From Gammaproteobacteria bacterium (GTDB taxonomy: Bacteria > Pseudomonadota > Gammaproteobacteria > UBA6429 > Thiohalophilaceae), in NCBI GenBank assembly GCA_016194635.1, contig JACQBC010000013.1:1-64000 (forward strand): DNA of 64,000 nt, in the 5' to 3' direction. Under the pieces are notes generated by a model. That model saw only the letters and a list, made by a program, of their open reading frames with translations. It was not told the origin of the DNA and did no database searches. Positions 1 to 64,000 of the stretch are shown piece by piece (the stretch's first letter is position 1; every line of letters starts with the position of its first letter). A program made the position numbers and the translations under genes.

Positions 1-3000
1 GATCGGTGTGGTCGGCGATCAACGTGCCGTGATAGCCCTTCAGGGGTTTTAAACCGCCCTGGCCGTCGTCGACAAAGCGCATGCCGCCGCCTTCACCACC
101 GATGACGATCACATCGCCGCAGGGCGTGATGAGGATCTTGGAATCGTAGTTGTGCGACCAGCGCGTCCCCAGCGTGCCGGGTTTGTAACTGGCGCTGCTG
201 CTGTAGCTGCGGCGGAATTCCAATGGAATGCCACGGCCGGGCACGGCCAGATCGGTGGCATTCATGAATAAATGCCCGTCTTTGAGGTCCACGCCTTTGA
301 CGATCACGTGGCCGACTGGTAACGCATTGTGGACCTCGTATTCGGACAGGGCCTTGCCCGTCACCACTTCACTGTGGCCGTCGATATCACTTACACCGGT
401 GAGTTCAAAGGTGTAACTGCCTGCGGCAAGATCCGCCGGTAGAATGGCCACGCTTTGTACTCCGGCGGGGAAACTGCGCGCGGCAATGACGGTGGTGTGG
501 GCGTTCGGATTCGACTGACTCGTCGCCACCAGGGTGAGGGTGGCGGGTTGGGTGAGGGTAAAAGTGAAATCCGTGCCGATGTTGCAGGTGCGTTGGTTGA
601 GTGTGTCGATATCTTGTGTGACGTGCAGCGCGCGGGTGTAGTCTTTGAAGATGGTTTGGCGTAAGGGTAAGGTAAACGGATCGGAGCGCACTTCGATACC
701 CGGCCCAGATCCACCGTTTAAAATCAGCACCGCTGTATAGGGTTTCGTGAGTTCGTAGGCTTTATCACGAAAAATCAACGCCTGCCCATCGCCATTTCGC
801 GTACTGCCGATCGAATACCAATCCCAAATGTTATTCTTAAAGATCGCCACTTGCGTCTCGGAACTATAATACTCTGGTGGCAAAATGCTGTAGTGAAGAT
901 TCACCGGACCTTGTGTTAACCCGTCTTCGTTAAGCGGTATTACCCCGTTTTGAACGCCTTGGCCCTGCACGCCAGTGATGGCGGGAATCAAGCCCGAAAA
1001 ACTGATGACATTCCATGCTCGCGTTATCGGTGTAGGTGGTGGTGCGTTGTTTGCCGCCGCCCGTTCAAGTTCTACCACACTCACAACATTCTTCGCCGTG
1101 AAACTGACGGTATTAAGCCCTGGTGATGGGCCTGCCCAGGCCTCTGCGGTCCAGTAACCATCTCCCATGGCGAGAGGAGCAGTAACGGTGCCCGCATTTG
1201 AAATATCGGCGGTCATCCCGTCCATAACGACTGGCCCATAGGCATGCGATTGTTTATCGAAGTATCTCACGCCGACATGAATCGTCATGCCAAATTTTTC
1301 ACCCGCGCGGGCGGCGGCAATGTTGTGTTGATTTGAATCAGCCACGAGTATGGAGTCGAATGAATAATCGGGAAGGCTCAGCGTGTAAGCATTTGTGTAG
1401 CTACCCACCGTGGTACTCGCTGTTAGGGTATACGAGGTATAACCACTACCTAACATGACGTTTACTAACGATCCGGATGGACCTGTTTTGTCCGTAAATA
1501 ATAATCCACTGCAGCCGGCGCAGCTTCCCACGATCACTCCATTGCTGCCGCCTCTGGGATCGGGACCGGACTGCGCTAAGTTGTAGTTCACATCCACATT
1601 AGAAATCGAATTGTTGTACTGGTCCTGTACTTGCAAGCCGACAAGGTCAACGGTTGAGTCCGGGTAGGGATACCCCACGCAGCATCTGTTTATACGCACC
1701 AGCTTGATAGGATCTCCTGGTAGGCCCAGTTCTTGAAACGGTTTGGTCAGTGCGAGCAAACCTGCGTGTGTATCCACCGCCGCGTCGATGTAGTTCAATC
1801 CAATGAGCGTGAGGTAACGATCACCCGGACTTGAGGCATAAATTGGGCTCTTTGAGGTGACCTGTCCCAATTCATAGCGAATCGAGGCGATACCTTTTGC
1901 ATTGGTCAGCGCGGTAACAGGCCCGGCGGATTTTAGGGTGACCACGGTGGGAGGCAGGTTGCTGCCGGGCGGTGCGGGCTGAACCTGTTCGTAGACCAGT
2001 TGGCCTTCGCCCGCCGTGACGGTGAAACTTACGTTTGCATTGGATACCGGTCGGCCATCTTTGTCGCGCACCAGTAAACTCAACGGTTGCTTGAGTTGCG
2101 TTCCCACCACGTCTTGCTGGTTGTCACCCGCCACGGCATTGATGTATACCCCGGAGAGCGGATCGGTATTGGGAGTGGCGGTGTTGGCGCTGGCCAGGGC
2201 GTCGGCCAGCCATTGCAAGATCCAGTCACCGGGTAATTGTGCTGATGCGCCACCGGCTAAACCACCGGCGATGAAATAACCGGCCGCACCGCTGTTGGGA
2301 TCGGCCACGCGCCAGATCGCGCCGTGCCAGGACTTATAGGTGATCGGATCACGCGGTACATCGACCGTCATTCCCAGTCGCAACCAATTGTTGATGTCCG
2401 CGATCACGTTGGCGGGCTGCGTCAGCGTCGGTAACAGGCTGGCGCTGTTGGCCGTCGTGAGCGTTAACACTGGAATGCCACTGGTTTGCGCCAACGCCAA
2501 ACCTTTATCCGCCGAAATACTGTCAACGGCATAATCGCTTTCGAATTGCTGATGTTCCAATACCGAACCTTGCAAGGCCGTCAATTGCATCCAATCTTTC
2601 AGTTGTGTGGCGGTTGCCGTGCGGGATACCGGCTCGGCCACACGCAAGGCCGCATCCAGCGTGACCCCCTGCCATTGCAATTGCATCGGACGGCCCAGGA
2701 CGGTATCCACTTTGATGGCATTGCTGACGACCGCAATACTCGGCCACGGATGCACGACCGCGACGTTCATGACATCGGCAATTTCCTGCTCGGCGTTGTT
2801 CCAATTATCGACATAGTGATAGGCAATCGCATCCAGCAACGGCGCGGCCTGGTATTCGGTGTCCGCCGGATCGGCGGCGGGGATTACCCGCGCTACTTGT
2901 TGCGCATAGATACCGACGGCGTGATAACCACCGGCGACGACGGTTTGAGCAATTTGTTCGGAACCGTTGGCACTGCTGGCGATCACCTCGAAGCGATGGG

Positions 3001-4786
3001 ATGCACCGGTCGCGAGCGCATCCTGCGCGACGGCTTTTTGTTGGCCGTTGATTTTGATCTGTGCGCGCAGTTTGACGAGATAGGCCGGGACGTAGTCCAG
3101 GCCACCGAACAGGTCCACGGTTTTTTGATCATCGACGGTCGCCGGAATGTAGGACAAGGTGACACGTTCATTCTGCACGACGGACAATGGCACGCTGTAA
3201 TCGAGGATCACCGGATCAGCATCGCCGGTTCCCTGGCGCACCACAAAGCGCAGCATCTGGCGATAGCTATCGCTTAACGCCGCTTCTTCACCGGTCACGG
3301 CCACGACGGTGACCGGTAAGGTGTTTGGCAACAGGCCGAGGGTCTTGGCTGCGATTGCGGTGCTACCCCATTGTTGGGCATAGGTGGCGCCATTGCCTTG
3401 GGCCAACAGGAAATCGCTGATCTGTTTGCGCACCACACTCAATACATCACTGCTTTGCGGTTGTTGCAGATACGCCGTGATCACGCTGCCGGCATTCAAT
3501 CCCGCCCCGGCAAAGATACCGGCGGGTGCAACAATTTTATTGCTCTTTAATGCCGGTGTCAGCGGCAGCCAGGTCGCGCCGGAGGCATCCACCATCGCAC
3601 CGCGATAATTCGTGTATGGGACAAAGGCACTGACCCAGGTGTGTTCGACATCGAGCACCGCGATGCGGCCACCGCGCACGACGGGTGAGTACGCCACGCC
3701 CGCGCGTGTTAACGCCGTCGTCGCCTGCGTCGCATCGGTCACGCCCAGGCTGTTCATCACATCTTCGATCGGCAATTCCACGACGCCATGGACATAACGC
3801 GACGGCAAGCCGCTGGCACGGAACAGCGCGATCAATAAATTTGCCTGATCGATATCGTTGCCGCTCTTTTGACGCAAGGTGCCCACAGCGCCTTTCATCG
3901 CACCGGCGTACCACTGCGTGCGGATGTTGTTGCGTACAAATTCGTAAATCCGGATGTAGTCGTAACCCAGGCTCTTGGCCTGTGCCAGAATTTCATCCGC
4001 GAGCGGCGCATCCAGACTGGCCATGCTGTCAGCCGGTTGCGGTGAATTGACTTGATTCGCGGAATTCACATAACTGGGCTGGATCACCGGACTCACAACC
4101 GGTTGGCGTTGCGCCAAGGCTGCTTGCCGATACGGTAATAAGCTGCTGGCGCGTAAAATCGGCGTTTCTACTTGACTGAGATGGCTGTCGAGATAGGCGC
4201 TGGCTTGGCGAATGGCTTCCAATGCTTTGCTTTGGAAACCGCTGTCGGCCAGGGATTTAGCGCGATCAGGGGAGGTTGCAAGCGCGCCGAGGCCGCTATC
4301 TAGAATATCGGTTAAACCTTTATAGGTTTGATCGTAATTATCTTCCGCGTTTTGTCGTCGGGTTTCATAGCTATTGGCAAGACCCGCGTTCGCCAAGGTT
4401 TGTTTGACACTGGCAAAACGTGCCTTGAACAACAAGTGGTTGGCTTGTAAGGCTTGGTAGGCATCGGCGACGTGGCTTAGGGTGTTGCTGGAGGTCGCCG
4501 CGTCGAGGTTACGTAAGGTTTGTTGAAAATTTGTGAGTTGTTGTTGTAGATCCTCGGCTTCGGTACGGCGTGCGTCAACCTGTGTTGTATGAACAGGCAT
4601 TGACTTGAGTTGGACCATCAGGGCGCTGACGTCCTTGCCCTTGGTAAGATCGTCGACGATTTGGTGTTGGAGTTGTTGCCATAACGCAGGGCCAGATACA
4701 TCTGCCTTACACACAAGAGGCAAGGCCGTTACTAGAAGTCCGCTTGCGCTAATTAGTGCAAACCAGGTTGTTCGTATAACCCTCAT
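1..4786 (-). CDS. RHS-family secreted giant protein, 5' part (runs off left edge)
   Basis: The frame is open without a stop from the ATG at 4786 to the window edge, giving about 1595 residues. The start MRVIRTTWFALISASG is a good signal peptide ending near KAD. Residues about 270-410 form a transglutaminase-like fold (YEFVRNNIRTQWYAG, then GNDIDQANLLIALFRASGLP, EHTWVSAF and DASGATWLPL). The His and Asp positions are present, but no Cys is seen where the papain-like nucleophile is expected. Residues about 875-1010 look like a Big_1-type Ig domain (LKQPLSLLVRDKDGRPVSNA). From about 1500 the RHS N-terminal region appears (DLAVPGRGIPLEFRRSYSSS, then GTRWSHNYD), so YD repeats and a variable C-terminal domain should lie to the left. 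Proteins of this class are exported and often carry a polymorphic toxin tip; the tip is not visible. Only small shadow frames occur on the other strand. Confidence 0.88.
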   Translation of the reverse strand, partial: MRVIRTTWFALISASGLLVTALPLVCKADVSGPALWQQLQHQIVDDLTKGKDVSALMVQLKSMPVHTTQVDARRTEAEDLQQQLTNFQQTLRNLDAATSSNTLSHVADAYQALQANHLLFKARFASVKQTLANAGLANSYETRRQNAEDNYDQTYKGLTDILDSGLGALATSPDRAKSLADSGFQSKALEAIRQASAYLDSHLSQVETPILRASSLLPYRQAALAQRQPVVSPVIQPSYVNSANQVNSPQPADSMASLDAPLADEILAQAKSLGYDYIRIYEFVRNNIRTQWYAGAMKGAVGTLRQKSGNDIDQANLLIALFRASGLPSRYVHGVVELPIEDVMNSLGVTDATQATTALTRAGVAYSPVVRGGRIAVLDVEHTWVSAFVPYTNYRGAMVDASGATWLPLTPALKSNKIVAPAGIFAGAGLNAGSVITAYLQQPQSSDVLSVVRKQISDFLLAQGNGATYAQQWGSTAIAAKTLGLLPNTLPVTVVAVTGEEAALSDSYRQMLRFVVRQGTGDADPVILDYSVPLSVVQNERVTLSYIPATVDDQKTVDLFGGLDYVPAYLVKLRAQIKINGQQKAVAQDALATGASHRFEVIASSANGSEQIAQTVVAGGYHAVGIYAQQVARVIPAADPADTEYQAAPLLDAIAYHYVDNWNNAEQEIADVMNVAVVHPWPSIAVVSNAIKVDTVLGRPMQLQWQGVTLDAALRVAEPVSRTATATQLKDWMQLTALQGSVLEHQQFESDYAVDSISADKGLALAQTSGIPVLTLTTANSASLLPTLTQPANVIADINNWLRLGMTVDVPRDPITYKSWHGAIWRVADPNSGAAGYFIAGGLAGGASAQLPGDWILQWLADALASANTATPNTDPLSGVYINAVAGDNQQDVVGTQLKQPLSLLVRDKDGRPVSNANVSFTVTAGEGQLVYEQVQPAPPGSNLPPTVVTLKSAGPVTALTNAKGIASIRYELGQVTSKSPIYASSPGDRYLTLIGLNYIDAAVDTHAGLLALTKPFQELGLPGDPIKLVRINRCCVGYPYPDSTVDLVGLQVQDQYNNSISNVDVNYNLAQSGPDPRGGSNGVIVGSCAGCSGLLFTDKTGPSGSLVNVMLGSGYTSYTLTASTTVGSYTNAYTLSLPDYSFDSILVADSNQHNIAAARAGEKFGMTIHVGVRYFDKQSHAYGPVVMDGMTADISNAGTVTAPLAMGDGYWTAEAWAGPSPGLNTVSFTAKNVVSVVELERAAANNAPPPTPITRAWNVISFSGLIPAITGVQGQGVQNGVIPLNEDGLTQGPVNLHYSILPPEYYSSETQVAIFKNNIWDWYSIGSTRNGDGQALIFRDKAYELTKPYTAVLILNGGSGPGIEVRSDPFTLPLRQTIFKDYTRALHVTQDIDTLNQRTCNIGTDFTFTLTQPATLTLVATSQSNPNAHTTVIAARSFPAGVQSVAILPADLAAGSYTFELTGVSDIDGHSEVVTGKALSEYEVHNALPVGHVIVKGVDLKDGHLFMNATDLAVPGRGIPLEFRRSYSSSASYKPGTLGTRWSHNYDSKILITPCGDVIVIGGEGGGMRFVDDGQGGLKPLKGYHGTLIADHTD

Positions 4787-5213
4787 AAGGAGCCATACCC
4801 CGGGTCTTTTGCCGTCACTTTAGATCGTAAATGCTGTAAAGCCAGGACTCGGCATTCATTGCCCACATGGGGAGCACATCGTGACTTAGATAAGCGAAAC
4901 GCCACGCCTAATGTTAAGGCGCTTATTTGGCACCACAGAACAGCTGGCATCCCCCCACTCCTCCCCTACGTTCATCCCAAATCCCTAACGGCGATAGTCT
5001 ATTATTGGCTGCGCTGATTACGCTTTAATGGCCCAAATCTATCCTTTATCGCCTCGATACGCACTCAACTATTTTCAGATATCGAAACTGGTTTAAGCGA
5101 TTCTATCTCCCGAATATTACGAATAGCAACTCCCCCTATCATAATAAAATCAAAAATGTTCCTCGCAAGACAAAAATACTTTTATAACCTTTATATTAAT
5201 CCGTCCTTTTACC
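4787..5213. other. Intergenic region upstream of the RHS gene
   Basis: This lies between the RHS start and the glmS stop, both on the minus strand. I see no coding frame with recognisable content, no hairpin terminator and no convincing promoter boxes. The frame of the RHS gene is closed by a stop at 4820-4822, which limits its start to the ATG at 4786 or a nearby alternative. Confidence 0.5.
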
Positions 5214-7049
5214 CTACTCCACCGTCACCGATTTGGCCAGATTGCGCGGTTGGTCGACATCGGTACCCTTTAAGATCGCGACATGGTAGGCGAGTAGTTG
5301 CAGGGGGATGGTGTGGATGATTGGCGAGGTTTCGTCTTCGCAGGAAACGATGTTCATTACTTTCGTGGTTTGATCCGCGTCAAAATGCAAACGTTCGTCG
5401 GCAAACACGTACAACACTCCGCCGCGAGCGCGCACTTCTTGCATATTGGAGCGTAATTTGTCGAGCAATTCATTATTCGGCGCCACCACGATCACCGGCA
5501 TTTGCGCGTCGACCAGGGCCAGCGGTCCGTGTTTGAGTTCTCCGGCGGCATAGGCCTCGGCGTGGATATAGGAGATTTCCTTGAGTTTAAGCGCTCCTTC
5601 CATGGCGATGGCGTGGTGCAGGCCACGACCGAGAAATAGGGCATGTTGTTTATCGGCGAAGTCCTCGGCGAGTTTTTTGATCTGCGCGTCTAACTCCAGC
5701 ACCTTCTCGATCTTGGCGGGCAGGGCCTTGAGTTGGTTTACTAGGCGCGCTTCGAGTTGTGGCGTCATACCATTGCGCCGACCCAAGGCAATCACCAGCA
5801 ACAATAACGAGACCAATTGCGTGGTAAAGGCCTTGGTGGAGGCCACGCCGATTTCCGGGCCGGCCCGTGTCATTAATGCTAATTCAGAACCGCGTGTGAG
5901 CGAACTCTCCGGGACATTGCAGATCGTTAATGAATGTCCAAAACCCAGCCGCTTGGCTTCTTGCAAACCGGCCAGGGTATCGGCGGTTTCACCGGATTGT
6001 GAAATCGTGACGATTAATGAATTGCGCCGTACCACCGGCTTACGATAGCGAAATTCGCTGGCGATCTCCACCGTGCAGGGGATGTTGGCCAGGGTCTCAA
6101 ACCAATGCCGCGCCACCATGCCGGAGTGGTAGCTGGTACCGCAGGCGATGATGTGCACTCCCTTGATTTGATCGAAGATCGCCGCCGCCTCGGGACCAAA
6201 CGCCGCCTCCAAGACATGGTCGCCACTGAGCCGGCCTTCGAGTGCATCCGCCACCGACCGAGTTTGCTCGAAGATTTCCTTGAGCATGTAATGCCGGTAA
6301 GTACCGCGCTCCACCGCGTCGGCGGTGAGTTCACTTTGTTTAATAGGACGTTCTACTTTTTTCCCGGTGATGTCGTAGATCTGGATCGTGTCGCGGCGGA
6401 TGTCCACCACATCGCCTTCTTCTAGAAAAATAAACCGTTGGGTCACCGGTAGTAATGCCGCCACGTCCGAGGCGACAAAATATTCGCCGATGCCCACGCC
6501 AATCACCAGCGGGCTGCCGCGGCGCGCCGCGACCAGGCGTTTGGCGTCCCGATTACTGATCACACCGATGGCATAGGCGCCGTCCATTTCCTGCAGCGCG
6601 TTTTGCACCGCCACCAGTAAATCTTGCTTGCCCTCGATATGGTGCTCGTACACTTGGTGCACGATCACTTCGGTATCGGTTTGCGAGGTGAATTCGTAAC
6701 CCTTGGCGGTTTGTTGTTTGCGCAACTTGTCATGATTCTCGATGATGCCGTTGTGCACCACCGCCACGGTTTTGCGGCAGACGTGCGGGTGGGCGTTTTT
6801 TTCCGAGGGTACACCGTGCGTGGCCCAACGGGTATGCGCGATACCGACATGGGCTTGTAAATGTTGCGCCTTCACCGCGTCTTCGAGTTTGACGACCTTG
6901 CCCGGCATACGCACCCGGTCGATGCAATTCGCAGTATCCAACACCGCCACCCCGGCGGAGTCATAGCCACGGTATTCCAGGCGTTTCAGCCCTTCGATCA
7001 AGATTGGCACCACATCGCGCTCAGCAACCGCTCCGACAATTCCGCACAT
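5214..7049 (-). CDS. glmS: Glutamine--fructose-6-phosphate aminotransferase (isomerizing)
   Basis: GlmS makes glucosamine-6-phosphate from fructose-6-phosphate and glutamine, the first committed step to UDP-GlcNAc for peptidoglycan and LPS. The 611-residue length is the family norm. The N-terminus MCGIVGAV exposes the Cys nucleophile of the glutaminase domain (about 1-215), with RWATHG and HNGIIEN motifs. Two SIS isomerase domains follow (about 285-415 and 455-600; [24 protein letters not shown]). The C-terminus LAKSVTVE is typical. A GAGG ribosome site precedes the ATG. It sits downstream of glmU in the same direction, but two large palindromes occupy the 499-bp gap, so independent expression is likely. 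Confidence 0.98.
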
Positions 7050-7082
7050 AGGTTATCCTCGTTCAATCGTTCTAGTGGTGGG

Positions 7083-7199
7083 CTTGATGGTGGGTATTCG
7101 GGGGGGATGGTGACACGCTGTAAATACATCCTTAGTACGCTCGGCGGCGACATCCCTGTCGCCGACGGTCACCATCCCCCCCGAATACCCACCATCAAG
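7083..7199. repeat. Palindromic element P1 (shared core, locus-specific arms)
   Basis: A perfect 31-bp inverted repeat (7083-7113 and 7169-7199) flanks a 55-base core that starts CACGCTGTAAATACATCC and contains a nested hairpin (GGCGAC/GTCGCC). The core is nearly identical to the reverse complement of the P2 core 230 bp away, but the arms are different. It lies between glmU and glmS and should fold into a long stem-loop in RNA or single-stranded DNA. Confidence 0.93.
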
Positions 7200-7396
7200 T
7201 CCGCTGTTAATAATTTAGTGGTCATAGCGCAGCAGCGGATTACAACAATTAAAACTACGGCGGGCAATGCCCATCCGGTTACTTGTATACGCGTCCATGG
7301 GTACCGGCTTTACGATAGAACGTCGAATTAACCTATCGCCCTACGCTGTTGAACAATTTTGTAGATGCAATCGGGCAGTAGCCACTCCATTAGAGG

Positions 7397-7510
7397 ATTT
7401 AGTTACCTGTCACGCCGCTGGGGTGACCGTCGGCGGCAGGGATGCCGCCGCCGAGCGTACAGGGATGTATTTACAGCGTGTCACCCCAGCGGCGTGACAG
7501 GTAACTAAAT
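7397..7510. repeat. Palindromic element P2 (shared core, different arms)
   Basis: A perfect 30-bp inverted repeat (7397-7426 and 7481-7510) encloses a 54-base core. Read on the minus strand this core matches the P1 core at almost every position, with its nested hairpin (GGCGGC/GCCGCC). The arm sequence is unrelated to P1 apart from the core-proximal GGTGA. It lies just after the glmU stop codon. Confidence 0.93.
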
Positions 7511-7548
7511 CTATCTCCGATGGCGACGGTAACTATACGCATCGGCGA

Positions 7549-8931
7549 TCAGTCGCGCGTTTTCTTGCTTGGCCGCTGCCATCCTTCCACCGTGATTTGT
7601 TTAGCCCGCGTCAAGGTTAACTTTTCCGCGGGGGCTTGTTTGGTGATCACCGATCCCGCTCCAATGGTAGCACCCTTACCCACCGTCACCGGCGCGACCA
7701 GCACGGTATTGGATCCCGTCGAGGCATGGTCCTGAATAATCGTGCGGTGTTTATTCGCACCGTCGTAATTCGCCGTGATCGTCCCAGCACCGATATTGAC
7801 CTTGCCACCCATCTGCGTATCACCGACATAACTTAAATGATTCACCTTCGAGCCAAGACCGATCTCACTGTTTTTGATCTCGACAAAATTGCCAATATGA
7901 TTATCGCCTTTGAGCACCGCGCCGGGGCGCAAACGCGAATAAGGGCCGACACGGCTGTGGCTACCGATATGAGTGTCTTCGATGACACACAGTGGTAAAA
8001 TTTCCACGCCGGATTCGATCTGGCTGTTGCTGATAATACTACCGGCGCCGATTCGTACGTTGTCACCAATGGTTACTTTGCCGCTGAAAATACAATTAAT
8101 ATCCACCTCGACATCGCGCCCAAAACTAACCTCGCCGCGAAAATCCACCCGCGCGGGATCGCGAAACGATACGCCTTGTGCCATAAACTGCTCCGCCTGT
8201 TGTCGCTGGTACACGCGTTCTAACTCGGCGAGTTGGCCGCGGCTATTCACTCCCAGCACCTCGGTTGCGGTTTGCGGTTGCGAGGTTTGAACCGCAATCC
8301 CCTGTTGCACCGCCATCGCAATAATATCGGTTAGATAATATTCTCCCTGCGCATTGTTACTGTTGAGTTGCGCTAACCATTGGCGCAATTTATCGCTGTG
8401 CGCCGCCAGGATACCGGTGTTGACTTCGGTGATCCGTTTTTGCTCCGCGCTGGCGTCTTTTTCTTCGACAATACACTGCACCGCCGCTTGGGCATCGCGC
8501 ACAATCCGGCCATAACCGCGCGGATCGGTTAAATTTACGGTTAACAACGCAAGTTTGCCGGCCTGGGCGCTGGCCACCAAGGGCCGCAGGGTGGTGTGTT
8601 GTATCAGCGGAACATCGCCGTACAACACCAAACTCACCGATTCGTCGGCCAGTTCCGGCAAGGTCTGCGCCATGGCATGGCCGGTGCCTAGTTGTTGGGC
8701 TTGTTCAACCCAGTGGAGATCGCTGGCATTCATCCGGCGGCGCACTTCGGCGCCGCCGTGCCCGTACACGATCAATATACGTTGCGGCAAGAGTTGCCGC
8801 GCGGTGTCTATCACATGTTGTAGCAGGGGTTTGCCGGCCAGCGGGTGCAACACCTTGGGCAGGGTGGACCGCATACGGGTGCCCTGTCCAGCCGCCAATA
8901 CCACGATGCTTAGAGGTAACATCGCCGCCAT
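7549..8931 (-). CDS. glmU: Bifunctional UDP-GlcNAc pyrophosphorylase / GlcN-1-P acetyltransferase
   Basis: GlmU acetylates glucosamine-1-phosphate and couples it to UTP, giving UDP-GlcNAc. The 460 residues match the family length. The N-terminal nucleotidyltransferase begins LAAGQGTRMRS and continues LPKVLHPLAGKPLL. The C-terminal left-handed beta-helix (from about 255) carries hexapeptide repeats and the catalytic-His region KVNHLSYVGD. The frame allows starts at 8931 or 8922 (MLPLSIVVLAAG); the latter matches relatives better. The gene abuts the SlyD-like gene upstream (stop and start within a few bases), so the two are probably translationally coupled. glmS follows after the P1/P2 palindromes. 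Confidence 0.97.
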   Translation of the reverse strand: MAAMLPLSIVVLAAGQGTRMRSTLPKVLHPLAGKPLLQHVIDTARQLLPQRILIVYGHGGAEVRRRMNASDLHWVEQAQQLGTGHAMAQTLPELADESVSLVLYGDVPLIQHTTLRPLVASAQAGKLALLTVNLTDPRGYGRIVRDAQAAVQCIVEEKDASAEQKRITEVNTGILAAHSDKLRQWLAQLNSNNAQGEYYLTDIIAMAVQQGIAVQTSQPQTATEVLGVNSRGQLAELERVYQRQQAEQFMAQGVSFRDPARVDFRGEVSFGRDVEVDINCIFSGKVTIGDNVRIGAGSIISNSQIESGVEILPLCVIEDTHIGSHSRVGPYSRLRPGAVLKGDNHIGNFVEIKNSEIGLGSKVNHLSYVGDTQMGGKVNIGAGTITANYDGANKHRTIIQDHASTGSNTVLVAPVTVGKGATIGAGSVITKQAPAEKLTLTRAKQITVEGWQRPSKKTRD

Positions 8932-8934
8932 GCA

Positions 8935-9441
8935 TTATTGATAGGTCAAGGGGCCTGGGGTATCCAGCGCGTTACCCTGCGCGAGTTCCTGCGGGGTAGC
9001 AGCGCGGATTGTTACTACATGAATACGGAACAACAGGTTTTTTCCGGCGAAGGGGTGGTTGCCATCGAGGGTAATCTGGCCGTTGTCGATGCGGGTCACA
9101 ACCATGGTCATGGTGTCGCCCTTGTCGTTTTGAAACATGGCCTCCGCGCCGACGCGGCGGTACGGCGGCGGCACATTTTCAAGGCTGTCGGTAAAAGCCA
9201 ACTCCGGGTTGTGCGGACCAAAGGCTTCCTCGGCGGATAACGGCACTTCAATTTCAGCGCCCTCGTTCGCCCCCAACAGATACTGTTCGACCTTGGGAAA
9301 CATCTTACCGTCTACCCCGTGAATATAAGACATGGGCAAGTCCGACTGTTCTAACACCTGGCGGGCTTCGTCGAGAATAACGTAGGTAAAAGTGACAACG
9401 TGTTTATCCGCGATAACCGGATGCGTAAGGGTGGACAACAT
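8935..9441 (-). CDS. SlyD-like FKBP-type peptidyl-prolyl cis-trans isomerase
   Basis: The 168-residue protein has the FKBP/SlyD arrangement: an FKBP half (DKHVVTFTYVILDE, then MSYIHGVDGKMFPKVEQYLLG), an insert-in-flap chaperone domain (about 75-130, EAFGPHNPELAF, DGNHPFAGKNL), and return to the FKBP strand (LLFRIHVVTIR). Such enzymes catalyse prolyl isomerisation and bind unfolded chains in the cytoplasm. There is no signal peptide. The His/Cys-rich metal-binding tail of E. coli SlyD is missing. Its stop codon overlaps the glmU initiation region, so the pair is likely cotranscribed, an unusual partnership. Confidence 0.88.
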   Translation of the reverse strand: MLSTLTHPVIADKHVVTFTYVILDEARQVLEQSDLPMSYIHGVDGKMFPKVEQYLLGANEGAEIEVPLSAEEAFGPHNPELAFTDSLENVPPPYRRVGAEAMFQNDKGDTMTMVVTRIDNGQITLDGNHPFAGKNLLFRIHVVTIRAATPQELAQGNALDTPGPLTYQ

Positions 9442-9690
9442 GCGCTAATTCTATCCTATTTCCCGCCCCGGTTGCGCCGGGCTGTTTTAAATATCTTTAA
9501 ATACATAGAGGTACCCATACACCCACAGGGTCCCTCCGAGCGACGACTTGCCCAACGGATTCAACCGTGAGTTTGTGCTCAATCCGCCTAACGCCTTGGC
9601 CGGACGGCGGCTTGGCGCTTGCCCGCGGCGAGGATATTCATCGCCGCCAAAGGTATAAACCCAAGTGGCTTAGATTATAGCTGTGGTTGT

Positions 9691-11085
9691 TTACTGCACC
9701 GAAATATGTTCCGACCAATTGCCTTCGGGTAAAAACTCGGCTTCGTTGCTAATTCGTTTGGCCTCGTCGTGACGGCCCAGGGCGGCCAGGATCTGCGCCT
9801 TCACCATGAGTGAATCCTTGGCATCGGGGCGTAAGCGCAAGGCCGCGTCGATGGCGTCAAGCGCGAGGGTTTGCTGTTTGGTAACCAGATAACCCAACGC
9901 CAGATTATGATAACCTTTTTGATAACTGGGATCATATTGAATGGTTTGTTTAAAATGCTCAATGGCGTGCGCATAGTCGCCACGCCGCGCATAGATTACC
10001 CCCAAGTCATCGTGCGCCTCGGCGTTTTTGTTGTCTATTGCAATGGCCTGTTTTAGGTCTTGCTCGGCCTCGAGCTCGTCACCCTTCCAGATATAACGCA
10101 CGCCGCGTTTGGTTAAGGCGCGTGAATCGGCCGGATGGCGCTGCAGGTAGATGCTCAAGTCGGCGATTCCCGCTTCTAAATATCCGCCCCGGCCGCGTGC
10201 CAGGCCCCGGCCAAAATAGGCCGCATCGAGGCTGTTATCCAAGTGTAGCGCCCGGCTGTAATCTTCAATGGCGGAATCGAATTCCTGCAACTCGGCATAG
10301 GCGTCCGCGCGTTTCACATACAGCGTTGCATCGGTAGGCGTGTTACGCAATTGATCACTATACTGCGCGATCAAGCGCTGCAGGTCCTCGGGGGTTTTGG
10401 TTTCCTCGTTGGCCGCGGCCTGCGGGGTTGCCGGAAATTCAGCACTGGGCGACAAATATTTCCCCGCCTGTAAGGGTAGATCGCCAAAACACGTTTTATA
10501 CAGTTTGCTGGTAAAAACCGCCCGCTTGTCCGGGTCGCTGCTGAGTAAATCGGATTCGTTTAATAATAACACCACCTCGTCCTTCTTGCCCTGGCGGCAT
10601 TGTTCATGAATCCGAACCCCCGAGGCATCGAATTGACGGAAGCCGTGAAACTCGCCGTCATAATGGTGAAGATTTATAAAGGTATAAATAGGCGCGTTGC
10701 GGTACTTGGGTAAATATCCGGACAAATAATCGCGCACTAACACGCCTTTTGCATCGTAGATAAATACCTCGATTTGATGGATGTTATCCGGCGCCTGCGT
10801 TTCACGCTGAATACGGCTGAGCAAACGATTATTGCTCGCATCGTAATAACTGGTTTCATGGTAAAACTTCGGCAGTTCATAATAGCCGCCGTCCGTCTCC
10901 GTGGTTTTGATCGATTTGCCTTGCAGAAGTTTTTGATGCAAGGCATAGAGCTCGGCGGTGAAATCATTCCACAGTTTCACCTTGGCATGATCGGATTTTA
11001 GCGGGGTAACTTCAAGGGCGTGTAAATTGGCCGTCAATAGCAGTAAAAACACGGGTCCGGCAAACCGGCATAACTTTGTTAACAT
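9691..11085 (-). CDS. Secreted TPR-repeat protein of unknown function
   Basis: The 464 residues begin with a signal peptide (FAGPVFLLLLTANLHALE). The N-terminal half (about 24-220) is an unrecognised globular domain rich in Tyr and Asp. From about 240 to 450 there are five to six TPR units (for example YVKRADAYAELQEFDSAIED, AHDDLGVIYARRGDYAHAIE, KGYHNLALGYL). TPRs normally mediate protein-protein contacts, here in the periplasm. It is a single gene between the atp operon terminator and the SlyD-like gene. I do not recognise a specific function. Confidence 0.8.
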   Translation of the reverse strand: MLTKLCRFAGPVFLLLLTANLHALEVTPLKSDHAKVKLWNDFTAELYALHQKLLQGKSIKTTETDGGYYELPKFYHETSYYDASNNRLLSRIQRETQAPDNIHQIEVFIYDAKGVLVRDYLSGYLPKYRNAPIYTFINLHHYDGEFHGFRQFDASGVRIHEQCRQGKKDEVVLLLNESDLLSSDPDKRAVFTSKLYKTCFGDLPLQAGKYLSPSAEFPATPQAAANEETKTPEDLQRLIAQYSDQLRNTPTDATLYVKRADAYAELQEFDSAIEDYSRALHLDNSLDAAYFGRGLARGRGGYLEAGIADLSIYLQRHPADSRALTKRGVRYIWKGDELEAEQDLKQAIAIDNKNAEAHDDLGVIYARRGDYAHAIEHFKQTIQYDPSYQKGYHNLALGYLVTKQQTLALDAIDAALRLRPDAKDSLMVKAQILAALGRHDEAKRISNEAEFLPEGNWSEHISVQ

Positions 11086-11357
11086 GGTCTACTCCCTGAA
11101 CTGTAGGGTGTTCAATCTAGTGTGTGGCGCGCTATCTAAAAAATTGTTCCGCAAGGGTATAAGCACGGCATGAACAATAGCAGGACTGTCCCCGGAAACG
11201 TTTCTTCAAATAACTATAGAACGTTTTGAGTTAGAAAATATTCTTTTATTTTGCGTTGCGCGGGGAATAAATTGCATTTTGCAAATTGCATAGGGATTTG
11301 CACTGTTATTTAAGCATACTCTAATGTTTGACGACACCTCCCCCGCATCCGCCGCCA

Positions 11358-11384
11358 TAAAAAAAGGCGGCCGCGACCGCCTTG
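11358..11384 (-). terminator. Rho-independent terminator of the atp operon
   Basis: On the minus strand an AAGGCGG...CCGCCTT stem (11364-11370 with 11377-11383) is followed by a run of seven T (the A run at 11359-11365). It lies about 30 bases after the atpC stop codon. The 11086-11357 interval up to the TPR gene holds no other recognisable gene. Confidence 0.88.
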
Positions 11385-11414
11385 GGTGTTGGTGTATAAA
11401 ATTAATAATAGATT

Positions 11415-11837
11415 TTATTTGAGTTTCTTGCGCAGACGTTGGATCGTCTGTAACTGCGCCACGGCCTGGGCAAATTTGGCTTGCGCCTCGGCGATTTCCA
11501 TGTCGCCGGTTTTATCTTTAAGCGCCTGCTCGGCGGCTTGTTTGGCTTGCAGCGCGGCGGCTTCGTCCAGGTCCTGCGCGCGCAGCGCGGTGTCGGAGAG
11601 AATCGTGACGACAAACGGCTGCACTTCGAGAACACCGCCGGAGACGTAGATCGATTCTTCTTCGCCGCCTTGTTTCTTGATACGTACTTCACCGGGCTTG
11701 AGGGTGGTGATCATCTGGGTATGTTGCGGGTAAATACCCACCTCGCCCAAGGCGGCGGGGGCGACAACCATTTCGGCCAAACCTGAAAACAAGCTGCGCT
11801 CTGCGCTGACGATATCTAAGTGCATGGTCATGGCCAT
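11415..11837 (-). CDS. atpC: ATP synthase F1 epsilon subunit
   Basis: The 140 residues show the epsilon fold: a beta-sandwich ([55 protein letters not shown]) followed by the helical hairpin ([17 protein letters not shown]). Epsilon is part of the central rotor stalk and inhibits wasteful hydrolysis. It is the last gene of the atp operon, with the terminator just after. Either the ATG at 11837 or the next one (MTMHLD) may be the start. Confidence 0.96.
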
Positions 11838-11894
11838 ATCTCTGCCTCTGCTGGGTGGTTGGAGGAAGGAACTCGTTTCCCCGTGGGTTTACGG

Positions 11895-13286
<1,392 letters not shown>

Positions 13287-13373
13287 TTAAAAGCTCATTC
13301 GGTTTCAACATACCCCTCCCCTTGCGGGACGTGTACCCGCGGGGTGGAAGGTTGGGATGGGGTATAAGCATAC

Positions 13374-14240
13374 TTAAATCGCCGCAGCCCCGCCGACGAT
13401 CTCGGAAATTTCCTGGGTGATGGCGGCCTGCCGTGCCTTGTTATACGACAGCTGCAATTCACCGATTAATTCACCGGCGTTGTCAGAGGCTGATTTCATC
13501 GCCACCATCCGCGAGGCCATTTCACAAGCGACGTTTTCCACCAATCCCTGGTAGACCAGCGATTCGATGTAACGCATCATTAAATGATCCAAGATTTCCT
13601 TGGCGCCGGGTTCGTAAATGTAGTCCCAATAGTGCTTGAGCTGGTCCTCTTCTTTAATCGATACCACCGGCAGTAATTGATCTATGCGTGGCGACTGGGT
13701 CATGGTGTTAACGAATTCATTGAAGACCATGAACAACCGATCGATCTCGCCATTGTTATAAGCATCAAGCATCGCCTTCACCGGGCCAATAACGGCGGAC
13801 GCGCTTGGCGCATCCCCCAGCTGCGTGGTCTGGGCGCGGATAGTACCCTTCAGGCGTTTGAAAAAATTCAGCGCCTTGCGGCCGATGGTGCAATATTCAA
13901 CCTCTGCCGCGTGATCGCGCCACTGTTTCATATGCTGCAAGGTGGCCTTGAATTCATTATTATTCAGACCACCGCACAGCCCGCGATCGGAGGAAATAAT
14001 AATATAGCCGACACGCTTGACCGTCTCGCGGTGTTTCAAATACGGATGTTTGTACTCGCTGTGCGCAAACGCCAAATGATGGATGACCTGACGCATCTTT
14101 TGCGAATACGGCCGGGTCGCCGCCATCCGTTCTTGCGCCTTACGCATCTTGCTCGCCGCCACCATTTCCATGGCGCGGGTAATCTTCTGCGTGTTTTTCA
14201 CGCTTTTGATCTTGCTGCGAATTTCTTTGCTGCCTGCCAT
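13374..14240 (-). CDS. atpG: ATP synthase F1 gamma subunit
   Basis: Gamma is the rotating central shaft. The 288 residues start [20 protein letters not shown] and end with the conserved C-terminal helix ([28 protein letters not shown]). The conserved [10 protein letters not shown] segment is present. It lies 13 bp after atpA and 102 bp before atpD. Confidence 0.98.
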
Positions 14241-14253
14241 TTGTATTCCCCGA

Positions 14254-15795
14254 TTAATACGATCCGGTTTTCTTAAACTTCTCGATTGCCGTCTTCATCT
14301 GCTTTTCAATCTCATCGTTGAAGTCACCGCTGCTGTTGATCTTGTCGAGCAGGTCTTTGTTGTTGGCGCGGATATGCGCCAATAACGCGGCCTCAAACGC
14401 CACCACTTTCTTTACAGCAACATCGTCGAGGTAACCGGCGTTGGCGGCCAGTAATGAAAACCCTTGCTCGGCCACCGTCAACGGCGAATACTGTTTTTGT
14501 TTCATCAGTTCCGTCACGCGTTGACCACGGTCGATCTGTTTGCGGGTGGCTTCATCCAAATCCGACGCGAATTGGGCAAAGGCCGCCAGTTCGCGGTACT
14601 GGGCCAGCGACAGCCGCACACCACCCCCGAGTTTTCTGATGATCTTGGTTTGCGCCGCGCCACCGACGCGCGACACCGACAGACCGGCGTTGATGGCCGG
14701 ACGGATACCGGCGTTAAATAAATCCGATTCCAAGAAAATTTGCCCGTCGGTGATCGAGATCACGTTGGTGGGTACGAACGCCGACACGTCACCGGCTTGG
14801 GTTTCGATGATCGGCAAGGCGGTCAACGAACCGGTCTTGCCCTTGACGGCGCCCTTGGTGTATTTCTCCACGTATTCTTCGTTAACCCGCGCCGCGCGTT
14901 CCAACAAACGGCTATGCAAATAAAACACGTCCCCGGGGTAGGCTTCACGGCCGGGGGGGCGCCGTAGTAACAAGGACACTTGGCGATAGGCCCAAGCTTG
15001 TTTAGTCAAGTCATCGTAGATGATCAACGCGTCTTGGCCGTTGTCACGGAAATATTCGCCCATCGAACAGCCCGAATACGGCGCGATAAATTGCATCGCG
15101 GCGGATTCCGAGGCGGTGGCGGCGACGACGATGGTATGGTCCATGGCGCCGTGTTCTTCCAGTTTACGCACCACGTTGGCGACCGACGACGCCTTTTGGC
15201 CGATGGCGACGTAAATACATTTTACGCCGGTGCCTTTTTGATTGATGATGGCATCCACGGCCACCGCGGTTTTACCGGTTTGACGATCGCCGATGATCAG
15301 TTCGCGCTGACCACGTCCCACCGGCACCATCGCATCAATAGCTTTCAAGCCAAGTTGCACCGGCTGGCTCACGGATTTACGAGTGATGACACCAGGCGCG
15401 ACTTTTTCAATCGGCGCGCTGAGTTTGGCGGGTACCGGACCCTTGCCGTCGATCGGCTGGCCCAATGAATTCACCACCCGGCCGAGCAACTCCGGACCCA
15501 CCGGCACTTCTAAGATACGCCCGGTACATTTGACCTTGGCGCCTTCGGAAATATGGCTGTAGTCGCCTAGCACCACCGCACCCACCGAGTCACGCTCCAG
15601 GTTCAACGCCATGCCGAAGGTGTTATTCGGAAATTCGATCATTTCGCCGTACATCACGTCGGCTAGACCATGTACACGTACGACACCGTCGGCCACCGAA
15701 ACCACGCTGCCTTCGTTGCGCGCTTCCGAGACCAGTTTAAAATTCTCGATGCGTTTCTTGATTAATTCGCTGATTTCCGCTGGATTGAGTTGCAT
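14254..15795 (-). CDS. atpA: ATP synthase F1 alpha subunit
   Basis: This is the non-catalytic nucleotide-binding subunit. The 513 residues start [19 protein letters not shown] and carry the P-loop GDRQTGKT, the arginine-finger region (ISVSRVGG-like [13 protein letters not shown]) and the KQKQYSPL C-terminal segment. It lies in the standard position after atpH. Confidence 0.99.
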
Positions 15796-15824
15796 TGCCT
15801 GATCCTCTTAAAACTTAAATTTGT

Positions 15825-16361
15825 TCAATGTGCCAAGGCGTAGGCCAATTTTTCCAACTGGCCGGTCACCGAACCGTCGATCACCATGTCACCGGCGCGT
15901 ACCACCGCACCGCCAATCAACGCCGCGTCGACCTTGGCGACTAAATTCACTTCGCGGCCGAGACGTTTTTTCAAACCGGCGCTGATCACCTGCTGTTGGG
16001 CAGGGCTTAATGGAAAGGCCGAGATCACTTCCGCGTCGATACGCCGTTCCGCGTCGGCGCGTAATTGTTCAAAGATCACCGCGATTTCCGGTACTACCGC
16101 CAAGCGTTTATTCTCCACCAACACCTGCAGAAAACTTTTACCCTGAGGAATGAGCTGCTCGGCCAACACCTCCAGCAATAATGCCGCCAAGGTATCCTTG
16201 GATACCAAAGGATTATCGATGTATTTGCTCAACGCCGGATCAACCACCACCCTCGCGGCCCGTTGTAATAGACGGGTCCAGGGGGTGTAGTCGCCGCTCG
16301 CCTTGGCCAGTTCAAATACGGCCTGGGCATAAGGGCGGGCGATGGTGCTTTTCTCAGCCAT
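15825..16361 (-). CDS. atpH: ATP synthase F1 delta subunit
   Basis: Delta joins the peripheral stalk to the top of F1. The 178-residue length is normal. It starts ARPYAQAVFELA, the family signature, and ends with the C-terminal beta-hairpin region (LIGGAVVRAGDMVIDGSV). It lies 14 bp after atpF. Confidence 0.97.
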   Translation of the reverse strand: MAEKSTIARPYAQAVFELAKASGDYTPWTRLLQRAARVVVDPALSKYIDNPLVSKDTLAALLLEVLAEQLIPQGKSFLQVLVENKRLAVVPEIAVIFEQLRADAERRIDAEVISAFPLSPAQQQVISAGLKKRLGREVNLVAKVDAALIGGAVVRAGDMVIDGSVTGQLEKLAYALAH

Positions 16362-16375
16362 TTAACCCCCTCCGT

Positions 16376-16846
16376 TCACAGTTGCGCCACGAGATCTTTG
16401 AGCAGATCTTCGTTGGCCGCCGCGTTGATTTCTTTTTTCAAGACGCGGCTGGCGCCGGCCACCGCCAGTGTCGCCACTTGGCCGCGCAGTTGTTCGCGCG
16501 CCCGCTGCACGTTCTGTTCGATTTCAGCGCGCGCCGCGGTCACGATACGCTCGGCTTCCGTCTTCGCCTGGCTCTTGGCGCTGTCGATGATCTCGGCCGC
16601 GCGTTTTTCCGCCTGACCCATGATCTCTTGGGCCTGCGTCTTGGCTTCGCGTAAGATCTCGGCGATCTTCTGCCGCGACAATTCTTCGTCGCGTTGGGCT
16701 TTTTCCGCCGCGGCCAGACCGTCGGCGATTTGCGTGCGCCGGGTATGCAGCGCGTTCATGATCGGCGGCCACACGAATTTCATCGTGAACCAGATAAACA
16801 AGGCAAACGTGATGGTTTGTCCCAGCAAGGTCATATTAATATTCAT
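16376..16846 (-). CDS. atpF: ATP synthase Fo b subunit
   Basis: The b subunit forms the peripheral stalk. The 156 residues have one N-terminal membrane segment ([20 protein letters not shown]) and a long charged, Ala-rich helix that dimerises. The start [10 protein letters not shown] is typical. It lies between atpE and atpH. Confidence 0.98.
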
Positions 16847-16875
16847 AACATCGGCCCTTTAATCAAAACCGCGGA

Positions 16876-17136
<261 letters not shown>

Positions 17137-17193
17137 CTAATCTATAAAAGTTAATAAGTTAAAAATTAAAATCCGTAAAATAAAAATTGCTGC

Positions 17194-18126
<933 letters not shown>

Positions 18127-18522
18127 TTAGCGTCCGGTCGCACGCGGTGCGTAGGCCCGGGCGAAAAAATACCCACTGTAGGCAAGTACCAACCCTGTCA
18201 GTAAGGCTAAGGGCAATAAGCGTAAGTGGTGCATGCCTAACACCAACATCGCCAACATTACCAGTAACCTCAGGAGTATGCTCTGCATGAATACCCCTGG
18301 CTTGAGAACAGGTTGCCGGGCCTCGTCCTCGGTCGCCGCTTTCAAGCGCCAGGCCTGCACCCAGGTGCCTACCAGTACGATACCGCCACCGTAAATCAGG
18401 GCTAGAGAAAACGCTAACCCTTTGAAAAAAAAGGCCGCAATCGCAGCCAGCAGGGTGATAACGAGCTGTAACACCACGACCCGGCGCGCCGTCATAACGA
18501 GGGCATCTTCTGCTTGCCACAT
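18127..18522 (-). CDS. atpI: ATP synthase accessory protein AtpI
   Basis: The 131 residues have four hydrophobic helices (VVVLQLVITLLAAIAAFFF, LALIYGGGIVLVGTWV and two more near the C-terminus). AtpI proteins help assemble the c ring. Sequence conservation is low, as usual, but first position in the atp operon, length and topology fit. Transcription should begin just upstream at the promoter at 18567-18595. Confidence 0.93.
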   Translation of the reverse strand: MWQAEDALVMTARRVVVLQLVITLLAAIAAFFFKGLAFSLALIYGGGIVLVGTWVQAWRLKAATEDEARQPVLKPGVFMQSILLRLLVMLAMLVLGMHHLRLLPLALLTGLVLAYSGYFFARAYAPRATGR

Positions 18523-18566
18523 GGTGAGTCTTCTAAAGCGCCAGGTATGCCGTAGCTGGGCCGCGA

Positions 18567-18595
18567 AGTATATAAGGTTGATGAAAACCGGTCAA
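18567..18595 (-). promoter_or_regulatory. Sigma70-type promoter of the atp operon
   Basis: On the minus strand TTGACC (18590-18595) and TATACT (18567-18572) are separated by exactly 17 bases. The predicted start of transcription is about 38 bases before the atpI ATG. Nothing else in the 18523-18848 gap looks coding; a 110-residue minus-strand frame there lacks any recognisable feature. Confidence 0.82.
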
Positions 18596-18848
18596 TGCAA
18601 CCGACCTTGCGAAGAGACGTACCGTTATTGTTGACACCATGACTAACGGTGCGATTTATGTGGTCCGGTTTGATTGACGGTTTAGAAATAAAATCGCCGT
18701 TGCTCGATTTCATCACTGGCTTGTTCAATTTATTATCCTCCGGCATGATTTTGTACATCGCATAAAACACCGTGCTGTATGGTGGGGCCTGGTATTTTAG
18801 TCTATGGTTGATCGATTGATACATTTTAAGGGGATATTAGGGGGATAG

Positions 18849-19475
18849 ATGCTAAACACTGTTAAATTATTCATACCGTTAAGTTTACTTCTCGTGGTTG
18901 GCGCCTGCGCCACGCTCAATAAAGACGAATGCCAACACGCCAACTGGCGCACCATCGGTTACGAAGATGCCTGCAAAGGTTACCGCAGCGATCATATCGG
19001 CGCGCACCGTTCGGCCTGCGCGCAATACGCGGTGACCCCGGATATGGCGAGTTACCAAAGCGGTTACCAGGAGGGGCTGGGAGTATATTGTAAACCCTAT
19101 AACGGTTATCAGCTGGGTCTAAACGGTGGCGTCTATACGGGTGTCTGTAGCGCCGCGCTGGAACCCGGGTTTTTATCGGCGTATAACACCGGCAAAGGAA
19201 TTTTCTCGGCGCAAACCGAATTGAATAACGCTAAAAATCACTATAAATATACCCAAGATCAAATTAACACCCTCAACAAATCCCTTAAGGACGATGAAAA
19301 CCAGCTTATCGTCGCTGCTAACACAGCGGAAAAACGCCTCGCCATCATCAATGATATGAAAAATCTCAGCGCTGAGTTAGAACGTCTCTCGGACCAAACC
19401 CGCGACATCGAAGCCTCAATTGACGATTTATCGCATCACCTGAATCATTTAAAAGAACGCAGTCCGTACAAATAA
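18849..19475 (+). CDS. DUF2799-type lipoprotein
   Basis: The 208 residues start with a lipoprotein signal (LSLLLVVGAC, lipobox Cys at about 20). The mature part has the spaced pattern C..NW..IGYEDAC.G, then SYQSGYQEGLGVYCKPYNGY and SAYNTGKG, which I associate with the DUF2799 family. The C-terminal 80 residues are a predicted coiled coil (LNNAKNHYKYTQDQINTLNK). It is probably anchored in the outer membrane. It is a single gene divergent from the atp operon; function unknown. AGGGGGA precedes the ATG. Confidence 0.82.
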   Translation: MLNTVKLFIPLSLLLVVGACATLNKDECQHANWRTIGYEDACKGYRSDHIGAHRSACAQYAVTPDMASYQSGYQEGLGVYCKPYNGYQLGLNGGVYTGVCSAALEPGFLSAYNTGKGIFSAQTELNNAKNHYKYTQDQINTLNKSLKDDENQLIVAANTAEKRLAIINDMKNLSAELERLSDQTRDIEASIDDLSHHLNHLKERSPYK

Positions 19476-19548
19476 ACCCAACCCCTAGGCAAGAAATAAA
19501 TATTCGCTTCTCTCATTGAATTGTATGCGGGGATGATCACCCTGTTCG

Positions 19549-19723
19549 ATGTTGGTGCTTGCCGAGTTCACCGCGGCGGGGAACCGTGGGCGACAGGGAC
19601 GATGCACAAGGATGTGCAAGTGTCGCGGAAGGCAGGATGCCATGAGCGACTGTCGCCCCCGAGCTTACAAGGACGTATTTACGGCGAGTCACCCGCCGCG
19701 ATGAACTCGGCAAGCACCAACAT
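19549..19723. repeat. Palindromic element P3 (long-core version)
   Basis: Arms of 32 bp (19549-19580 and 19692-19723) match as an inverted repeat with one mismatch. The core is about 111 bases. On the minus strand it begins TCGCCGTAAATACGTCC then TTGTAAGCTCG, recognisably the same core start as P1/P2, and continues with two further nested hairpins (TGCACA.. and GGCAGGATGCC). It lies between convergent genes and could act as a bidirectional terminator. Confidence 0.88.
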
Positions 19724-19747
19724 CACCACCAACAGAGTAGTAATACC

Positions 19748-20176
19748 TTAACACTGCTCCCAAGGCAGTCCTTCAAACCGCCACCCGCCTTTGCTACTGC
19801 GGTGATGGTGCTCATCCAGATCACCTTCAAAACCATCGACGATGTTGAACACGTTGCTAAAACCGTTTTGAATCAAGTGCACACCCGCTTCGTGCGAGCG
19901 TTTGCCGCTGCGACAGATCAATAATATTGGGACATTGTTGCCGCTGCTGTCGTGTGCCAGACCCCCTAAAATCAACTGACGGATCTCGCGCACAAAATTT
20001 GGATTGATGGTCCAATCGGGTTCATCGATCCACGGCACGTTGATCGCCCCGCTGGGATGACCGATAAATAAAAATTCCATATGCGAACGCACATCCACCA
20101 ACAGGGTCTTGGGTTCGCGCTGCCGCATTTCATAGGCGGCCTTTGAATTCAAGCTTTTGACAGTGATATCCGACAT
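19748..20176 (-). CDS. Rhodanese-domain sulfurtransferase
   Basis: A single rhodanese domain: LLVDVRSHMEF, GAINVPWID, the active-site loop CRSGKRS with the catalytic Cys, and a C-terminal GFEGDLDE. The frame opens at 20215, but the Met at 20176 (MSDITVKSLN) is the more natural start, giving 142 residues. Rhodaneses transfer sulfane sulfur to thiol acceptors. No signal peptide is seen. It converges on the DUF2799 gene across P3. Confidence 0.88.
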   Translation of the reverse strand: MSDITVKSLNSKAAYEMRQREPKTLLVDVRSHMEFLFIGHPSGAINVPWIDEPDWTINPNFVREIRQLILGGLAHDSSGNNVPILLICRSGKRSHEAGVHLIQNGFSNVFNIVDGFEGDLDEHHHRSSKGGWRFEGLPWEQC

Positions 20177-20346
20177 ACCCGATACGATTCGCGGTGCAAA
20201 CTCCCGCCTTACCAAGCCCTAGATAGGCCCCATCGATAGGCATAGTGTAGCCCAGGACAACCCCGCCCCGGCGTAAAAATGCTTATATCTGTAATGGATT
20301 TATGGCAGACTGTAGGGAGTTCCGACTCACCAAACCTCATAATCGC

Positions 20347-21582
20347 ATGGATGGGAAAACCGAACTTCTGAAGCAGTTGCGGATTGACCGCAGCACACCG
20401 CCCCCCGCGAGGCGCACCTCGGTGCGAATTTTAGTGGTGGCCGGTGGGGTTGTGGTCGTGTTGCTGGGCGTGTGGTTCACCTGGTCCAATCGCAACAGCA
20501 TTGAGGTGCAAACCGCCACTGCCCAACCCGCCGCCGCCGTGCAGGGCAGCACCGCTGTGCTCGATGCCAGCGGTTATGTCACGGCGCGCCGCCAAGCCAC
20601 GGTTTCCGCCAAAGTAACCGGACGGGTGGCCGAGGTATTGATCGAAGAGGGCCAACGGGTGGCCGCCGGCCAGGTGCTGGCGCGGCTGGATGCCACCGAC
20701 GCCAACGCGCAACTGAACCTGGCGCGCGCGCAACTCGATGTGGCACGCGCCCAGCTCGCCGACCTGCACCTGTTACTTGCCCAGGCCGAGCGCGACTTGG
20801 CGCGCCAACAAGATTTAGTCGCACGTAAACTGATCAGCCAACAAAGCGTCGATGACGCCCACACCTTGGTGGAATCACGCCGCTCACGCATCATCGCGCA
20901 GGAACGTGAAGTCGAAGTGGCCGAACGCAGTGTCGCCTTGGCGCAGGTGGGCGTGGACAATACGGTGATCCGCGCCCCCTTCGCGGGCGTGATCACGGTC
21001 AAGGCCGCGCAACCGGGCGAGATGGTGTCGCCGATTTCCGCCGGCGGTGGCTTTACCCGCACCGGCATCGGCACGCTGGTGGATATGGATTCGCTGGAGA
21101 TCGAAGTGGAGGTCAACGAAGCGTATATTGGCCGGGTGCAACCTGAGCAACCGGTCGAGACCACGCTCAATGCCTACCCGAACTGGAAGATCCCCGGCAA
21201 GGTCATCGCGATTATTCCCGCCGCGGATCGTAGCAAAGCTACTGTTAAGGTGCGCATCAGCATCGAAAACGTAAAAGACCCACGCATCGTACCCGACATG
21301 GGTGTGCGCGTGGCCTTTCTGGAAAAGCCTTCGTCCAGCACCGCCACACCGCCCTTGGCGGGTGTATTGATCCCAGCCAGCGCACTGCGTATACAAGGCG
21401 ATACTAACCTGGTGTTTGTCGTGGTCGACAACCACGCCCAGGCGCGCAAGGTCACCTTAGGCCAATCCTATTCGGATTTACGCCAGGTGCTGGCAGGCAT
21501 AAACGCCAATGAACCCGTGATTATTAAACCCGCGGCGGAACTTAAAGACGGTGATCGTGTGCATGTTAAACCTTTGCAGTAA
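20347..21582 (+). CDS. MacA/HlyD-type periplasmic adaptor of an ABC exporter
   Basis: This is a membrane-fusion protein with a short cytosolic N-terminus (MDGKTELLKQLRID), one membrane anchor (VRILVVAGGVVVVLLGVWFT), a lipoyl/barrel-sandwich domain (SAKVTGRVAEVLIEEGQRVAAG) and its returning half (APFAGVITVKAAQPGE), a long alpha-hairpin coiled coil, and a beta-barrel C-terminus. An in-frame ATG exists at 20302, but the MDGKTELL start fits the family. It heads a four-gene same-strand set with an ATPase and two FtsX-type permeases, typical of MacAB-like tripartite export or lipoprotein-handling systems. The substrate cannot be told. The outer-membrane partner is not here. Confidence 0.9.
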   Translation: MDGKTELLKQLRIDRSTPPPARRTSVRILVVAGGVVVVLLGVWFTWSNRNSIEVQTATAQPAAAVQGSTAVLDASGYVTARRQATVSAKVTGRVAEVLIEEGQRVAAGQVLARLDATDANAQLNLARAQLDVARAQLADLHLLLAQAERDLARQQDLVARKLISQQSVDDAHTLVESRRSRIIAQEREVEVAERSVALAQVGVDNTVIRAPFAGVITVKAAQPGEMVSPISAGGGFTRTGIGTLVDMDSLEIEVEVNEAYIGRVQPEQPVETTLNAYPNWKIPGKVIAIIPAADRSKATVKVRISIENVKDPRIVPDMGVRVAFLEKPSSSTATPPLAGVLIPASALRIQGDTNLVFVVVDNHAQARKVTLGQSYSDLRQVLAGINANEPVIIKPAAELKDGDRVHVKPLQ

Positions 21583-21680
21583 TGGGCAGTAATAGAGGGT
21601 GGTTACCGAGGGCTACCACTATCAAACCGCGCGAGAATGTGTAAACGCGCTAGACAATAATCTGGACAACGGAGTACACC

Positions 21681-22382
21681 ATGAACAATAACGATAACCT
21701 CGTCAACATTCGCGGCGTGACCAAAAGTTACCAACGCGCTAAACAAAAGGTTGAGGTGCTGCACGGCATCGATATCGACATTGCGCGCGGTGACTTTCTG
21801 GCGCTGATGGGCCCGTCGGGCTCGGGCAAAACCACCTTGCTGAATTTGATTGGCGGCTTGGACAAACCCAGTGCGGGCAGCATCAACGTGGCGGGCACCC
21901 GCATCGATCAGCTCAGCAGCGGTGAGCTTGCCCGCTGGCGTGCCAGCAACGTCGGTTTTGTATTTCAATTTTATAATTTACTGCCGATGTTGTCCGCGCT
22001 AAAAAATGTCGAACTGCCGCTGCTGTTGACGGGTTTATCCGGCACCGAACGCCGCCGCAACGCCGAGGTCGCTCTGCGCTTGGTTAACCTGGGTGATCGT
22101 ACCCAGCACAAACCCAAGGAACTCTCCGGCGGGCAGGAACAACGGGTTGCCATCGCGCGGGCGATCGTTTCTGATCCGACCCTGCTGATTTGCGATGAAC
22201 CCACCGGCGATCTCGACCGCCACACCGCCGATGAAATTCTCGGTTTGCTGCAAGTGTTAAACCGCGAGCACGGTAAAACCATCGTGATGGTGACCCACGA
22301 CCCCAAGGCCGCGGAGTTCGCGCACCGCCAATTACACTTGGATAAAGGTACGCTGGCCAAAAGCGCGAATAACGGGGGCTAG
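21681..22382 (+). CDS. MacB/LolD-type ABC transporter ATPase
   Basis: The 233-residue ATPase has Walker A GPSGSGKTT, Q-loop FQFYNLLPML, signature LSGGQEQRVAIARA (Gln-Glu-Gln where many have Gln-Gln-Gln), Walker B LLICDEPTGDLD and H-loop MVTHDP. The inserted X-loop region and size fit the MacB/LolD class, which powers mechanotransmission rather than channel transport. It lies 99 bp after the adaptor and 2 bp before the first permease. Confidence 0.95.
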   Translation: MNNNDNLVNIRGVTKSYQRAKQKVEVLHGIDIDIARGDFLALMGPSGSGKTTLLNLIGGLDKPSAGSINVAGTRIDQLSSGELARWRASNVGFVFQFYNLLPMLSALKNVELPLLLTGLSGTERRRNAEVALRLVNLGDRTQHKPKELSGGQEQRVAIARAIVSDPTLLICDEPTGDLDRHTADEILGLLQVLNREHGKTIVMVTHDPKAAEFAHRQLHLDKGTLAKSANNGG

Positions 22383-22384
22383 GC

Positions 22385-23539
22385 ATGAAATACCTGCATT
22401 TGATCTGGGCCAATCTGTTCCGCAAAAAAACCCGTAGCCTACTGACGGTGCTGTCGATCGTGGTGGCGTTCTTATTGTTTGGCATGCTGGACGCGGTGCG
22501 GGTAGCGTTCACGGTCCGCGACAGCCTGGAGGGCGCCAGCCGGTTGGTGGTGAGTTCTAAGCTTTCTATTATCCAACCCTTACCTTACGCGGATCTGGCG
22601 CAAATTCAGCGTATTCCAGGCGTGGAGGCGGTGGCCTTCGCCAATTGGTTCGGCGGTATTTATCAAGACCGCAAAAATTTCTTCGCTAACTTCGCGGTCA
22701 GCAACAACTACCTCGACCTCTACCCGGAATTTGTCATGCCCGAGGATCAAAAACAAACCTTCATGGCCACCCGTACCGGTGCAGTGGTGGGCCGAAATCT
22801 CGCCAAACGCTTCGGTTGGAAAATCGGTGACAAGATCCCCTTGCAAGCCACTATTTTTCCGCACAAGAGCACGGGCAACACCTGGACCTTCGACCTGGTG
22901 GGGATCTTCCACGCACGTGACAGCAGCAACGCCAACCAAGAAGACCAAATGATCTTTCACTACGACTATTTCGACGAGGGGCGCACCTTCGGTAACGGCA
23001 CGGTCGGCTGGTACATGGTCAAGATCGCCGACCCCAGGCACACCAGTCAAATCGCCCAGACGATCGACCACCTGTACGCCAACTCGGTGGCGGAAACCAA
23101 AACCCAAACGGAAAAACAATTCAATTTGGATTTCGCCAAACAACTGGGCGATATCGGTTTAATTGTCAGTTCGATCATGGGCGCGGTGTTGTTTACCATT
23201 CTATTACTCACCGGCAATACGATGTCGCAGGCGGTGCGCGAGCGCATCCCGGAATACGCCGTGCTCAAGACCATCGGTTTTAGCAACCAAACGGTCTTGT
23301 GGCTGGTATTGGGCGAGGCCTTGTTGATGATCGCCCTCGGCGGCGTTTTTGGACTAGGGTTGTCGGTGCTGGGCGCGGACGCATTGAGCGCCGCGTTTCG
23401 TGGCGGTGTGTTTCAGGTGGCTGTGCAAACCTGGCTAAGCGGTAGCGTACTCATGGTAGTGCTGGGGTTGGCGGTGGGTTTTCCGCCCGCGTTGCGCGCG
23501 ATGCGCTTGCGCATTGTTGACGCATTGAGTGGACATTAA
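22385..23539 (+). CDS. FtsX/MacB-type ABC permease (first)
   Basis: The 384 residues have one N-terminal helix (LLTVLSIVVAFLLFGML), a large periplasmic domain (about 45-250), then three C-terminal helices (LIVSSIMGAVLFTILLL and following), the FtsX layout. The loop VRERIPEYAVLKTIGFSNQ is the conserved coupling segment. It differs in sequence from the next gene, so the complex is probably a heterodimer. Confidence 0.92.
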   Translation: MKYLHLIWANLFRKKTRSLLTVLSIVVAFLLFGMLDAVRVAFTVRDSLEGASRLVVSSKLSIIQPLPYADLAQIQRIPGVEAVAFANWFGGIYQDRKNFFANFAVSNNYLDLYPEFVMPEDQKQTFMATRTGAVVGRNLAKRFGWKIGDKIPLQATIFPHKSTGNTWTFDLVGIFHARDSSNANQEDQMIFHYDYFDEGRTFGNGTVGWYMVKIADPRHTSQIAQTIDHLYANSVAETKTQTEKQFNLDFAKQLGDIGLIVSSIMGAVLFTILLLTGNTMSQAVRERIPEYAVLKTIGFSNQTVLWLVLGEALLMIALGGVFGLGLSVLGADALSAAFRGGVFQVAVQTWLSGSVLMVVLGLAVGFPPALRAMRLRIVDALSGH

Positions 23540-23556
23540 TAAGGAGAGCCTGAACG

Positions 23557-24735
23557 ATGAATTGGTTGCAACAGATCATTGAGATCACCTGGATGGGGCT
23601 AACTTCCATCCCGCAGCGGCTGGGGTCCGCCTTGGTGATCGTCGTAGGAATAGCGGGTGTAGTGGGGGTGTTGGTCGCCCTATTGGCCATGGGCGAGGGT
23701 TTTCAAGCGGTGCTGGTTAAGGCCGGGCATATCGATGAAGCCATCGTGTTACGCAAGGGTGCCAGCGCGGAACTCAACAGCGGGCTGAGTCGCGAGGACA
23801 CCACGCTGATTGCGCAAGGCCCCGGGGTTTTGAAAAATGCCGAGGCCAAACCCATCGCCTCGGCGGAGGTGGTGGTGGTGGCGAATTTACCCAAAAAAAG
23901 CACCGGCACCGATTCCAACGTTGAGATCCGCGGCGTGGGGCCGCAGGTCTGGGAACTACGCCCCAATGTGCAGCTCATCGAAGGCCGCCGGTTTGAATTA
24001 GGTAAACGCGAGTTGGTTGCCGGTAAAGGCGCTCACTCGGAATTCGCTGGATTGACCCTCGGTAACACCCTGCGGCTCGGCCAACAAGAATGGACGGTCG
24101 TAGGTGTATTTAGTTCGGGCGATGCGCACGACTCGGAGCTGTGGGGCGACGCCGAGGTGGTACAGGGCGCCTATAACCGCAACGGCTACCAGTCGGTGAC
24201 CCTCAAACTCACCAACGCCGATAGTTTCGACGCTCTCAAGGCCGCCCTTAGCACCGATCCACGTCTGAGCGTGGACGTCGAACGCACCCGTGATTATTAC
24301 GCCACCCAGTCCGAAAACCTGACCCGGCTGATCCGCATCCTGGGTGTGGCCATCGCGACCATCATGGCGATCGGCGCGGTGTTCGGTGCGCTCAACACCA
24401 TGTACACCGCGGTGTCCACGCGCGCGCGTGAGATCGCCACCTTGCGGGCGATCGGTTTTTCCGCAACACCGGTGGTGATTTCCCTGATGTTGGAGGCCGC
24501 GTTGCTGGCCCTGCTCGGAGGCTTGATCGGCGCGGCCGTGGCATGGTTTATGTTCGACAAATACACCGTCTCCACCCTGGGCGAAAACTTCAGCCAGGTG
24601 GTGTTTGCATTTAATGTGTCGCCCGCACTGGTTTTTCACGGCTTGCTGTGGGCCTTGATCATTGGGATTATCGGTGGGTTGATCCCAGCGGTGAGCGCGG
24701 CGCGTCTACCGGTGACCATCGCCTTACGCCGGTGA
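23557..24735 (+). CDS. FtsX/MacB-type ABC permease (second)
   Basis: The 392 residues show the same four-helix FtsX/MacB topology: N-terminal helix (LVIVVGIAGVVGVLVALLAM), periplasmic domain, then three helices with the coupling motif TRAREIATLRAIGFSA. It lies 17 bp after the first permease, with an AAGGAGAG ribosome site. Last gene of the export operon. Confidence 0.92.
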   Translation: MNWLQQIIEITWMGLTSIPQRLGSALVIVVGIAGVVGVLVALLAMGEGFQAVLVKAGHIDEAIVLRKGASAELNSGLSREDTTLIAQGPGVLKNAEAKPIASAEVVVVANLPKKSTGTDSNVEIRGVGPQVWELRPNVQLIEGRRFELGKRELVAGKGAHSEFAGLTLGNTLRLGQQEWTVVGVFSSGDAHDSELWGDAEVVQGAYNRNGYQSVTLKLTNADSFDALKAALSTDPRLSVDVERTRDYYATQSENLTRLIRILGVAIATIMAIGAVFGALNTMYTAVSTRAREIATLRAIGFSATPVVISLMLEAALLALLGGLIGAAVAWFMFDKYTVSTLGENFSQVVFAFNVSPALVFHGLLWALIIGIIGGLIPAVSAARLPVTIALRR

Positions 24736-24795
24736 CCAACCACCCTTATCTCAAGCGAGAGAGGGGGTACGGCAGGATCGCGCTACAAATACGAC

Positions 24796-25767
24796 TTAGC
24801 GGGCCAGAATCTTATCAAGCCACCAATGCGCCCACGGTTTGGTGATGGTATACGTTTCGAGGGTTTTTATAGAATACGCATGACCCTGGGTAATCGCGGC
24901 GGCGGCGCGCAAACCACTGCGCACCGCCGGGCCGATGCCCTCGGCCATGTCGACGGTGGCCAGACCCACGGCATCACCGATGATAAAGGCATTATCGATA
25001 CGCACGGTATCGATGGCTTGACGCAGATAATAACTATAGCCCTTGGGCTGGGCATCAAAATCGCCGATGAGCCGTTTGCGCTGTAATTCTTTGATGAACC
25101 AGTCCCAGTGCCGCCAAATATCGTCCGCGCGCTGTTTTAAGGTCAGCGCCATGCCGCCAAGCCCGATATTCAGATAGCCCTGGGCCTTGGGGACGTACCA
25201 GGCATAGCCGGGTAATTTATTCTTGAAGAACCATAAATGACAGCGCGGATCGGTGTATTCGTAGGCGTATTCGTGTTCCAAGGTGACGGTTTGTAACTCC
25301 CGCGCGCGCGGGTTCAGCTCACGGAAAAAGCTGCGATACACCGGACACTTGGTGCCCCCCGCGCCAATAAGATAACGCGCGCGGTATTGCCCGTCGAGCA
25401 CGTAATAATTATTTTCCTTGACGATCTCGCGCACATTATGTTGCAGGACAGGAACACCGCTGCGCTGTAATAACCACTCGTCAAATTCAAAACGGCGGAT
25501 GGAATGTTGTAAACTATTGAGATTGAAAGTGAATCCAAATAAATGCACCACTAGGTGATTAAAAGAATTGAACCGGCGTGGATAGGAACTAATATCCAAT
25601 TGCAGATCATGGACCACGGCCGGCGTGATCCAGCCGGCGCAGAGTTTTAAACGCGGGAAGGCTTGCGCGTCTAATAGCAGTGTATCCACTCCCTGTTGGC
25701 GCAAGCGCCACGCGCAACTGGAGCCGGCCGGTCCACCACCGATGATGATAACCTCTGCGGTTTGCAT
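24796..25767 (-). CDS. Geranylgeranyl-reductase-type FAD-dependent oxidoreductase
   Basis: The 323 residues carry the Rossmann dinucleotide motif (EVIIIGGGPAGSSCAWRLRQ), a CAGWI segment typical of the geranylgeranyl reductase/halogenase flavoproteins (PRLKLCAGWITP), and the second FAD motif (FIIGDAVGLATVDMAEGIGP). This family reduces isoprenoid or other lipid double bonds or oxidises aromatic substrates; the exact substrate cannot be told. The protein is shorter than many relatives at the C-terminus. It converges on the export operon. Confidence 0.87.
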   Translation of the reverse strand: MQTAEVIIIGGGPAGSSCAWRLRQQGVDTLLLDAQAFPRLKLCAGWITPAVVHDLQLDISSYPRRFNSFNHLVVHLFGFTFNLNSLQHSIRRFEFDEWLLQRSGVPVLQHNVREIVKENNYYVLDGQYRARYLIGAGGTKCPVYRSFFRELNPRARELQTVTLEHEYAYEYTDPRCHLWFFKNKLPGYAWYVPKAQGYLNIGLGGMALTLKQRADDIWRHWDWFIKELQRKRLIGDFDAQPKGYSYYLRQAIDTVRIDNAFIIGDAVGLATVDMAEGIGPAVRSGLRAAAAITQGHAYSIKTLETYTITKPWAHWWLDKILAR

Positions 25768-25818
25768 GCTCTGGATTGTAACGCCAATTAAGCCGACGGT
25801 ACATTATTACTGAGTCAC

Positions 25819-25922
25819 ATGGAAAGGATACCCCCCCACCAAGACACGCCGTCAATATATCCCGTAGGCTCGACAGCAGCATCCCTGCGGCGGACGGTCT
25901 TGGTGGGGGGTATCCTTTCCAT
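25819..25922. repeat. Palindromic element P4 (MITE-like subfamily)
   Basis: The arms ATGGAAAGGATACCCCC... (25819-25845) and its inverse (25897-25922) flank the shared core (ACGCCGTCAATATAT..., GCAGCATCCCTGCGGC..GACGG). The flanks TTACTGAGTCAC and CGCCTCATTAGTA form imperfect terminal repeats. Together about 130 bp are nearly identical to the reverse complement of P5 at 45.5 kb, and the arms also match P6. It lies between two minus-strand genes. Confidence 0.92.
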
Positions 25923-25977
25923 ACGCCTCATTAGTATGTAACGGCCGTTTAATCGCCGATCAAAGCTCGGCCCACTG

Positions 25978-26754
25978 TTAGGATGCGGGTTGATCCGCTC
26001 GGTACCAGCGTTGTTCGCGTTGCCGTGTCACCAGCGCCGCATTAGCTTTTTTGCCCAAAAAAATATGCCGGTAGGCAACATACAAGTACGGCGGGAGGAT
26101 AATCAATAACGCCATCTTGAGCGTGAACTCCACCCATAGGGGAATGAAGAAGGTTAAAAAATACACCAGTAACAGTCCCATTGAAACTTGCCAGAGCACA
26201 TAAAAGTTCAACAAGGTCGCCTTACGTGAAAGTTGTTGGGCTAAATCCGCGGGTAGTTCATGAAATAACCGCAGTGCATGCCGGAACCAGCCGTGGGTGT
26301 ATTGGAAAAAAATCAATAAGATCATGCCGCTGGAAGACAGCTCCAATAAATTAGCGGCCCACTCGGGGGGTATATTTACCGCGGTCTCGGGTAATAGGGT
26401 CGGCACCGCATCGTAGATCACCATCAACACCACGACCACACGTAACACCAACATCCCAGCGAACAGGCCGGCGTTTAATCCGAGGCAGTGTTTTAATTGC
26501 TGCCAGAGTATTTGCGGGCGTAGCGGTTGACTGGTATCCACGCGTTGGCTAACGCTCAACAGCACGGTGAAGACCAGCAAAAAATACAGCGGGAATATTA
26601 TCAAAAATTGCACCACCTCGCCGCCAAACACCGCCGCGGGGAGTATCGGCAGCACAAAATACAACGGCCGCCGCAGGATGAGTAACGTAGCGGACTTGAA
26701 CCAATCCAACGCGTCACGCAGGCTGATCGGCTGTGGGTCAAATTGTTCGCTCAA
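25978..26754 (-). CDS. Integral membrane protein of unknown function
   Basis: The 258 residues have about six hydrophobic segments (for example PLYFVLPILPAAVFGGEVVQ, FLIIFPLYFLLVFTVLL, MSMGLLLVYFLTFFIPL-like). The N-terminus SEQFDPQPISLRDALDWFKS is soluble. The composition resembles a BPSS1780/YciC-type membrane protein, but I cannot assign a family. Its ribosome site and start lie 9 bp after the SIMPL gene stop, so the two are probably one transcript. Confidence 0.75.
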   Translation of the reverse strand: MSEQFDPQPISLRDALDWFKSATLLILRRPLYFVLPILPAAVFGGEVVQFLIIFPLYFLLVFTVLLSVSQRVDTSQPLRPQILWQQLKHCLGLNAGLFAGMLVLRVVVVLMVIYDAVPTLLPETAVNIPPEWAANLLELSSSGMILLIFFQYTHGWFRHALRLFHELPADLAQQLSRKATLLNFYVLWQVSMGLLLVYFLTFFIPLWVEFTLKMALLIILPPYLYVAYRHIFLGKKANAALVTRQREQRWYRADQPAS

Positions 26755-26763
26755 GCCCCACCT

Positions 26764-27555
26764 CTACTTAATCGCATAGATAACCGTCGTTTGGGCACGG
26801 TACATCACCTCGCCAAACCCATCATTGCCCCGGTCCTCCAGTCCTACCGCGGCGGCCGGCACCGAGGCATCATTTCGAGATAAGTTACTATATAGCTTGC
26901 CCTTAGCATCGTTATAGGACTGTCGCGTTCTAAGGTCATTCTGCATGGAATTAATTTCGGTACTGGTATCCTGAATGCTGATTACCGTTAATTTAATTCC
27001 AAATTGTTTTTCATAAACAGCCTTTTTTTCTAATACATCAGCCAGGGATTTTTCCAGAGCCTTGGCTTTGGCTTCCTTGGTCTTTGAATATTTTGTTGTG
27101 ATTGCGCCAAAAAATATTTCAGCATTGCTGTCTACGAGCTCGGCAATCGCGCCTAACTCTTCTTCTTTGTTAATGGTTATTTTTACTTCATTGGCGATCT
27201 CATAACTACTGGGCTTATCGCTAAACCAGCTATACCCTGGGGTCGAGGAATATTTCGCGGTGTGTATTTGGCTCGCGGCTATACCGGCGGCCTCGAGTTT
27301 CTTCTTTAGTTCAGCACGCACGCTACGATTTTTCTGTAAGGCAACCGACAGTTTGCTGTCCTTGGTCTTCACCAAGAGCGCAACCAAGCCATTATCGGCC
27401 TCCACCTTCTCTTCCCCCTGCCCGGTCAATGTCACGGTTTTATTGCCGGTTAATAAATATTGTTGCAGCTCTTGTGGATTACCTTTGAGCTCGGGTAACG
27501 CCATTGTGAGTGATGTTAGGCTCATTAAAAGCAACGCGCAGGGCACTCTATGCAT
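26764..27555 (-). CDS. SIMPL-domain (DUF541) secreted protein
   Basis: After the signal peptide (VPCALLLMSLTSLTMALPE) come SIMPL features: VTLTGQGEEKVEADNGLVAL, a central IHTAKYSSTPGYSWF segment, ALEKSLADVLEKKAVYEKQF and a C-terminal beta strand (YRAQTTVIYAIK). SIMPL proteins are periplasmic or outer-membrane proteins often linked to oxidative stress. The frame opens at 27618, but GGAGG lies seven bases before the Met codon at 27555, which fixes the start there and leaves a proper signal peptide. Confidence 0.85.
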   Translation of the reverse strand: MHRVPCALLLMSLTSLTMALPELKGNPQELQQYLLTGNKTVTLTGQGEEKVEADNGLVALLVKTKDSKLSVALQKNRSVRAELKKKLEAAGIAASQIHTAKYSSTPGYSWFSDKPSSYEIANEVKITINKEEELGAIAELVDSNAEIFFGAITTKYSKTKEAKAKALEKSLADVLEKKAVYEKQFGIKLTVISIQDTSTEINSMQNDLRTRQSYNDAKGKLYSNLSRNDASVPAAAVGLEDRGNDGFGEVMYRAQTTVIYAIK

Positions 27556-27684
27556 ATACATTCCTCCATAGGATGGTTCAAGCCGGTATTGCGATTGGAA
27601 AAACCTCGGGATATCCATTATTTCACACTGAGTTTAACGGCGTTGTTTTTTACTCACCACGGGTAGGATGGGCTGAAGTTTGGA

Positions 27685-28563
27685 TTATTTGATGTGATCG
27701 AGAATACCGTCGAGTTCATCGAGGCTGTGATAATGAATAACAAGTTTGCCTTTACCATGACTGTTGTGTTGTAACTCCACTTGGGTTCCAAGTTTACCGC
27801 TGAGGGAATCCTGCAGGCGTTGGGTGTCGGGGTCGATGGACGATTTGGCTTTGGCGAGCGGTTTGTGGCCGGTGCGTTTCACCAAGGCCTCGGTCTCGCG
27901 CACCGATAATTCGTGTTTGGCCACATCGCGTGCCGTACGAATTTGCGCGGCGCCTTGCAACCCCAACAGCGCACGGGCGTGGCCCATTTCCAATTGGTGT
28001 TGTTGCAAAAGTTCTTTCACCGGCGGTTCGAGTTGCAACAGCCGTAATAAATTGGTGACCGCCGTCCGCGAGCGGCCCACGGCCTCCGCGGTTTGTTCGT
28101 GGGTTAGGCCGAACTCGTCGATCAAGCGATGTAGCGCCGCCGCCTCTTCAATCGGATTCAACGCCTCGCGCTGAATATTTTCGATCAAGGCCATCGCCAT
28201 GGCGGCTTGATCATCCACGTCGCGGATCACCGCCGGGATCTGGTGTAACCCCGCCAGTTGGGTCGCGCGCCAGCGGCGTTCGCCGGCGATCAATTCATAG
28301 CGCCCGGTTTGCCCCGGAAACGGGCGCACCACGATCGGCTGCACCACGCCCTGAGCGCGGATCGAATCGGCCAATTCTTGCAGCGCCTCTTGATTAAAAT
28401 CCTGCCGCGGTTGAAAACGGCTACGGGAAATTAAATCCACCGCCAATCCTTGCGCAGCGACGAGCGCCGCCGGAGTAATCCGGTTGTCGTCACGCGCGAG
28501 GGCACTGTCCCCAAGCAAGGCATCCAAGCCACGCCCTAAGCCGCGTTTTTTCATCGAGCTCAT
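27685..28563 (-). CDS. parB: Chromosome partitioning protein ParB
   Basis: ParB binds parS sites, spreads as a CTP clamp and works with ParA in origin segregation. The N-terminus KKRGLGRGLDALLG is the ParA-stimulating segment. The CTPase/ParB motif (PGQTGRYELIAGERRWRATQ) and the helix-turn-helix (LTHEQTAEAVGRSRTAVTNL) are present, as is the C-terminal dimerisation strand. The frame opens at 28596, but GAGGG before the ATG at 28563 (MSSMKKRG) favours that start. It follows parA by about 130 bp. Confidence 0.97.
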   Translation of the reverse strand: MSSMKKRGLGRGLDALLGDSALARDDNRITPAALVAAQGLAVDLISRSRFQPRQDFNQEALQELADSIRAQGVVQPIVVRPFPGQTGRYELIAGERRWRATQLAGLHQIPAVIRDVDDQAAMAMALIENIQREALNPIEEAAALHRLIDEFGLTHEQTAEAVGRSRTAVTNLLRLLQLEPPVKELLQQHQLEMGHARALLGLQGAAQIRTARDVAKHELSVRETEALVKRTGHKPLAKAKSSIDPDTQRLQDSLSGKLGTQVELQHNSHGKGKLVIHYHSLDELDGILDHIK

Positions 28564-28692
28564 TGTGTTGTTACCCTCTTTAATAGGGACAGGCAAGTTA
28601 CACCGGAATATGGGTTTATATCCTTTAGGGTAAATTCAACGCGGTGGGTTCGCGTTTGTGGATCACCTGAGCACGCGCCCTTCAGAGCAAAC

Positions 28693-29490
28693 CTACACAC
28701 CTTGGGTCGCGGCCAGCAAGGTGGTGTTTTCATGTTTGCGCAATAACTCCCCCGCCAAGGCTAAATAGGCCAGCGCGCCGCGGCTGGTCTTGTCGTATTT
28801 AATCACCGGCATGCCGTGGCTGGGGGCTTCGGCCAAACGCACATTGCGCGGGATCACAGTGCGATAGACTTTCTCAGGAAAATGCATGATCAGCTGTCCC
28901 GAAACATCGTTGGCGAGGTTATTGCGCGGATCAAACATAGTACGTAACAACCCCTCGACTTTTAATTCAGGATTAACCGTTTGTTGTACCCGGTTGATCG
29001 TCTCCAGCAACGCGGTGAGTCCTTCGAGCGCGTAGTACTCGCATTGCATCGGGATCATCACCGACTGCGCCGCGACCAAGGCGTTTAAGGTCAACATATT
29101 CAGCGCGGGCGGACAATCGATTAATATATATTGGTATTTGCCGCGCACCTCCAGCAACATGTGACGCAACCGCGATTGGCGCTCGGACATGCTTAACAAG
29201 GCCACTTCGGCGGCGGTGAGATCGGTATTCGACGGCAAGATATCGTATTCGAGTTCCGGCAAACTGACGATGGCCTGCTGCATCGGCACCTCGCCCATCA
29301 ACACCTCGTAGCTGGTGTGCTGCACGTTCATCTTTAACACACCGCTGCCCATGGTGGCATTGCCTTGTGGATCAAAATCCACCAGCAACACCTTGCGTTT
29401 GGTTGCCGCCAAGGATGCTGCTAGATTAATGCAGGTGGTGGTCTTACCGACCCCACCTTTTTGATTTGCAATGGCAATGATGCGTGCCAT
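28693..29490 (-). CDS. parA: Chromosome partitioning ATPase ParA (Soj)
   Basis: The 265-residue deviant Walker ATPase begins [20 protein letters not shown] (Walker A with signature Lys), followed by [11 protein letters not shown] and [12 protein letters not shown]. It forms gradients on the nucleoid that move ParB-parS. GAGGAG lies seven bases before the ATG. It sits 17 bp after rsmG, in the usual rsmG-parA-parB order. Confidence 0.98.
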
Positions 29491-29506
29491 GGGAATCTCC
29501 TCACCC

Positions 29507-30160
29507 TTACCGTTGTGGTGGCGCGAGCACCAGTAAACAGCGCGGCGCCGTGATACCCGGCACCTGTACCGGCCGCTGCTCGCGCAACACGGCGCATCCG
29601 CTTAGCGCGGCAAGCTCCGTCTGTGGATCACTTTTCCACGCTAACCAGCGTCCTTCAGCCGCCAGTAAATGCTGGCTTACACCGGTAAACGTCGCTAGAT
29701 CACTAAACGCACGGCTGATCACCCACTGGGCTTTTACTGCGGGCCTATACGCCTGCACCCGGGACTGTACCACATCTACATTCGGCAACTGTAGCTCTGT
29801 AACTACCTGATTGATAAATCGGGTCTTTTTGCCATTGCTATCGAGCAAAATAAAGTGGATATCCGGGCGTGTTATTGCCAATGGAAGTCCAGGCAGGCCC
29901 GCGCCGCTGCCCACGTCGATCACCGGACCCCGATCCAGTAACGGTAAGCCTAACAGGGCATCGAGCAGCAAATGCGGGATCATCGCGTGCGGCGCGCGGA
30001 TGCCGGTGAGGTTGTAAGTCTTATTCCATTTGATTAATAACGTGTGATACCTCAGCAACTGGGTTTGCTGCGACGCGGAAACGTCGACTTCAATGGCGCG
30101 CAGTCCCGCCGCCAATAGCTGCGCGGGGTCGGAGGAAGGATCAGCCTGGTCCGGGGTCAT
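29507..30160 (-). CDS. rsmG: 16S rRNA (guanine527-N7)-methyltransferase
   Basis: RsmG methylates G527 of 16S rRNA. The SAM site [17 protein letters not shown], the segment [13 protein letters not shown] and [10 protein letters not shown] are diagnostic. The frame could start at 30166 (TTG) or 30160 (ATG); I take the ATG. mnmG, the usual upstream partner, is not next to it. A signalling block lies there instead. Confidence 0.96.
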
Positions 30161-30284
30161 AGCCAATTCTGCCAGAAATTACCCTCAACTGCCGTTCTGG
30201 TCGCATTCGGTTAGCGGAATCAAGGCGGTGGCGCGCGCGGAGCTCCCCCGTCCCTATAATCCGTGTCACGTGATTCTGAAAATC

Positions 30285-30758
30285 TCAACCGCTATTTTTA
30301 TTGGTATTGATGATCGTCCAGTAATAATCCAACTCTTGCACCACCAGACGGAATTTATCAAAGTCCAGCGGTTTGGAAATGTAGCTGTTGACGTAGTGTT
30401 GATAGGCCTTGTCGACATCGCGCTGGTCGGTGGAGCTGGTGAGTACCACCACCGGGATCATTTTCAAGTCGGCGCTTTCCTTGATGGTACGCAATACTTC
30501 CAGCCCGTTGATCTTCGGCAATTTGAGGTCCAGCAAAATGATGTCCGGCCGCGGGTGTTTATTAGTATCGGTATAACCACCGCGATGAAATAAATAATCC
30601 AGGGCCTCTTCGCCGTCACGCACACAATAGACTGGATTGGTGAGCCGATCTTCCTGCATGGCGCGCAAGATTAACTTGGTATGCGCGTCATTGTCTTCTA
30701 CTAATAAGATGGTCACGGCCTGTGCGGTACGATTTGTCATTTGAAATCCAAGCACCAT
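30285..30758 (-). CDS. Rcp1-like single-domain response regulator
   Basis: The protein is a stand-alone receiver. ILLVEDNDAH holds the acidic pocket, DIILLDLKLPKING the phosphoacceptor Asp, VVLTSSTDQRD the Thr/Ser, and YISKPLDFDKF the conserved Lys. The extended C-terminus (LVQELDYYWTIIN-like) is typical of Rcp1-type partners of phytochrome-like kinases. It lies about 120 bp after the hybrid kinase and probably receives phosphate from it. The second Met (MTNRTAQ) may be the real start. Confidence 0.92.
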   Translation of the reverse strand: MVLGFQMTNRTAQAVTILLVEDNDAHTKLILRAMQEDRLTNPVYCVRDGEEALDYLFHRGGYTDTNKHPRPDIILLDLKLPKINGLEVLRTIKESADLKMIPVVVLTSSTDQRDVDKAYQHYVNSYISKPLDFDKFRLVVQELDYYWTIINTNKNSG

Positions 30759-30875
30759 TTACTCGTCTCGTTGTAGGATTATAAGTGAGGCATCGTACGC
30801 TCTCATCGGCTGCGCCGCACGGCTGTTTAAGTATAGTGTAACCGCAGCCAAGCCTCGCGGGTCAAAAACCATGGA

Positions 30876-33800
30876 TTACACCGCACCGCTCAGCACAACC
30901 TTGGGCAGGGCTATCCAGAAGGTACTGCCGACACCGGACTCGGATTCAACCCACATCCGGCCGCCCAGCACCTCCACCACCCGCTTGCTAATCGCCAGGC
31001 CCACACCGGCACCGTCGGTATGGGAATTGGCGCGTTGAAACAGTCCAAAAATTGTACTTTGATACTGTGGCTTGATTCCCTGACCATTGTCACGCACATA
31101 AATATCCAGTGTCGTGGCACGCCTAACACAGCCCAGCTCAATGCGTAGGGGCCGCGCCGCGTCACGGTATTTTAACGCGTTGTCGATCAAATTGGATAAC
31201 ACTCGCAGCATCCCCGATTCATCCGCCACAATCGTCGGCAGGCCCGATTGTACCTGAACGCTGGCGGGTAGCGAGCTAATCTGTGTCTGAAATTGTTCCA
31301 ACACCCGCGCCACCATGCGGTTGAGGTCCACGTCAATCATTTTTGCATTAACCCGGCCGGTACGCGACAAGACCAGCAGATCGTCTATGTGCTGTTTCAT
31401 CTGCGCCACCGCCTTGATGATTTCAGCCAGAGAATCTTGGGCGTGTTCCACATCGCCACGCACGATGTCCTTGCTCATCAATCCGGCAAACCCGCCGATG
31501 GTGATCAGCGGTGTTTTTAAATCGTGCGAGATGGTATAGATAAATTGTTCCATTTCTTCGTTACGCCTTTGCAACTCGCGCAATATTTGTTCACGCTCGG
31601 TCTCGGCACGTTTGCGGTCGCTGATGTCATGGGTCAAACCCAAGGCCGCGACGATCTTTCCGGTGGCATCACGCAGTGGCACGGCATGGGTTTCCAGGGT
31701 GCGGCGGGTATTGCGCAGGCCGATAACATCAAACTCCATGCTGCCGAACTCGCCACGGATCACCCGTTGTTGTAATTTAACAAACTCGGCGCGGTGTTCC
31801 GGTACCACGATTTGGGAAACATCCTCGCCGATCACCTGTTCACGCCGATCGACCTCGAGCATGTCCAACCCCGCCTGGTTCATCTCAACCAATTTACCAT
31901 TCGCGTCGATCAATTTAATACAGGCGGGTTCAGACTCAATAATCGTGCGCAACAGCGCTTCACTTTCGGCGAGTTTTGATTCGGCCTGCTTACGCTCTTC
32001 GATAACCACCCCGGAAGGTACTAGGTAAATCACCTCGCCCTGGGCGTTAAACAGCGGCCGCAAACTAAAATCACCCCACACGATGGCGCCGCCGGCAAGT
32101 TGTATCTGCACGTCATAACGCGATGCTTCACCGTGCCGCGCGCGGGCAATGGCCGCGCGTAATTGCGCTTGCGCGGCGGGGGAATGCGCCCACCAATAGG
32201 TTTGGTCAAACGGCTTGCCGAGTACGGCCTCGGGAGGAACCCCCGCCGCGTCAAGCGAAGGTTGGTTGGCCTCGATCAACACCCCGTCGGTGGTCATCAG
32301 CCCCATAAACATATTCGCCCCCAGACCATCGATAACCATCCGTAGCTTATGCTCGCTCTCACGCACGGCTGCTTCGGCGCGTTTGCGTGCGGTGATGTCT
32401 TGCACCGTGCCGACGGCTTCGATCACCCGCCCGTCCGCATCACGCTGGATCTTGCCCAGTGAGAACATGGTACGAACCTGGCCGTCGGGCCAGACCACGC
32501 GGTATTCGGCCTCGTAATCCACCGCTCCTGATTTAAGCGCACGCAGGAAGGCGTGGTTGTAACTGCCCGTAAGATCCTGCGGATGAATTACCGACACGAT
32601 CGCCTGGTAACTGAGCGGCACCGCACGCGGCAGCTTGAACAACTCATACATTTGATCCGACCAAGTAAACGTGCCGTTGGGCAGGTAATGCCAGTTTCCG
32701 ATCTGGGCGTTGCGCTGCGCCTCCTTCAGGCGTGCCTCGTTATTGCGCAAGGCCGCCTCAATGCGGCGGCGTTCAGTGATATCCTCGCCGATGCTGGTGA
32801 TGTTCTCCACCCGTCCAGCGGAATCACGAAACACGGTGTTATTCCAGGCGATCAAACGCCGCTCCCCGCCGCGGGTGACAATTTCGTTTTCGGAATGCAA
32901 CGGTAGTTTGCCCTGCTCAAGGGCCGCCAAAAACACCGATCGTTTGACGGTTTCACGGATATCCGCGGGCAAGAAAATCTCGAACCAATTACGTTGTTCC
33001 ACCTCGTGGCGTTGCCAACCGGTGAGTTTGAGTAGAAAATCGTTGCACAGGATAATATTGGCGTTGCGATCCAGCATCACGCCGATCAGCTCAATATTCT
33101 CCAGCACCGCGCGAAACCGCTGTTCGGATTGGGCCAGCGCATTGCGGTTGTTCACCGCCTCGATCACCACCGACGCCAAATGCCCGGCCTCGGTGATCAA
33201 TTGCTGTTCGTTAGGCGTCGGCCGGCGTGATGCACGGTAATACAGCGCGAAGGTTCCCAACACCTCGTGGTTCACCGAAACAATTGGTTGCGACCAACAG
33301 GCTTGGATCCCATAACGCGCGGCCAATTCGCGGTACATCAGCCCGCGTGGATCGGTTTGAAAATCCTCGATGACCACCAAACGCCGGTCGTACACCGCCG
33401 TACCGCAGGCCCCGGCACAGGGCCCGATGGCAAGGCCGTCAAGGGCTTGGTTGAGCGCCTCCGGCAAGTGCGGCGCGGCACCGTGACGCAAATGGATTGC
33501 GTCACGGTCAAGCAATAAGATCGACGCCACCGCCCCGGGGATTTGCAACTCCAGCAGCACCGCCAGGGTAGTCAACACCTCCGGCAACGGACGGCCCGCC
33601 ACCACTTGCTCCAGCACCTGGCTCTGCGCCCGCCGCATGGCCTCGGCCTGTTGACGCGCGGTGATATCCTCCAGCACGGTGATAAAATAATCCGGCGCGC
33701 CTTGGTCGTTGCGCATCAAGGTGGTGGTGAGGTGCGCCCAGATGAGGCTGCCGTCTTTACCAACATAACGTTTATCCTGGGAAAAATTTGCTATCGCGCC

Positions 33801-34418
33801 GCTCAATAAACTCTTAACGTTGATCAGACTGGCGTGCAGATCATCCGCGTAGGTAATGTCCTGAAAACCACGCGACAACAATTCCTCCCGGGTATAGCCC
33901 AGAAGATCGCATAGCCGTTGGTTGACGCGCACGAAACGGCCGTCCGGGGCCACGTGCGCGATACCAACCGCGGCTTGTTCAAAAGTGGCGCGAAAACGCG
34001 CCTCGGTCTCGCGCAAAGCGGCTTCGGCGCGCCGCCGTTCGTTCGATTCACGCAGCGCGCGTTTGACTACCGGGGCGAGTTTGTTGAGGTGTTGCTTGAG
34101 CACATAATCGGTCGCGCCGGCTTTGAGCGATTCGATCGCCACGTATTCACCCAAGGTGCCGGACAGCAAGATAAACGGTAAGGTACTGGAACACGCCCGC
34201 GCCAATTTCAAGGCGGAGATGCCGTCGAACCTTGGCAAGGTGTGATCAGAGAGAATGATTTCAAATTCACCGCGCGCCAACGCTGCCTCGAAATCCGCGC
34301 GGGTCTCCACGCGTTCGACCTGACAGCTCAAACCCTCGGCCGCCAACGCCGCCAACGCCAACTCCAGATCACGCGGGTTGTCTTCCAGCCACAACACTCG
34401 CAGCGGTGTTTCAGCCAT
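30876..34418 (-). CDS. Multi-PAS/GAF hybrid sensor histidine kinase with N-terminal receiver
   Basis: The 1180 residues contain, in order: a receiver (about 5-125; VLWLEDN, IILSDHTLPRFDG, with Gln in place of the usual Lys-Pro end: YVLKQH), PAS1 (140-265), GAF (270-430), four more PAS/PAC units (about 440-950), a HisKA domain (phospho-His in YTISHDLKTPL, about 975) and HATPase (NLIDNALKYRD, VRDNGQGI, GAGVGLAISKRVVE). No membrane segments are seen, so it should be cytosolic. The phytochrome-like H-box matches the Rcp1-type regulator downstream. The GAF region lacks an obvious bilin-binding pattern that I can verify. Confidence 0.93.
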   Translation of the reverse strand: MAETPLRVLWLEDNPRDLELALAALAAEGLSCQVERVETRADFEAALARGEFEIILSDHTLPRFDGISALKLARACSSTLPFILLSGTLGEYVAIESLKAGATDYVLKQHLNKLAPVVKRALRESNERRRAEAALRETEARFRATFEQAAVGIAHVAPDGRFVRVNQRLCDLLGYTREELLSRGFQDITYADDLHASLINVKSLLSGAIANFSQDKRYVGKDGSLIWAHLTTTLMRNDQGAPDYFITVLEDITARQQAEAMRRAQSQVLEQVVAGRPLPEVLTTLAVLLELQIPGAVASILLLDRDAIHLRHGAAPHLPEALNQALDGLAIGPCAGACGTAVYDRRLVVIEDFQTDPRGLMYRELAARYGIQACWSQPIVSVNHEVLGTFALYYRASRRPTPNEQQLITEAGHLASVVIEAVNNRNALAQSEQRFRAVLENIELIGVMLDRNANIILCNDFLLKLTGWQRHEVEQRNWFEIFLPADIRETVKRSVFLAALEQGKLPLHSENEIVTRGGERRLIAWNNTVFRDSAGRVENITSIGEDITERRRIEAALRNNEARLKEAQRNAQIGNWHYLPNGTFTWSDQMYELFKLPRAVPLSYQAIVSVIHPQDLTGSYNHAFLRALKSGAVDYEAEYRVVWPDGQVRTMFSLGKIQRDADGRVIEAVGTVQDITARKRAEAAVRESEHKLRMVIDGLGANMFMGLMTTDGVLIEANQPSLDAAGVPPEAVLGKPFDQTYWWAHSPAAQAQLRAAIARARHGEASRYDVQIQLAGGAIVWGDFSLRPLFNAQGEVIYLVPSGVVIEERKQAESKLAESEALLRTIIESEPACIKLIDANGKLVEMNQAGLDMLEVDRREQVIGEDVSQIVVPEHRAEFVKLQQRVIRGEFGSMEFDVIGLRNTRRTLETHAVPLRDATGKIVAALGLTHDISDRKRAETEREQILRELQRRNEEMEQFIYTISHDLKTPLITIGGFAGLMSKDIVRGDVEHAQDSLAEIIKAVAQMKQHIDDLLVLSRTGRVNAKMIDVDLNRMVARVLEQFQTQISSLPASVQVQSGLPTIVADESGMLRVLSNLIDNALKYRDAARPLRIELGCVRRATTLDIYVRDNGQGIKPQYQSTIFGLFQRANSHTDGAGVGLAISKRVVEVLGGRMWVESESGVGSTFWIALPKVVLSGAV

Positions 34419-34432
34419 GGTCGCACAGCACG

Positions 34433-34577
34433 CGTTTCGCCCTCGGGCGGGGGTTCATTGATCAAGGCCCAAAATAAACCCAGCCCCTTGACCGCGCTGA
34501 CAAAATCATGGCAATCCAAGGGTTTGACCACATAGGCATTGGTGTCCCCTTCGTAGTGGCGCTGAGAGCAGGTTGTA
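34433..34577 (-). pseudogene. C-terminal remnant of a second Rcp1-like response regulator
   Basis: Between the GGDEF-EAL stop (34581) and the kinase start (34418) the minus strand reads GDTNAYVVKPLDCHDFVSAV, then GLGLFWALINEPPP. That is the last third of an Rcp1-type receiver, including its conserved Lys-Pro. The part with the acidic pocket and phosphoacceptor Asp is absent, and the frame begins directly after the EAL stop. A deletion or insertion event removed the 5' two thirds. Confidence 0.8.
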
Positions 34578-34580
34578 TAT

Positions 34581-37130
34581 TCACTTTGAATCGAATCGTG
34601 GCAGCGGTTTACCAAAGTAATAGCCTTGAGCGTAGTCCACGCCGTAGTCACGCAAGCGCGCCAGGATCAACTCGTCCTCAACGAATTCCGCGATAGTTTG
34701 TTTGCCCAAGGCATGGGCCACTTGGTGCATGGACTGCACAATCGCCTGGTCCACCGGATCGCTCACCAGGTCTTTCACAAAGCTGCCATCGATCTTCAGA
34801 TAACTTACCGGTAGGTTTTTAAGATAGCCGTAGGAACTAAAACCCGAGCCGAAGTCGTCCAACGCCACTTCAATACCCAGCGATATGAGTTGTTTAACAA
34901 ATTCCTGCGCACTGGCCATCTGCCCGATGGCGGCGGTCTCGGTGAGTTCAAACATTAACGTACTGGGATCAAGCTGACGCGATTTACACGCCCGGCTTAG
35001 AAAGGGTAAGAAGCCGCTGTCATCAAACACCTTGGCGGATAGATTGATCGCCAAGCTGATGCGGTTACCCGCGGCATGCTGCCGCGCCAATTCGGCAATC
35101 GCTTGTTCCACCACCCAACGGTCGATGGCGTGCATTAAACCAAACCGCTCGGCCGCCGGCAAAAACATCCCCGGCGTGGTCAGCCTGCCGTCGTCTTCCA
35201 ATAAACGTACCAGCACCTCGTAATGCGTGATCGCGCCATCACGGATCCGCACGATGGGTTGATAATGCAGAACAAACAGGTCCTCCTCCAGGGCGCGGTT
35301 GATTTTACGGGTCCAACTCACGTCCGATACCATGCTGGCCAGCTGTTGATCCTCGGGGTTGTACAAATGCACTTGATTGCGGCCGCGGGATTTTGCCAGG
35401 GTGCAGGCCAGATCGGCGCGCGATAAAGCGTCGCTGGCGGTGGGGATTTGTTTATCGATCAACACCGCGCCGACACTAACCCGGATGTCGAAGATCCGTT
35501 CTTGATGAACAAAGGTAAATCCCCGAAACTGTTTTTGAAATGATTTAGCGACGTTGAGCAATTCTTCCGGATTCATGTTGGCGAGTAACACGGTGAATTC
35601 ATCGCCGCCAAAGCGCGCCAAGACGTCGCCTTCGCGCATCCGCTCCGATAATAAATGGGCGACGTCGAGCAATAATTTATCACCGCTGGAATGGCCCAAG
35701 GTGTCATTAACGTATTTGAAATTATCCAGGTCGATATATAACAGCCCGGCGGCGTGGTCGTTGCGGGCAATCACCGCAATGCTGCGCGCCAATTCGATCT
35801 CGAAATAATGGCGGTTGTATAGCCCGGTCAAGGCGTCGTGTTCCGCCAGGTGTTCAAGCTGCTGCTCATAACGTTTTTGTTCGGTGACATCGCGCGCCAT
35901 GGCGATGGCCCCGATCACCTCCCACTGGGCATCAAGCCGCGGTTGCAGATTGACACTGACATTGCGCCACGCGCCGTTGGCCAGCACCTGCACGCTGGTA
36001 TGGCCGATCACCTCGCGCCCACGGAACACTTCGCACAACACCTGCCACTCTTCGGCACGGTATTCGGGGTGTATAACATCAAGATAATTCCGGCTCAACG
36101 CCGGTGCGTCACCGTGCAAGGATTTAAATGCCTTGTTCATATATAACAAGTTGCCCTGGGTGTCGAGGGTAAAGATCAGATCGTGGGCATTGTTGAAAAA
36201 ATCGATGAACTGCATTTCACTATGACGCAAGGCCGCCTGGATACGCGTCAACTCGCTGCTGTCCAACACCATACCTAATACACCGATGATTTCTCCCGCG
36301 CTATTGAGCAGCGGTAAAAAGTTGACCCGCAACCGGTGACGGGTTTCCTCGGCTCCGTTTAAGTCTAACTCCAGATGTTGGATGCGCTCTCCCGACACCC
36401 GCAGGTAATCCAGCGCGCGGCTAAAGCGCCGTTCCGACTCAGGATGCAAACAGGCGGAGAATAACGCCAACCCATCCGTCACCCACTGGCGTGCGCTATA
36501 CCCCGCCAGCTCGTGATTGGCGAAGCCAGCGCGCGCATCGAAATACCACATACAAATAAAATCGGTGGTGACTTGAAATATATCCGCCAATAGTTCTGGG
36601 GCAAGTTCGAATAGTTGCTGCATACGTAGTATCTCGGTTATATCGCGTGCAACCGCGCGCATGCCAATCACCCGCTGGTCGTTATCGAATAACGGTTGGT
36701 AATTTAATAGGTAATGGAAGTGTTGCGCGTTGTGTTTACCGGTGAGCACCACCGGTAGGTTGTAAACCGGTTGACCCGCCGCCTTGATGTGCTGGGTCGC
36801 CATGCGCATACGATCAATCGATTGGGGACAAAATACATGTTTGTAAAACGCTTTACCCCCAGCACACCACTCTTCAATGCTATAACCCCCGAGGGGTTGT
36901 AACATTTCCAAGCCTTGGCCGTTGAAATAATATTCCCAGACTGGGGCTACGTATTCCGAACGGCTAGAGACTAACGTAGACGCGGGGCGTTTTGACCGCG
37001 GTCTTACTGCCTTATCTTCCACAGCATTCCCCAAGGGATGGTCTCGTCCGTGTTTTAGATTAGGTGGGTGACGCACAGCGATTGGCAACCACCAGGATCT
37101 GGTGTAAGCGTGTGGAGGAATATAGCGCAA
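34581..37130 (-). CDS. PAS-PAS-PAS-GGDEF-EAL c-di-GMP signalling protein
   Basis: The domains are three PAS units (about 60-170, 175-300, 300-420), GGDEF (about 435-595) and EAL (about 605-845). The cyclase motif RFGGDEFTVLL is intact. In the phosphodiesterase domain the first motif reads EVLVR rather than EALVR. The other catalytic blocks (INLSAKVFDD, MFELTETAAI, ALDDFGSGFSS, LKIDGSFVKD) are kept, so both activities are possible. The frame starts at a TTG (37130) with no good ribosome site; the true start may lie up to about 45 codons further in. It diverges from the HD-GYP gene, and the response-regulator remnant starts right after its stop. Confidence 0.9.
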   Translation of the reverse strand: MRYIPPHAYTRSWWLPIAVRHPPNLKHGRDHPLGNAVEDKAVRPRSKRPASTLVSSRSEYVAPVWEYYFNGQGLEMLQPLGGYSIEEWCAGGKAFYKHVFCPQSIDRMRMATQHIKAAGQPVYNLPVVLTGKHNAQHFHYLLNYQPLFDNDQRVIGMRAVARDITEILRMQQLFELAPELLADIFQVTTDFICMWYFDARAGFANHELAGYSARQWVTDGLALFSACLHPESERRFSRALDYLRVSGERIQHLELDLNGAEETRHRLRVNFLPLLNSAGEIIGVLGMVLDSSELTRIQAALRHSEMQFIDFFNNAHDLIFTLDTQGNLLYMNKAFKSLHGDAPALSRNYLDVIHPEYRAEEWQVLCEVFRGREVIGHTSVQVLANGAWRNVSVNLQPRLDAQWEVIGAIAMARDVTEQKRYEQQLEHLAEHDALTGLYNRHYFEIELARSIAVIARNDHAAGLLYIDLDNFKYVNDTLGHSSGDKLLLDVAHLLSERMREGDVLARFGGDEFTVLLANMNPEELLNVAKSFQKQFRGFTFVHQERIFDIRVSVGAVLIDKQIPTASDALSRADLACTLAKSRGRNQVHLYNPEDQQLASMVSDVSWTRKINRALEEDLFVLHYQPIVRIRDGAITHYEVLVRLLEDDGRLTTPGMFLPAAERFGLMHAIDRWVVEQAIAELARQHAAGNRISLAINLSAKVFDDSGFLPFLSRACKSRQLDPSTLMFELTETAAIGQMASAQEFVKQLISLGIEVALDDFGSGFSSYGYLKNLPVSYLKIDGSFVKDLVSDPVDQAIVQSMHQVAHALGKQTIAEFVEDELILARLRDYGVDYAQGYYFGKPLPRFDSK

Positions 37131-37218
37131 ATTTCAGGCTAAAAACACCGAAATTCACTGTGATAAATCACCTAGAATTAAAAACACCGGCTTCTGTGTT
37201 AATACCTTAGGAATAATC

Positions 37219-38415
37219 ATGCCTTGTGTCCAGAGGTGGAATTCACATGTAATTCAACCATACTTAAGATCGCAACCTACCGTCCGTATGCATACTTACC
37301 ACGACAGCCTGCAATCGCTTAACCAGAACATCCCGTTGCGCGAGAAATTGATCCATATCCACCGCGCCGTGATGTTACATCTGGAGTTTGTAGCACGCAT
37401 CGCGATTGCCTTGTACGATCCAAAAACCACCGTGCTCAAATCCTATTTGCACAGCGGCGGCGAACCTGACGATGCCGCGCAGTACCAATCCCACTTACAA
37501 GACGCACCGTCACTGGCGGCGATCCTACGCGAAGGCCGTCCACGGGTGATCAATAATCTATTGACATTTGAAGACGGGAAAACCGCGCAGCTGCAGCGTA
37601 TCGGTCGGCAGGGATACGCCGCCAGTTATACCCTGCCGATGTTTTCCAACGGGGTGTTTTTTGGCTTTATATTTTTTAATTCGCACCAATGCGATGTGTT
37701 TACCGAATCAGTGCTTAATCAATTGGATATCTTCGGTCACATGATTTCACTTATGGTAGTTAATGAATTGTCGAATATGCGCAGCCTCTTGGGGGCCATC
37801 AGCACCGTGCCCCAGCCCCACAAAACATCCGACCCTGAAACCGGCAGTCATTGGGATCGCATGTCGCGTTATTCGCGGCTGATTGCCTTAACCCTGGCGC
37901 CGCGTTATCAACTCAACGACAACTACGTCGATCATATTTTCATGTACTCGCCCTTACATGATATCGGCGAGATCGGTATCCCGGATCATATCCTGCTCAA
38001 ACCCGCCACCTTGACCGATCAGGAATTACTGGTGATGCGTTCGCACACCGAACGCGGCCGGGTGATGATCGATGATTTACTCGCGAGTTTTGGCTTGGAT
38101 GCCTTGCAACACGTCAATATCCTGCGCAATATCGCCGAGTTTCATCACGAAGCCATCAATGGGCGTGGTTATCCGCGCGGGCTCAAGGGCAAGGAGATCC
38201 CGCTGGAGGCGCGGATCGTGGCCGTGGCCGACGTGTTCGACGCCCTAACCTCGCGCCGTTCATACAAGGACGCCTGGACCAACGATGATGCCTTTGCCAC
38301 CTTGCAGCGCCTGGCCGGCGAGAAGCTTGATAATGAGTGTGTCAGCGCGTTAATGACCAACCGCAAAGAAATTGACGCCATCCAAACCCGTTATAAAGAA
38401 GCCGTGCTTGGTTAA
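37219..38415 (+). CDS. GAF-HD-GYP c-di-GMP phosphodiesterase
   Basis: Residues about 35-195 form a GAF-like sensor (RAVMLHLEFVARIAIALYDP). Residues about 215-385 form the HD-GYP hydrolase: SPLHDIGEIGIPDHILLKP with the HD pair, RSHTERG, EFHHEAINGRGYPRGLKG with GYP, and VADVFDALTSRRSYK. HD-GYP enzymes cleave c-di-GMP to pGpG or GMP. AGGA lies seven bases before the ATG at 37219; a second Met (MHTYHDS, 37288) is possible. Opposed in activity and divergent from the GGDEF-EAL gene. Confidence 0.93.
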   Translation: MPCVQRWNSHVIQPYLRSQPTVRMHTYHDSLQSLNQNIPLREKLIHIHRAVMLHLEFVARIAIALYDPKTTVLKSYLHSGGEPDDAAQYQSHLQDAPSLAAILREGRPRVINNLLTFEDGKTAQLQRIGRQGYAASYTLPMFSNGVFFGFIFFNSHQCDVFTESVLNQLDIFGHMISLMVVNELSNMRSLLGAISTVPQPHKTSDPETGSHWDRMSRYSRLIALTLAPRYQLNDNYVDHIFMYSPLHDIGEIGIPDHILLKPATLTDQELLVMRSHTERGRVMIDDLLASFGLDALQHVNILRNIAEFHHEAINGRGYPRGLKGKEIPLEARIVAVADVFDALTSRRSYKDAWTNDDAFATLQRLAGEKLDNECVSALMTNRKEIDAIQTRYKEAVLG

Positions 38416-38501
38416 GTCTAGGAACTCTGACCGGCAACACCTAAGAACCGGGGTTTTAAGTCAATACCCCCAATATTATCGAGTTCTATACCCGTCAACC
38501 T

Positions 38502-38528
38502 TTAAGTAATTGCTCAGAATTCCGATAC
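38502..38528 (+). promoter_or_regulatory. Candidate flagellar sigma28 promoter for the chemoreceptor
   Basis: TTAAGTAA (38502-38509) and TCCGATAC (38521-38528) are separated by 11 bases, close to the FliA pattern TAAAGTTT-N11-GCCGATAA (five of eight and six of eight matches). It lies about 70 bases before the chemoreceptor start, a place where sigma28 promoters are common. Confidence 0.4.
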
Positions 38529-38596
38529 ACCCTTAATGCCGGATGCCTATGCCGTAATACTGTTGTACACCACCCCTTTTTGATTGAGGAATGACT

Positions 38597-40255
38597 ATGA
38601 GTATCCCCATTTTGACCAGTATTCGCGGTCGCTTGATTATATTGGTGGCTCTGTTTGGAGTGTGCCTGGCCGGATTGAGTGTGTTCGCTATCAGCCGTCT
38701 GGGGTTTATCGATACCAATTTTACCGAATACCATTCCGCCGCGGTCGCCAGCGAAATGCAAATCCTGATGATCAGCCGCGACATGAACTACGTCTCACGC
38801 CTCACCCGCAGCATCATGCTGGGCGATGATTACAGCAAGAATATGCAGAAGCTGGATGAAAACATCGCCAATATATATAAGAGTTATGAATCGGTTAAAA
38901 CTACCGCCGGCCGCATGCGCGACCAGGCAAAGGCACAGGCCCTGGCCAAGGCCCTGGAGACCTCTTTGCAAGACACCCGCGCGTTCTTAGAAGACGGCCG
39001 CGCCCGTATGCTGGCCCTGGAAAAGGTGGATCGCAGCCCGGAGATATTGCAACAAACTTGGAAAGGTTACCATCAAGCGGCCACCCCTTTGGCCAATACT
39101 GCGCGCGATACCTTTAAAGTCGTGACCGATCTGGTTCAGAACATCATGAACAGCAATCACACCGAGACCAGCGGCGGCATTGGCGCTTCACAAAAAATCC
39201 TGATCACCATGACGGTCGCCGTATTCGTATTGGCGTTGTTACTCGCCTTCTGGATAACCCGCTCTATCCTTGGTCCCATTGACCGGTTACACGGTGCAAT
39301 CGCCGGCATTGAACAAGACTCCGATTTACGGCGGCGGGTTGAACTTGATAGCCAGGACGAACTGGGGGCCACCGCCGCGGCGGTGGACAAGATGTTGGAG
39401 AAATTCCACAGCATTATTAAACAAGTGATGTCCGCCACCCAGGAAGTCAACCGTTCCACCGACAGCGTCACCTCGATTACCACCGAAACCGCTAACGGTG
39501 TGCGGCAACAACAGTCTGAAATTGAGCAAGTCGCTACGGCTATGAATGAGATGTCCGCCACCGTGCAAGAAGTGGCGAAAAACGCCCTCAGCGCCGCCGA
39601 GGCCGCCAACAACGCCGATCATGAAACCCAACAGGGCCAATCGGTGGTCAACTCTACGATCGCGTCGATCAATGACCTGGCGCAAGAAGTCGAACGCACC
39701 ACCGAGGTGATTAACAAGCTCGGCCAAGACAGCGAGTCAATCGGCAAGGTATTGGATGTGATCCGCGGCATCGCCGAACAAACCAATTTATTGGCCTTGA
39801 ATGCCGCGATTGAGGCGGCACGCGCCGGTGAACAGGGCCGCGGTTTCGCCGTGGTCGCCGATGAAGTACGTACCCTCGCCAGCCGCACGCAAAACTCCAC
39901 CAAGGAGATTCAAGACATGATTACTCGCCTGCAACAAGGCGCGCGCGAAGCGGTGGCGGTGATGGAAAGCGGCCGTGGCCGCGCCCGTGAAAGTGTTGAA
40001 CGCGCCGGCGCGGCGGGTAAATCGCTGCAAATTATCGCCAAATCGGTCGCGGCCATCACCGAGATGAATGCGCAGATCGCCAGCGCGGCGGAAGAACAAA
40101 GCACGGTATCGGAAGATATCAACCACAAAGTAAACCGGATCAATGACATTGCCGAGCAATCGGTAAGCGCCACGCAAAAAGTCGCGGCGGCGACCCGTCA
40201 ATTGGGCCAGCTCTCCGAAAGCCTGCAATCCATGGTGCAACAATTCCGCGCATGA
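38597..40255 (+). CDS. Methyl-accepting chemotaxis protein
   Basis: The topology is TM1 ([20 protein letters not shown]), a four-helix-bundle-type periplasmic sensor (about 35-190), TM2 ([20 protein letters not shown]), HAMP (about 215-270) and the signalling domain. The hairpin tip is intact: [20 protein letters not shown] then [19 protein letters not shown] ends at 38590, leaving no space before the ATG at 38591 but six bases before the ATG at 38597, so the latter is chosen. No C-terminal CheR pentapeptide is seen. Ligand unknown. Confidence 0.95.
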
Positions 40256-40272
40256 GTGTATGCACCACTAAT

Positions 40273-40300
40273 AACAAACCCCGCCGTAGCGGGGTTTGTT
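40273..40300. terminator. Bidirectional hairpin terminator
   Basis: A 12-bp stem AACAAACCCCGC/GCGGGGTTTGTT with a four-base loop (CGTA) lies between the convergent chemoreceptor and DsrE-like genes. T-rich sequence on each strand comes from the stem base. Confidence 0.8.
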
Positions 40301-40329
40301 GTGTATAACGTTGCGTGCGATTGCCTATT

Positions 40330-40908
40330 TTAAGGTGTAAGCAGCACATACCCTTGTTTGGCGAAATCCACCACCGCCGCCACACCGGCCGGCACTTCGT
40401 GTACGCCCTCGATCACATCGGTGGTTTTCCAACCATTCGCCCGCATGGTGTTTTGACACAGGTAGACAGAAATCCCGTGCGCCACCAAATCGCGAACCAT
40501 GGCGCCGCTAGGATTGCCCAAGGTCGTGCCCGTGGCCGCGTTGTAAGCGGCGTCGGTCAACAACCACTTGCCGCCCTTACCGTGTCCAACCACTTTGATG
40601 TCGTAATCCTTGCCCAACACCATGCCGTACATATCTTCGTAATTGTGGTACAGGTTATTGACGTTAACCAGCTGCTGTGAAACACCCGCTTTATTGGTGT
40701 CGGCGCTGGACGCATTGATCACCACGCGTACATTTTCCCGGTATTTAATACAGGTGGTGATGTTGCTGGTGCCCGAGCCGAACTCCGCATCGATGCTCGC
40801 TATTGTGGCGGGGGGACAAGCCGCGTCATTACCGGCGGCATTCGCGTAGGTATTAACACCCATCGTTGCAGCCACACACACCAGTGAAACAAACATGTAA
40901 CGTTTCAT
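40330..40908 (-). CDS. Secreted DsrE/DsrF-like protein
   Basis: The 192 residues start with a signal peptide (YMFVSLVCVAATMGVNTYANA). The DsrE-like fold is seen in VRVVINASSADTNKAG, LNHLYHNY-like VNNLYHNYEDMYG, IKVVGHGKGGKWLL and the Cys-containing HGISVYLCQNTMRANGW. Periplasmic DsrE-family proteins are thought to handle sulfur species. GAGGAG precedes the ATG. Confidence 0.85.
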   Translation of the reverse strand: MKRYMFVSLVCVAATMGVNTYANAAGNDAACPPATIASIDAEFGSGTSNITTCIKYRENVRVVINASSADTNKAGVSQQLVNVNNLYHNYEDMYGMVLGKDYDIKVVGHGKGGKWLLTDAAYNAATGTTLGNPSGAMVRDLVAHGISVYLCQNTMRANGWKTTDVIEGVHEVPAGVAAVVDFAKQGYVLLTP

Positions 40909-41463
40909 ATGTTCTCCTCATAAGTTTTAATCAATATTTAAGGTTGATATACAATCGATCGTGCAAGGAATGAAAATCCCAGATTCTCGCAGAGAGCTTC
41001 GTACACGTAGTACTTATACAAGGTTTGGAGTAAATAATTCAATCTCTAAAAGAGGAATAATTGTGATTTTGCGATCTGGACAGGATTCTTTATACTTACA
41101 CATCTGCATTAAATTGCATACTTCATGCCCAAAACGAGTCTGGCAGGTAAATAGATTTATCCACCCGCCGTCCAGGACAGATGTGTTTGTTTATAAAATT
41201 TCACTGCTGACATTTCATGTTTGAAAGCGAAGGCATCCGCCGTAAAATAGCTATTATTCGTCGGGTAATTGCCGTGTAAAAACACCGGGCCAACCGGTGT
41301 AATGTAAAGCGCGCTACTCGTCTTTAAGTACCCCGCAAATAAAATTTTGGCAATATCTGTAAATATTGGCAATAATCGTTCCAACGAGCGTTTTGCAGCT
41401 TTATCAGGATGTAAGCGAACGGCCGCCTATTACGGTAAATTACGAACGGTCGTCTATATAACT
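40909..41463. other. AT-rich intergenic region at the left border of the cassette array
   Basis: This 555-bp stretch holds the DsrE-gene promoter region and the left end of the cassette array. A 75-residue TTG-started minus-strand frame at 41157-41384 is conceivable but has no recognisable features. Near its right end GAACGGCCGCC and GAACGGTCGTC occur as direct, not inverted, repeats. No integrase gene or attI can be recognised. Confidence 0.5.
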
Positions 41464-41480
41464 GTTAGGCACGAACGAAT

Positions 41481-41813
41481 ATGATCGATTTCGAAACAGC
41501 CAAACGAATCATTGCTGAACGCCTAGTCAAAATGGAGCGTGACATGAACGACTTTGGCTCCGCTTTACCTGGTCACAAGGACAAGCCCTATCTGCATCTT
41601 GTTGTAACAAAAACCACCGAATACGAATTTGGCTGGGTATTCGCGTACAACACCAGAGAGTACTTAGAAACAAACAACATTAGCTGCGCTCTTGCGGGCA
41701 ATGCGCCTCTTATCGTCGACAAAGACGATGGGCAAATATACGTAACCGGAACGGCACCTCCATTCGAGCAGTACGTCGAACAATATCGAAAAGGAATAAG
41801 AAATCGTGCCTAA
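41481..41813 (+). CDS. YrhB/Imm35-like small protein (cassette 1)
   Basis: The 110-residue protein has the pattern LVKMERDMNDFG..., HLVVTKTTEYEFGWVFAYNT and NAPLIVDKDDGQIYVTGTA, seen in YrhB-domain (immunity protein 35) proteins, which are frequent integron cassettes. Such proteins are small, cytosolic and sometimes protect against toxins; the target is unknown. The stop codon TAA lies inside the GCCTAAC of the following attC, as is common for cassettes. Confidence 0.75.
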   Translation: MIDFETAKRIIAERLVKMERDMNDFGSALPGHKDKPYLHLVVTKTTEYEFGWVFAYNTREYLETNNISCALAGNAPLIVDKDDGQIYVTGTAPPFEQYVEQYRKGIRNRA

Positions 41814-41864
41814 CAAGCGCGTCGAGTCGGGCTCACTACGTCGGCGCTTAGCGTTGCGTTGGGC
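41808..41864 (+). other. attC recombination site 1
   Basis: GCCTAAC (41808-41814) and GTTGGGC (41858-41864) are the outer boxes; AAGCGC/GCGCTT form the inner stem. The length is 57 bp, in the normal range. Confidence 0.9.
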
Positions 41865-41869
41865 GTCAC

Positions 41870-42430
41870 ATGACTGAAGCAGCAGAAATTGATCGCATCG
41901 TCTTTCGCAAAGTGACCGCCGACACATGGCGTGACTTCGAGAGACTTTTCGGATGCCGAGGCAGCCCAAAAGCTTGTTGGTGTATGGTCTGGCGCGCAAC
42001 ACCGGAGGAAGCAAGGCACACGGACGGTGCGAGCCGCAAAGCCGCCATTGCCAAACGTATCGCCGCCGGAACGACAGTGGGACTGCTTGGTTACCTCGAC
42101 GACGAACCCGTCGCGTGGTGCTCGGTGGCACCACGATCAACCTACCGTCGGCTCGTTGACGATGGCGGCCCTGACGAAGGCGTTTGGTCAATCGCTTGCT
42201 TCTTCGTGGTTCGCAGGTTACGCGGCCAAGGCATCACTCAACGAATCATTGCCGCCGCCGTTGACTTTGCCAAGTCCGGAGGCGCCTTGATTGTGGAGGC
42301 TTATCCAGTCGATCCAGAGTCCCGGAGTTATCGGTTCATGGGCTTCGTTCCGACATTCAAGGCCGCTGGTTTTCGAGAAGTGGGACGCGCCGGTACTCGG
42401 CGGCATGTGTTTCAATTGCGGGTTGCGTAA
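41870..42430 (+). CDS. GNAT-family N-acetyltransferase (cassette 2)
   Basis: The 186 residues show the acetyl-CoA fold: GLLGYLDDEPVAWCSVAPRS, then SIACFFVVRRLRGQGITQRI with the R/Q-x-x-G-x-G/A pyrophosphate loop, and YPVDPESRSYRFMGFVPTF near the C-terminus. Similar proteins are common cassette cargo; the substrate is unknown. Six bases separate attC1 from the ATG, so there is no room for a cassette promoter. Confidence 0.88.
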   Translation: MTEAAEIDRIVFRKVTADTWRDFERLFGCRGSPKACWCMVWRATPEEARHTDGASRKAAIAKRIAAGTTVGLLGYLDDEPVAWCSVAPRSTYRRLVDDGGPDEGVWSIACFFVVRRLRGQGITQRIIAAAVDFAKSGGALIVEAYPVDPESRSYRFMGFVPTFKAAGFREVGRAGTRRHVFQLRVA

Positions 42431-42444
42431 ATGCAGAGCCTGAC

Positions 42445-42508
42445 GCCCAACCCGACGGTCAAGCGGGACGCGCAAAGAGCGGCGCGCCCCTTACCTTTAC
42501 GTTGAGGC
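42445..42508 (+). other. attC recombination site 2
   Basis: GCCCAAC (42445-42451) and GTTGAGGC (42501-42508) bound the site. Inner arms AAGCGGGACGCGC and GCGCGCCCCTT pair with bulged bases, as expected for extrahelical bases of attC. Confidence 0.85.
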
Positions 42509-42607
42509 TGTAGAAAAATCCCTAAATCATAAATTTTAAGTTAATAAATGTGATCAAAAACAATGACGTATAATTGCATAAAACCGCAAAATCAAATTTT
42601 CCTACAG
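42508..42607. repeat. AT-rich 100-bp inverted-repeat segment in the brnTA cassette leader
   Basis: CTGTAGAAAAAT (42508-42519) and ATTTTCCTACAG (42596-42607) pair with one mismatch. The interior is AT-rich without a gene. The right end continues CTTCGCTAG, and a similar TTCCTACACCTCGCTAG occurs at about 47518-47535 after the glycosyltransferase. It may be a small insertion or part of the cassette's promoter region. Confidence 0.5.
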
Positions 42608-42685
42608 CTTCGCTAGGGTGTCTAGTCCATATCGTCGTATGGTTATATGTATGGCTAATATCCTCCGTTGTGCTACAATTCCTCC

Positions 42686-42964
42686 ATGGCCAAGGCCCGC
42701 TTCGACTGGGACGAAAGGAAGAATCATAAAAACCAAAGGAAACATGGCGTTTCCTTTGAGCTTGCCCAACTTTCCTTCGCAGACTCAAAGCGTGTCATTG
42801 CCGAAGACCTGAGCCACAGTCATAGCGAAATGCGGTATTACTGTATTGGCTGGGTGGGACACGGGGCCCTAACGGTTCGCTTCACATACCGTGAGGGCGT
42901 CATCCGCATTATTGGCGCTGGCTACTGGCGCAGAGGCAAGAAAATCTATGAAGACCAAAATTAA
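42686..42964 (+). CDS. brnT: BrnT-type ribonuclease toxin (cassette 3)
   Basis: The 92 residues follow the BrnT pattern: FDWDERKNHKNQRKHGVSFE, FADSKRVIAEDLSHSHSE, MRYYCIGWVG, VRFTYREGVIRIIGAGYWRR and the final KKIYED. BrnT is a RelE-fold RNase that blocks translation and is neutralised by BrnA. The frame could start upstream at a GTG (42668), but MAKARFDWDE is the family start. Its 3' end overlaps brnA by 17 bases. Confidence 0.92.
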   Translation: MAKARFDWDERKNHKNQRKHGVSFELAQLSFADSKRVIAEDLSHSHSEMRYYCIGWVGHGALTVRFTYREGVIRIIGAGYWRRGKKIYEDQN

Positions 42965-43226
42965 ATATACAGATGAACCGATGGGTAGACTCCGGGTAGT
43001 TGATGACTTCCTGCCAAAACCAGAAGAACTTGTTTTCAAGGAAGACAACGTCAAAGTTACAATAGCTTTAAGCAAGTCCAGTGTGGACTTCTTTAAAACT
43101 GAGGCGAAGAAACATCATACTTCCTATCAAGTGATGATTCGCCGACTTGTGGATCTCTATGCTTCACGGCACACAAAACCTCTAACTACACCTTCCACCG
43201 GACGCGCAAAAGCCGCGCGCCGGTGA
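42948..43226 (+). CDS. brnA: BrnA-type antitoxin (cassette 3)
   Basis: The start at 42948 (MKTKIKYTDEPMG) overlaps the brnT 3' end, as in other brnTA pairs; an upstream in-frame start at 42891 is spurious. The C-terminal ribbon-helix-helix region VKVTIALSKSSVDFFKTEAK, then YQVMIRRLVDLYAS, binds DNA and represses the operon. The last 15 or so residues are encoded within the attC site, and the stop codon lies in the attC stem. Such toxin-antitoxin cassettes can stabilise arrays. Confidence 0.9.
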   Translation: MKTKIKYTDEPMGRLRVVDDFLPKPEELVFKEDNVKVTIALSKSSVDFFKTEAKKHHTSYQVMIRRLVDLYASRHTKPLTTPSTGRAKAARR

Positions 43227-43240
43227 AGGCAACGTTAGGT
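43180..43240 (+). other. attC recombination site 3
   Basis: CTCTAAC (43180-43186) and GTTAGGT (43234-43240) are the outer boxes. The inner arms CACCTTCCACCGG-A-CGCGC and GCGCGCCGGTGAAGG pair almost perfectly with one extrahelical base. Confidence 0.93.
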
Positions 43241-43253
43241 CTATAGAACAACC

Positions 43254-43619
43254 ATGTTAATAGCGGTGAATCACGTACAGATCACGGTCCCTGAAGGCCA
43301 GGAGAAGGAAGCAAAGGAATTTTATTGTAACCTGTTGGGATTGAAGGAAGTAGAAAAACCAGATGTATTAAAACCCAATGGTGGTTTCTGGATGCAATCG
43401 GGGAATATTCAAATTCACGTAGGCATTGAAAGCGGAGTGGATCGAAATCAAACCAAAGCGCATGTCGCCTATGAAGTAACTGGTATTGAATCTTGGCGAA
43501 GCAAACTTGAAGCGGAGAATATTGTAGTACTAAATAGTCAACTGATCCCTGGTTTCAAAAGATTTGAGTTTAGAGATCCATTTGGAAATAGAGTAGAGTT
43601 ACTTGAAAAAATGGCCTAA
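43254..43619 (+). CDS. VOC (glyoxalase/bleomycin-resistance) family protein (cassette 4)
   Basis: The 121 residues begin with VNHVQITVPEGQEKEAKEFY and LGLKEVEKP, the first VOC beta-alpha-beta-beta-beta unit, and end with FRDPFGNRVELLE, the second. Candidate metal ligands are His in NHVQI, His in IQIHVGIE and Glu in RVELLE. Family members isomerise, cleave or sequester small molecules; the exact role is unknown. Confidence 0.88.
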   Translation: MLIAVNHVQITVPEGQEKEAKEFYCNLLGLKEVEKPDVLKPNGGFWMQSGNIQIHVGIESGVDRNQTKAHVAYEVTGIESWRSKLEAENIVVLNSQLIPGFKRFEFRDPFGNRVELLEKMA

Positions 43620-43691
43620 TAAGCAAATTATGTCGTTCGCTATCGTTCACTCGGACGTGGCAGAACTGCGCCGTATATTTGGTCGTTAGGC
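43614..43691 (+). other. attC recombination site 4
   Basis: GCCTAAT (43614-43620) overlaps the stop codon of the VOC gene and GTTAGGC (43685-43691) closes the 78-bp site. The stem is less regular than at site 3. Confidence 0.75.
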
Positions 43692-43712
43692 ATTAAAACC
43701 AGGAGAAACTAA

Positions 43713-43941
43713 ATGCGGTGTTATTTAACCAAGGTATGGCTGACGGGGATAGTGATTGTTTTAAGTGGGTGCGCGGCTGTAAACCCAAATAACAATGTTG
43801 GAATGAGAACTGTAGATAATGTAGAAAGATGAATATGTAAATCTCGAAAAACAACTTAGAACAATAGAAACGTATATAAAGCCAGAGTTTTTATCAAAAA
43901 TCCAAAATAATTCAGATGATTTATGTAAAGACAAACGATAA
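43713..43941 (+). pseudogene. Small lipoprotein cassette with a frameshift (cassette 5)
   Basis: AGGAG precedes an ATG at 43713. The first frame gives 39 residues with a lipobox signal (LTGIVIVLSGCAAVNPN) and stops at 43832. In the next frame the sequence continues DEYVNLEKQLRTIETYIKPE and ends KDKR at 43941, directly against attC5. Dropping one base near 43828 would join the two into a lipoprotein of about 75 residues that fills the cassette exactly. This is either a genuine single-base frameshift or a sequencing error. Confidence 0.65.
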
Positions 43942-43942
43942 T

Positions 43943-43986
43943 GCCTAACAACCGCATCGCACTCGCCGCTTCGCGATACGTTGGGC
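43943..43986 (+). other. attC recombination site 5 (very short)
   Basis: GCCTAAC (43943-43949) and GTTGGGC (43980-43986) enclose only 30 bases, with GCATCGC/GCGATAC arms. At 44 bp it is shorter than usual attC sites. Confidence 0.8.
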
Positions 43987-44343
43987 GACAAGAACGGAAT
44001 AGTGCGCCATTCGCTAAATCAAGCAGGGATGCCAAGAGGTGTGATTGGCCGATTCCTCGGTTGGATCATGGCGTGGCATAATAGCCAGGACAACAAGTGG
44101 ACCATCGACCTTCTTAACATCGACAGTAATGAACAGATTTTGGAGGTGGGCTTCGGCCCAGGAGCTGCAATCGAATCTATCGTGAGGACATATCCATCGG
44201 CTCAGGTTGCGGGATTAGATCACTCCAAGGCAATGCTTGATGCGGCGAATTATCGCAACCAGGCAGCGGTGGCTGCCGGTTATGATGAACCTAATATATC
44301 GCCGGATGGATTCAGAATGCAGACCTACGTGGATGGGTTTTAG
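43981..44343 (+). pseudogene. Truncated SAM-dependent methyltransferase (cassette 6)
   Basis: The frame begins with TTG at 43981 inside attC5; an ATG exists at 44029. It has MPRGVIGRFLGWIMAWHN, WTIDLLNI, and the SAM motif I ILEVGFGPGAAIESI, then LDHSKAMLDAA. Relatives continue for another hundred or so residues. Here NYRNQAAVAAG jumps to a short tail and the frame stops after 120 residues. The missing middle and C-terminal part suggest internal deletion, so it is probably inactive. Confidence 0.65.
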
Positions 44344-44401
44344 TATAGAATGGCATTGAGGCCCCCTTGTTTGCAGTACTCGGAATGAACAGTAGGTGTA
44401 T

Positions 44402-44450
44402 ATCCCATCTAGGAGCAGCCGCGCGGCTGAGCCTTAACGTTGAGATATCT
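44402..44450 (+). other. Degenerate attC-like site 6
   Basis: ATATCCCATC near 44402 and GTTGAGATAT (44441-44450) flank a GCAGCCGC/GCGGCTG hairpin. The left box is poor; the right ACGTTGAGAT looks like a worn core site. Confidence 0.4.
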
Positions 44451-44493
44451 GAATCATGTCATTCGCCGATAAGATCACCGCTAAGGAGCTTAG

Positions 44494-45360
44494 ATGAGAA
44501 CTAACACCTCTACCATTCAAAATGTTTCTGATACTGCTTTTTGGGTGGCATCGTATCGCGCTATTGAAAGTGAAAAAAAGAACCCGTTATTCCGAGATCC
44601 TCTTGCCGGTTTATTAGCGGGGGAATATGGAAAGAAGGTTTCCAACTCAATGAAACCCTTCGCGCAATACGCCTACTGGTCCGTGACTATTCGGACGCGC
44701 TTGATTGATGAGTACATTTTGAAATATGCAGCCCAGGGATACAAAACCGTCGTCAACCTCGGAGCAGGTCTTGATACCCGACCATATCGTCTCTCGCTTC
44801 CGCAAGAAGTCCAATGGATAGAAGTTGATTTTCCGGAAGTCATCGAGCTGAAAAATGAAAAGCTTAAAGACCAAAAACCGAAGTGCAAACTTGAGAGAAT
44901 TGGGCTGAATCTATCCCATCAAACTAAAAGAAAAAAACTGTTCGACGAATTAAATCATAGAATTGGGCCCGCTCTTATCTTAACAGAAGGGGTTATCCCA
45001 TATCTCAATGAAGATTCAGTCAGCAGTTTGGCTAATGATATGAAGGATCAATCCAATTTCAAACTATGGGTTGCTGAATATTATTCATCTAAAGTGTATC
45101 CCCGCTATCAGTCCCAAAAATTTAAAGATCTGTTGGGTGATTCGCCCTTCCAGTTTTTTCCTGCGAACTGGTTTTCTTTCTTTGAAGATTGTGGTTGGAT
45201 ACAAAAAGAAATGCACTATCTTTATGATGAAGCAGCAAAACACAACCGCAAATTTCCCCTGCCGTGGTGGGCATCGGCTCTGAAAGTCATCATTGGTGAA
45301 AAAACAATGATGAAAGACATCCGAAAGTCCTCCGCATACATTGTATTTGAGAAAAAATAA
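44494..45360 (+). CDS. Leucine-carboxyl-methyltransferase-family SAM methyltransferase (cassette 7)
   Basis: The 288 residues show the LCMT/TcmP-like class: NVSDTAFWVASYRAIESEKK, LFRDPLAGLLAGEYGKK, motif I VVNLGAGLDTRPYRLSLP, EVDFPEVIELKNEKL, and LTEGVIPYLNEDSV. Bacterial members often methylate polyketides or unknown acids. GGAG lies eight bases before the ATG. It is one of the longer cassettes. Intact. Confidence 0.87.
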   Translation: MRTNTSTIQNVSDTAFWVASYRAIESEKKNPLFRDPLAGLLAGEYGKKVSNSMKPFAQYAYWSVTIRTRLIDEYILKYAAQGYKTVVNLGAGLDTRPYRLSLPQEVQWIEVDFPEVIELKNEKLKDQKPKCKLERIGLNLSHQTKRKKLFDELNHRIGPALILTEGVIPYLNEDSVSSLANDMKDQSNFKLWVAEYYSSKVYPRYQSQKFKDLLGDSPFQFFPANWFSFFEDCGWIQKEMHYLYDEAAKHNRKFPLPWWASALKVIIGEKTMMKDIRKSSAYIVFEKK

Positions 45361-45374
45361 GAGGAATAGGGGCC

Positions 45375-45590
45375 AATGTTGAACAGCCGTCCGTCCTCAC
45401 CCTACGTTCGAGCGGGACGCCGCATCAGCGCGTCGCTACTTACTAATGAGGCGTATGGAAAGGCTACCTCCCCACCAAGACCGTCAGCAGCAGGGATGCT
45501 GCTGTCGAGCCTACAGGAAGGTATTGACGGCGTGTCTTGGTGGGGGGGTATCCTTTCTATGTGACACAGTAATAACTCTACGTCGGGAGT
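45375..45590 (+). other. Possible attC 7, interrupted by palindromic element P5
   Basis: GAGCGGGACGC...GCGTCGC (45410-45436) resembles the inner stem of the neighbouring attC sites. It is followed at once by the TTACTAATGAG end of P5. After P5, CTACGTCGGGAG (about 45577-45588) resembles a worn ACGTTRGG core. The reading that P5 landed within an attC is an inference. Confidence 0.35.
45455..45560. repeat. Palindromic element P5 (MITE-like, inverted copy of P4)
   Basis: The arms ATGGAAAGGCTACCTCCCC and its near-inverse (GGGGGGGTATCCTTTCTAT) flank the core in the opposite orientation to P4. The reverse complement, including the flanks CGCCTCATTAGTAA and TTACTGTGTCACA, matches P4 over about 130 bp with few changes. 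It sits inside the cassette array. Confidence 0.92.
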
Positions 45591-45651
45591 CAATACTCGT
45601 TAATCGTGGTTATTTATCAACACACAGTGAAAGCTACTTAAGGAAATTCGT

Positions 45652-46140
45652 ATGAAACTGATTATCTCTTGTGTTTCTTTTCTATTTTTAGGGGTGTCGA
45701 TTGCTGCAGCACAAACAGTACCGCGAGACACCCTGATTGATCGCATTGAATCCATCTACGCGCAAGCAACCATGCTATCAGCCGACTCGCCATTTATGGA
45801 AATGTTCATGGCTCCCGCCAAAACGGCCAACCCTGGAGTAAACAAAACCACTTGGTTAGGCATAAAGCAAGAGCTGGCGTTGTCTATATCCAACACCATA
45901 ACTGAAAAGGGTGGTCTGTTAGATAAGGTCCTTCGGAAATCATTGGAAAACTTATCCGACGAAGAATTGGAAAGGCTTAGACAGATTCTCAGCGATCCGG
46001 TCTATAACAAGTTCCAGGCGGCAATGGCGAGCCCAGCCACTCAAAGGCAGTTTGCGCAAGCTCTGCTGGGTAATGCGTTAAAACTTAACACAGCAATTAA
46101 TGCTGTACTTGTGCGCCATAACCTAAAGGAGGTGCATTAA
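45652..46140 (+). CDS. Secreted DUF2059-like protein (cassette 8)
   Basis: The signal peptide is IISCVSFLFLGVSIAAAQ. The mature part is all-helical: VPRDTLIDRIESIYAQATML, ENLSDEELERLRQILSDP and VYNKFQAAMAS, a pattern found in DUF2059-type periplasmic proteins. Function unknown. It follows P5 and precedes attC at 46150. The 45361-45651 gap holds P5 and possible attC halves. Confidence 0.7.
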   Translation: MKLIISCVSFLFLGVSIAAAQTVPRDTLIDRIESIYAQATMLSADSPFMEMFMAPAKTANPGVNKTTWLGIKQELALSISNTITEKGGLLDKVLRKSLENLSDEELERLRQILSDPVYNKFQAAMASPATQRQFAQALLGNALKLNTAINAVLVRHNLKEVH

Positions 46141-46149
46141 ATATGTCGC

Positions 46150-46211
46150 CCCCAACGAGCTGCGCCAGGGAACGCGCCAAAAGCCGCGCGTCCCTCAACT
46201 TTACATTAGGC
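46150..46211 (+). other. attC recombination site 8
   Basis: CCCCAAC (46150-46156) and ATTAGGC (46205-46211) bound the site. AGGGA-ACGCGC and CGCGCGTCCCT form the inner stem around CAAAAGC, very similar in design to site 3. Confidence 0.85.
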
Positions 46212-46226
46212 TTTTGAGGCAAATTA

Positions 46227-47507
46227 ATGCGTATTGGAATGCAAACCTGGGGTAGCCATGGGGATATTCGTCCCTTTATGGCGTTAGCAAGTGGTCTTCA
46301 ATCCGCTGGACATGATGTCACATTGTTGGTGACAAGCGTCGATGGTGTTAATTACAGCGGATCCGCGTCCGCTTTAAATATCAAGCTCGAGCATATCGCA
46401 TCACCTGTCCTTCAAACCAAGGAAGAGTATGCACAGCTAACGGAGTTAGTTTTTAATGCGACCAACCCCATAACGCAGATTAAGACGATAATGACCAAAG
46501 CGTTGGTGCCGGTGGAACAAGAGATGTACCGAGCCGCCGAAAAATTGTGTCAAGACAATGATATTATCATCGGGCATTACTTCCATTACCCTATACAAAC
46601 AGCCGCGCAAAAATTTACTCGGCCCTATGTGAGCATTGCACTGTCACTGGGAGGAATTCCTTCCGTCAACATCCCGCCCGCGGGCGCTCCGAATTGGGGA
46701 AGAGGCGGGAATAGGTTTTTTTGGTGGTTAGCCAAATCCATTCTCAATAAAGGCATCAAACCTTACGTCGACAGGTTAAGAGTCCAGCAAGGTTTGGCGC
46801 CCGCTGATGATATGCTGTTAGACGTATGGTTTTCATCTGAACTTAATCTGATCGCGGTAAGTCCTGAACTCTGTGAGCAACAGGAGGATTGGCCTGAGAA
46901 TCACCGTGTCTGCGGTTTTTTCAACCTGCCTAATATTAAAAACGAGGGGACTGTTTCCAGCGAATTAGAAAAGTTTTTAACCCGCGGGCCTGCGCCTGTT
47001 TATATGACCTTTGGCAGTATGGTTTCAACGCTTCCTGAATTACAAATTGAACTCCTAACCCTGTTCACACAGGCAACGGAACTCGTGGGGTGCCGCGCGA
47101 TTATTCAAGCATCGTTATGGAAAGAATGTCGGTTTGAATCTTCAGCAACGATTCATTACGTCAGCCATTCCCCCCATGGACTGGTTTTTCCTAGATGTGC
47201 TGCCGTGGTACATCATGGCGGTGCCGGAACCTCACAGGCAGCAACGCGGGCAGGGCTTGCATCTATTGTCGTCGCTCATATTGATGAGCAGAAGTCGTGG
47301 GGGGCGGCATTAAAGCGCATGGGTGTAGCCCCCGGTGTTTTGGTGAGAAAGAACCTAACCAGTAAAGCCCTAGCCAAGAAAATCCATGTGGTTCTTGGAT
47401 CGCTGGCGATGCAGGAACGGGCGAAAGCAATTGGGAAATCCATGCGCAAGGAGGATGGCGTCAGAAACGCCGTCGAGTTGATAAATGAGAAATTCAAAAA
47501 AATGTGA
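46227..47507 (+). CDS. GT1-family (MGT/UGT-like) glycosyltransferase (cassette 9)
   Basis: The 426 residues begin MRIGMQTWGSHGDIRPFMAL, the acceptor-binding half, and carry the GT1 donor-site signature: PVYMTFGSMVS, AAVVHHGGAGTSQAATRAGL and HIDEQKSWG. Such enzymes transfer sugars to small hydrophobic acceptors such as sterols, macrolides or flavonoids. At about 1.3 kb it is unusually long for a cassette. The Gly-His-Asp start and the His-Gly-Gly motif are intact, so it is probably active. Confidence 0.9.
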   Translation: MRIGMQTWGSHGDIRPFMALASGLQSAGHDVTLLVTSVDGVNYSGSASALNIKLEHIASPVLQTKEEYAQLTELVFNATNPITQIKTIMTKALVPVEQEMYRAAEKLCQDNDIIIGHYFHYPIQTAAQKFTRPYVSIALSLGGIPSVNIPPAGAPNWGRGGNRFFWWLAKSILNKGIKPYVDRLRVQQGLAPADDMLLDVWFSSELNLIAVSPELCEQQEDWPENHRVCGFFNLPNIKNEGTVSSELEKFLTRGPAPVYMTFGSMVSTLPELQIELLTLFTQATELVGCRAIIQASLWKECRFESSATIHYVSHSPHGLVFPRCAAVVHHGGAGTSQAATRAGLASIVVAHIDEQKSWGAALKRMGVAPGVLVRKNLTSKALAKKIHVVLGSLAMQERAKAIGKSMRKEDGVRNAVELINEKFKKM

Positions 47508-47573
47508 GGGTTGGATCTTCCTACACCTCGCTAGACGTCAAACTTCCATTTAGCGAACATGAGGATATAAACG

Positions 47574-48200
47574 ATGGCACATTTTCAACGGGCTGTTGGT
47601 GCAGCAGTCATTCTTAACACGGTTATCGTGGTCGGCGAAGCGGTCGCCGGGCTACACGCAAACAGTTTGAGTTTGCTGGTTGATAGTGTGCATAATTTTT
47701 CCGATGAGCTGGCACTGCTTTGCCTCTACTTAGCCTTTTTCCTGCCCGCCTATCTTGGTCGTCAGTCGCAACGCGTGGCAAACGTCCTTAACTCTTTAGG
47801 TTTAATCACGCTGTGTGGCGTCGCTATCGCGCAAGCCGTGGTAAGGTTCCAACATCCACCGCAGGTTTCAGGAGTCATCCCCATGCTCGCCGGTTTTGCG
47901 GCTGCGGCCGCAAACTACGGTGTGGCCAGACTACTGCGCGAGATGGCGAGTTACAACGCGACCGCGCGGCTTGCGTATCTCCACAACAAAGGCGATGTCG
48001 TAGTGTCGCTCGCGCCTGTACTGGCGGGAGCCTTGGTTTTTCTTACCGGGCGTAACCAAGCCGACGTACTCGTCGCAGTCAGCGTCGCGGCGTGGTTGGC
48101 ATTCTCCACCGCCCGTGAAGTACGGACTTCCGCCAACGAGTTGTTGTGGCCTGAGCATGTCGAGTGTCTACACCCTGTGCCATCGGTGGACCACACTTGA
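47574..48200 (+). CDS. Short cation-diffusion-facilitator (CDF) protein
   Basis: The 208 residues have five or six membrane helices. The metal-site motif in TM2 (LLVDSVHNFSDELALL) has Asp and His, and the TM5-like motif is LHNKGDVVVSL. CDF transporters move Zn2+, Cd2+ or other divalent ions out of the cytoplasm. The usual C-terminal cytoplasmic domain (about 90 residues) is missing, as in some small CDF proteins. It lies 66 bp after the glycosyltransferase with no clear attC between, so the two may share a cassette. Confidence 0.82.
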   Translation: MAHFQRAVGAAVILNTVIVVGEAVAGLHANSLSLLVDSVHNFSDELALLCLYLAFFLPAYLGRQSQRVANVLNSLGLITLCGVAIAQAVVRFQHPPQVSGVIPMLAGFAAAAANYGVARLLREMASYNATARLAYLHNKGDVVVSLAPVLAGALVFLTGRNQADVLVAVSVAAWLAFSTAREVRTSANELLWPEHVECLHPVPSVDHT

Positions 48201-48201
48201 C

Positions 48202-48253
48202 ACCCAACATTACCTTCGAGCGGGACGCACTCCTCAACGTTGCGTCATCCCTC
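48202..48253 (+). other. Partial attC-like site
   Basis: ACCCAAC (48202-48208) and a GGGACGCA/TGCGTCATCCC stem resemble the left part of an attC. No GTTRRRY box is found on the right, so the site seems truncated. Confidence 0.4.
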
Positions 48254-48355
48254 ACCAGAATATGAAAATTTTCTATTCATCCTTTGGCGCCTTAATGCGG
48301 CCCTTGGACCGCGATTCCAGTTCTACCACCGCAGATACACCATGAGGAGGCATCC

Positions 48356-48730
48356 ATGAAGATCACTGATCCGAAAAACCTCAACGCGCATTACAACGCA
48401 CTTTTCCGGGCCGGCGATCTCGAAGGATTGGTGGGCCTATACGAGAGCAGTGCAATTCTTTGCCCGGCTCCGGGGCGTCAACTTCATGGGCATGAGCAGA
48501 TTCGAGAGCAAATGCGAGCGCTGCTTACTTTACAAGGAGAACTGGTCGCTACCCAGCTTTCCTGTGTGCAACACGATGGCTTGGCAATGTTGCATGCCAC
48601 GTGGAGCTTTAAGGGCACCGATAAAGCAGGCAATGCGGTCGATATTGGGGGTTACTCTTCTAAGCTGGCGAGAAAGGGGGCAGATGGAGCATGGCGCTAC
48701 ATCATGGACCTGCCTGTCGCACTCGCGTGA
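48356..48730 (+). CDS. SnoaL-like / DUF4440-type small protein (cassette 10)
   Basis: The 124-residue NTF2-fold protein has HYNALFRAGDLEGLVGLYE, LHGHEQIREQMRALL and the closing strand DGAWRYIMDLP. Related proteins are ketosteroid-isomerase-like; many are uncharacterised. AGGAGG precedes the ATG. Function unknown. Confidence 0.8.
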   Translation: MKITDPKNLNAHYNALFRAGDLEGLVGLYESSAILCPAPGRQLHGHEQIREQMRALLTLQGELVATQLSCVQHDGLAMLHATWSFKGTDKAGNAVDIGGYSSKLARKGADGAWRYIMDLPVALA

Positions 48731-48803
48731 GATTGTCCTTGCCTTCGGCTAGTCGTTATACTTGTCAACATGATTAACATTGAATTCTCCGACAGGAGAC
48801 TTC

Positions 48804-48899
48804 CACTCCATAAGTTCACGCCCGTGCTGGGCGTATACAAGACGCTCCTGCCGCCGTCGGCACGGGCGCAGCGTCGTGCAGAATTTAGTTGTTAGAGTG
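48804..48899 (+). other. attC-like recombination site 10
   Basis: CACTCCATAAG (48804-48814) and GTTAGAGTG (48891-48899) are imperfectly inverse outer boxes. CGCCCGTGC and GCACGGGCG give a strong inner stem. The next gene starts ten bases after the site. Confidence 0.65.
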
Positions 48900-48908
48900 C
48901 AGGACCCA

Positions 48909-49634
48909 ATGCATAAACAACACAGCAATAAGCCCCTCTCGCATTCCATGCCTTACACATTTTTATGTATCATGCTTTTGATGGCGGGGGCTTGGGCGGC
49001 ACAAAGTGAAAATCTTCCGGAAATTAAGGCTTCACTTGGCATGAACACCGCGGAAGTTGAAAAAAAGTCATCCGCTGGCATTCGGTTCAGTAAGACGGCG
49101 ATAGGAACAGCTGACTCTCGTGTCTTGCACGCCTTAATCCCGCACCGATTTATTTATGAGCATTCCCATTTAGGCTTTGCCTTGCCTGAAGCCAAAGGCA
49201 TCTCAATGTTCTCAATGGCGGGGCGGGTTGAACAGATAGACGTAAACCCGCAGTTAAAGTTTCTAAATATCGATGCAGCGATTGAGCGTTGTAGAGAGTT
49301 GATAACTCTCCTTGATCAAAAAGGCTGGAAGCGAGATCGACGGCATTTTAAAAATCTCTATTCCGGCGATACGTTGAAAACATACGGGTCATTGGGTTCT
49401 ATAAAAAATGTCTTCCTAGACCCTGACTTCGATGATAAATTTGAGGGAGTTCGACTTGCCTCCTGGAAGAATAATGTCGAGGAAATCGAACTCCAATTAG
49501 AAAGAAAGCGGTATCACGAAAAAGCGCCGGCCGATCGGTATAATGAGAAAAAGTATTTAATCACCCTAACCTTGAGTTATTCTGCCGCACCCCCGCGGGG
49601 CTACCGGGGCCGCGGCGGGAATCCCCATGACTGA
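48909..49634 (+). CDS. Secreted protein of unknown function (cassette 11)
   Basis: The frame is open from 48780, but the first part lies within the attC stem. The ATG at 48909, just after the site, gives 241 residues with a signal peptide (MPYTFLCIMLLMAGAWAAQ). No family is recognised. The mature part is rich in Lys, Glu and Arg (NNVEEIELQLERKRY), and the C-terminus is PRGYRGRGGNPHD. Confidence 0.7.
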   Translation: MHKQHSNKPLSHSMPYTFLCIMLLMAGAWAAQSENLPEIKASLGMNTAEVEKKSSAGIRFSKTAIGTADSRVLHALIPHRFIYEHSHLGFALPEAKGISMFSMAGRVEQIDVNPQLKFLNIDAAIERCRELITLLDQKGWKRDRRHFKNLYSGDTLKTYGSLGSIKNVFLDPDFDDKFEGVRLASWKNNVEEIELQLERKRYHEKAPADRYNEKKYLITLTLSYSAAPPRGYRGRGGNPHD

Positions 49635-49647
49635 TGGAAAAAAAAAG

Positions 49648-49735
49648 CTCTAACTATGTCCTCAACGGGACGCGATAATGCGCCACACCGTTCGCCGTTG
49701 TCGCGTGGTCCGCGCCGGTTAAAACAACGTTGTGT
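49648..49735 (+). other. attC-like recombination site 11
   Basis: CTCTAAC (49648-49654) and an imperfect GTTGTGT (49729-49735) bound the site. GGGAC-GCGA and TCGCGTGGTCC form the inner stem. Confidence 0.65.
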
Positions 49736-49887
49736 ATGCCTTAAATGTCTGTATGAATCCATGTCCGATGCGGAGCATTGACCTTGAGTAGAATTTTACA
49801 AACCTGGATTGCTTGCCTTTTTAGTACGGCAATTCAATCAACAGCCACTGCCTCCACCGCCCGTCAGCATAAATATACTCAACCGGT

Positions 49888-50544
49888 ATGAAAACTAATC
49901 TCTGTGTCCTGATCGTATTTTTATCGATATGTTCATCCGCCTGGGGAGAAACTATCAGCCCGGATGAGCTTCTTCCCTGTGGCAAACCCGCCTGCGATTT
50001 GGTAGCGAAAAAGATTGAACCGATCAATCTGCCTCCCATTAATAATGGGTTGGCTATTGACGTGGAAAACTGGCTAAGGGTAACGATTCCCGTGCCTGAA
50101 CGAATCATACCTGACTCACACGCGGTAACCGCGATCTATCCGGGCAAAAAGGCCATTGTAATAGAAACACAAACCATTCCCGAAGATTTGAGGGTTGCAG
50201 CGCGTACTCTCACGGACAATCAATTCCCGGAGATCATTTTTCTAAAAACAACCAAGGACCAAGAGCCGGAGTCGCCGGCGGACAAGACGATCTGGCGCGC
50301 AGGATTAATCATGAAGGATGCCGATCTCAGCATTGGGTTAAATAATGCCCGTTATTTTAGCAACGATGATCTAACCGTATATTTTTCGACGCACACAAAA
50401 GTATTCAGCGGTTCCGCCCATATCACCGATGTAACCCACAAAAGCGGTTTTCTACGAATTAGCGCGGTTAATATTGAAGAATCTGTGTTCAAGCAAATCA
50501 TCGCTAATGTGGCGGTAATCGTGCCAAAACACAGCAGGAAATGA
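49888..50544 (+). CDS. Secreted protein of unknown function
   Basis: The 218 residues start with a signal peptide (CVLIVFLSICSSAWGE). The mature part has a Cys pair (LPCGKPACDL) and mixed beta strands, with no family recognised. It follows attC site 11 by about 150 bp and may be the terminal cassette or the first chromosomal gene after the array. The 49736-49887 leader shows nothing else. Confidence 0.7.
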   Translation: MKTNLCVLIVFLSICSSAWGETISPDELLPCGKPACDLVAKKIEPINLPPINNGLAIDVENWLRVTIPVPERIIPDSHAVTAIYPGKKAIVIETQTIPEDLRVAARTLTDNQFPEIIFLKTTKDQEPESPADKTIWRAGLIMKDADLSIGLNNARYFSNDDLTVYFSTHTKVFSGSAHITDVTHKSGFLRISAVNIEESVFKQIIANVAVIVPKHSRK

Positions 50545-50920
50545 GCCTAGCCGAGGATAAAATCGATAATACCGCTGCGGTATGGATTGATTGGCAGGTA
50601 TGTCGCGCGGCCGAACCCGCCTGCCAGCACGGGTTCATAAATAGACTTGCACAGTCGCGCCCACCAAGTAGCCAAGCCATTATCGAATGGGTATATTCAT
50701 GACAGATGACACCGCAAGATCTTCCGTCAATACAGAGCCTTCCTGATTTTTTTTAATCCTTATACTCAGCCAGCATAAAAATTTCACTTTCGATTATCTG
50801 CCGCGCTATTAATAGTATTTTTTATAGGTTTTTATTCCACCTCTACTTCACTACAATGTACTTTTCTTATGCGCTAAAAGTGATATATTTACCTGCCCCC
50901 CCTCTGCATAGGATGCTCCC
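50545..50920. other. AT-rich intergenic region before the molybdoenzyme operon
   Basis: The 376-bp gap contains a small hairpin (ATACCG/CGGTAT, 50569-50583) without a T run, and a T8 run near 50748. No gene or convincing attC is seen. It probably holds the promoter of the iorA-like gene. Confidence 0.45.
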
Positions 50921-51376
50921 ATGATTACCCTGACGATTAACGGCACCGCCCACCCACTCGATATCGATCCCGCTACGCCCTTGTTGTGGGCGCTGCGCGA
51001 CACGGTCGGATTAACCGGCACCAAATTCGGTTGTGGCATTGCGCAATGCGGTGCTTGCACGGTGCACCTGGATGGCAACGCGATCCGCTCGTGTATTACA
51101 CCGGTGAGCGCGGCCCAGGGCAAGGCCATCACTACCATCGAAGGCGTGAATACACCGGTTGCGCAGGCGGTGCAAATCGCCTGGACTCAACTGGATGTGG
51201 TGCAATGCGGCTATTGTCAGTCTGGACAGATGATGTCGGCGATCGATCTGCTGAACAAAAACAAGCAACCCAGTGATGATCAGATCGATACCGCGATGGC
51301 GGGCAATATCTGCCGTTGTAATACCTATGTGCGGATCCGTGCGGCGATCAAGGCCGCGGCGCGGGCACTGGCCTAA
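50921..51376 (+). CDS. (2Fe-2S) subunit of an IorA-type molybdenum hydroxylase
   Basis: The 151 residues bind two [2Fe-2S] clusters. The plant-type cluster is [15 protein letters not shown] with a later Cys (RSCITPV). The second is [10 protein letters not shown] with NICRCNTY. This matches isoquinoline 1-oxidoreductase alpha and related aldehyde dehydrogenases. It passes electrons from the molybdenum subunit encoded next, 22 bp downstream. The real substrate cannot be told. No separate FAD subunit is present, as expected for this class. Confidence 0.95.
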
Positions 51377-51398
51377 GTAATCCTCAAGGAGTCACAGC

Positions 51399-53591
51399 AT
51401 GAAAACCGAAACTAAATTTAATATCAGTCGGCGGCATTTCCTGGTCTCCACCCTGGGGGCGGGGGCAGGACTCACCCTCGGTGTGTATCTGAGCGGTTGT
51501 AGCAATGACAAAGATAAGGCGCCGCTAAACACATCGAGCCATCAACCTCAAACCCTCTTTGAACCCAACGCGTTTGTGCGGATTCGCCCCGACAATAGCG
51601 TCACGGTGGTGATTAAACATTTGGAAATGGGCCAGGGCACCTATACCGGCTTGGCCACCTTGGTAGCGGAAGAACTCGACGCCGCGTGGGATCAAATCAA
51701 GGTGGAATCCGCCCCGGCCAATGCCAAGTTGTACAGCAATTTATTTTGGGGCGCGCAAGGCACCGGCGGGAGTTCGGCCATCGCCAATTCGTACATGCAA
51801 ATGCGCCAAGCGGGCGCCACCGCGCGCGCCATGTTGGTCGCCGCCGCCGCCAAGCGCTGGAATGTAAAACCCGCGGAGGTCCATGTCAGTGCCGGTAAAC
51901 TTTCCCATGCCAGCGGTAAAAGCGCGAGTTTTGGTGAACTCGCCGAGGCCGCCGCCAAAGAGCCCATTCCAGCGGAAGTGCCGGTAAAAGATCCCAAGGA
52001 TTTTCATCTCATCGGTCAAACCCTGCCGCGCAAGGATACTCCGGATAAAGTCCACGCCAAGGCGATCTATACCCAGGATATAAAATTACCCGCGATGCTC
52101 ACCGCCCTGGTCTTGCATCCACCGCGCTTTGGCGCGCGGTTGCAATCCGTCGATGACAGCGAAGCTAAAAAGATCCCCGGTGTTCAGCACGTGGTGATGA
52201 TCCCCACCGGCGTGGCCGTGGTCGCCACCGATTTCTGGACAGCCAAGCGTGGCCGTGATGCGCTCAAACCGCAATGGGATGAAAGCCAAGCGCTGCGTAA
52301 AAGTTCGGAACAGATCCGGGAGGATTACCGCCAATTGGCCGAGAAACCGGGCACGGTGGCGGTAAATAACGGTGATACCACCGCCACGTTCAAACACGCC
52401 GCCAAGACGATCTCGGCCGAATACGATTTTCCCTTCTTGGCCCACGCCACCATGGAACCGATGAATTGCGTGGTACAGCTGCAACCCAATCAATGCGAGT
52501 TATGGTACGGCGCGCAGATCCAAACCATGGATCAAATGGCGTTGGCGAAATTACTCAACCTGACCCCCGAGCAAATTAAAATTAATACGCTGTACGCGGG
52601 CGGTTCGTTCGGCCGGCGCGCGAATCCGCAATCGGATTATGTATTGGAAGCGGCCAACATCGCCAAGGCGCTCAACCTCAACACCCCGATAAAACTGCTG
52701 TGGACACGCGAAGACGATATGCGCGCGGGATTCTACCGTCCCTTGTATTACCATCAAATCAAGGCGGGCTTGGATAAAACGGGCATGCCGGTCGCATGGC
52801 AACACCGGATCGTCGGCCAATCGATCTTGGCCGGCACCGGTTTCGAGTCGGCCATGGTGAAAAACGGCGTCGATGCGACCTCGGTAGAAGGCGCGAGTAA
52901 TTTGCCCTATCACATTGCCAATCTACACGTCGATTTACATTCGCCAACCTTGCCCGTGCCGGTGCAATGGTGGCGGTCGGTCGGCTCGACCCACAACGCT
53001 TATGTGGTGGAAACCTTTATCGACCAGCTGGCCAGCACGGCCAAACAAGACCCGGTCGCGTACCGCCGTGCCTTACTCAAGGATCACCCGCGTCACTTAG
53101 CGGTACTCAACCTCGCTGCTGAAAAAGCCGGTTGGGATAATAAACCCCTGGGCAAAGACCGTGGTCGGGGTATCGCGGTGCACGAATCGTTTAATACCTT
53201 TGTGGCGCAAGTGGCCGAGGTCACCCTGCACGCCGATAAAACCTTTAGCGTGGACCGCGTGGTGATCGCGGTGGATTGTGGCGTCGCCGTGAATCCCGAT
53301 GTGATCCGCGCGCAAATGGAAGGGGGCATGGGTTATGGTTTGTCCGCGGCCTTAAGCGGCAAGATCAGCTTGCGCGATGGACAGGTCGAACAGTCCAACT
53401 TCCATGATTACCCAGTGCTGCGTATGCCGCAAATGCCCACCAGCGTCGAGGTCTACATCGTCCCCTCGGCCGAACCCCCCACCGGGGTAGGAGAACCCGG
53501 CACGCCGGTAATCGCACCGGCCTTGGCCAACGCCATCGCCAACGCTACCGGCAAACGTTACTACGCCTTGCCGTTACCCACGGCGGTTTAA
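51399..53591 (+). CDS. Molybdopterin-binding IorB-type oxidoreductase, Tat-exported
   Basis: The 730 residues have a twin-arginine signal ([18 protein letters not shown]), followed by a lipobox-like LSGCS. The mature region shows the xanthine-dehydrogenase-family fold in two halves. Features include [48 protein letters not shown], and the catalytic Glu region [12 protein letters not shown]. IorB-like enzymes hydroxylate N-heteroaromatics or oxidise aldehydes, facing the periplasm. GGAG lies before the ATG. Together with the small subunit and XdhC it makes a compact three-gene unit. Confidence 0.94.
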
Positions 53592-53679
53592 TTTCCACAG
53601 CCGCAGCTTTCGGGCAGGACAACCACAGGGATGTGGTAGCACCGCAAACAACTGTTATGCGCATTACTACGGGCATAAG

Positions 53680-54657
53680 ATGCACTACGACACCGATCGC
53701 GAAATTTTACACCAGGCCTGCCGCTGGCTAAGCGCGGGACAGCGCGTCGCCTTGGTCACCGTGGCTAGAACCTGGGGCTCGTCACCGCGTCCGGCGGGAT
53801 CCTTGCTGCTGATGCGTGCCGACGGTATACACCTGGGCTCGGTCTCCGGCGGTTGCGTGGAAGAGGATTTAGTCCGCCGTTATAAACACAATCAACTCGC
53901 GACAGGTTATCCCACCGTGGTCGACTACGGTGTTGATCATCAACAGGCCAGTCGGTTGGGTTTACCCTGTGGCGGACGGTTGGAATTAGTCATCGAACAA
54001 CTCGACGACCCTGCCCCGCTGCAACTCTTGCTGGAAAAAATTCAACGCGGTGAATTGGTAACCCGACGCGTGTGTTTACGTAGCGGCGAAGTCAATTTAC
54101 ACCCAGCGGGCCGCAACGAGGAATTTAGTTACAACAACAACGAACTGCGCAAGGTATTCGGGCCGAATTGGCACATGTTATTGATCGGCGCGGGGCATTT
54201 ATCACAGTACGTGGCGCAACTGGGCGTAATGTTGAATTATCACGTTATCCTCTGTGATCCGCGTGAAGAATACCAACATACCTGGACAAACGACGCCGTA
54301 GCGTTTACCTCCGCCATGCCCGATGACGCTGTGTTATCCATGGCGCAACATCCGCGCAGCATTGTACTGGCCTTGACGCATGATCCCAAACTCGACGACA
54401 TGGCCTTGATGCAGGCCCTCACCCAGGACATTTTTTACGTCGGCGCACTGGGGTCACGCCGGAATAATATGGCGCGCCGTGAACGGCTACTTAAAATCGG
54501 TGTGAACCCCAAACAACTGGAAAAACTCCATGCCCCCGTCGGCCTGCCCATCGGCAGCCACACCCCGCCGGAAATCGCCGTCGCCATCCTGGCCGAAATC
54601 ACCGCCACCCGGCACCAGGTGCTGCTCAAGACCCGCGATTTGTTGCTATACGGTTAA
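53680..54657 (+). CDS. XdhC-family molybdenum cofactor insertion factor
   Basis: XdhC proteins deliver or sulfurate the molybdenum cofactor for xanthine-dehydrogenase-type enzymes, here surely the IorB-like protein upstream. The 325 residues have the XdhC/CoxI N-domain (ALVTVARTWGSSPRPAGSLL, VSGGCVEEDLV), LGLPCGGRLELVIEQ and a C-terminal Rossmann domain (MLLIGAGHLSQYVAQLG, FYVGALGSRRN, APVGLPIGSHTPPEIAVAI). It is intact. The last 130 bases have a second, degraded copy at about 58.2 kb. Confidence 0.93.
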   Translation: MHYDTDREILHQACRWLSAGQRVALVTVARTWGSSPRPAGSLLLMRADGIHLGSVSGGCVEEDLVRRYKHNQLATGYPTVVDYGVDHQQASRLGLPCGGRLELVIEQLDDPAPLQLLLEKIQRGELVTRRVCLRSGEVNLHPAGRNEEFSYNNNELRKVFGPNWHMLLIGAGHLSQYVAQLGVMLNYHVILCDPREEYQHTWTNDAVAFTSAMPDDAVLSMAQHPRSIVLALTHDPKLDDMALMQALTQDIFYVGALGSRRNNMARRERLLKIGVNPKQLEKLHAPVGLPIGSHTPPEIAVAILAEITATRHQVLLKTRDLLLYG

Positions 54658-54658
54658 T

Positions 54659-56650
54659 GATTCAACGCCTGGTACCTTGGCCGGTGCCTCGTTTTCACTA
54701 TACCTGTTAGCTTATGATTCTTCGTCGCAACTTGCGCTCTGGAAAGTCGATGGCATAACGGCTACCAGGATCAAGAATATCGGCGTAAATTACTCTGAAA
54801 CCCATCTGTTTATGTATAACGGCTATCTAACTTTCATGGATACAGACGTGAATAATATCATCGGATTATGGCGGACCGATGGTACGACGGTTTCAAATGT
54901 GCTTAACGCAACAAGCATGGGGTTGACAAATTTATCCAATTTTATTGAGTTTAACGGCAATCTGTATTTTACGGCAGCCGATTCAACGAATGGCAATGAG
55001 TTACGTCGGTTTGATGGTACAACCACCTATCTCGTCAGTGATATTAATCCAACAGGATCGAGCTCACCCTATTATCTCAACACCAATGGCAAACGCCTTT
55101 ATTTTATGGCAACCAATGACGGTACTCATTATCATCTGTGGGAAACGGACGGTTCTCAGTCCCCAGCAGTATCCGGCACCGACCCAACTGATGTAACTCA
55201 GAACAGTGTGGATATCTACACTACCGGTGCCAATGTGTATATACGCTACAACACGAATACTACCCAGCAATTGTGGGTGGACGATTCGAGTCTGCATCGT
55301 GTCGCAGATCTTACTAAGTATGGGACCAACTCCAGCCTCAGTTATCCGTATAATTTTGTAACTGTAAATAATGATCTGTATTTCCTTGCGGATGACGGCA
55401 ACGGCGGCACTGAAATATGGCTCGCCACTGGCCCAAACAAAACTCGTGTTACCGACATCAATACCACAGGCAATGGGAATAACCTTTATTTGATCGCCGG
55501 CTATAACGGTTATGCTTATTTTTCCCGTCACTCCACGGTGATTAATGATGACGAGTTATGGCGTACAAACGGCACGATCACCGAACCCGTGCATGAAACC
55601 GCAACCGGTAATTCGATAATACCATTTAATCCCCTAACAACTAATATTACTGCACCAACGGTAATCTTTAATAACGCGTTATATTGTTTCGGTCATTCTG
55701 TCACAACTAACACCTATGTTTTGTACCGTGTCGATGGTACGACCACACAGATCGTCGCAACGCTGGCGCCGATCACGGCCTCCCTGACTCAATCCGCCTT
55801 GCACCTGGCGGTGTTGAATGGATCGTTGTATTTTAGTGCCCTTGATCAAACAACCGGTACTGAACTGTGGCGCACGAATGGCATGACCACCTCCATCGTT
55901 AAAGACATTAACACAACGGGCAGCAGCTCGCCGGAGGAACTCACCGCGGCGGGCAAATTACTGTATTTCACGGCGGATGATGGGGTCAACGGCCGGGTGT
56001 TATGGCAATCCGACGGCAGCACCACCACCATGGTGACCGACGCCAATGGCAAGCCCTTCAGCAATGTAAATGCTTTAATCGGCGCGGCGAATAGTCTTTA
56101 CTTTTCCGTAGGCAGTAGCGCTTCAGGCACCAGCCTCTGGCATACAGACGGTGCAGTACCTCTGGCCATCGATTTATCACACATGAACACGGTTATCTTC
56201 ATCAACAATTACTCCACGTACGGAGACTACTTAATCATACATACGGCCTTTGATGCCTGGATAACAAATGGCGGCCCTTTATTGAATTTAGCCAATGGCG
56301 CGATTAACACACCCCAAGAGTATGCCGGTTGGCTTTACTACGGTGACTACGCAGGTTTATTCCGAACCAATGGTTCAGTGGTCGAACCGGTTAGTTATCC
56401 AAATTTTGGATTTCGTTATGACGCAAATTTTGCTGTAGTAAACAATCTGCTCTTTTTCGCCGGCGGCGATGAAAGTCACGGTCAAGGGTTATGGTATACC
56501 GATGGCTCAACCCTAAATAGAGTAGACATGCCCAATCCGAGTGGCCAAGGTGTTTATATCGATTCAATCATTGGCGCGAGTAATCAAATTTATTTTCTGG
56601 GGTCCAATGCTTTATTTGGTACAGAATTTTGGGTGGCACAAATACCCTAA
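54659..56650 (+). pseudogene. 5'-truncated ELWxTDGT-repeat (hyalin-like) protein
   Basis: The open frame runs out of the xdhC 3' end in another frame, without any start codon, ribosome site or signal peptide at its front. The first in-frame Met is about 50 codons in. It carries about ten spaced repeats of the type LWRTDGTTVSNV, LWETDGS, LYRVDGTTTQIV, LWRTNGMTTSIVKDINTTGS, LWHTDGA, LWYTDGSTLNRV. Such ELWxTDGT repeats build beta-propeller-like secreted or surface proteins. The abrupt front suggests that the N-terminus was lost when this DNA joined the xdhC end. Expression as shown is doubtful. Confidence 0.65.
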
Positions 56651-56751
56651 AATTTTATCGTCGCAATCAAAACCTCATCATAGCCGGGAATTGCCCTCCT
56701 GGCTGAGATCGTGCCGCCCAGCATTAGGCATCAGCGCTCTTTCGTTCGCAA

Positions 56752-57477
56752 TTGAACCAATATATTAAGGATAAAAACATCATTCACCTAAAAAATCACC
56801 TTATCACTGGAAAATGTACTCTTAGCACTATAACGGCCATAAAATACTTTCAATCAAATTATTTGGGAATGATAAAACCAGATGGCCGTATAGATATAAA
56901 TGGTAAAACCATTAGTGCATTAGAAGAATTTCAGCGGGCTATACTACAAGTAACAGGGGATGGTTCAGCCACTGATCCGCGTAAACTTAAAACACGCGAT
57001 GCGATTATTCAAGTCTATGGTGGGATCTCCACGACCAATGAGTGGGTAAATGCCAGTAAATATTTGTCTCTATACACTATAGATTCCTCAATTATAAATA
57101 ATCCAAGTTATAACTGTATTAATGTTTACCACCCAAATAAAAGTAAGCTAGACAAATTTTGGTGTCATAAGGCCATGCATCCATTTTTATCTAAGGCTTT
57201 TGAGAATTTAAAGACAAATAATTTGTTGTCCGAATTAAAAGAATTTGGTGGTTATCATAATGTTAGAGCGACACGCGGAACCAACTATTGGTCAGCTCAT
57301 TCTTGGGCATTAGCAATTGATATTAATATTACCGAGAATCCCCTTAATGCTGAACCAAAATTGTCAAAAAAGTTTGTAGAATGTTTTAAAAACGCGGGAT
57401 TTGGCTGGGGTGGGGATTATAAACGAAAAGACGGCATGCATTTTACAATAGCGGGTTTTGATATTCCTAAGACGTAG
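56752..57477 (+). CDS. M15-type (D-Ala-D-Ala carboxypeptidase-like) peptidoglycan peptidase
   Basis: The 241 residues end with an M15 zinc peptidase domain: GGYHNVRATRGTNYWSAHSW, ALAIDINITENP (His and Asp ligands), AGFGWGGDYKRKDGMHFTI (second His). The N-terminal 90 residues (LSTITAIKYFQSNYLGMIKP, DGRIDINGKTI) look like a peptidoglycan-binding or repeat segment. The frame starts with TTG at 56752; there is no signal peptide. Similar domains occur in phage endolysins and in secreted antibacterial effectors. The gene is AT-rich compared with its surroundings. A lipoprotein gene follows 42 bp on. Confidence 0.8.
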   Translation: MNQYIKDKNIIHLKNHLITGKCTLSTITAIKYFQSNYLGMIKPDGRIDINGKTISALEEFQRAILQVTGDGSATDPRKLKTRDAIIQVYGGISTTNEWVNASKYLSLYTIDSSIINNPSYNCINVYHPNKSKLDKFWCHKAMHPFLSKAFENLKTNNLLSELKEFGGYHNVRATRGTNYWSAHSWALAIDINITENPLNAEPKLSKKFVECFKNAGFGWGGDYKRKDGMHFTIAGFDIPKT

Positions 57478-57518
57478 TAAATACCGCACAAGTAGCAATA
57501 ATTAGGAGCTAATTTTTT

Positions 57519-58064
57519 ATGAGGAATACGAACATCGGAATTGTGCAGTACCTTCTGTTTTTATTGGTGTCGTGTAATTCACATGGTGCGGTTGATGAAG
57601 ATATACAGTACACTCATTTGAGAGACTGCAAAGAAAGGATCGAAAATGTAAACGCGGCTTTTTCAGAACTGGTATGTCCAAAAATCGGGGCGTATGATGT
57701 GATTATAAAGAAACAGAGTCCGCAGTTTATTACTATTGTGCTTAATGCCGACCATCACGAGATAGCATCAAATTTTGTTTTGCTTACCAACGAGCTACCC
57801 ATTGAATACGGAAAAACCATTGAATGGCATTTGAAAAACAAATCACCAAAATATTTAGTCTTCAGACTTGCATGGGGCACAGAGGCAAAACCATTCGAAA
57901 TGGTAGAACGATTGGTGATTAATCTGGTGAGTAAGGACAAAATATGTCCGATAGCCATGGTAAACACTAAAACTGTAAAGAATGCCAACCAAAAAATACG
58001 GGACTTACTAGAGACTGAATTATCGACCATTAGCAGCTGCCCAACTTCAATTCAGAGTTACTAA
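57519..58064 (+). CDS. Small lipoprotein next to the M15 peptidase
   Basis: The 181 residues start with a lipoprotein-type signal (IVQYLLFLLVSCNSHG; lipobox Leu-Val-Ser-Cys). The mature part has several Cys (RDCKERI, LVCPKIG, KICPIAM, SSCPTS) and beta-strand character; no family is recognised. GGAG lies before the ATG. Its place directly after a peptidoglycan peptidase suggests it might be a periplasmic immunity protein, which is only an inference. Confidence 0.7.
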   Translation: MRNTNIGIVQYLLFLLVSCNSHGAVDEDIQYTHLRDCKERIENVNAAFSELVCPKIGAYDVIIKKQSPQFITIVLNADHHEIASNFVLLTNELPIEYGKTIEWHLKNKSPKYLVFRLAWGTEAKPFEMVERLVINLVSKDKICPIAMVNTKTVKNANQKIRDLLETELSTISSCPTSIQSY

Positions 58065-58068
58065 TGAA

Positions 58069-58181
58069 TCACATGGAAAGGAACCCTCCCACCAAGACAC
58101 GCCGTCAATACCTCCCTGTAGGCTCGACAGCAGCATCCCTGCGGCTGACGGTCTTGGTGGGAGGGTATCCTTTCCATGTGA
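58069..58181. repeat. Palindromic element P6 (MITE-like subfamily)
   Basis: The arms TCACATGGAAAGG... and ...CCTTTCCATGTGA with ACCAAGAC/GTCTTGGT at the inside flank the shared core (CGCCGTCAATACC, TCCCTGTAGGCTCG, GCAGCATCCCTGC). It has the same orientation as P4 and starts five bases after the lipoprotein stop codon. Confidence 0.92.
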
Positions 58182-58216
58182 CTCAATAATATTAAAGCGG
58201 GCTTATAGATAAAGGT

Positions 58217-58348
58217 AAAGTTGCATCACACCCTGTGGGCCTGCCGCCCATCGCCAACCACGCCCGGAAATCGCCATCGCCATTTGACCGGATCACCGCC
58301 GGCCGGTGCCCGGTGCTGCTCAAGACCCACGGGCTTTGGTTGTACTGC
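58217..58348 (+). pseudogene. Degraded second copy of the xdhC 3' end
   Basis: This stretch aligns along its length with the last 130 bases of xdhC (54525-54657): shared runs include GGCCTGCC, CGGAAATCGCC, TCGCCAT, ATCACCGCC and GTGCTGCTCAAGACCC in the same order and spacing. Small insertions, deletions and an in-frame TGA destroy the reading frame. It lies between P6 and P7. Confidence 0.8.
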
Positions 58349-58392
58349 TCGTATCACAAGGGTTTTTGTTGTAAGTATGTGTTGGCGAGAAC

Positions 58393-58490
58393 CCAAGGAG
58401 GTGACACGCTGTAAATACGTCCTTGTACGCTCGACGGCGCCTGTCGCCCTCGGGCGCCTCCGGACGTATTTATAGCGTGTCACCGCTTGG
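58393..58490. repeat. Palindromic element P7 (core folded into its own palindrome)
   Basis: CCAAGGAGGTGACACGC...AAATACGTCC and its near-inverse (GGACGTATTT...GTGTCACCGCTTGG) pair over about 30 bases. Here the core start GACACGCTGTAAATACGTCC is itself part of the inverted arms, unlike P1-P6. The rest of the 58491-58727 gap holds no recognised feature. Confidence 0.85.
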
Positions 58491-58727
58491 AGGCATCTAC
58501 CCGCACCGCTACTGCTATCCACTATTAATGCTATTTCAAATAAAAAATAATTGATTTATTGTGAACTGTCTCGCGGAAATATCCAACCAACGCCTGGTTA
58601 TAACCAAGCGTTATCCGGTTGCAGCTTTTCCCCTGTCGAATTCTGGGTGTTCTACCTATTGCGAGGGATGTATCGATCGTTCATTTTCGCCCTTCTTCTT
58701 TAGCCAAAATAATCGCGAGGTAGCGGC

Positions 58728-59735
58728 ATGTCGAATAAGAGCACGTCACAGGGTTTCTTAGGGGTTTTAGGCCAGATCTTCTGGCATATTGTTGTGGTGC
58801 TATTGGCCGCGAGTATCGCGTTCTCGTTGCCTTCCATGGCCAAATACATCCTGTACGGGTGGTGGCCACGGGTGGCGGGGGACACAAATTTATTACTAGT
58901 CACGGAAATCGCTTTCGCCTCGGTGCTAATGTTGCTGTTCCATCTCATCAGGATCATCTGGATCAACCGGAAGTGCGTGACGCACGCAAAACTGGCGGCG
59001 TTGGTTCACGCCCGTACTACCCACAAAAACTGGCTAAGCCGTTGGCGCGAGCGAGGTTTGACCCGACGCTTTCCCGCGGCGCGCGACGCGTTTATCCTGA
59101 CCTTAACCGGCTACGATACTTTTTTGGACAAGAATAGCATGCTGCATCAGGCGTTGGATAACGTGTACGATATCCGGGTAATGTTGCTTAATCCGATCGG
59201 CGCGGTGATGCGCAAACGTATTGAGTCCATGCCGCACGATATCACCCTGGCATCCTTTCAAAGTGAAATTGAGGCCAGCATTGCCTACCTCAAGGGATTG
59301 CGCAAAAACGGCAAACGCATCATGCTCAAATTTTATAATCACGAACCGTTCTGGAAGGTGATCGTGTTGGACGATCATGTATGGGTGCAACACTGCCACG
59401 CAGGTTTTGAGGTAAAACAACAACCGGAATATGTATTCGCGCTGCAGCACCACGACCCTCGGCAGGGGATGTACGTGCCTTTCTACATGTACTTCTTAGA
59501 TCGTTGGAATGAGCACCACCATCCCTACTATGATTTTGATACCCATGAACTGGTATACCGTGATTCCACTGGCAGCGAACTATTCCGCGCCCCGTTTGGT
59601 GTCCCGCTAGCCAGCCACGTGCGCACTGCTGCGTCTACGAACCCGCCGGTAGACCTCGAGGAAGAAGAGTCGCCACCCTCCTCGGAAGTGCCCGTTCATC
59701 CTCAATCTGCACAACTAATGCAACCGCTACAGTGA
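58728..59735 (+). CDS. Membrane-anchored protein of unknown function
   Basis: The 335 residues have two N-terminal membrane helices (IFWHIVVVLLAASIAFSL, LVTEIAFASVLMLLFHLI) and a soluble domain: AFILTLTGYDTFLDKNSMLH, YDIRVMLLNPIGAVMRKRIE, IAYLKGLRKNGKRIMLKFYN, FWKVIVLDDHVWVQHCHAGF. The pattern of an LLNP-type strand and a later conserved strand-turn recalls the DUF5919/phospholipase-D-like class, but no HKD motif is present. The C-terminal 40 residues are Pro/Glu-rich and probably unstructured. It converges on the GGDEF gene. Confidence 0.7.
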   Translation: MSNKSTSQGFLGVLGQIFWHIVVVLLAASIAFSLPSMAKYILYGWWPRVAGDTNLLLVTEIAFASVLMLLFHLIRIIWINRKCVTHAKLAALVHARTTHKNWLSRWRERGLTRRFPAARDAFILTLTGYDTFLDKNSMLHQALDNVYDIRVMLLNPIGAVMRKRIESMPHDITLASFQSEIEASIAYLKGLRKNGKRIMLKFYNHEPFWKVIVLDDHVWVQHCHAGFEVKQQPEYVFALQHHDPRQGMYVPFYMYFLDRWNEHHHPYYDFDTHELVYRDSTGSELFRAPFGVPLASHVRTAASTNPPVDLEEEESPPSSEVPVHPQSAQLMQPLQ

Positions 59736-59775
59736 GCAATCCCCTGCAACCAAGCAAGCGCGTTGGGATTCATGC

Positions 59776-60516
59776 CTACGGAATCGGGGTGTCCTCATCC
59801 TCACGTCCGGTAAACACTTCGATAGAGACGTTACGTGTGGATTTTTTATCTCGGTACATAGCGTGATCCGCCCGCTCGATCAATTCCATATAGGTTCGTC
59901 CATCCATGGGATAAATGGCAACCCCGATGCTCGCCGTCACCCGAATCGTATAGCCCTCGATCACATAGGGCTTGGCCAGATTCTTGCGCAACTCCGATAA
60001 CAACACCGGGATACCGATGGGATTGTGGAGGGCTTGCAGTAGAATAACGAACTCGTCCCCCCCGTAACGGCAAACGGTATCAATACCACGCACGCTCAGG
60101 TTGAGACGTTTTGCCACCGCCATCAGAAGCTTATCGCCGTAGGTATGACCGAGATTGTCGTTAATGTGCTTAAATTCATCCAGATCAAGTAACAGCAGTG
60201 CCATCGGTTTATGGTGCCGCTCGGCCTGAGAAGCCGCTTGCGCAAAGCGATCCTCCAACAGGCTACGGTTGGGAAGCCCGGTCAACCCGTCATGGAACGC
60301 CTGGTAACGCACCTTGGTTTCCCGCTGTTTGAGCTCGGCGCAGTTCTGCTGCAGGAGTTTAAGTTGCTGGTGGGCGAGTTTGAGCTGCTGACGGGTGGTG
60401 GTAAGCGCCATGTATAGATCGTTGGGATCGCTGTTCTCGCCTAAGTTATCATTATCACTAGTAAAAGTGGAACGACTGTCCCTACTCTCTAGAACCGATA
60501 AACTATCCTGCGCCAT
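59776..60516 (-). CDS. Diguanylate cyclase (GGDEF)
   Basis: The 246 residues have a coiled-coil front (LTTTRQQLKLAHQQLKLLQQ) and a GGDEF domain: HDGLTGLPNRSLLEDRFAQA, LLLDLDEFKHINDNLGHTYG and the active-site loop CRYGGDEFVILL. No sensor domain and no membrane segment. An inhibitory-site RxxD cannot be assigned safely. It lies downstream of the two-component pair of the stressosome operon and is probably the c-di-GMP output of that pathway. Confidence 0.93.
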   Translation of the reverse strand: MAQDSLSVLESRDSRSTFTSDNDNLGENSDPNDLYMALTTTRQQLKLAHQQLKLLQQNCAELKQRETKVRYQAFHDGLTGLPNRSLLEDRFAQAASQAERHHKPMALLLLDLDEFKHINDNLGHTYGDKLLMAVAKRLNLSVRGIDTVCRYGGDEFVILLQALHNPIGIPVLLSELRKNLAKPYVIEGYTIRVTASIGVAIYPMDGRTYMELIERADHAMYRDKKSTRNVSIEVFTGREDEDTPIP

Positions 60517-60665
60517 GGAACCATTCCCCGCCTTTTTTTCAAAACCCGCGTCAAGATGCGCTATATCGCCGTAAGCAACAATCCATGAAACACCGCACTT
60601 GTTGTCAGAAGAATTACTGAACGGAATGTAGATGGATTACTGATGTTTAGCGGCTTAAACGCGGG

Positions 60666-61298
60666 CTAGGCCTGGATGATGCCACGGCGGATCGCATACC
60701 GCACCAATCCGGCGGTGGTGTGGATATTAAGCTTATCCATCAGTCGGGTTCGATGGGTCTCGACCGTTTTGGCGCTGACGCATAACAACGCGGCGATTTT
60801 CTTCGAGGTGTTACCCTCTGCAATCAGTTGTAATACTTGACGTTCCCGGCCACTCAGGGGTTCATCGAAGGGGTCGGTCTTGCTCAGATACGCCTGTACC
60901 ACTACTTTGGAAATTCCTGGGCTTAAATACAATTCGCCGCGCGCCACCTGGGTGATGGCTTGCAATAATTCCTCGCGTGAATGGTTTTTTATTACATACC
61001 CGCGGATACCTATCCGCAAGGCCTCTAATACGTAATGATCCTCGGTGTACATGGTCAGTAAAATCGGATGGGTGCGCGGGGATGCCTTGAGTATTTCCCG
61101 CGCGGCATCCAACCCATTTAACACCGGCATCGACAGATCCAATACCGCCACATCGGGGTTATGATCACGCACCCACTGCAGCGCTTGTTTGCCATCCGCC
61201 GCTTCACCCACGACCAGGATACCTTCGCGCTCCAGCAGGGTTTTAATCCCTTGACGGACAATGATGTGATCATCGGCAAGTACAACTCGAATCGGCAT
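60666..61298 (-). CDS. NarL/LuxR-type response regulator
   Basis: The 210 residues consist of a receiver (VVLADDHIIVRQGIKTLL, phospho-Asp in VAVLDLSMPVLNG, Lys in YVIKNHSRE) and a LuxR-type helix-turn-helix (LSGRERQVLQLIAEGNTSKK, VSAKTVETHRTRLMDKLNIH). The start codon overlaps the kinase stop by one base, so the two are translationally coupled. It should regulate transcription in response to the kinase upstream. Confidence 0.96.
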   Translation of the reverse strand: MPIRVVLADDHIIVRQGIKTLLEREGILVVGEAADGKQALQWVRDHNPDVAVLDLSMPVLNGLDAAREILKASPRTHPILLTMYTEDHYVLEALRIGIRGYVIKNHSREELLQAITQVARGELYLSPGISKVVVQAYLSKTDPFDEPLSGRERQVLQLIAEGNTSKKIAALLCVSAKTVETHRTRLMDKLNIHTTAGLVRYAIRRGIIQA

Positions 61299-62227
61299 TA
61301 TTTATTCCTCAATGGAATCGAAATCAGCAGCTCAGTGCCTTGTTTGGGGGCGGAATTGATCCGTAATGTTCCACCCAGGGCGTTTAACCGCTCGCGGATA
61401 GCAATCAAACCCAAACCACGTCGACCCTTCTGGGTCTCGACCTCTTGCGGATTAAACCCAACCCCATTATCACGCACTGAGCAATGGAGTTGCGTTGTCG
61501 CACGGCTGATCAGAACACGTACCTGGCTGGCGTGCGCATGTTTGCTGGCATTCACTAAGGCTTCTTGAACGATACGGTACAGGGTAGTTTCAATTGTAGC
61601 AGAAGGCCGGTCGGCCATCGAACCCTCGACATTGATCGTAACCCCGGTGCGCTTGGTGATCCCCTTGGCGAGAAATTCCAGTGCCGGTAATAACCCTAAA
61701 TCATCCAACAGAGTCGGGCGCAGCTCATGCGACATGTCGCGCAGCTGCCCTTCGATGCGATCCAGGTGGCCGCGTATTTCTTGAATCCGTTCCTTACTCG
61801 AAGGCAATTCATAGGCCAAATCCGCCAGTGCAAAATGTACCACCGCCAATAATTGGGTGGCATCATCGTGCAGGGTATGGGCAATACGCTTGGTTTCCTC
61901 TTCAATGGTTTCATTCAGGCGGTGTAGCACCGCATTGGCTTCACGAAAACTGCGGTGGGTAATTTCAAACGGCGATAAACTCTCGATGAGAAACGCATGA
62001 CCCCTGACGATCTGGTTCAGGTTATTACTACCCCCGTCGCCGGACCGCAGCAGGGTTTGCACCGCGTTAGCATAGACGTTGACCATAGCCAAGACTCCTA
62101 ATCCTTCTACCAGGGCCCTGCGCCCCAATTCGTAACCGTGGCGTAAACTCACCTCTCCGCCTCCCGCCAAATGCTCGCGTAAGGCTTGGATATAGGCTTC
62201 CTCTAGCGTCGGTTCAACTTGGATCAC
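61298..62227 (-). CDS. NarX-type histidine kinase with RsbU-N-like domain
   Basis: The C-terminal half is a HisKA_3/HATPase kinase: the phospho-His lies in RIAHTLHDDATQLLAVVHFA, the N box in EALVNASKHAHAS, and G boxes in VRDNGVGFNP and RRGLGLIAIRERL. The N-terminal 90 residues (YIQALREHLAGGGEVSLRHG, YELGRRALVEGLGVLAMVNV) resemble the helical N-domain of RsbU, which binds RsbT. There is no membrane segment. With rsbRSTX upstream, the kinase could be switched by released RsbT. The resemblance is my pattern judgement. Confidence 0.88.
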   Translation of the reverse strand: MIQVEPTLEEAYIQALREHLAGGGEVSLRHGYELGRRALVEGLGVLAMVNVYANAVQTLLRSGDGGSNNLNQIVRGHAFLIESLSPFEITHRSFREANAVLHRLNETIEEETKRIAHTLHDDATQLLAVVHFALADLAYELPSSKERIQEIRGHLDRIEGQLRDMSHELRPTLLDDLGLLPALEFLAKGITKRTGVTINVEGSMADRPSATIETTLYRIVQEALVNASKHAHASQVRVLISRATTQLHCSVRDNGVGFNPQEVETQKGRRGLGLIAIRERLNALGGTLRINSAPKQGTELLISIPLRNK

Positions 62228-62231
62228 GCAC

Positions 62232-62834
62232 TTATCCTAAGTAACGCGCAACCAGGACCAACGCGTCGTCGGTGCAACGTGCTTCGCGCGCCATGATATG
62301 TTCGGCGATTTTCTGCGCTGAGATGTGCAACGGCAAGTCATGGCAAAACGAGTCGCGCACTCCATCGGTGGCGAAAATAAGTATATCTCCGGGTGTCACC
62401 GGAAGCACACTCACATCCATGGGTGGTACACGGTGTCCCAGGGTTCCGCCGTGTAACCGCAGTGTGTGCACCGTACGCAAGGAATTCCCCGCCACTAATC
62501 TACCTTCAACATTACCCACCCCCGCCCAGGTGAGGGTGTTCGCCGCACTGTCAAAGACCGCCACACTCATGACGGCTCCGCGGGATGCGCGCAGGGTTTC
62601 ATGACAGTCGTTGATTAAACTCTTCAGGGTTTGTTGCGATCGCACTTGCAGTGTTGCCACCGCTAAGGCGGCCGCATGGGCCGCTTCAACACCATGCCCA
62701 ATACCATCCACCACAGCCAACAACACACCTCCATCAGACGGTACCACGGCATACATATCGCCCGAGGTGGACTCACCCGACCGCGTTAAACTGGCAGTGC
62801 CCACTTCCAATAGGGCGAGGTTCAGCGTTTCCAT
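62232..62834 (-). CDS. rsbX: RsbX-like SpoIIE-family phosphatase
   Basis: The 200-residue PP2C/SpoIIE protein has the metal-binding motifs SGDMYAVVPSDGGVLLAVVD, GIGHGVEAAHAAALAV, and FATDGVRDSF. RsbX resets the stressosome by removing phosphates from RsbR and RsbS. It overlaps rsbT by 13 bases and ends four bases before the kinase start. Confidence 0.9.
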   Translation of the reverse strand: METLNLALLEVGTASLTRSGESTSGDMYAVVPSDGGVLLAVVDGIGHGVEAAHAAALAVATLQVRSQQTLKSLINDCHETLRASRGAVMSVAVFDSAANTLTWAGVGNVEGRLVAGNSLRTVHTLRLHGGTLGHRVPPMDVSVLPVTPGDILIFATDGVRDSFCHDLPLHISAQKIAEHIMAREARCTDDALVLVARYLG

Positions 62835-63223
62835 TTTTTAACAGTCACGGTGGTGCCCTGTCCGGGCTGCGAGTTAATATGAAATTCGTCCATCAACCGG
62901 CTCACGCCCGGAAGACCCAATCCCAGGCTACCGGAGGTGGAATAACCCACCCGCATCGCCTGCCCAATGTCGATGATCCCCGGTCCTTGGTCCTGCGCTA
63001 CCACGGTAATCCCGCAGGGATCGCTGTTGGCTATCACTTCAAGGATAATCTCGCCCTGTTTTGCATATAAAATAATATTGCGGGCCAACTCCGATATCGC
63101 CGTCGCGATCAAGGTTAAATCCGTCGAGCCAAAACCAACCTCCGTCCCCAAGGCGCGCCCCTGCATGCGGGCAGTAACAATGTCCACATCGGTTTGAATC
63201 GCGACACGAATTTCATTTGACAC
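62822..63223 (-). CDS. rsbT: RsbT-like switch kinase
   Basis: The 133 residues form a GHKL ATPase: SELARNIILYAKQGEIILEV with the N box, VVAQDQGPGIIDIGQAMRVG, and SGSLGLGLPGVSRLMDEFHI. In stressosomes RsbT phosphorylates RsbS and RsbR, leaves the complex and activates a partner with an RsbU-N domain. The start overlaps rsbS by 11 bases. Confidence 0.94.
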   Translation of the reverse strand: MSNEIRVAIQTDVDIVTARMQGRALGTEVGFGSTDLTLIATAISELARNIILYAKQGEIILEVIANSDPCGITVVAQDQGPGIIDIGQAMRVGYSTSGSLGLGLPGVSRLMDEFHINSQPGQGTTVTVKKWKR

Positions 63224-63593
63224 GCGGGCCGGTCTCTTTGCGCAAGCTGTTCTGATTAAAGAACGCCAGGCCTTCTTCCAGGTCCAGCGCTGCAGGCACG
63301 CCCTCCATGGTTAAACCTAGCTGCACCATCGCAAAGGCAACTTCGGGTTGAATCCCCACGATTACGGTGTCGGCACCGCGTAACTTGATCATTCGTACCA
63401 AGTCATGCAAGGTGCGTGAAGCAAACGAGTCCATGACGTCCAGCACGGTCACGTCAATAATGACGCCGCGCGAGCGCAAGGTACTCACCTTGAGGACGAG
63501 GTTATCCCGCAATTGCATTAAATCTGAATCCGATAACGCGGATTGAATCGATGCGATCAGGTACGGTCCTTGTTTAAGTATTGGAACTTGCAC
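63213..63593 (-). CDS. rsbS: RsbS-like STAS stressosome protein
   Basis: A 126-residue STAS domain with the start VPILKQGPYLIASIQSALSD, common to RsbS. The phospho-Ser lies in VMDSFASRTLHDL, equivalent to Ser59 of B. subtilis RsbS. RsbS forms the stressosome scaffold with RsbR and holds RsbT. It lies 12 bp after the rsbR stop. Confidence 0.94.
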   Translation of the reverse strand: MQVPILKQGPYLIASIQSALSDSDLMQLRDNLVLKVSTLRSRGVIIDVTVLDVMDSFASRTLHDLVRMIKLRGADTVIVGIQPEVAFAMVQLGLTMEGVPAALDLEEGLAFFNQNSLRKETGPRVK

Positions 63594-63605
63594 GCGCCTC
63601 CGCTT

Positions 63606-64000
63606 TTAGGTTTGTTGAACCAGGTCATGGCTCGATACCACTTTATAACCGAGTAAACGTTCAGCTTCCTCGATACCGCCTTGCAAGTCCCCCACGGTGG
63701 TCATCTTACTGAGATCCACACCGATATTCACCAAGGTTTGGGAAATTTCCGGGGACAGTCCGGTGACAATCACCGTCGCGCCCAATAAGCGTGATGCCTC
63801 GACGGTTAACACCAGGTGATTGGCCACATGCGTATCCATTGCGGCCACACCGGTGATATCAATCACCACCACCTTGGCACGGTTGGTGCGGATGGCGCGC
63901 AGCAATTGCTCGGTTAACTGCCGCGCGCGTTGCGGATCGATCAATCCGATGATGGGTAGAATCAGTAACCGTTCGCGTACTTGCAATACGGGCGTGGATA
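63606..64000 (-). CDS. rsbR: RsbR-like stressosome sensor, C-terminal STAS domain (runs off right edge)
   Basis: The visible 130 residues form the STAS domain with the RsbR-type lead-in STPVLQVRERLLILPIIGLI and the phospho-Thr region ITGVAAMDTHVANHLVLTVE. A TTG at 63986 could serve as a start, but the conserved STPVLQ segment is open to the window edge, so a sensor domain probably lies beyond it. RsbR proteins sense signals through variable N-domains and recruit RsbS and RsbT. Confidence 0.9.
   Translation of the reverse strand, partial: STPVLQVRERLLILPIIGLIDPQRARQLTEQLLRAIRTNRAKVVVIDITGVAAMDTHVANHLVLTVEASRLLGATVIVTGLSPEISQTLVNIGVDLSKMTTVGDLQGGIEEAERLLGYKVVSSHDLVQQT

What the first reader, a model, noticed from the sequence alone, without database searches (positions are those of the whole stretch)
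59776..64000. Stressosome operon wired to a two-component system and a diguanylate cyclase
The order RsbR-RsbS-RsbT-RsbX-kinase-LuxR regulator, with overlaps between genes, and a GGDEF enzyme next, replaces the sigma-B cascade known from Gram-positive bacteria. The kinase N-terminus looks like the RsbT-binding domain of RsbU. RsbT released by stress could thus directly switch a histidine kinase. This gives a testable complete route from stress sensing to transcription and c-di-GMP.
Basis: partly seen in the sequence, partly recalled or inferred. Interest (0 to 1): 0.7.

Follow-up and report, generated by a model that had tools for sequence, protein, structure and literature searches.

The report
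Stressosome wired to a histidine kinase
A bacterial stress-sensing complex sits in one operon with a sensor kinase that carries the docking domain for the complex's messenger protein, so stress probably switches a two-component system here instead of a sigma factor; the idea is already in print, but this family shows an unusually unchanging sensor and offers exact tests.

Summary
In detail: rsbR-rsbS-rsbT-rsbX-kinase-LuxR regulator, mostly overlapping, then a GGDEF gene after 149 nt. rsbR, cut by the window edge, encodes 300 aa. No sigma-factor match lies on this contig. RsbU_N genes lie within about 1 kb of an RsbT-like gene at 91 of 94 distinct loci. RsbT switching this kinase is the best explanation, but not new: Heinz 2022 and eLife 2025 state it for stressosome operons, and the latter models one such kinase.

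The c-di-GMP arm is weak: the GGDEF protein has no RsbU_N and is not most like the adjacent GGDEF of relative L043.

Not seen in the papers I read: RsbR's globin-fold sensor is 80-95% identical in 24 selected relatives from several phyla, while aligned kinases are 31-65% identical; Pro replaces the T171-type phosphosite in 20 of 76 RsbRs, this one included; in HisKA_3 kinases without a PAS insert the linker is 32 residues or one of four lengths in one heptad phase; Asn105 aligns with RsbU Gln94, an RsbT-bypass site.

The parts
63606..64000 (-). rsbR, 3' part; whole gene is C10:63606-64508 (L002:4607-5509), 300 aa: globin-fold sensor + STAS
63213..63593 (-). rsbS, STAS protein, conserved Ser56 (phosphosite equivalent)
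62822..63223 (-). rsbT, HATPase switch kinase; R19 and R23 present
62232..62834 (-). rsbX-like PP2C (SpoIIE family) phosphatase, 200 aa
61298..62227 (-). histidine kinase: RsbU_N (res 11-88), helical linker, HisKA_3 with His120, HATPase_c
61964..62197 (-). RsbU_N domain coding stretch
60666..61298 (-). NarL/LuxR-type response regulator (Response_reg + GerE)
60579..60620 (-). block alignable between regulator and next gene in L036, L042, L043; degenerate copy of 23-nt-spaced repeats (candidate operator, weak)
59776..60516 (-). GGDEF protein, 246 aa, GGDEF and RxxD motifs read in the sequence; neighbour, not shown to belong to the module

Best explanation
This is a stressosome (RsbR, RsbS, RsbT, RsbX) whose output is a two-component system. 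Unstressed, RsbR and RsbS hold RsbT. Stress sensed by the globin-fold domain of RsbR frees RsbT, helped by RsbT phosphorylating RsbS Ser56; RsbX resets this. Free RsbT binds the RsbU-type N-terminal domain and the linker helix of the kinase dimer, stiffens the linker and changes kinase activity at His120; phosphate passes to the LuxR-type regulator. Shown: genes, domains, conserved residues, recurrent linkage, one continuous predicted helix from RsbU_N into the DHp. Inferred: complex assembly, RsbT release, binding, sign of the effect, phosphotransfer, target genes. Control of the GGDEF gene, if any, would be transcriptional.
For: RsbU_N over cut-off, sole match in the genome. A profile of 30 such N-domains hits only RsbU chains among 177,635 PDB sequences at E<=0.01 (4 rows, best 6e-11). 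Same-strand RsbT-like gene within 1,020 nt of the RsbU_N gene in 93 of 96 records, 91 of 94 distinct loci; all but the window's own were found with RsbU_N or the kinase N-terminus, not with RsbT. RsbT Arg19 80 of 80 rows, Arg23 73 of 80, and kinase Glu25, aligned with RsbU Glu24, 28 of 28: residues that PMC12143880 places in the RsbT-RsbU interface. Asn105, aligned with RsbU Gln94, is Asn in 20 of 20 short-linker kinases. AF2 model, pLDDT 84.9, single helix 69-140 through the linker to His120; kinase core like DesK/VraS. Linker lengths: 32 in 20 of 28; 36, 57, 64, 85 share one heptad phase.
Against: No complex could be predicted or tested. Other interface residues named in PMC12143880 are not kept: RsbU Tyr28 (0 of 28) and Ile78 (Ser/Ala/Gly) in the kinases; RsbT Asn24 (none of 80 rows) and Asp92 (Val here; Asp in 61 of 80 rows, 18 of 36 non-Nocardia); RsbU Arg91 aligns with His102 here (Arg in 15 of 20 short-linker kinases). 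The Gln94-Asn105 alignment needs a 4-residue gap and means nothing for the 8 other kinases. Core (32) and long linkers differ by 4 modulo 7, and HisKA-type kinases show mixed phases. Three loci with RsbU_N lack an RsbT-like gene. Heinz et al. got no RsbT-kinase interaction in Vibrio vulnificus, whose kinase has no RsbU_N.
Confidence: 0.75

Rival explanations
1. RsbT acts on the kinase by phosphorylating it, not by stoichiometric binding, as proposed for stressosome targets without RsbU_N.
For: RsbT keeps its ATP-site residues (N49, D78, G80, G82 in 80 of 80 rows); Heinz et al. suggest phosphorylation where RsbU_N is missing.
Against: RsbU_N is present here; in B. subtilis contacts of RsbT with N-domain and linker activate RsbU (passages). 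The kept ATP site is explained by RsbS phosphorylation.
Confidence: 0.12
2. RsbT binding switches the kinase to a phosphatase or off (negative output) instead of activating it.
For: HisKA_3 kinases such as DesK are bifunctional (phosphatase-state entry 7ssj among the matches); DesK chains lead the fold matches. Nothing in the sequence gives the sign.
Against: In RsbU, linker ordering activates (passages).
Confidence: 0.3
3. The GGDEF gene is a true last gene of the operon or a target of the regulator, so stress raises c-di-GMP.
For: GGDEF gene directly downstream of the regulator, same strand, also in L036 and L043; GGDEF-matching genes just upstream of the operon in L055 and L056; a GGDEF match somewhere in the flank in 6 of 37 non-Nocardia and 0 of 43 Nocardia loci, without a background rate. 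Proteins joining RsbU_N and GGDEF exist: L139 (25.7 bits, just over cut-off), L072 (below cut-off).
Against: 149-nt gap; no RsbU_N on this GGDEF protein; it resembles the distal L043 GGDEF (4e-62) more than the adjacent one (2e-40); L042 has a sugar transferase at that place; most loci show no GGDEF match in the flank held, though several contigs end early.
Confidence: 0.3
4. The stressosome feeds a sigma factor through an unlinked RsbU/RsbV/RsbW set, and the kinase is a bystander.
For: Two REC-SpoIIE-HATPase proteins with STAS matches beside them on C3 and C4.
Against: Neither carries RsbU_N; they have receiver domains; no sigma-factor match on C10; the sigma/STAS pair on C32 lies beside a CheY-like gene and looks flagellar (read by eye).
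Confidence: 0.05

Closest known systems
RsbU_N-histidine kinases in stressosome operons (Heinz et al. 2022 PMC9237108; NreB-like MBI3545564.1 in eLife 2025 PMC12143880)
   Same: [quoted passage not shown] proposed RsbT target; dimer with coiled-coil linker modelled.
   Different: Heinz et al. searched for operons with globin-coupled (haem) RsbR; here RsbR has an RsbRD_N-like globin fold without an apparent haem ligand. Whether MBI3545564.1 is L043 or another relative was not tested.
B. subtilis RsbRST-RsbU-RsbVW-SigB
   Same: R, S, T, X proteins and the RsbU-type N-domain.
   Different: Kinase and regulator in place of PP2C phosphatase, RsbV, RsbW and SigB; RsbX follows RsbT.
Vibrio vulnificus stressosome (RsbRSTX, VvD1, VvD2)
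   Same: RSTX followed by two-component genes.
   Different: Haem-globin RsbR and no RsbU_N on the downstream proteins.
Moorella thermoacetica MtG
   Same: RsbU_N output and c-di-GMP link (as cited in PMC12143880).
   Different: There RsbU_N sits on the GGDEF protein; here it sits on the kinase.
DesK/VraS/NarX-type HisKA_3 kinases with NarL-type regulators
   Same: DHp and ATPase domains.
   Different: RsbU_N as input; no transmembrane part seen, but none was tested for with a predictor.

Membership tests
Stressosome module RsbRSTX | RsbR: sensor + STAS; best PDB matches are RsbR chains | tested here: met
   PDB RsbR chains, best E 5e-34; Foldseek 7b0u, Listeria stressosome, 6e-12
Stressosome module RsbRSTX | RsbS STAS with conserved phosphoserine | tested here: met
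   Asp-Ser-Phe in 77 of 77 rows
Stressosome module RsbRSTX | RsbT HATPase kinase with ATP-site residues | tested here: met
   N49, D78, G80, G82 in 80 of 80 rows
Stressosome module RsbRSTX | single-domain PP2C RsbX | tested here: met
   SpoIIE family 50.9 bits, residues 33-197 of 200
Stressosome module RsbRSTX | assembly into the 1.8 MDa complex | not testable with these tools
   needs purified proteins
RsbU_N domain family (PF08673) | score over gathering cut-off | tested here: met
   27.9 bits, 30.6, cut-off 25.5
RsbU_N domain family (PF08673) | binds RsbT | not testable with these tools
   no complex prediction offered
RsbU phosphatase | C-terminal PP2C domain | tested here: not met
   HisKA_3 + HATPase_c instead
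SigB cascade operon | RsbV, RsbW and sigma factor in the locus | tested here: not met
   no Sigma70_r2 match on C10 among 16; on C10 the STAS matches are RsbR and RsbS and the HATPase_c_2 matches RsbT and the kinase
HisKA_3 two-component system | phosphoacceptor His, ATPase domain, adjacent REC-LuxR regulator | tested here: met
   His120-Asp121 invariant in 28 of 28
RsbT-controlled diguanylate cyclase (MtG type) | RsbU_N on the GGDEF protein | tested here: not met
Haem globin-coupled RsbR | proximal His in the sensor | tested here: inconclusive
   only invariant sensor His is H30, in the first helix; matches RsbR_N 2bnl (Z 15.2) and also haem globin sensors
RsbRD_N domain (PF14361) | score over gathering cut-off | tested here: not met
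   22.8 bits, cut-off 24.3; 24 of 25 aligned members match at E<=0.01

The most novel reading that the evidence does not exclude
A cross-phylum stressosome lineage with a frozen sensor and swappable outputs: one nearly invariant globin-fold RsbR (80-95% identical sensor from Gammaproteobacteria to Nocardia, at saturated synonymous sites) drives HisKA_3 kinases in Gram-negative phyla and a PP2C-HATPase fusion in Nocardia. RsbRs with Pro at the T171 position would signal without that phosphorylation; RsbT would switch the kinase by ordering a polar-cored linker (Asn105), and the regulator would act on the adjacent gene (GGDEF or exopolysaccharide) through repeats 23 nt apart.
Probability: 0.25. 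Interest if true: 0.7.

Novelty: new member of a known kind. Interest (0 to 1): 0.45.

Why it matters
Whether RsbT can directly switch a histidine kinase is stated in print but, in the passages I read, not tested. This compact operon of apparently soluble proteins allows the test with purified parts, and homology gives single-residue predictions (Glu25 and Asn105 in the kinase; Arg19 in RsbT). The near-invariant RsbR sensor suggests one shared, unknown signal or ligand across phyla, and RsbRs that naturally have Pro at the T171 position bear on the open question, raised for B. subtilis in PMC3944199, of how far RsbR phosphorylation is needed.

Tried and rejected
GGDEF as a direct RsbT target: rejected, no RsbU_N. 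A nearby sigma factor: no match on C10; the C32 sigma/STAS pair reads as flagellar FliA beside a CheY-like gene (by eye). Exopolysaccharide as the conserved target: a sugar transferase lies within the fetched flank in 6 of 37 non-Nocardia and 0 of 43 Nocardia loci, but the window genome's only Bac_transf match is on another contig and no background rate was measured, so this is a lead only. Operator motif: three exact TTCCGG copies 23 nt apart in L036 (0 of 1000 shuffles reached 3), one exact copy each in L042 and L043 (P 0.28 and 0.08), none in the window; with one mismatch allowed no region exceeds its shuffles (P 0.12 to 0.48). A composite pattern has one match in the window genome, its own place, so no regulon came out. 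A GGTTGAC element precedes rsbR in the window, L036, L042 and L043; a 16-nt word search gave summed mismatches of 11 against 12 to 15 in 20 shuffles, and these four are related; the generic promoter scan found no excess (3 found, 5.4 expected). Heptad rule: clean only for long-linker HisKA_3 kinases (36, 57, 64, 85; noticed after the fact), not for HisKA-type ones (54, 54, 37, 37, 43, 40, 40). Phosphosite loss at both RsbR positions: 14 of 76 rows, but 8 of those have Thr one residue on, so only 6 are clear; I lowered the novel case from a first 0.3 to 0.25 for this. RsbU_N does not appear among the rows shown for the kinase model, whose lists are filled by the kinase core.

Paper searches: 9, open-access library only. 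Seen as passages: PMC9237108, PMC12143880 (one section), PMC4976288, PMC3944199, PMC8115616. Pane-Farre 2005, Quin 2012 and Hardwick 2007 only as cited there. My statement that the RsbR conservation, the phosphosite change and the linker phase are not in print rests on these alone.
Full report
What is there. On the - strand the window holds rsbR (cut), rsbS, rsbT, rsbX, a histidine kinase and a LuxR-type regulator, with overlaps or gaps of at most 13 nt, then a GGDEF gene after 149 nt. Extension of the contig gave the whole RsbR, 300 aa, and upstream of it a UvrD-type helicase gene.

RsbU_N matches the kinase N-terminus over the curated cut-off and nowhere else in the 3.7-Mb genome at E<=0.001. 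A profile of 30 such N-domains finds only RsbU chains in the PDB at E<=0.01 (4 rows). The kinase core belongs with DesK/VraS. No sigma-factor match lies on the contig (16 elsewhere).

How general. In an even draw of 369 genomes of the class, 7 have RsbU_N, and in all 7 it is fused to a histidine kinase, of HisKA_3 or HisKA type (HisKA_3 of L036 is below its cut-off). In 398 genomes of the phylum a profile search found 9, the window's included. A scan of named genomes with kinase residues 1-114 gave 116 relatives, the best 80 kept: 43 Nocardia and 37 others (Proteobacteria, Nitrospirae, Acidobacteria, Planctomycetota, Verrucomicrobia/Opitutus, Bacteroidetes, Eisenbacteria, a Methanoperedens record, a Polyangiaceae record; names as in the record titles, many MAGs). 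The uninterrupted order R-S-T-X-kinase-regulator stands in 22 of the 37; some others are cut by contig ends. Of all 96 records with an RsbU_N gene, 93 have an RsbT-like gene on the same strand within 1,020 nt; two records are duplicates (L002 = window, L037 = L077), leaving 91 of 94; misses L039, L089, L142. Several Nocardia loci are near-identical, so these are not 94 independent cases. Of 17 RsbU_N proteins scanned one by one are kinases, one (Nocardia L070) is PAS-SpoIIE-HATPase and one (L072) GGDEF-EAL (RsbU_N below cut-off, 21.6 bits). Of three more scanned, L135 and the second L139 protein are kinases and the first L139 protein is RsbU_N-GGDEF; a fourth, L140, is a kinase whose RsbU_N was seen only by my profile. 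Mycobacterial RSTX-RsbUW operons are in print (passages).

How it may work. In B. subtilis RsbT binds the RsbU N-domain and linker and orders the linker; RsbU Q94L bypasses RsbT (passages). Here the AF2 model of the kinase (28-row alignment, pLDDT 84.9, pTM 0.48) has one helix, residues 69-140, from the last RsbU_N helix through the linker to His120. Kinase Glu25, aligned to RsbU Glu24, is invariant in 28 of 28; Asn105 aligns to Gln94 after a 4-residue gap and is Asn in 20 of 20 short-linker kinases (the other 8 cannot be compared there). RsbT Arg19 is kept in 80 of 80 and Arg23 in 73 of 80 rows. Against this, RsbU Tyr28 and Ile78 and RsbT Asn24 have no counterpart, Asp92 is Val here (Asp in 61 of 80 rows), and RsbU Arg91 aligns with His102 here (Arg in 15 of 20). 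The distance from Glu88 to His120 is 32 in 20 of 28 kinases, and 36, 57, 64 or 85 in 7, lengths that differ among themselves by multiples of 7; the last (L049) has a PAS insert. This fits a signal passing through a coiled coil but was noticed after the fact, and HisKA-type kinases do not follow one phase.

The sensor. In the 25 RsbRs aligned (chosen as full-length and close; partial and divergent ones such as L048, L058, L060, L061, L064, L068, L071-L073 and L106, and all but two Nocardia, left out), residues 22-150 of the 24 others are 80-95% identical to the window's. Over all loci with a BLAST hit (best segment, so of varied length; L037 and L077 both counted) the non-Nocardia medians are RsbR 83% (n 40), RsbS 70% (40), RsbT 56% (48), RsbX 43% (41), kinase 41% (41); this includes RsbRs at 31-39% (L034, L035, L038, L139, L140). 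For 43 Nocardia RsbRs the median is 79%. Fourfold sites agree at only 0.33-0.53 (24 pairs), which points to purifying selection and not recent transfer. The model (pLDDT 79.3) gives a globin-fold sensor, closest to RsbR_N 2bnl (Z 15.2, rmsd 2.2, 131 aligned), then pXO1-118/pXO2-61 and 3zta; phycocyanins and DosC follow at Z about 12.7-13 and AfGcHK globins match by Foldseek. The only invariant sensor histidine, H30, is in the first helix, so a canonical haem ligand is not apparent; I did not align residues on a haem globin.

Phosphosites. The position that aligns with the Thr varied in PDB RsbR entries (A, T or E in the three chains shown; T175 in Listeria, T171 in B. subtilis, numbers partly recalled) is Pro192 here; in 76 rows it is P 20, S 47, T 5, A 2, G 1, gap 1. 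The T205-type position is Thr226 here; S 58, A 13, V 3, T 1, Q 1. Fourteen of 76 have no S/T at either, but 8 of these have Thr at the next residue, leaving 6 clear cases. RsbS Ser56 is 77 of 77. In B. subtilis T171A S59A stressosomes still signal (PMC3944199, passages).

The c-di-GMP arm. A GGDEF gene sits just downstream of the regulator in the window, L036 and L043; GGDEF matches lie just upstream of the operon in L055 and L056, 2.6 to 3 kb downstream in L057 and L054, and fused in L072; in all 6 of 37 non-Nocardia and 0 of 43 Nocardia loci of the named set have one in the flank held. The window GGDEF is closer to the distal L043 GGDEF than to the adjacent one. In L042 the place is taken by a sugar transferase (Pfam) and what reads by eye as an exopolysaccharide cluster. 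Between regulator and next gene, L036 has three TTCCGG copies 23 nt apart; L042 and L043 have partial ones and the window a degenerate block. Regulator control of whatever lies next is a guess.

Verdict. The frozen sensor and the Pro-for-Thr phosphosite deserve follow-up.

Noticed in passing
L036:4750-5469, L043:8092-8865: Crp/Fnr-type regulator gene beside the PAS-GGDEF gene next to the stressosome in L036 and L043 (Pfam for L043 only).
   Followed up: partly
L042, L045, L050, L065, L067, L074: Exopolysaccharide-initiating sugar transferase genes within the fetched flank of the stressosome-kinase locus in 6 of 37 non-Nocardia loci.
   Followed up: partly
L034, L035, L038, L139, L140: Second RsbT-like gene directly after rsbT, before rsbX, in divergent stressosome loci with HisKA-type RsbU_N kinases.
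   Followed up: no
L139:7216-9893: Two tandem RsbU_N outputs in one operon: RsbU_N-GGDEF followed by RsbU_N-PAS-kinase-receiver, possibly one RsbT driving two outputs.
   Followed up: partly
L136, L137, L141: RsbU_N proteins beside a divergent RsbT-like gene with no RsbR/RsbS recognised by phmmer in the stretch held.
   Followed up: no
window:58728-59735 (+): 335-aa protein next to the GGDEF gene on the other strand, no Pfam match at E<=0.01 and no NCBIfam match at E<=0.001.
   Followed up: no
G000:C4:36138-38153 and G000:C3:170-2202: Two REC-SpoIIE-HATPase partner-switch proteins with a STAS match beside each, resembling Pseudomonas HsbR/HsbA (name recalled); the C3 STAS match has a TAA inside.
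   Followed up: no
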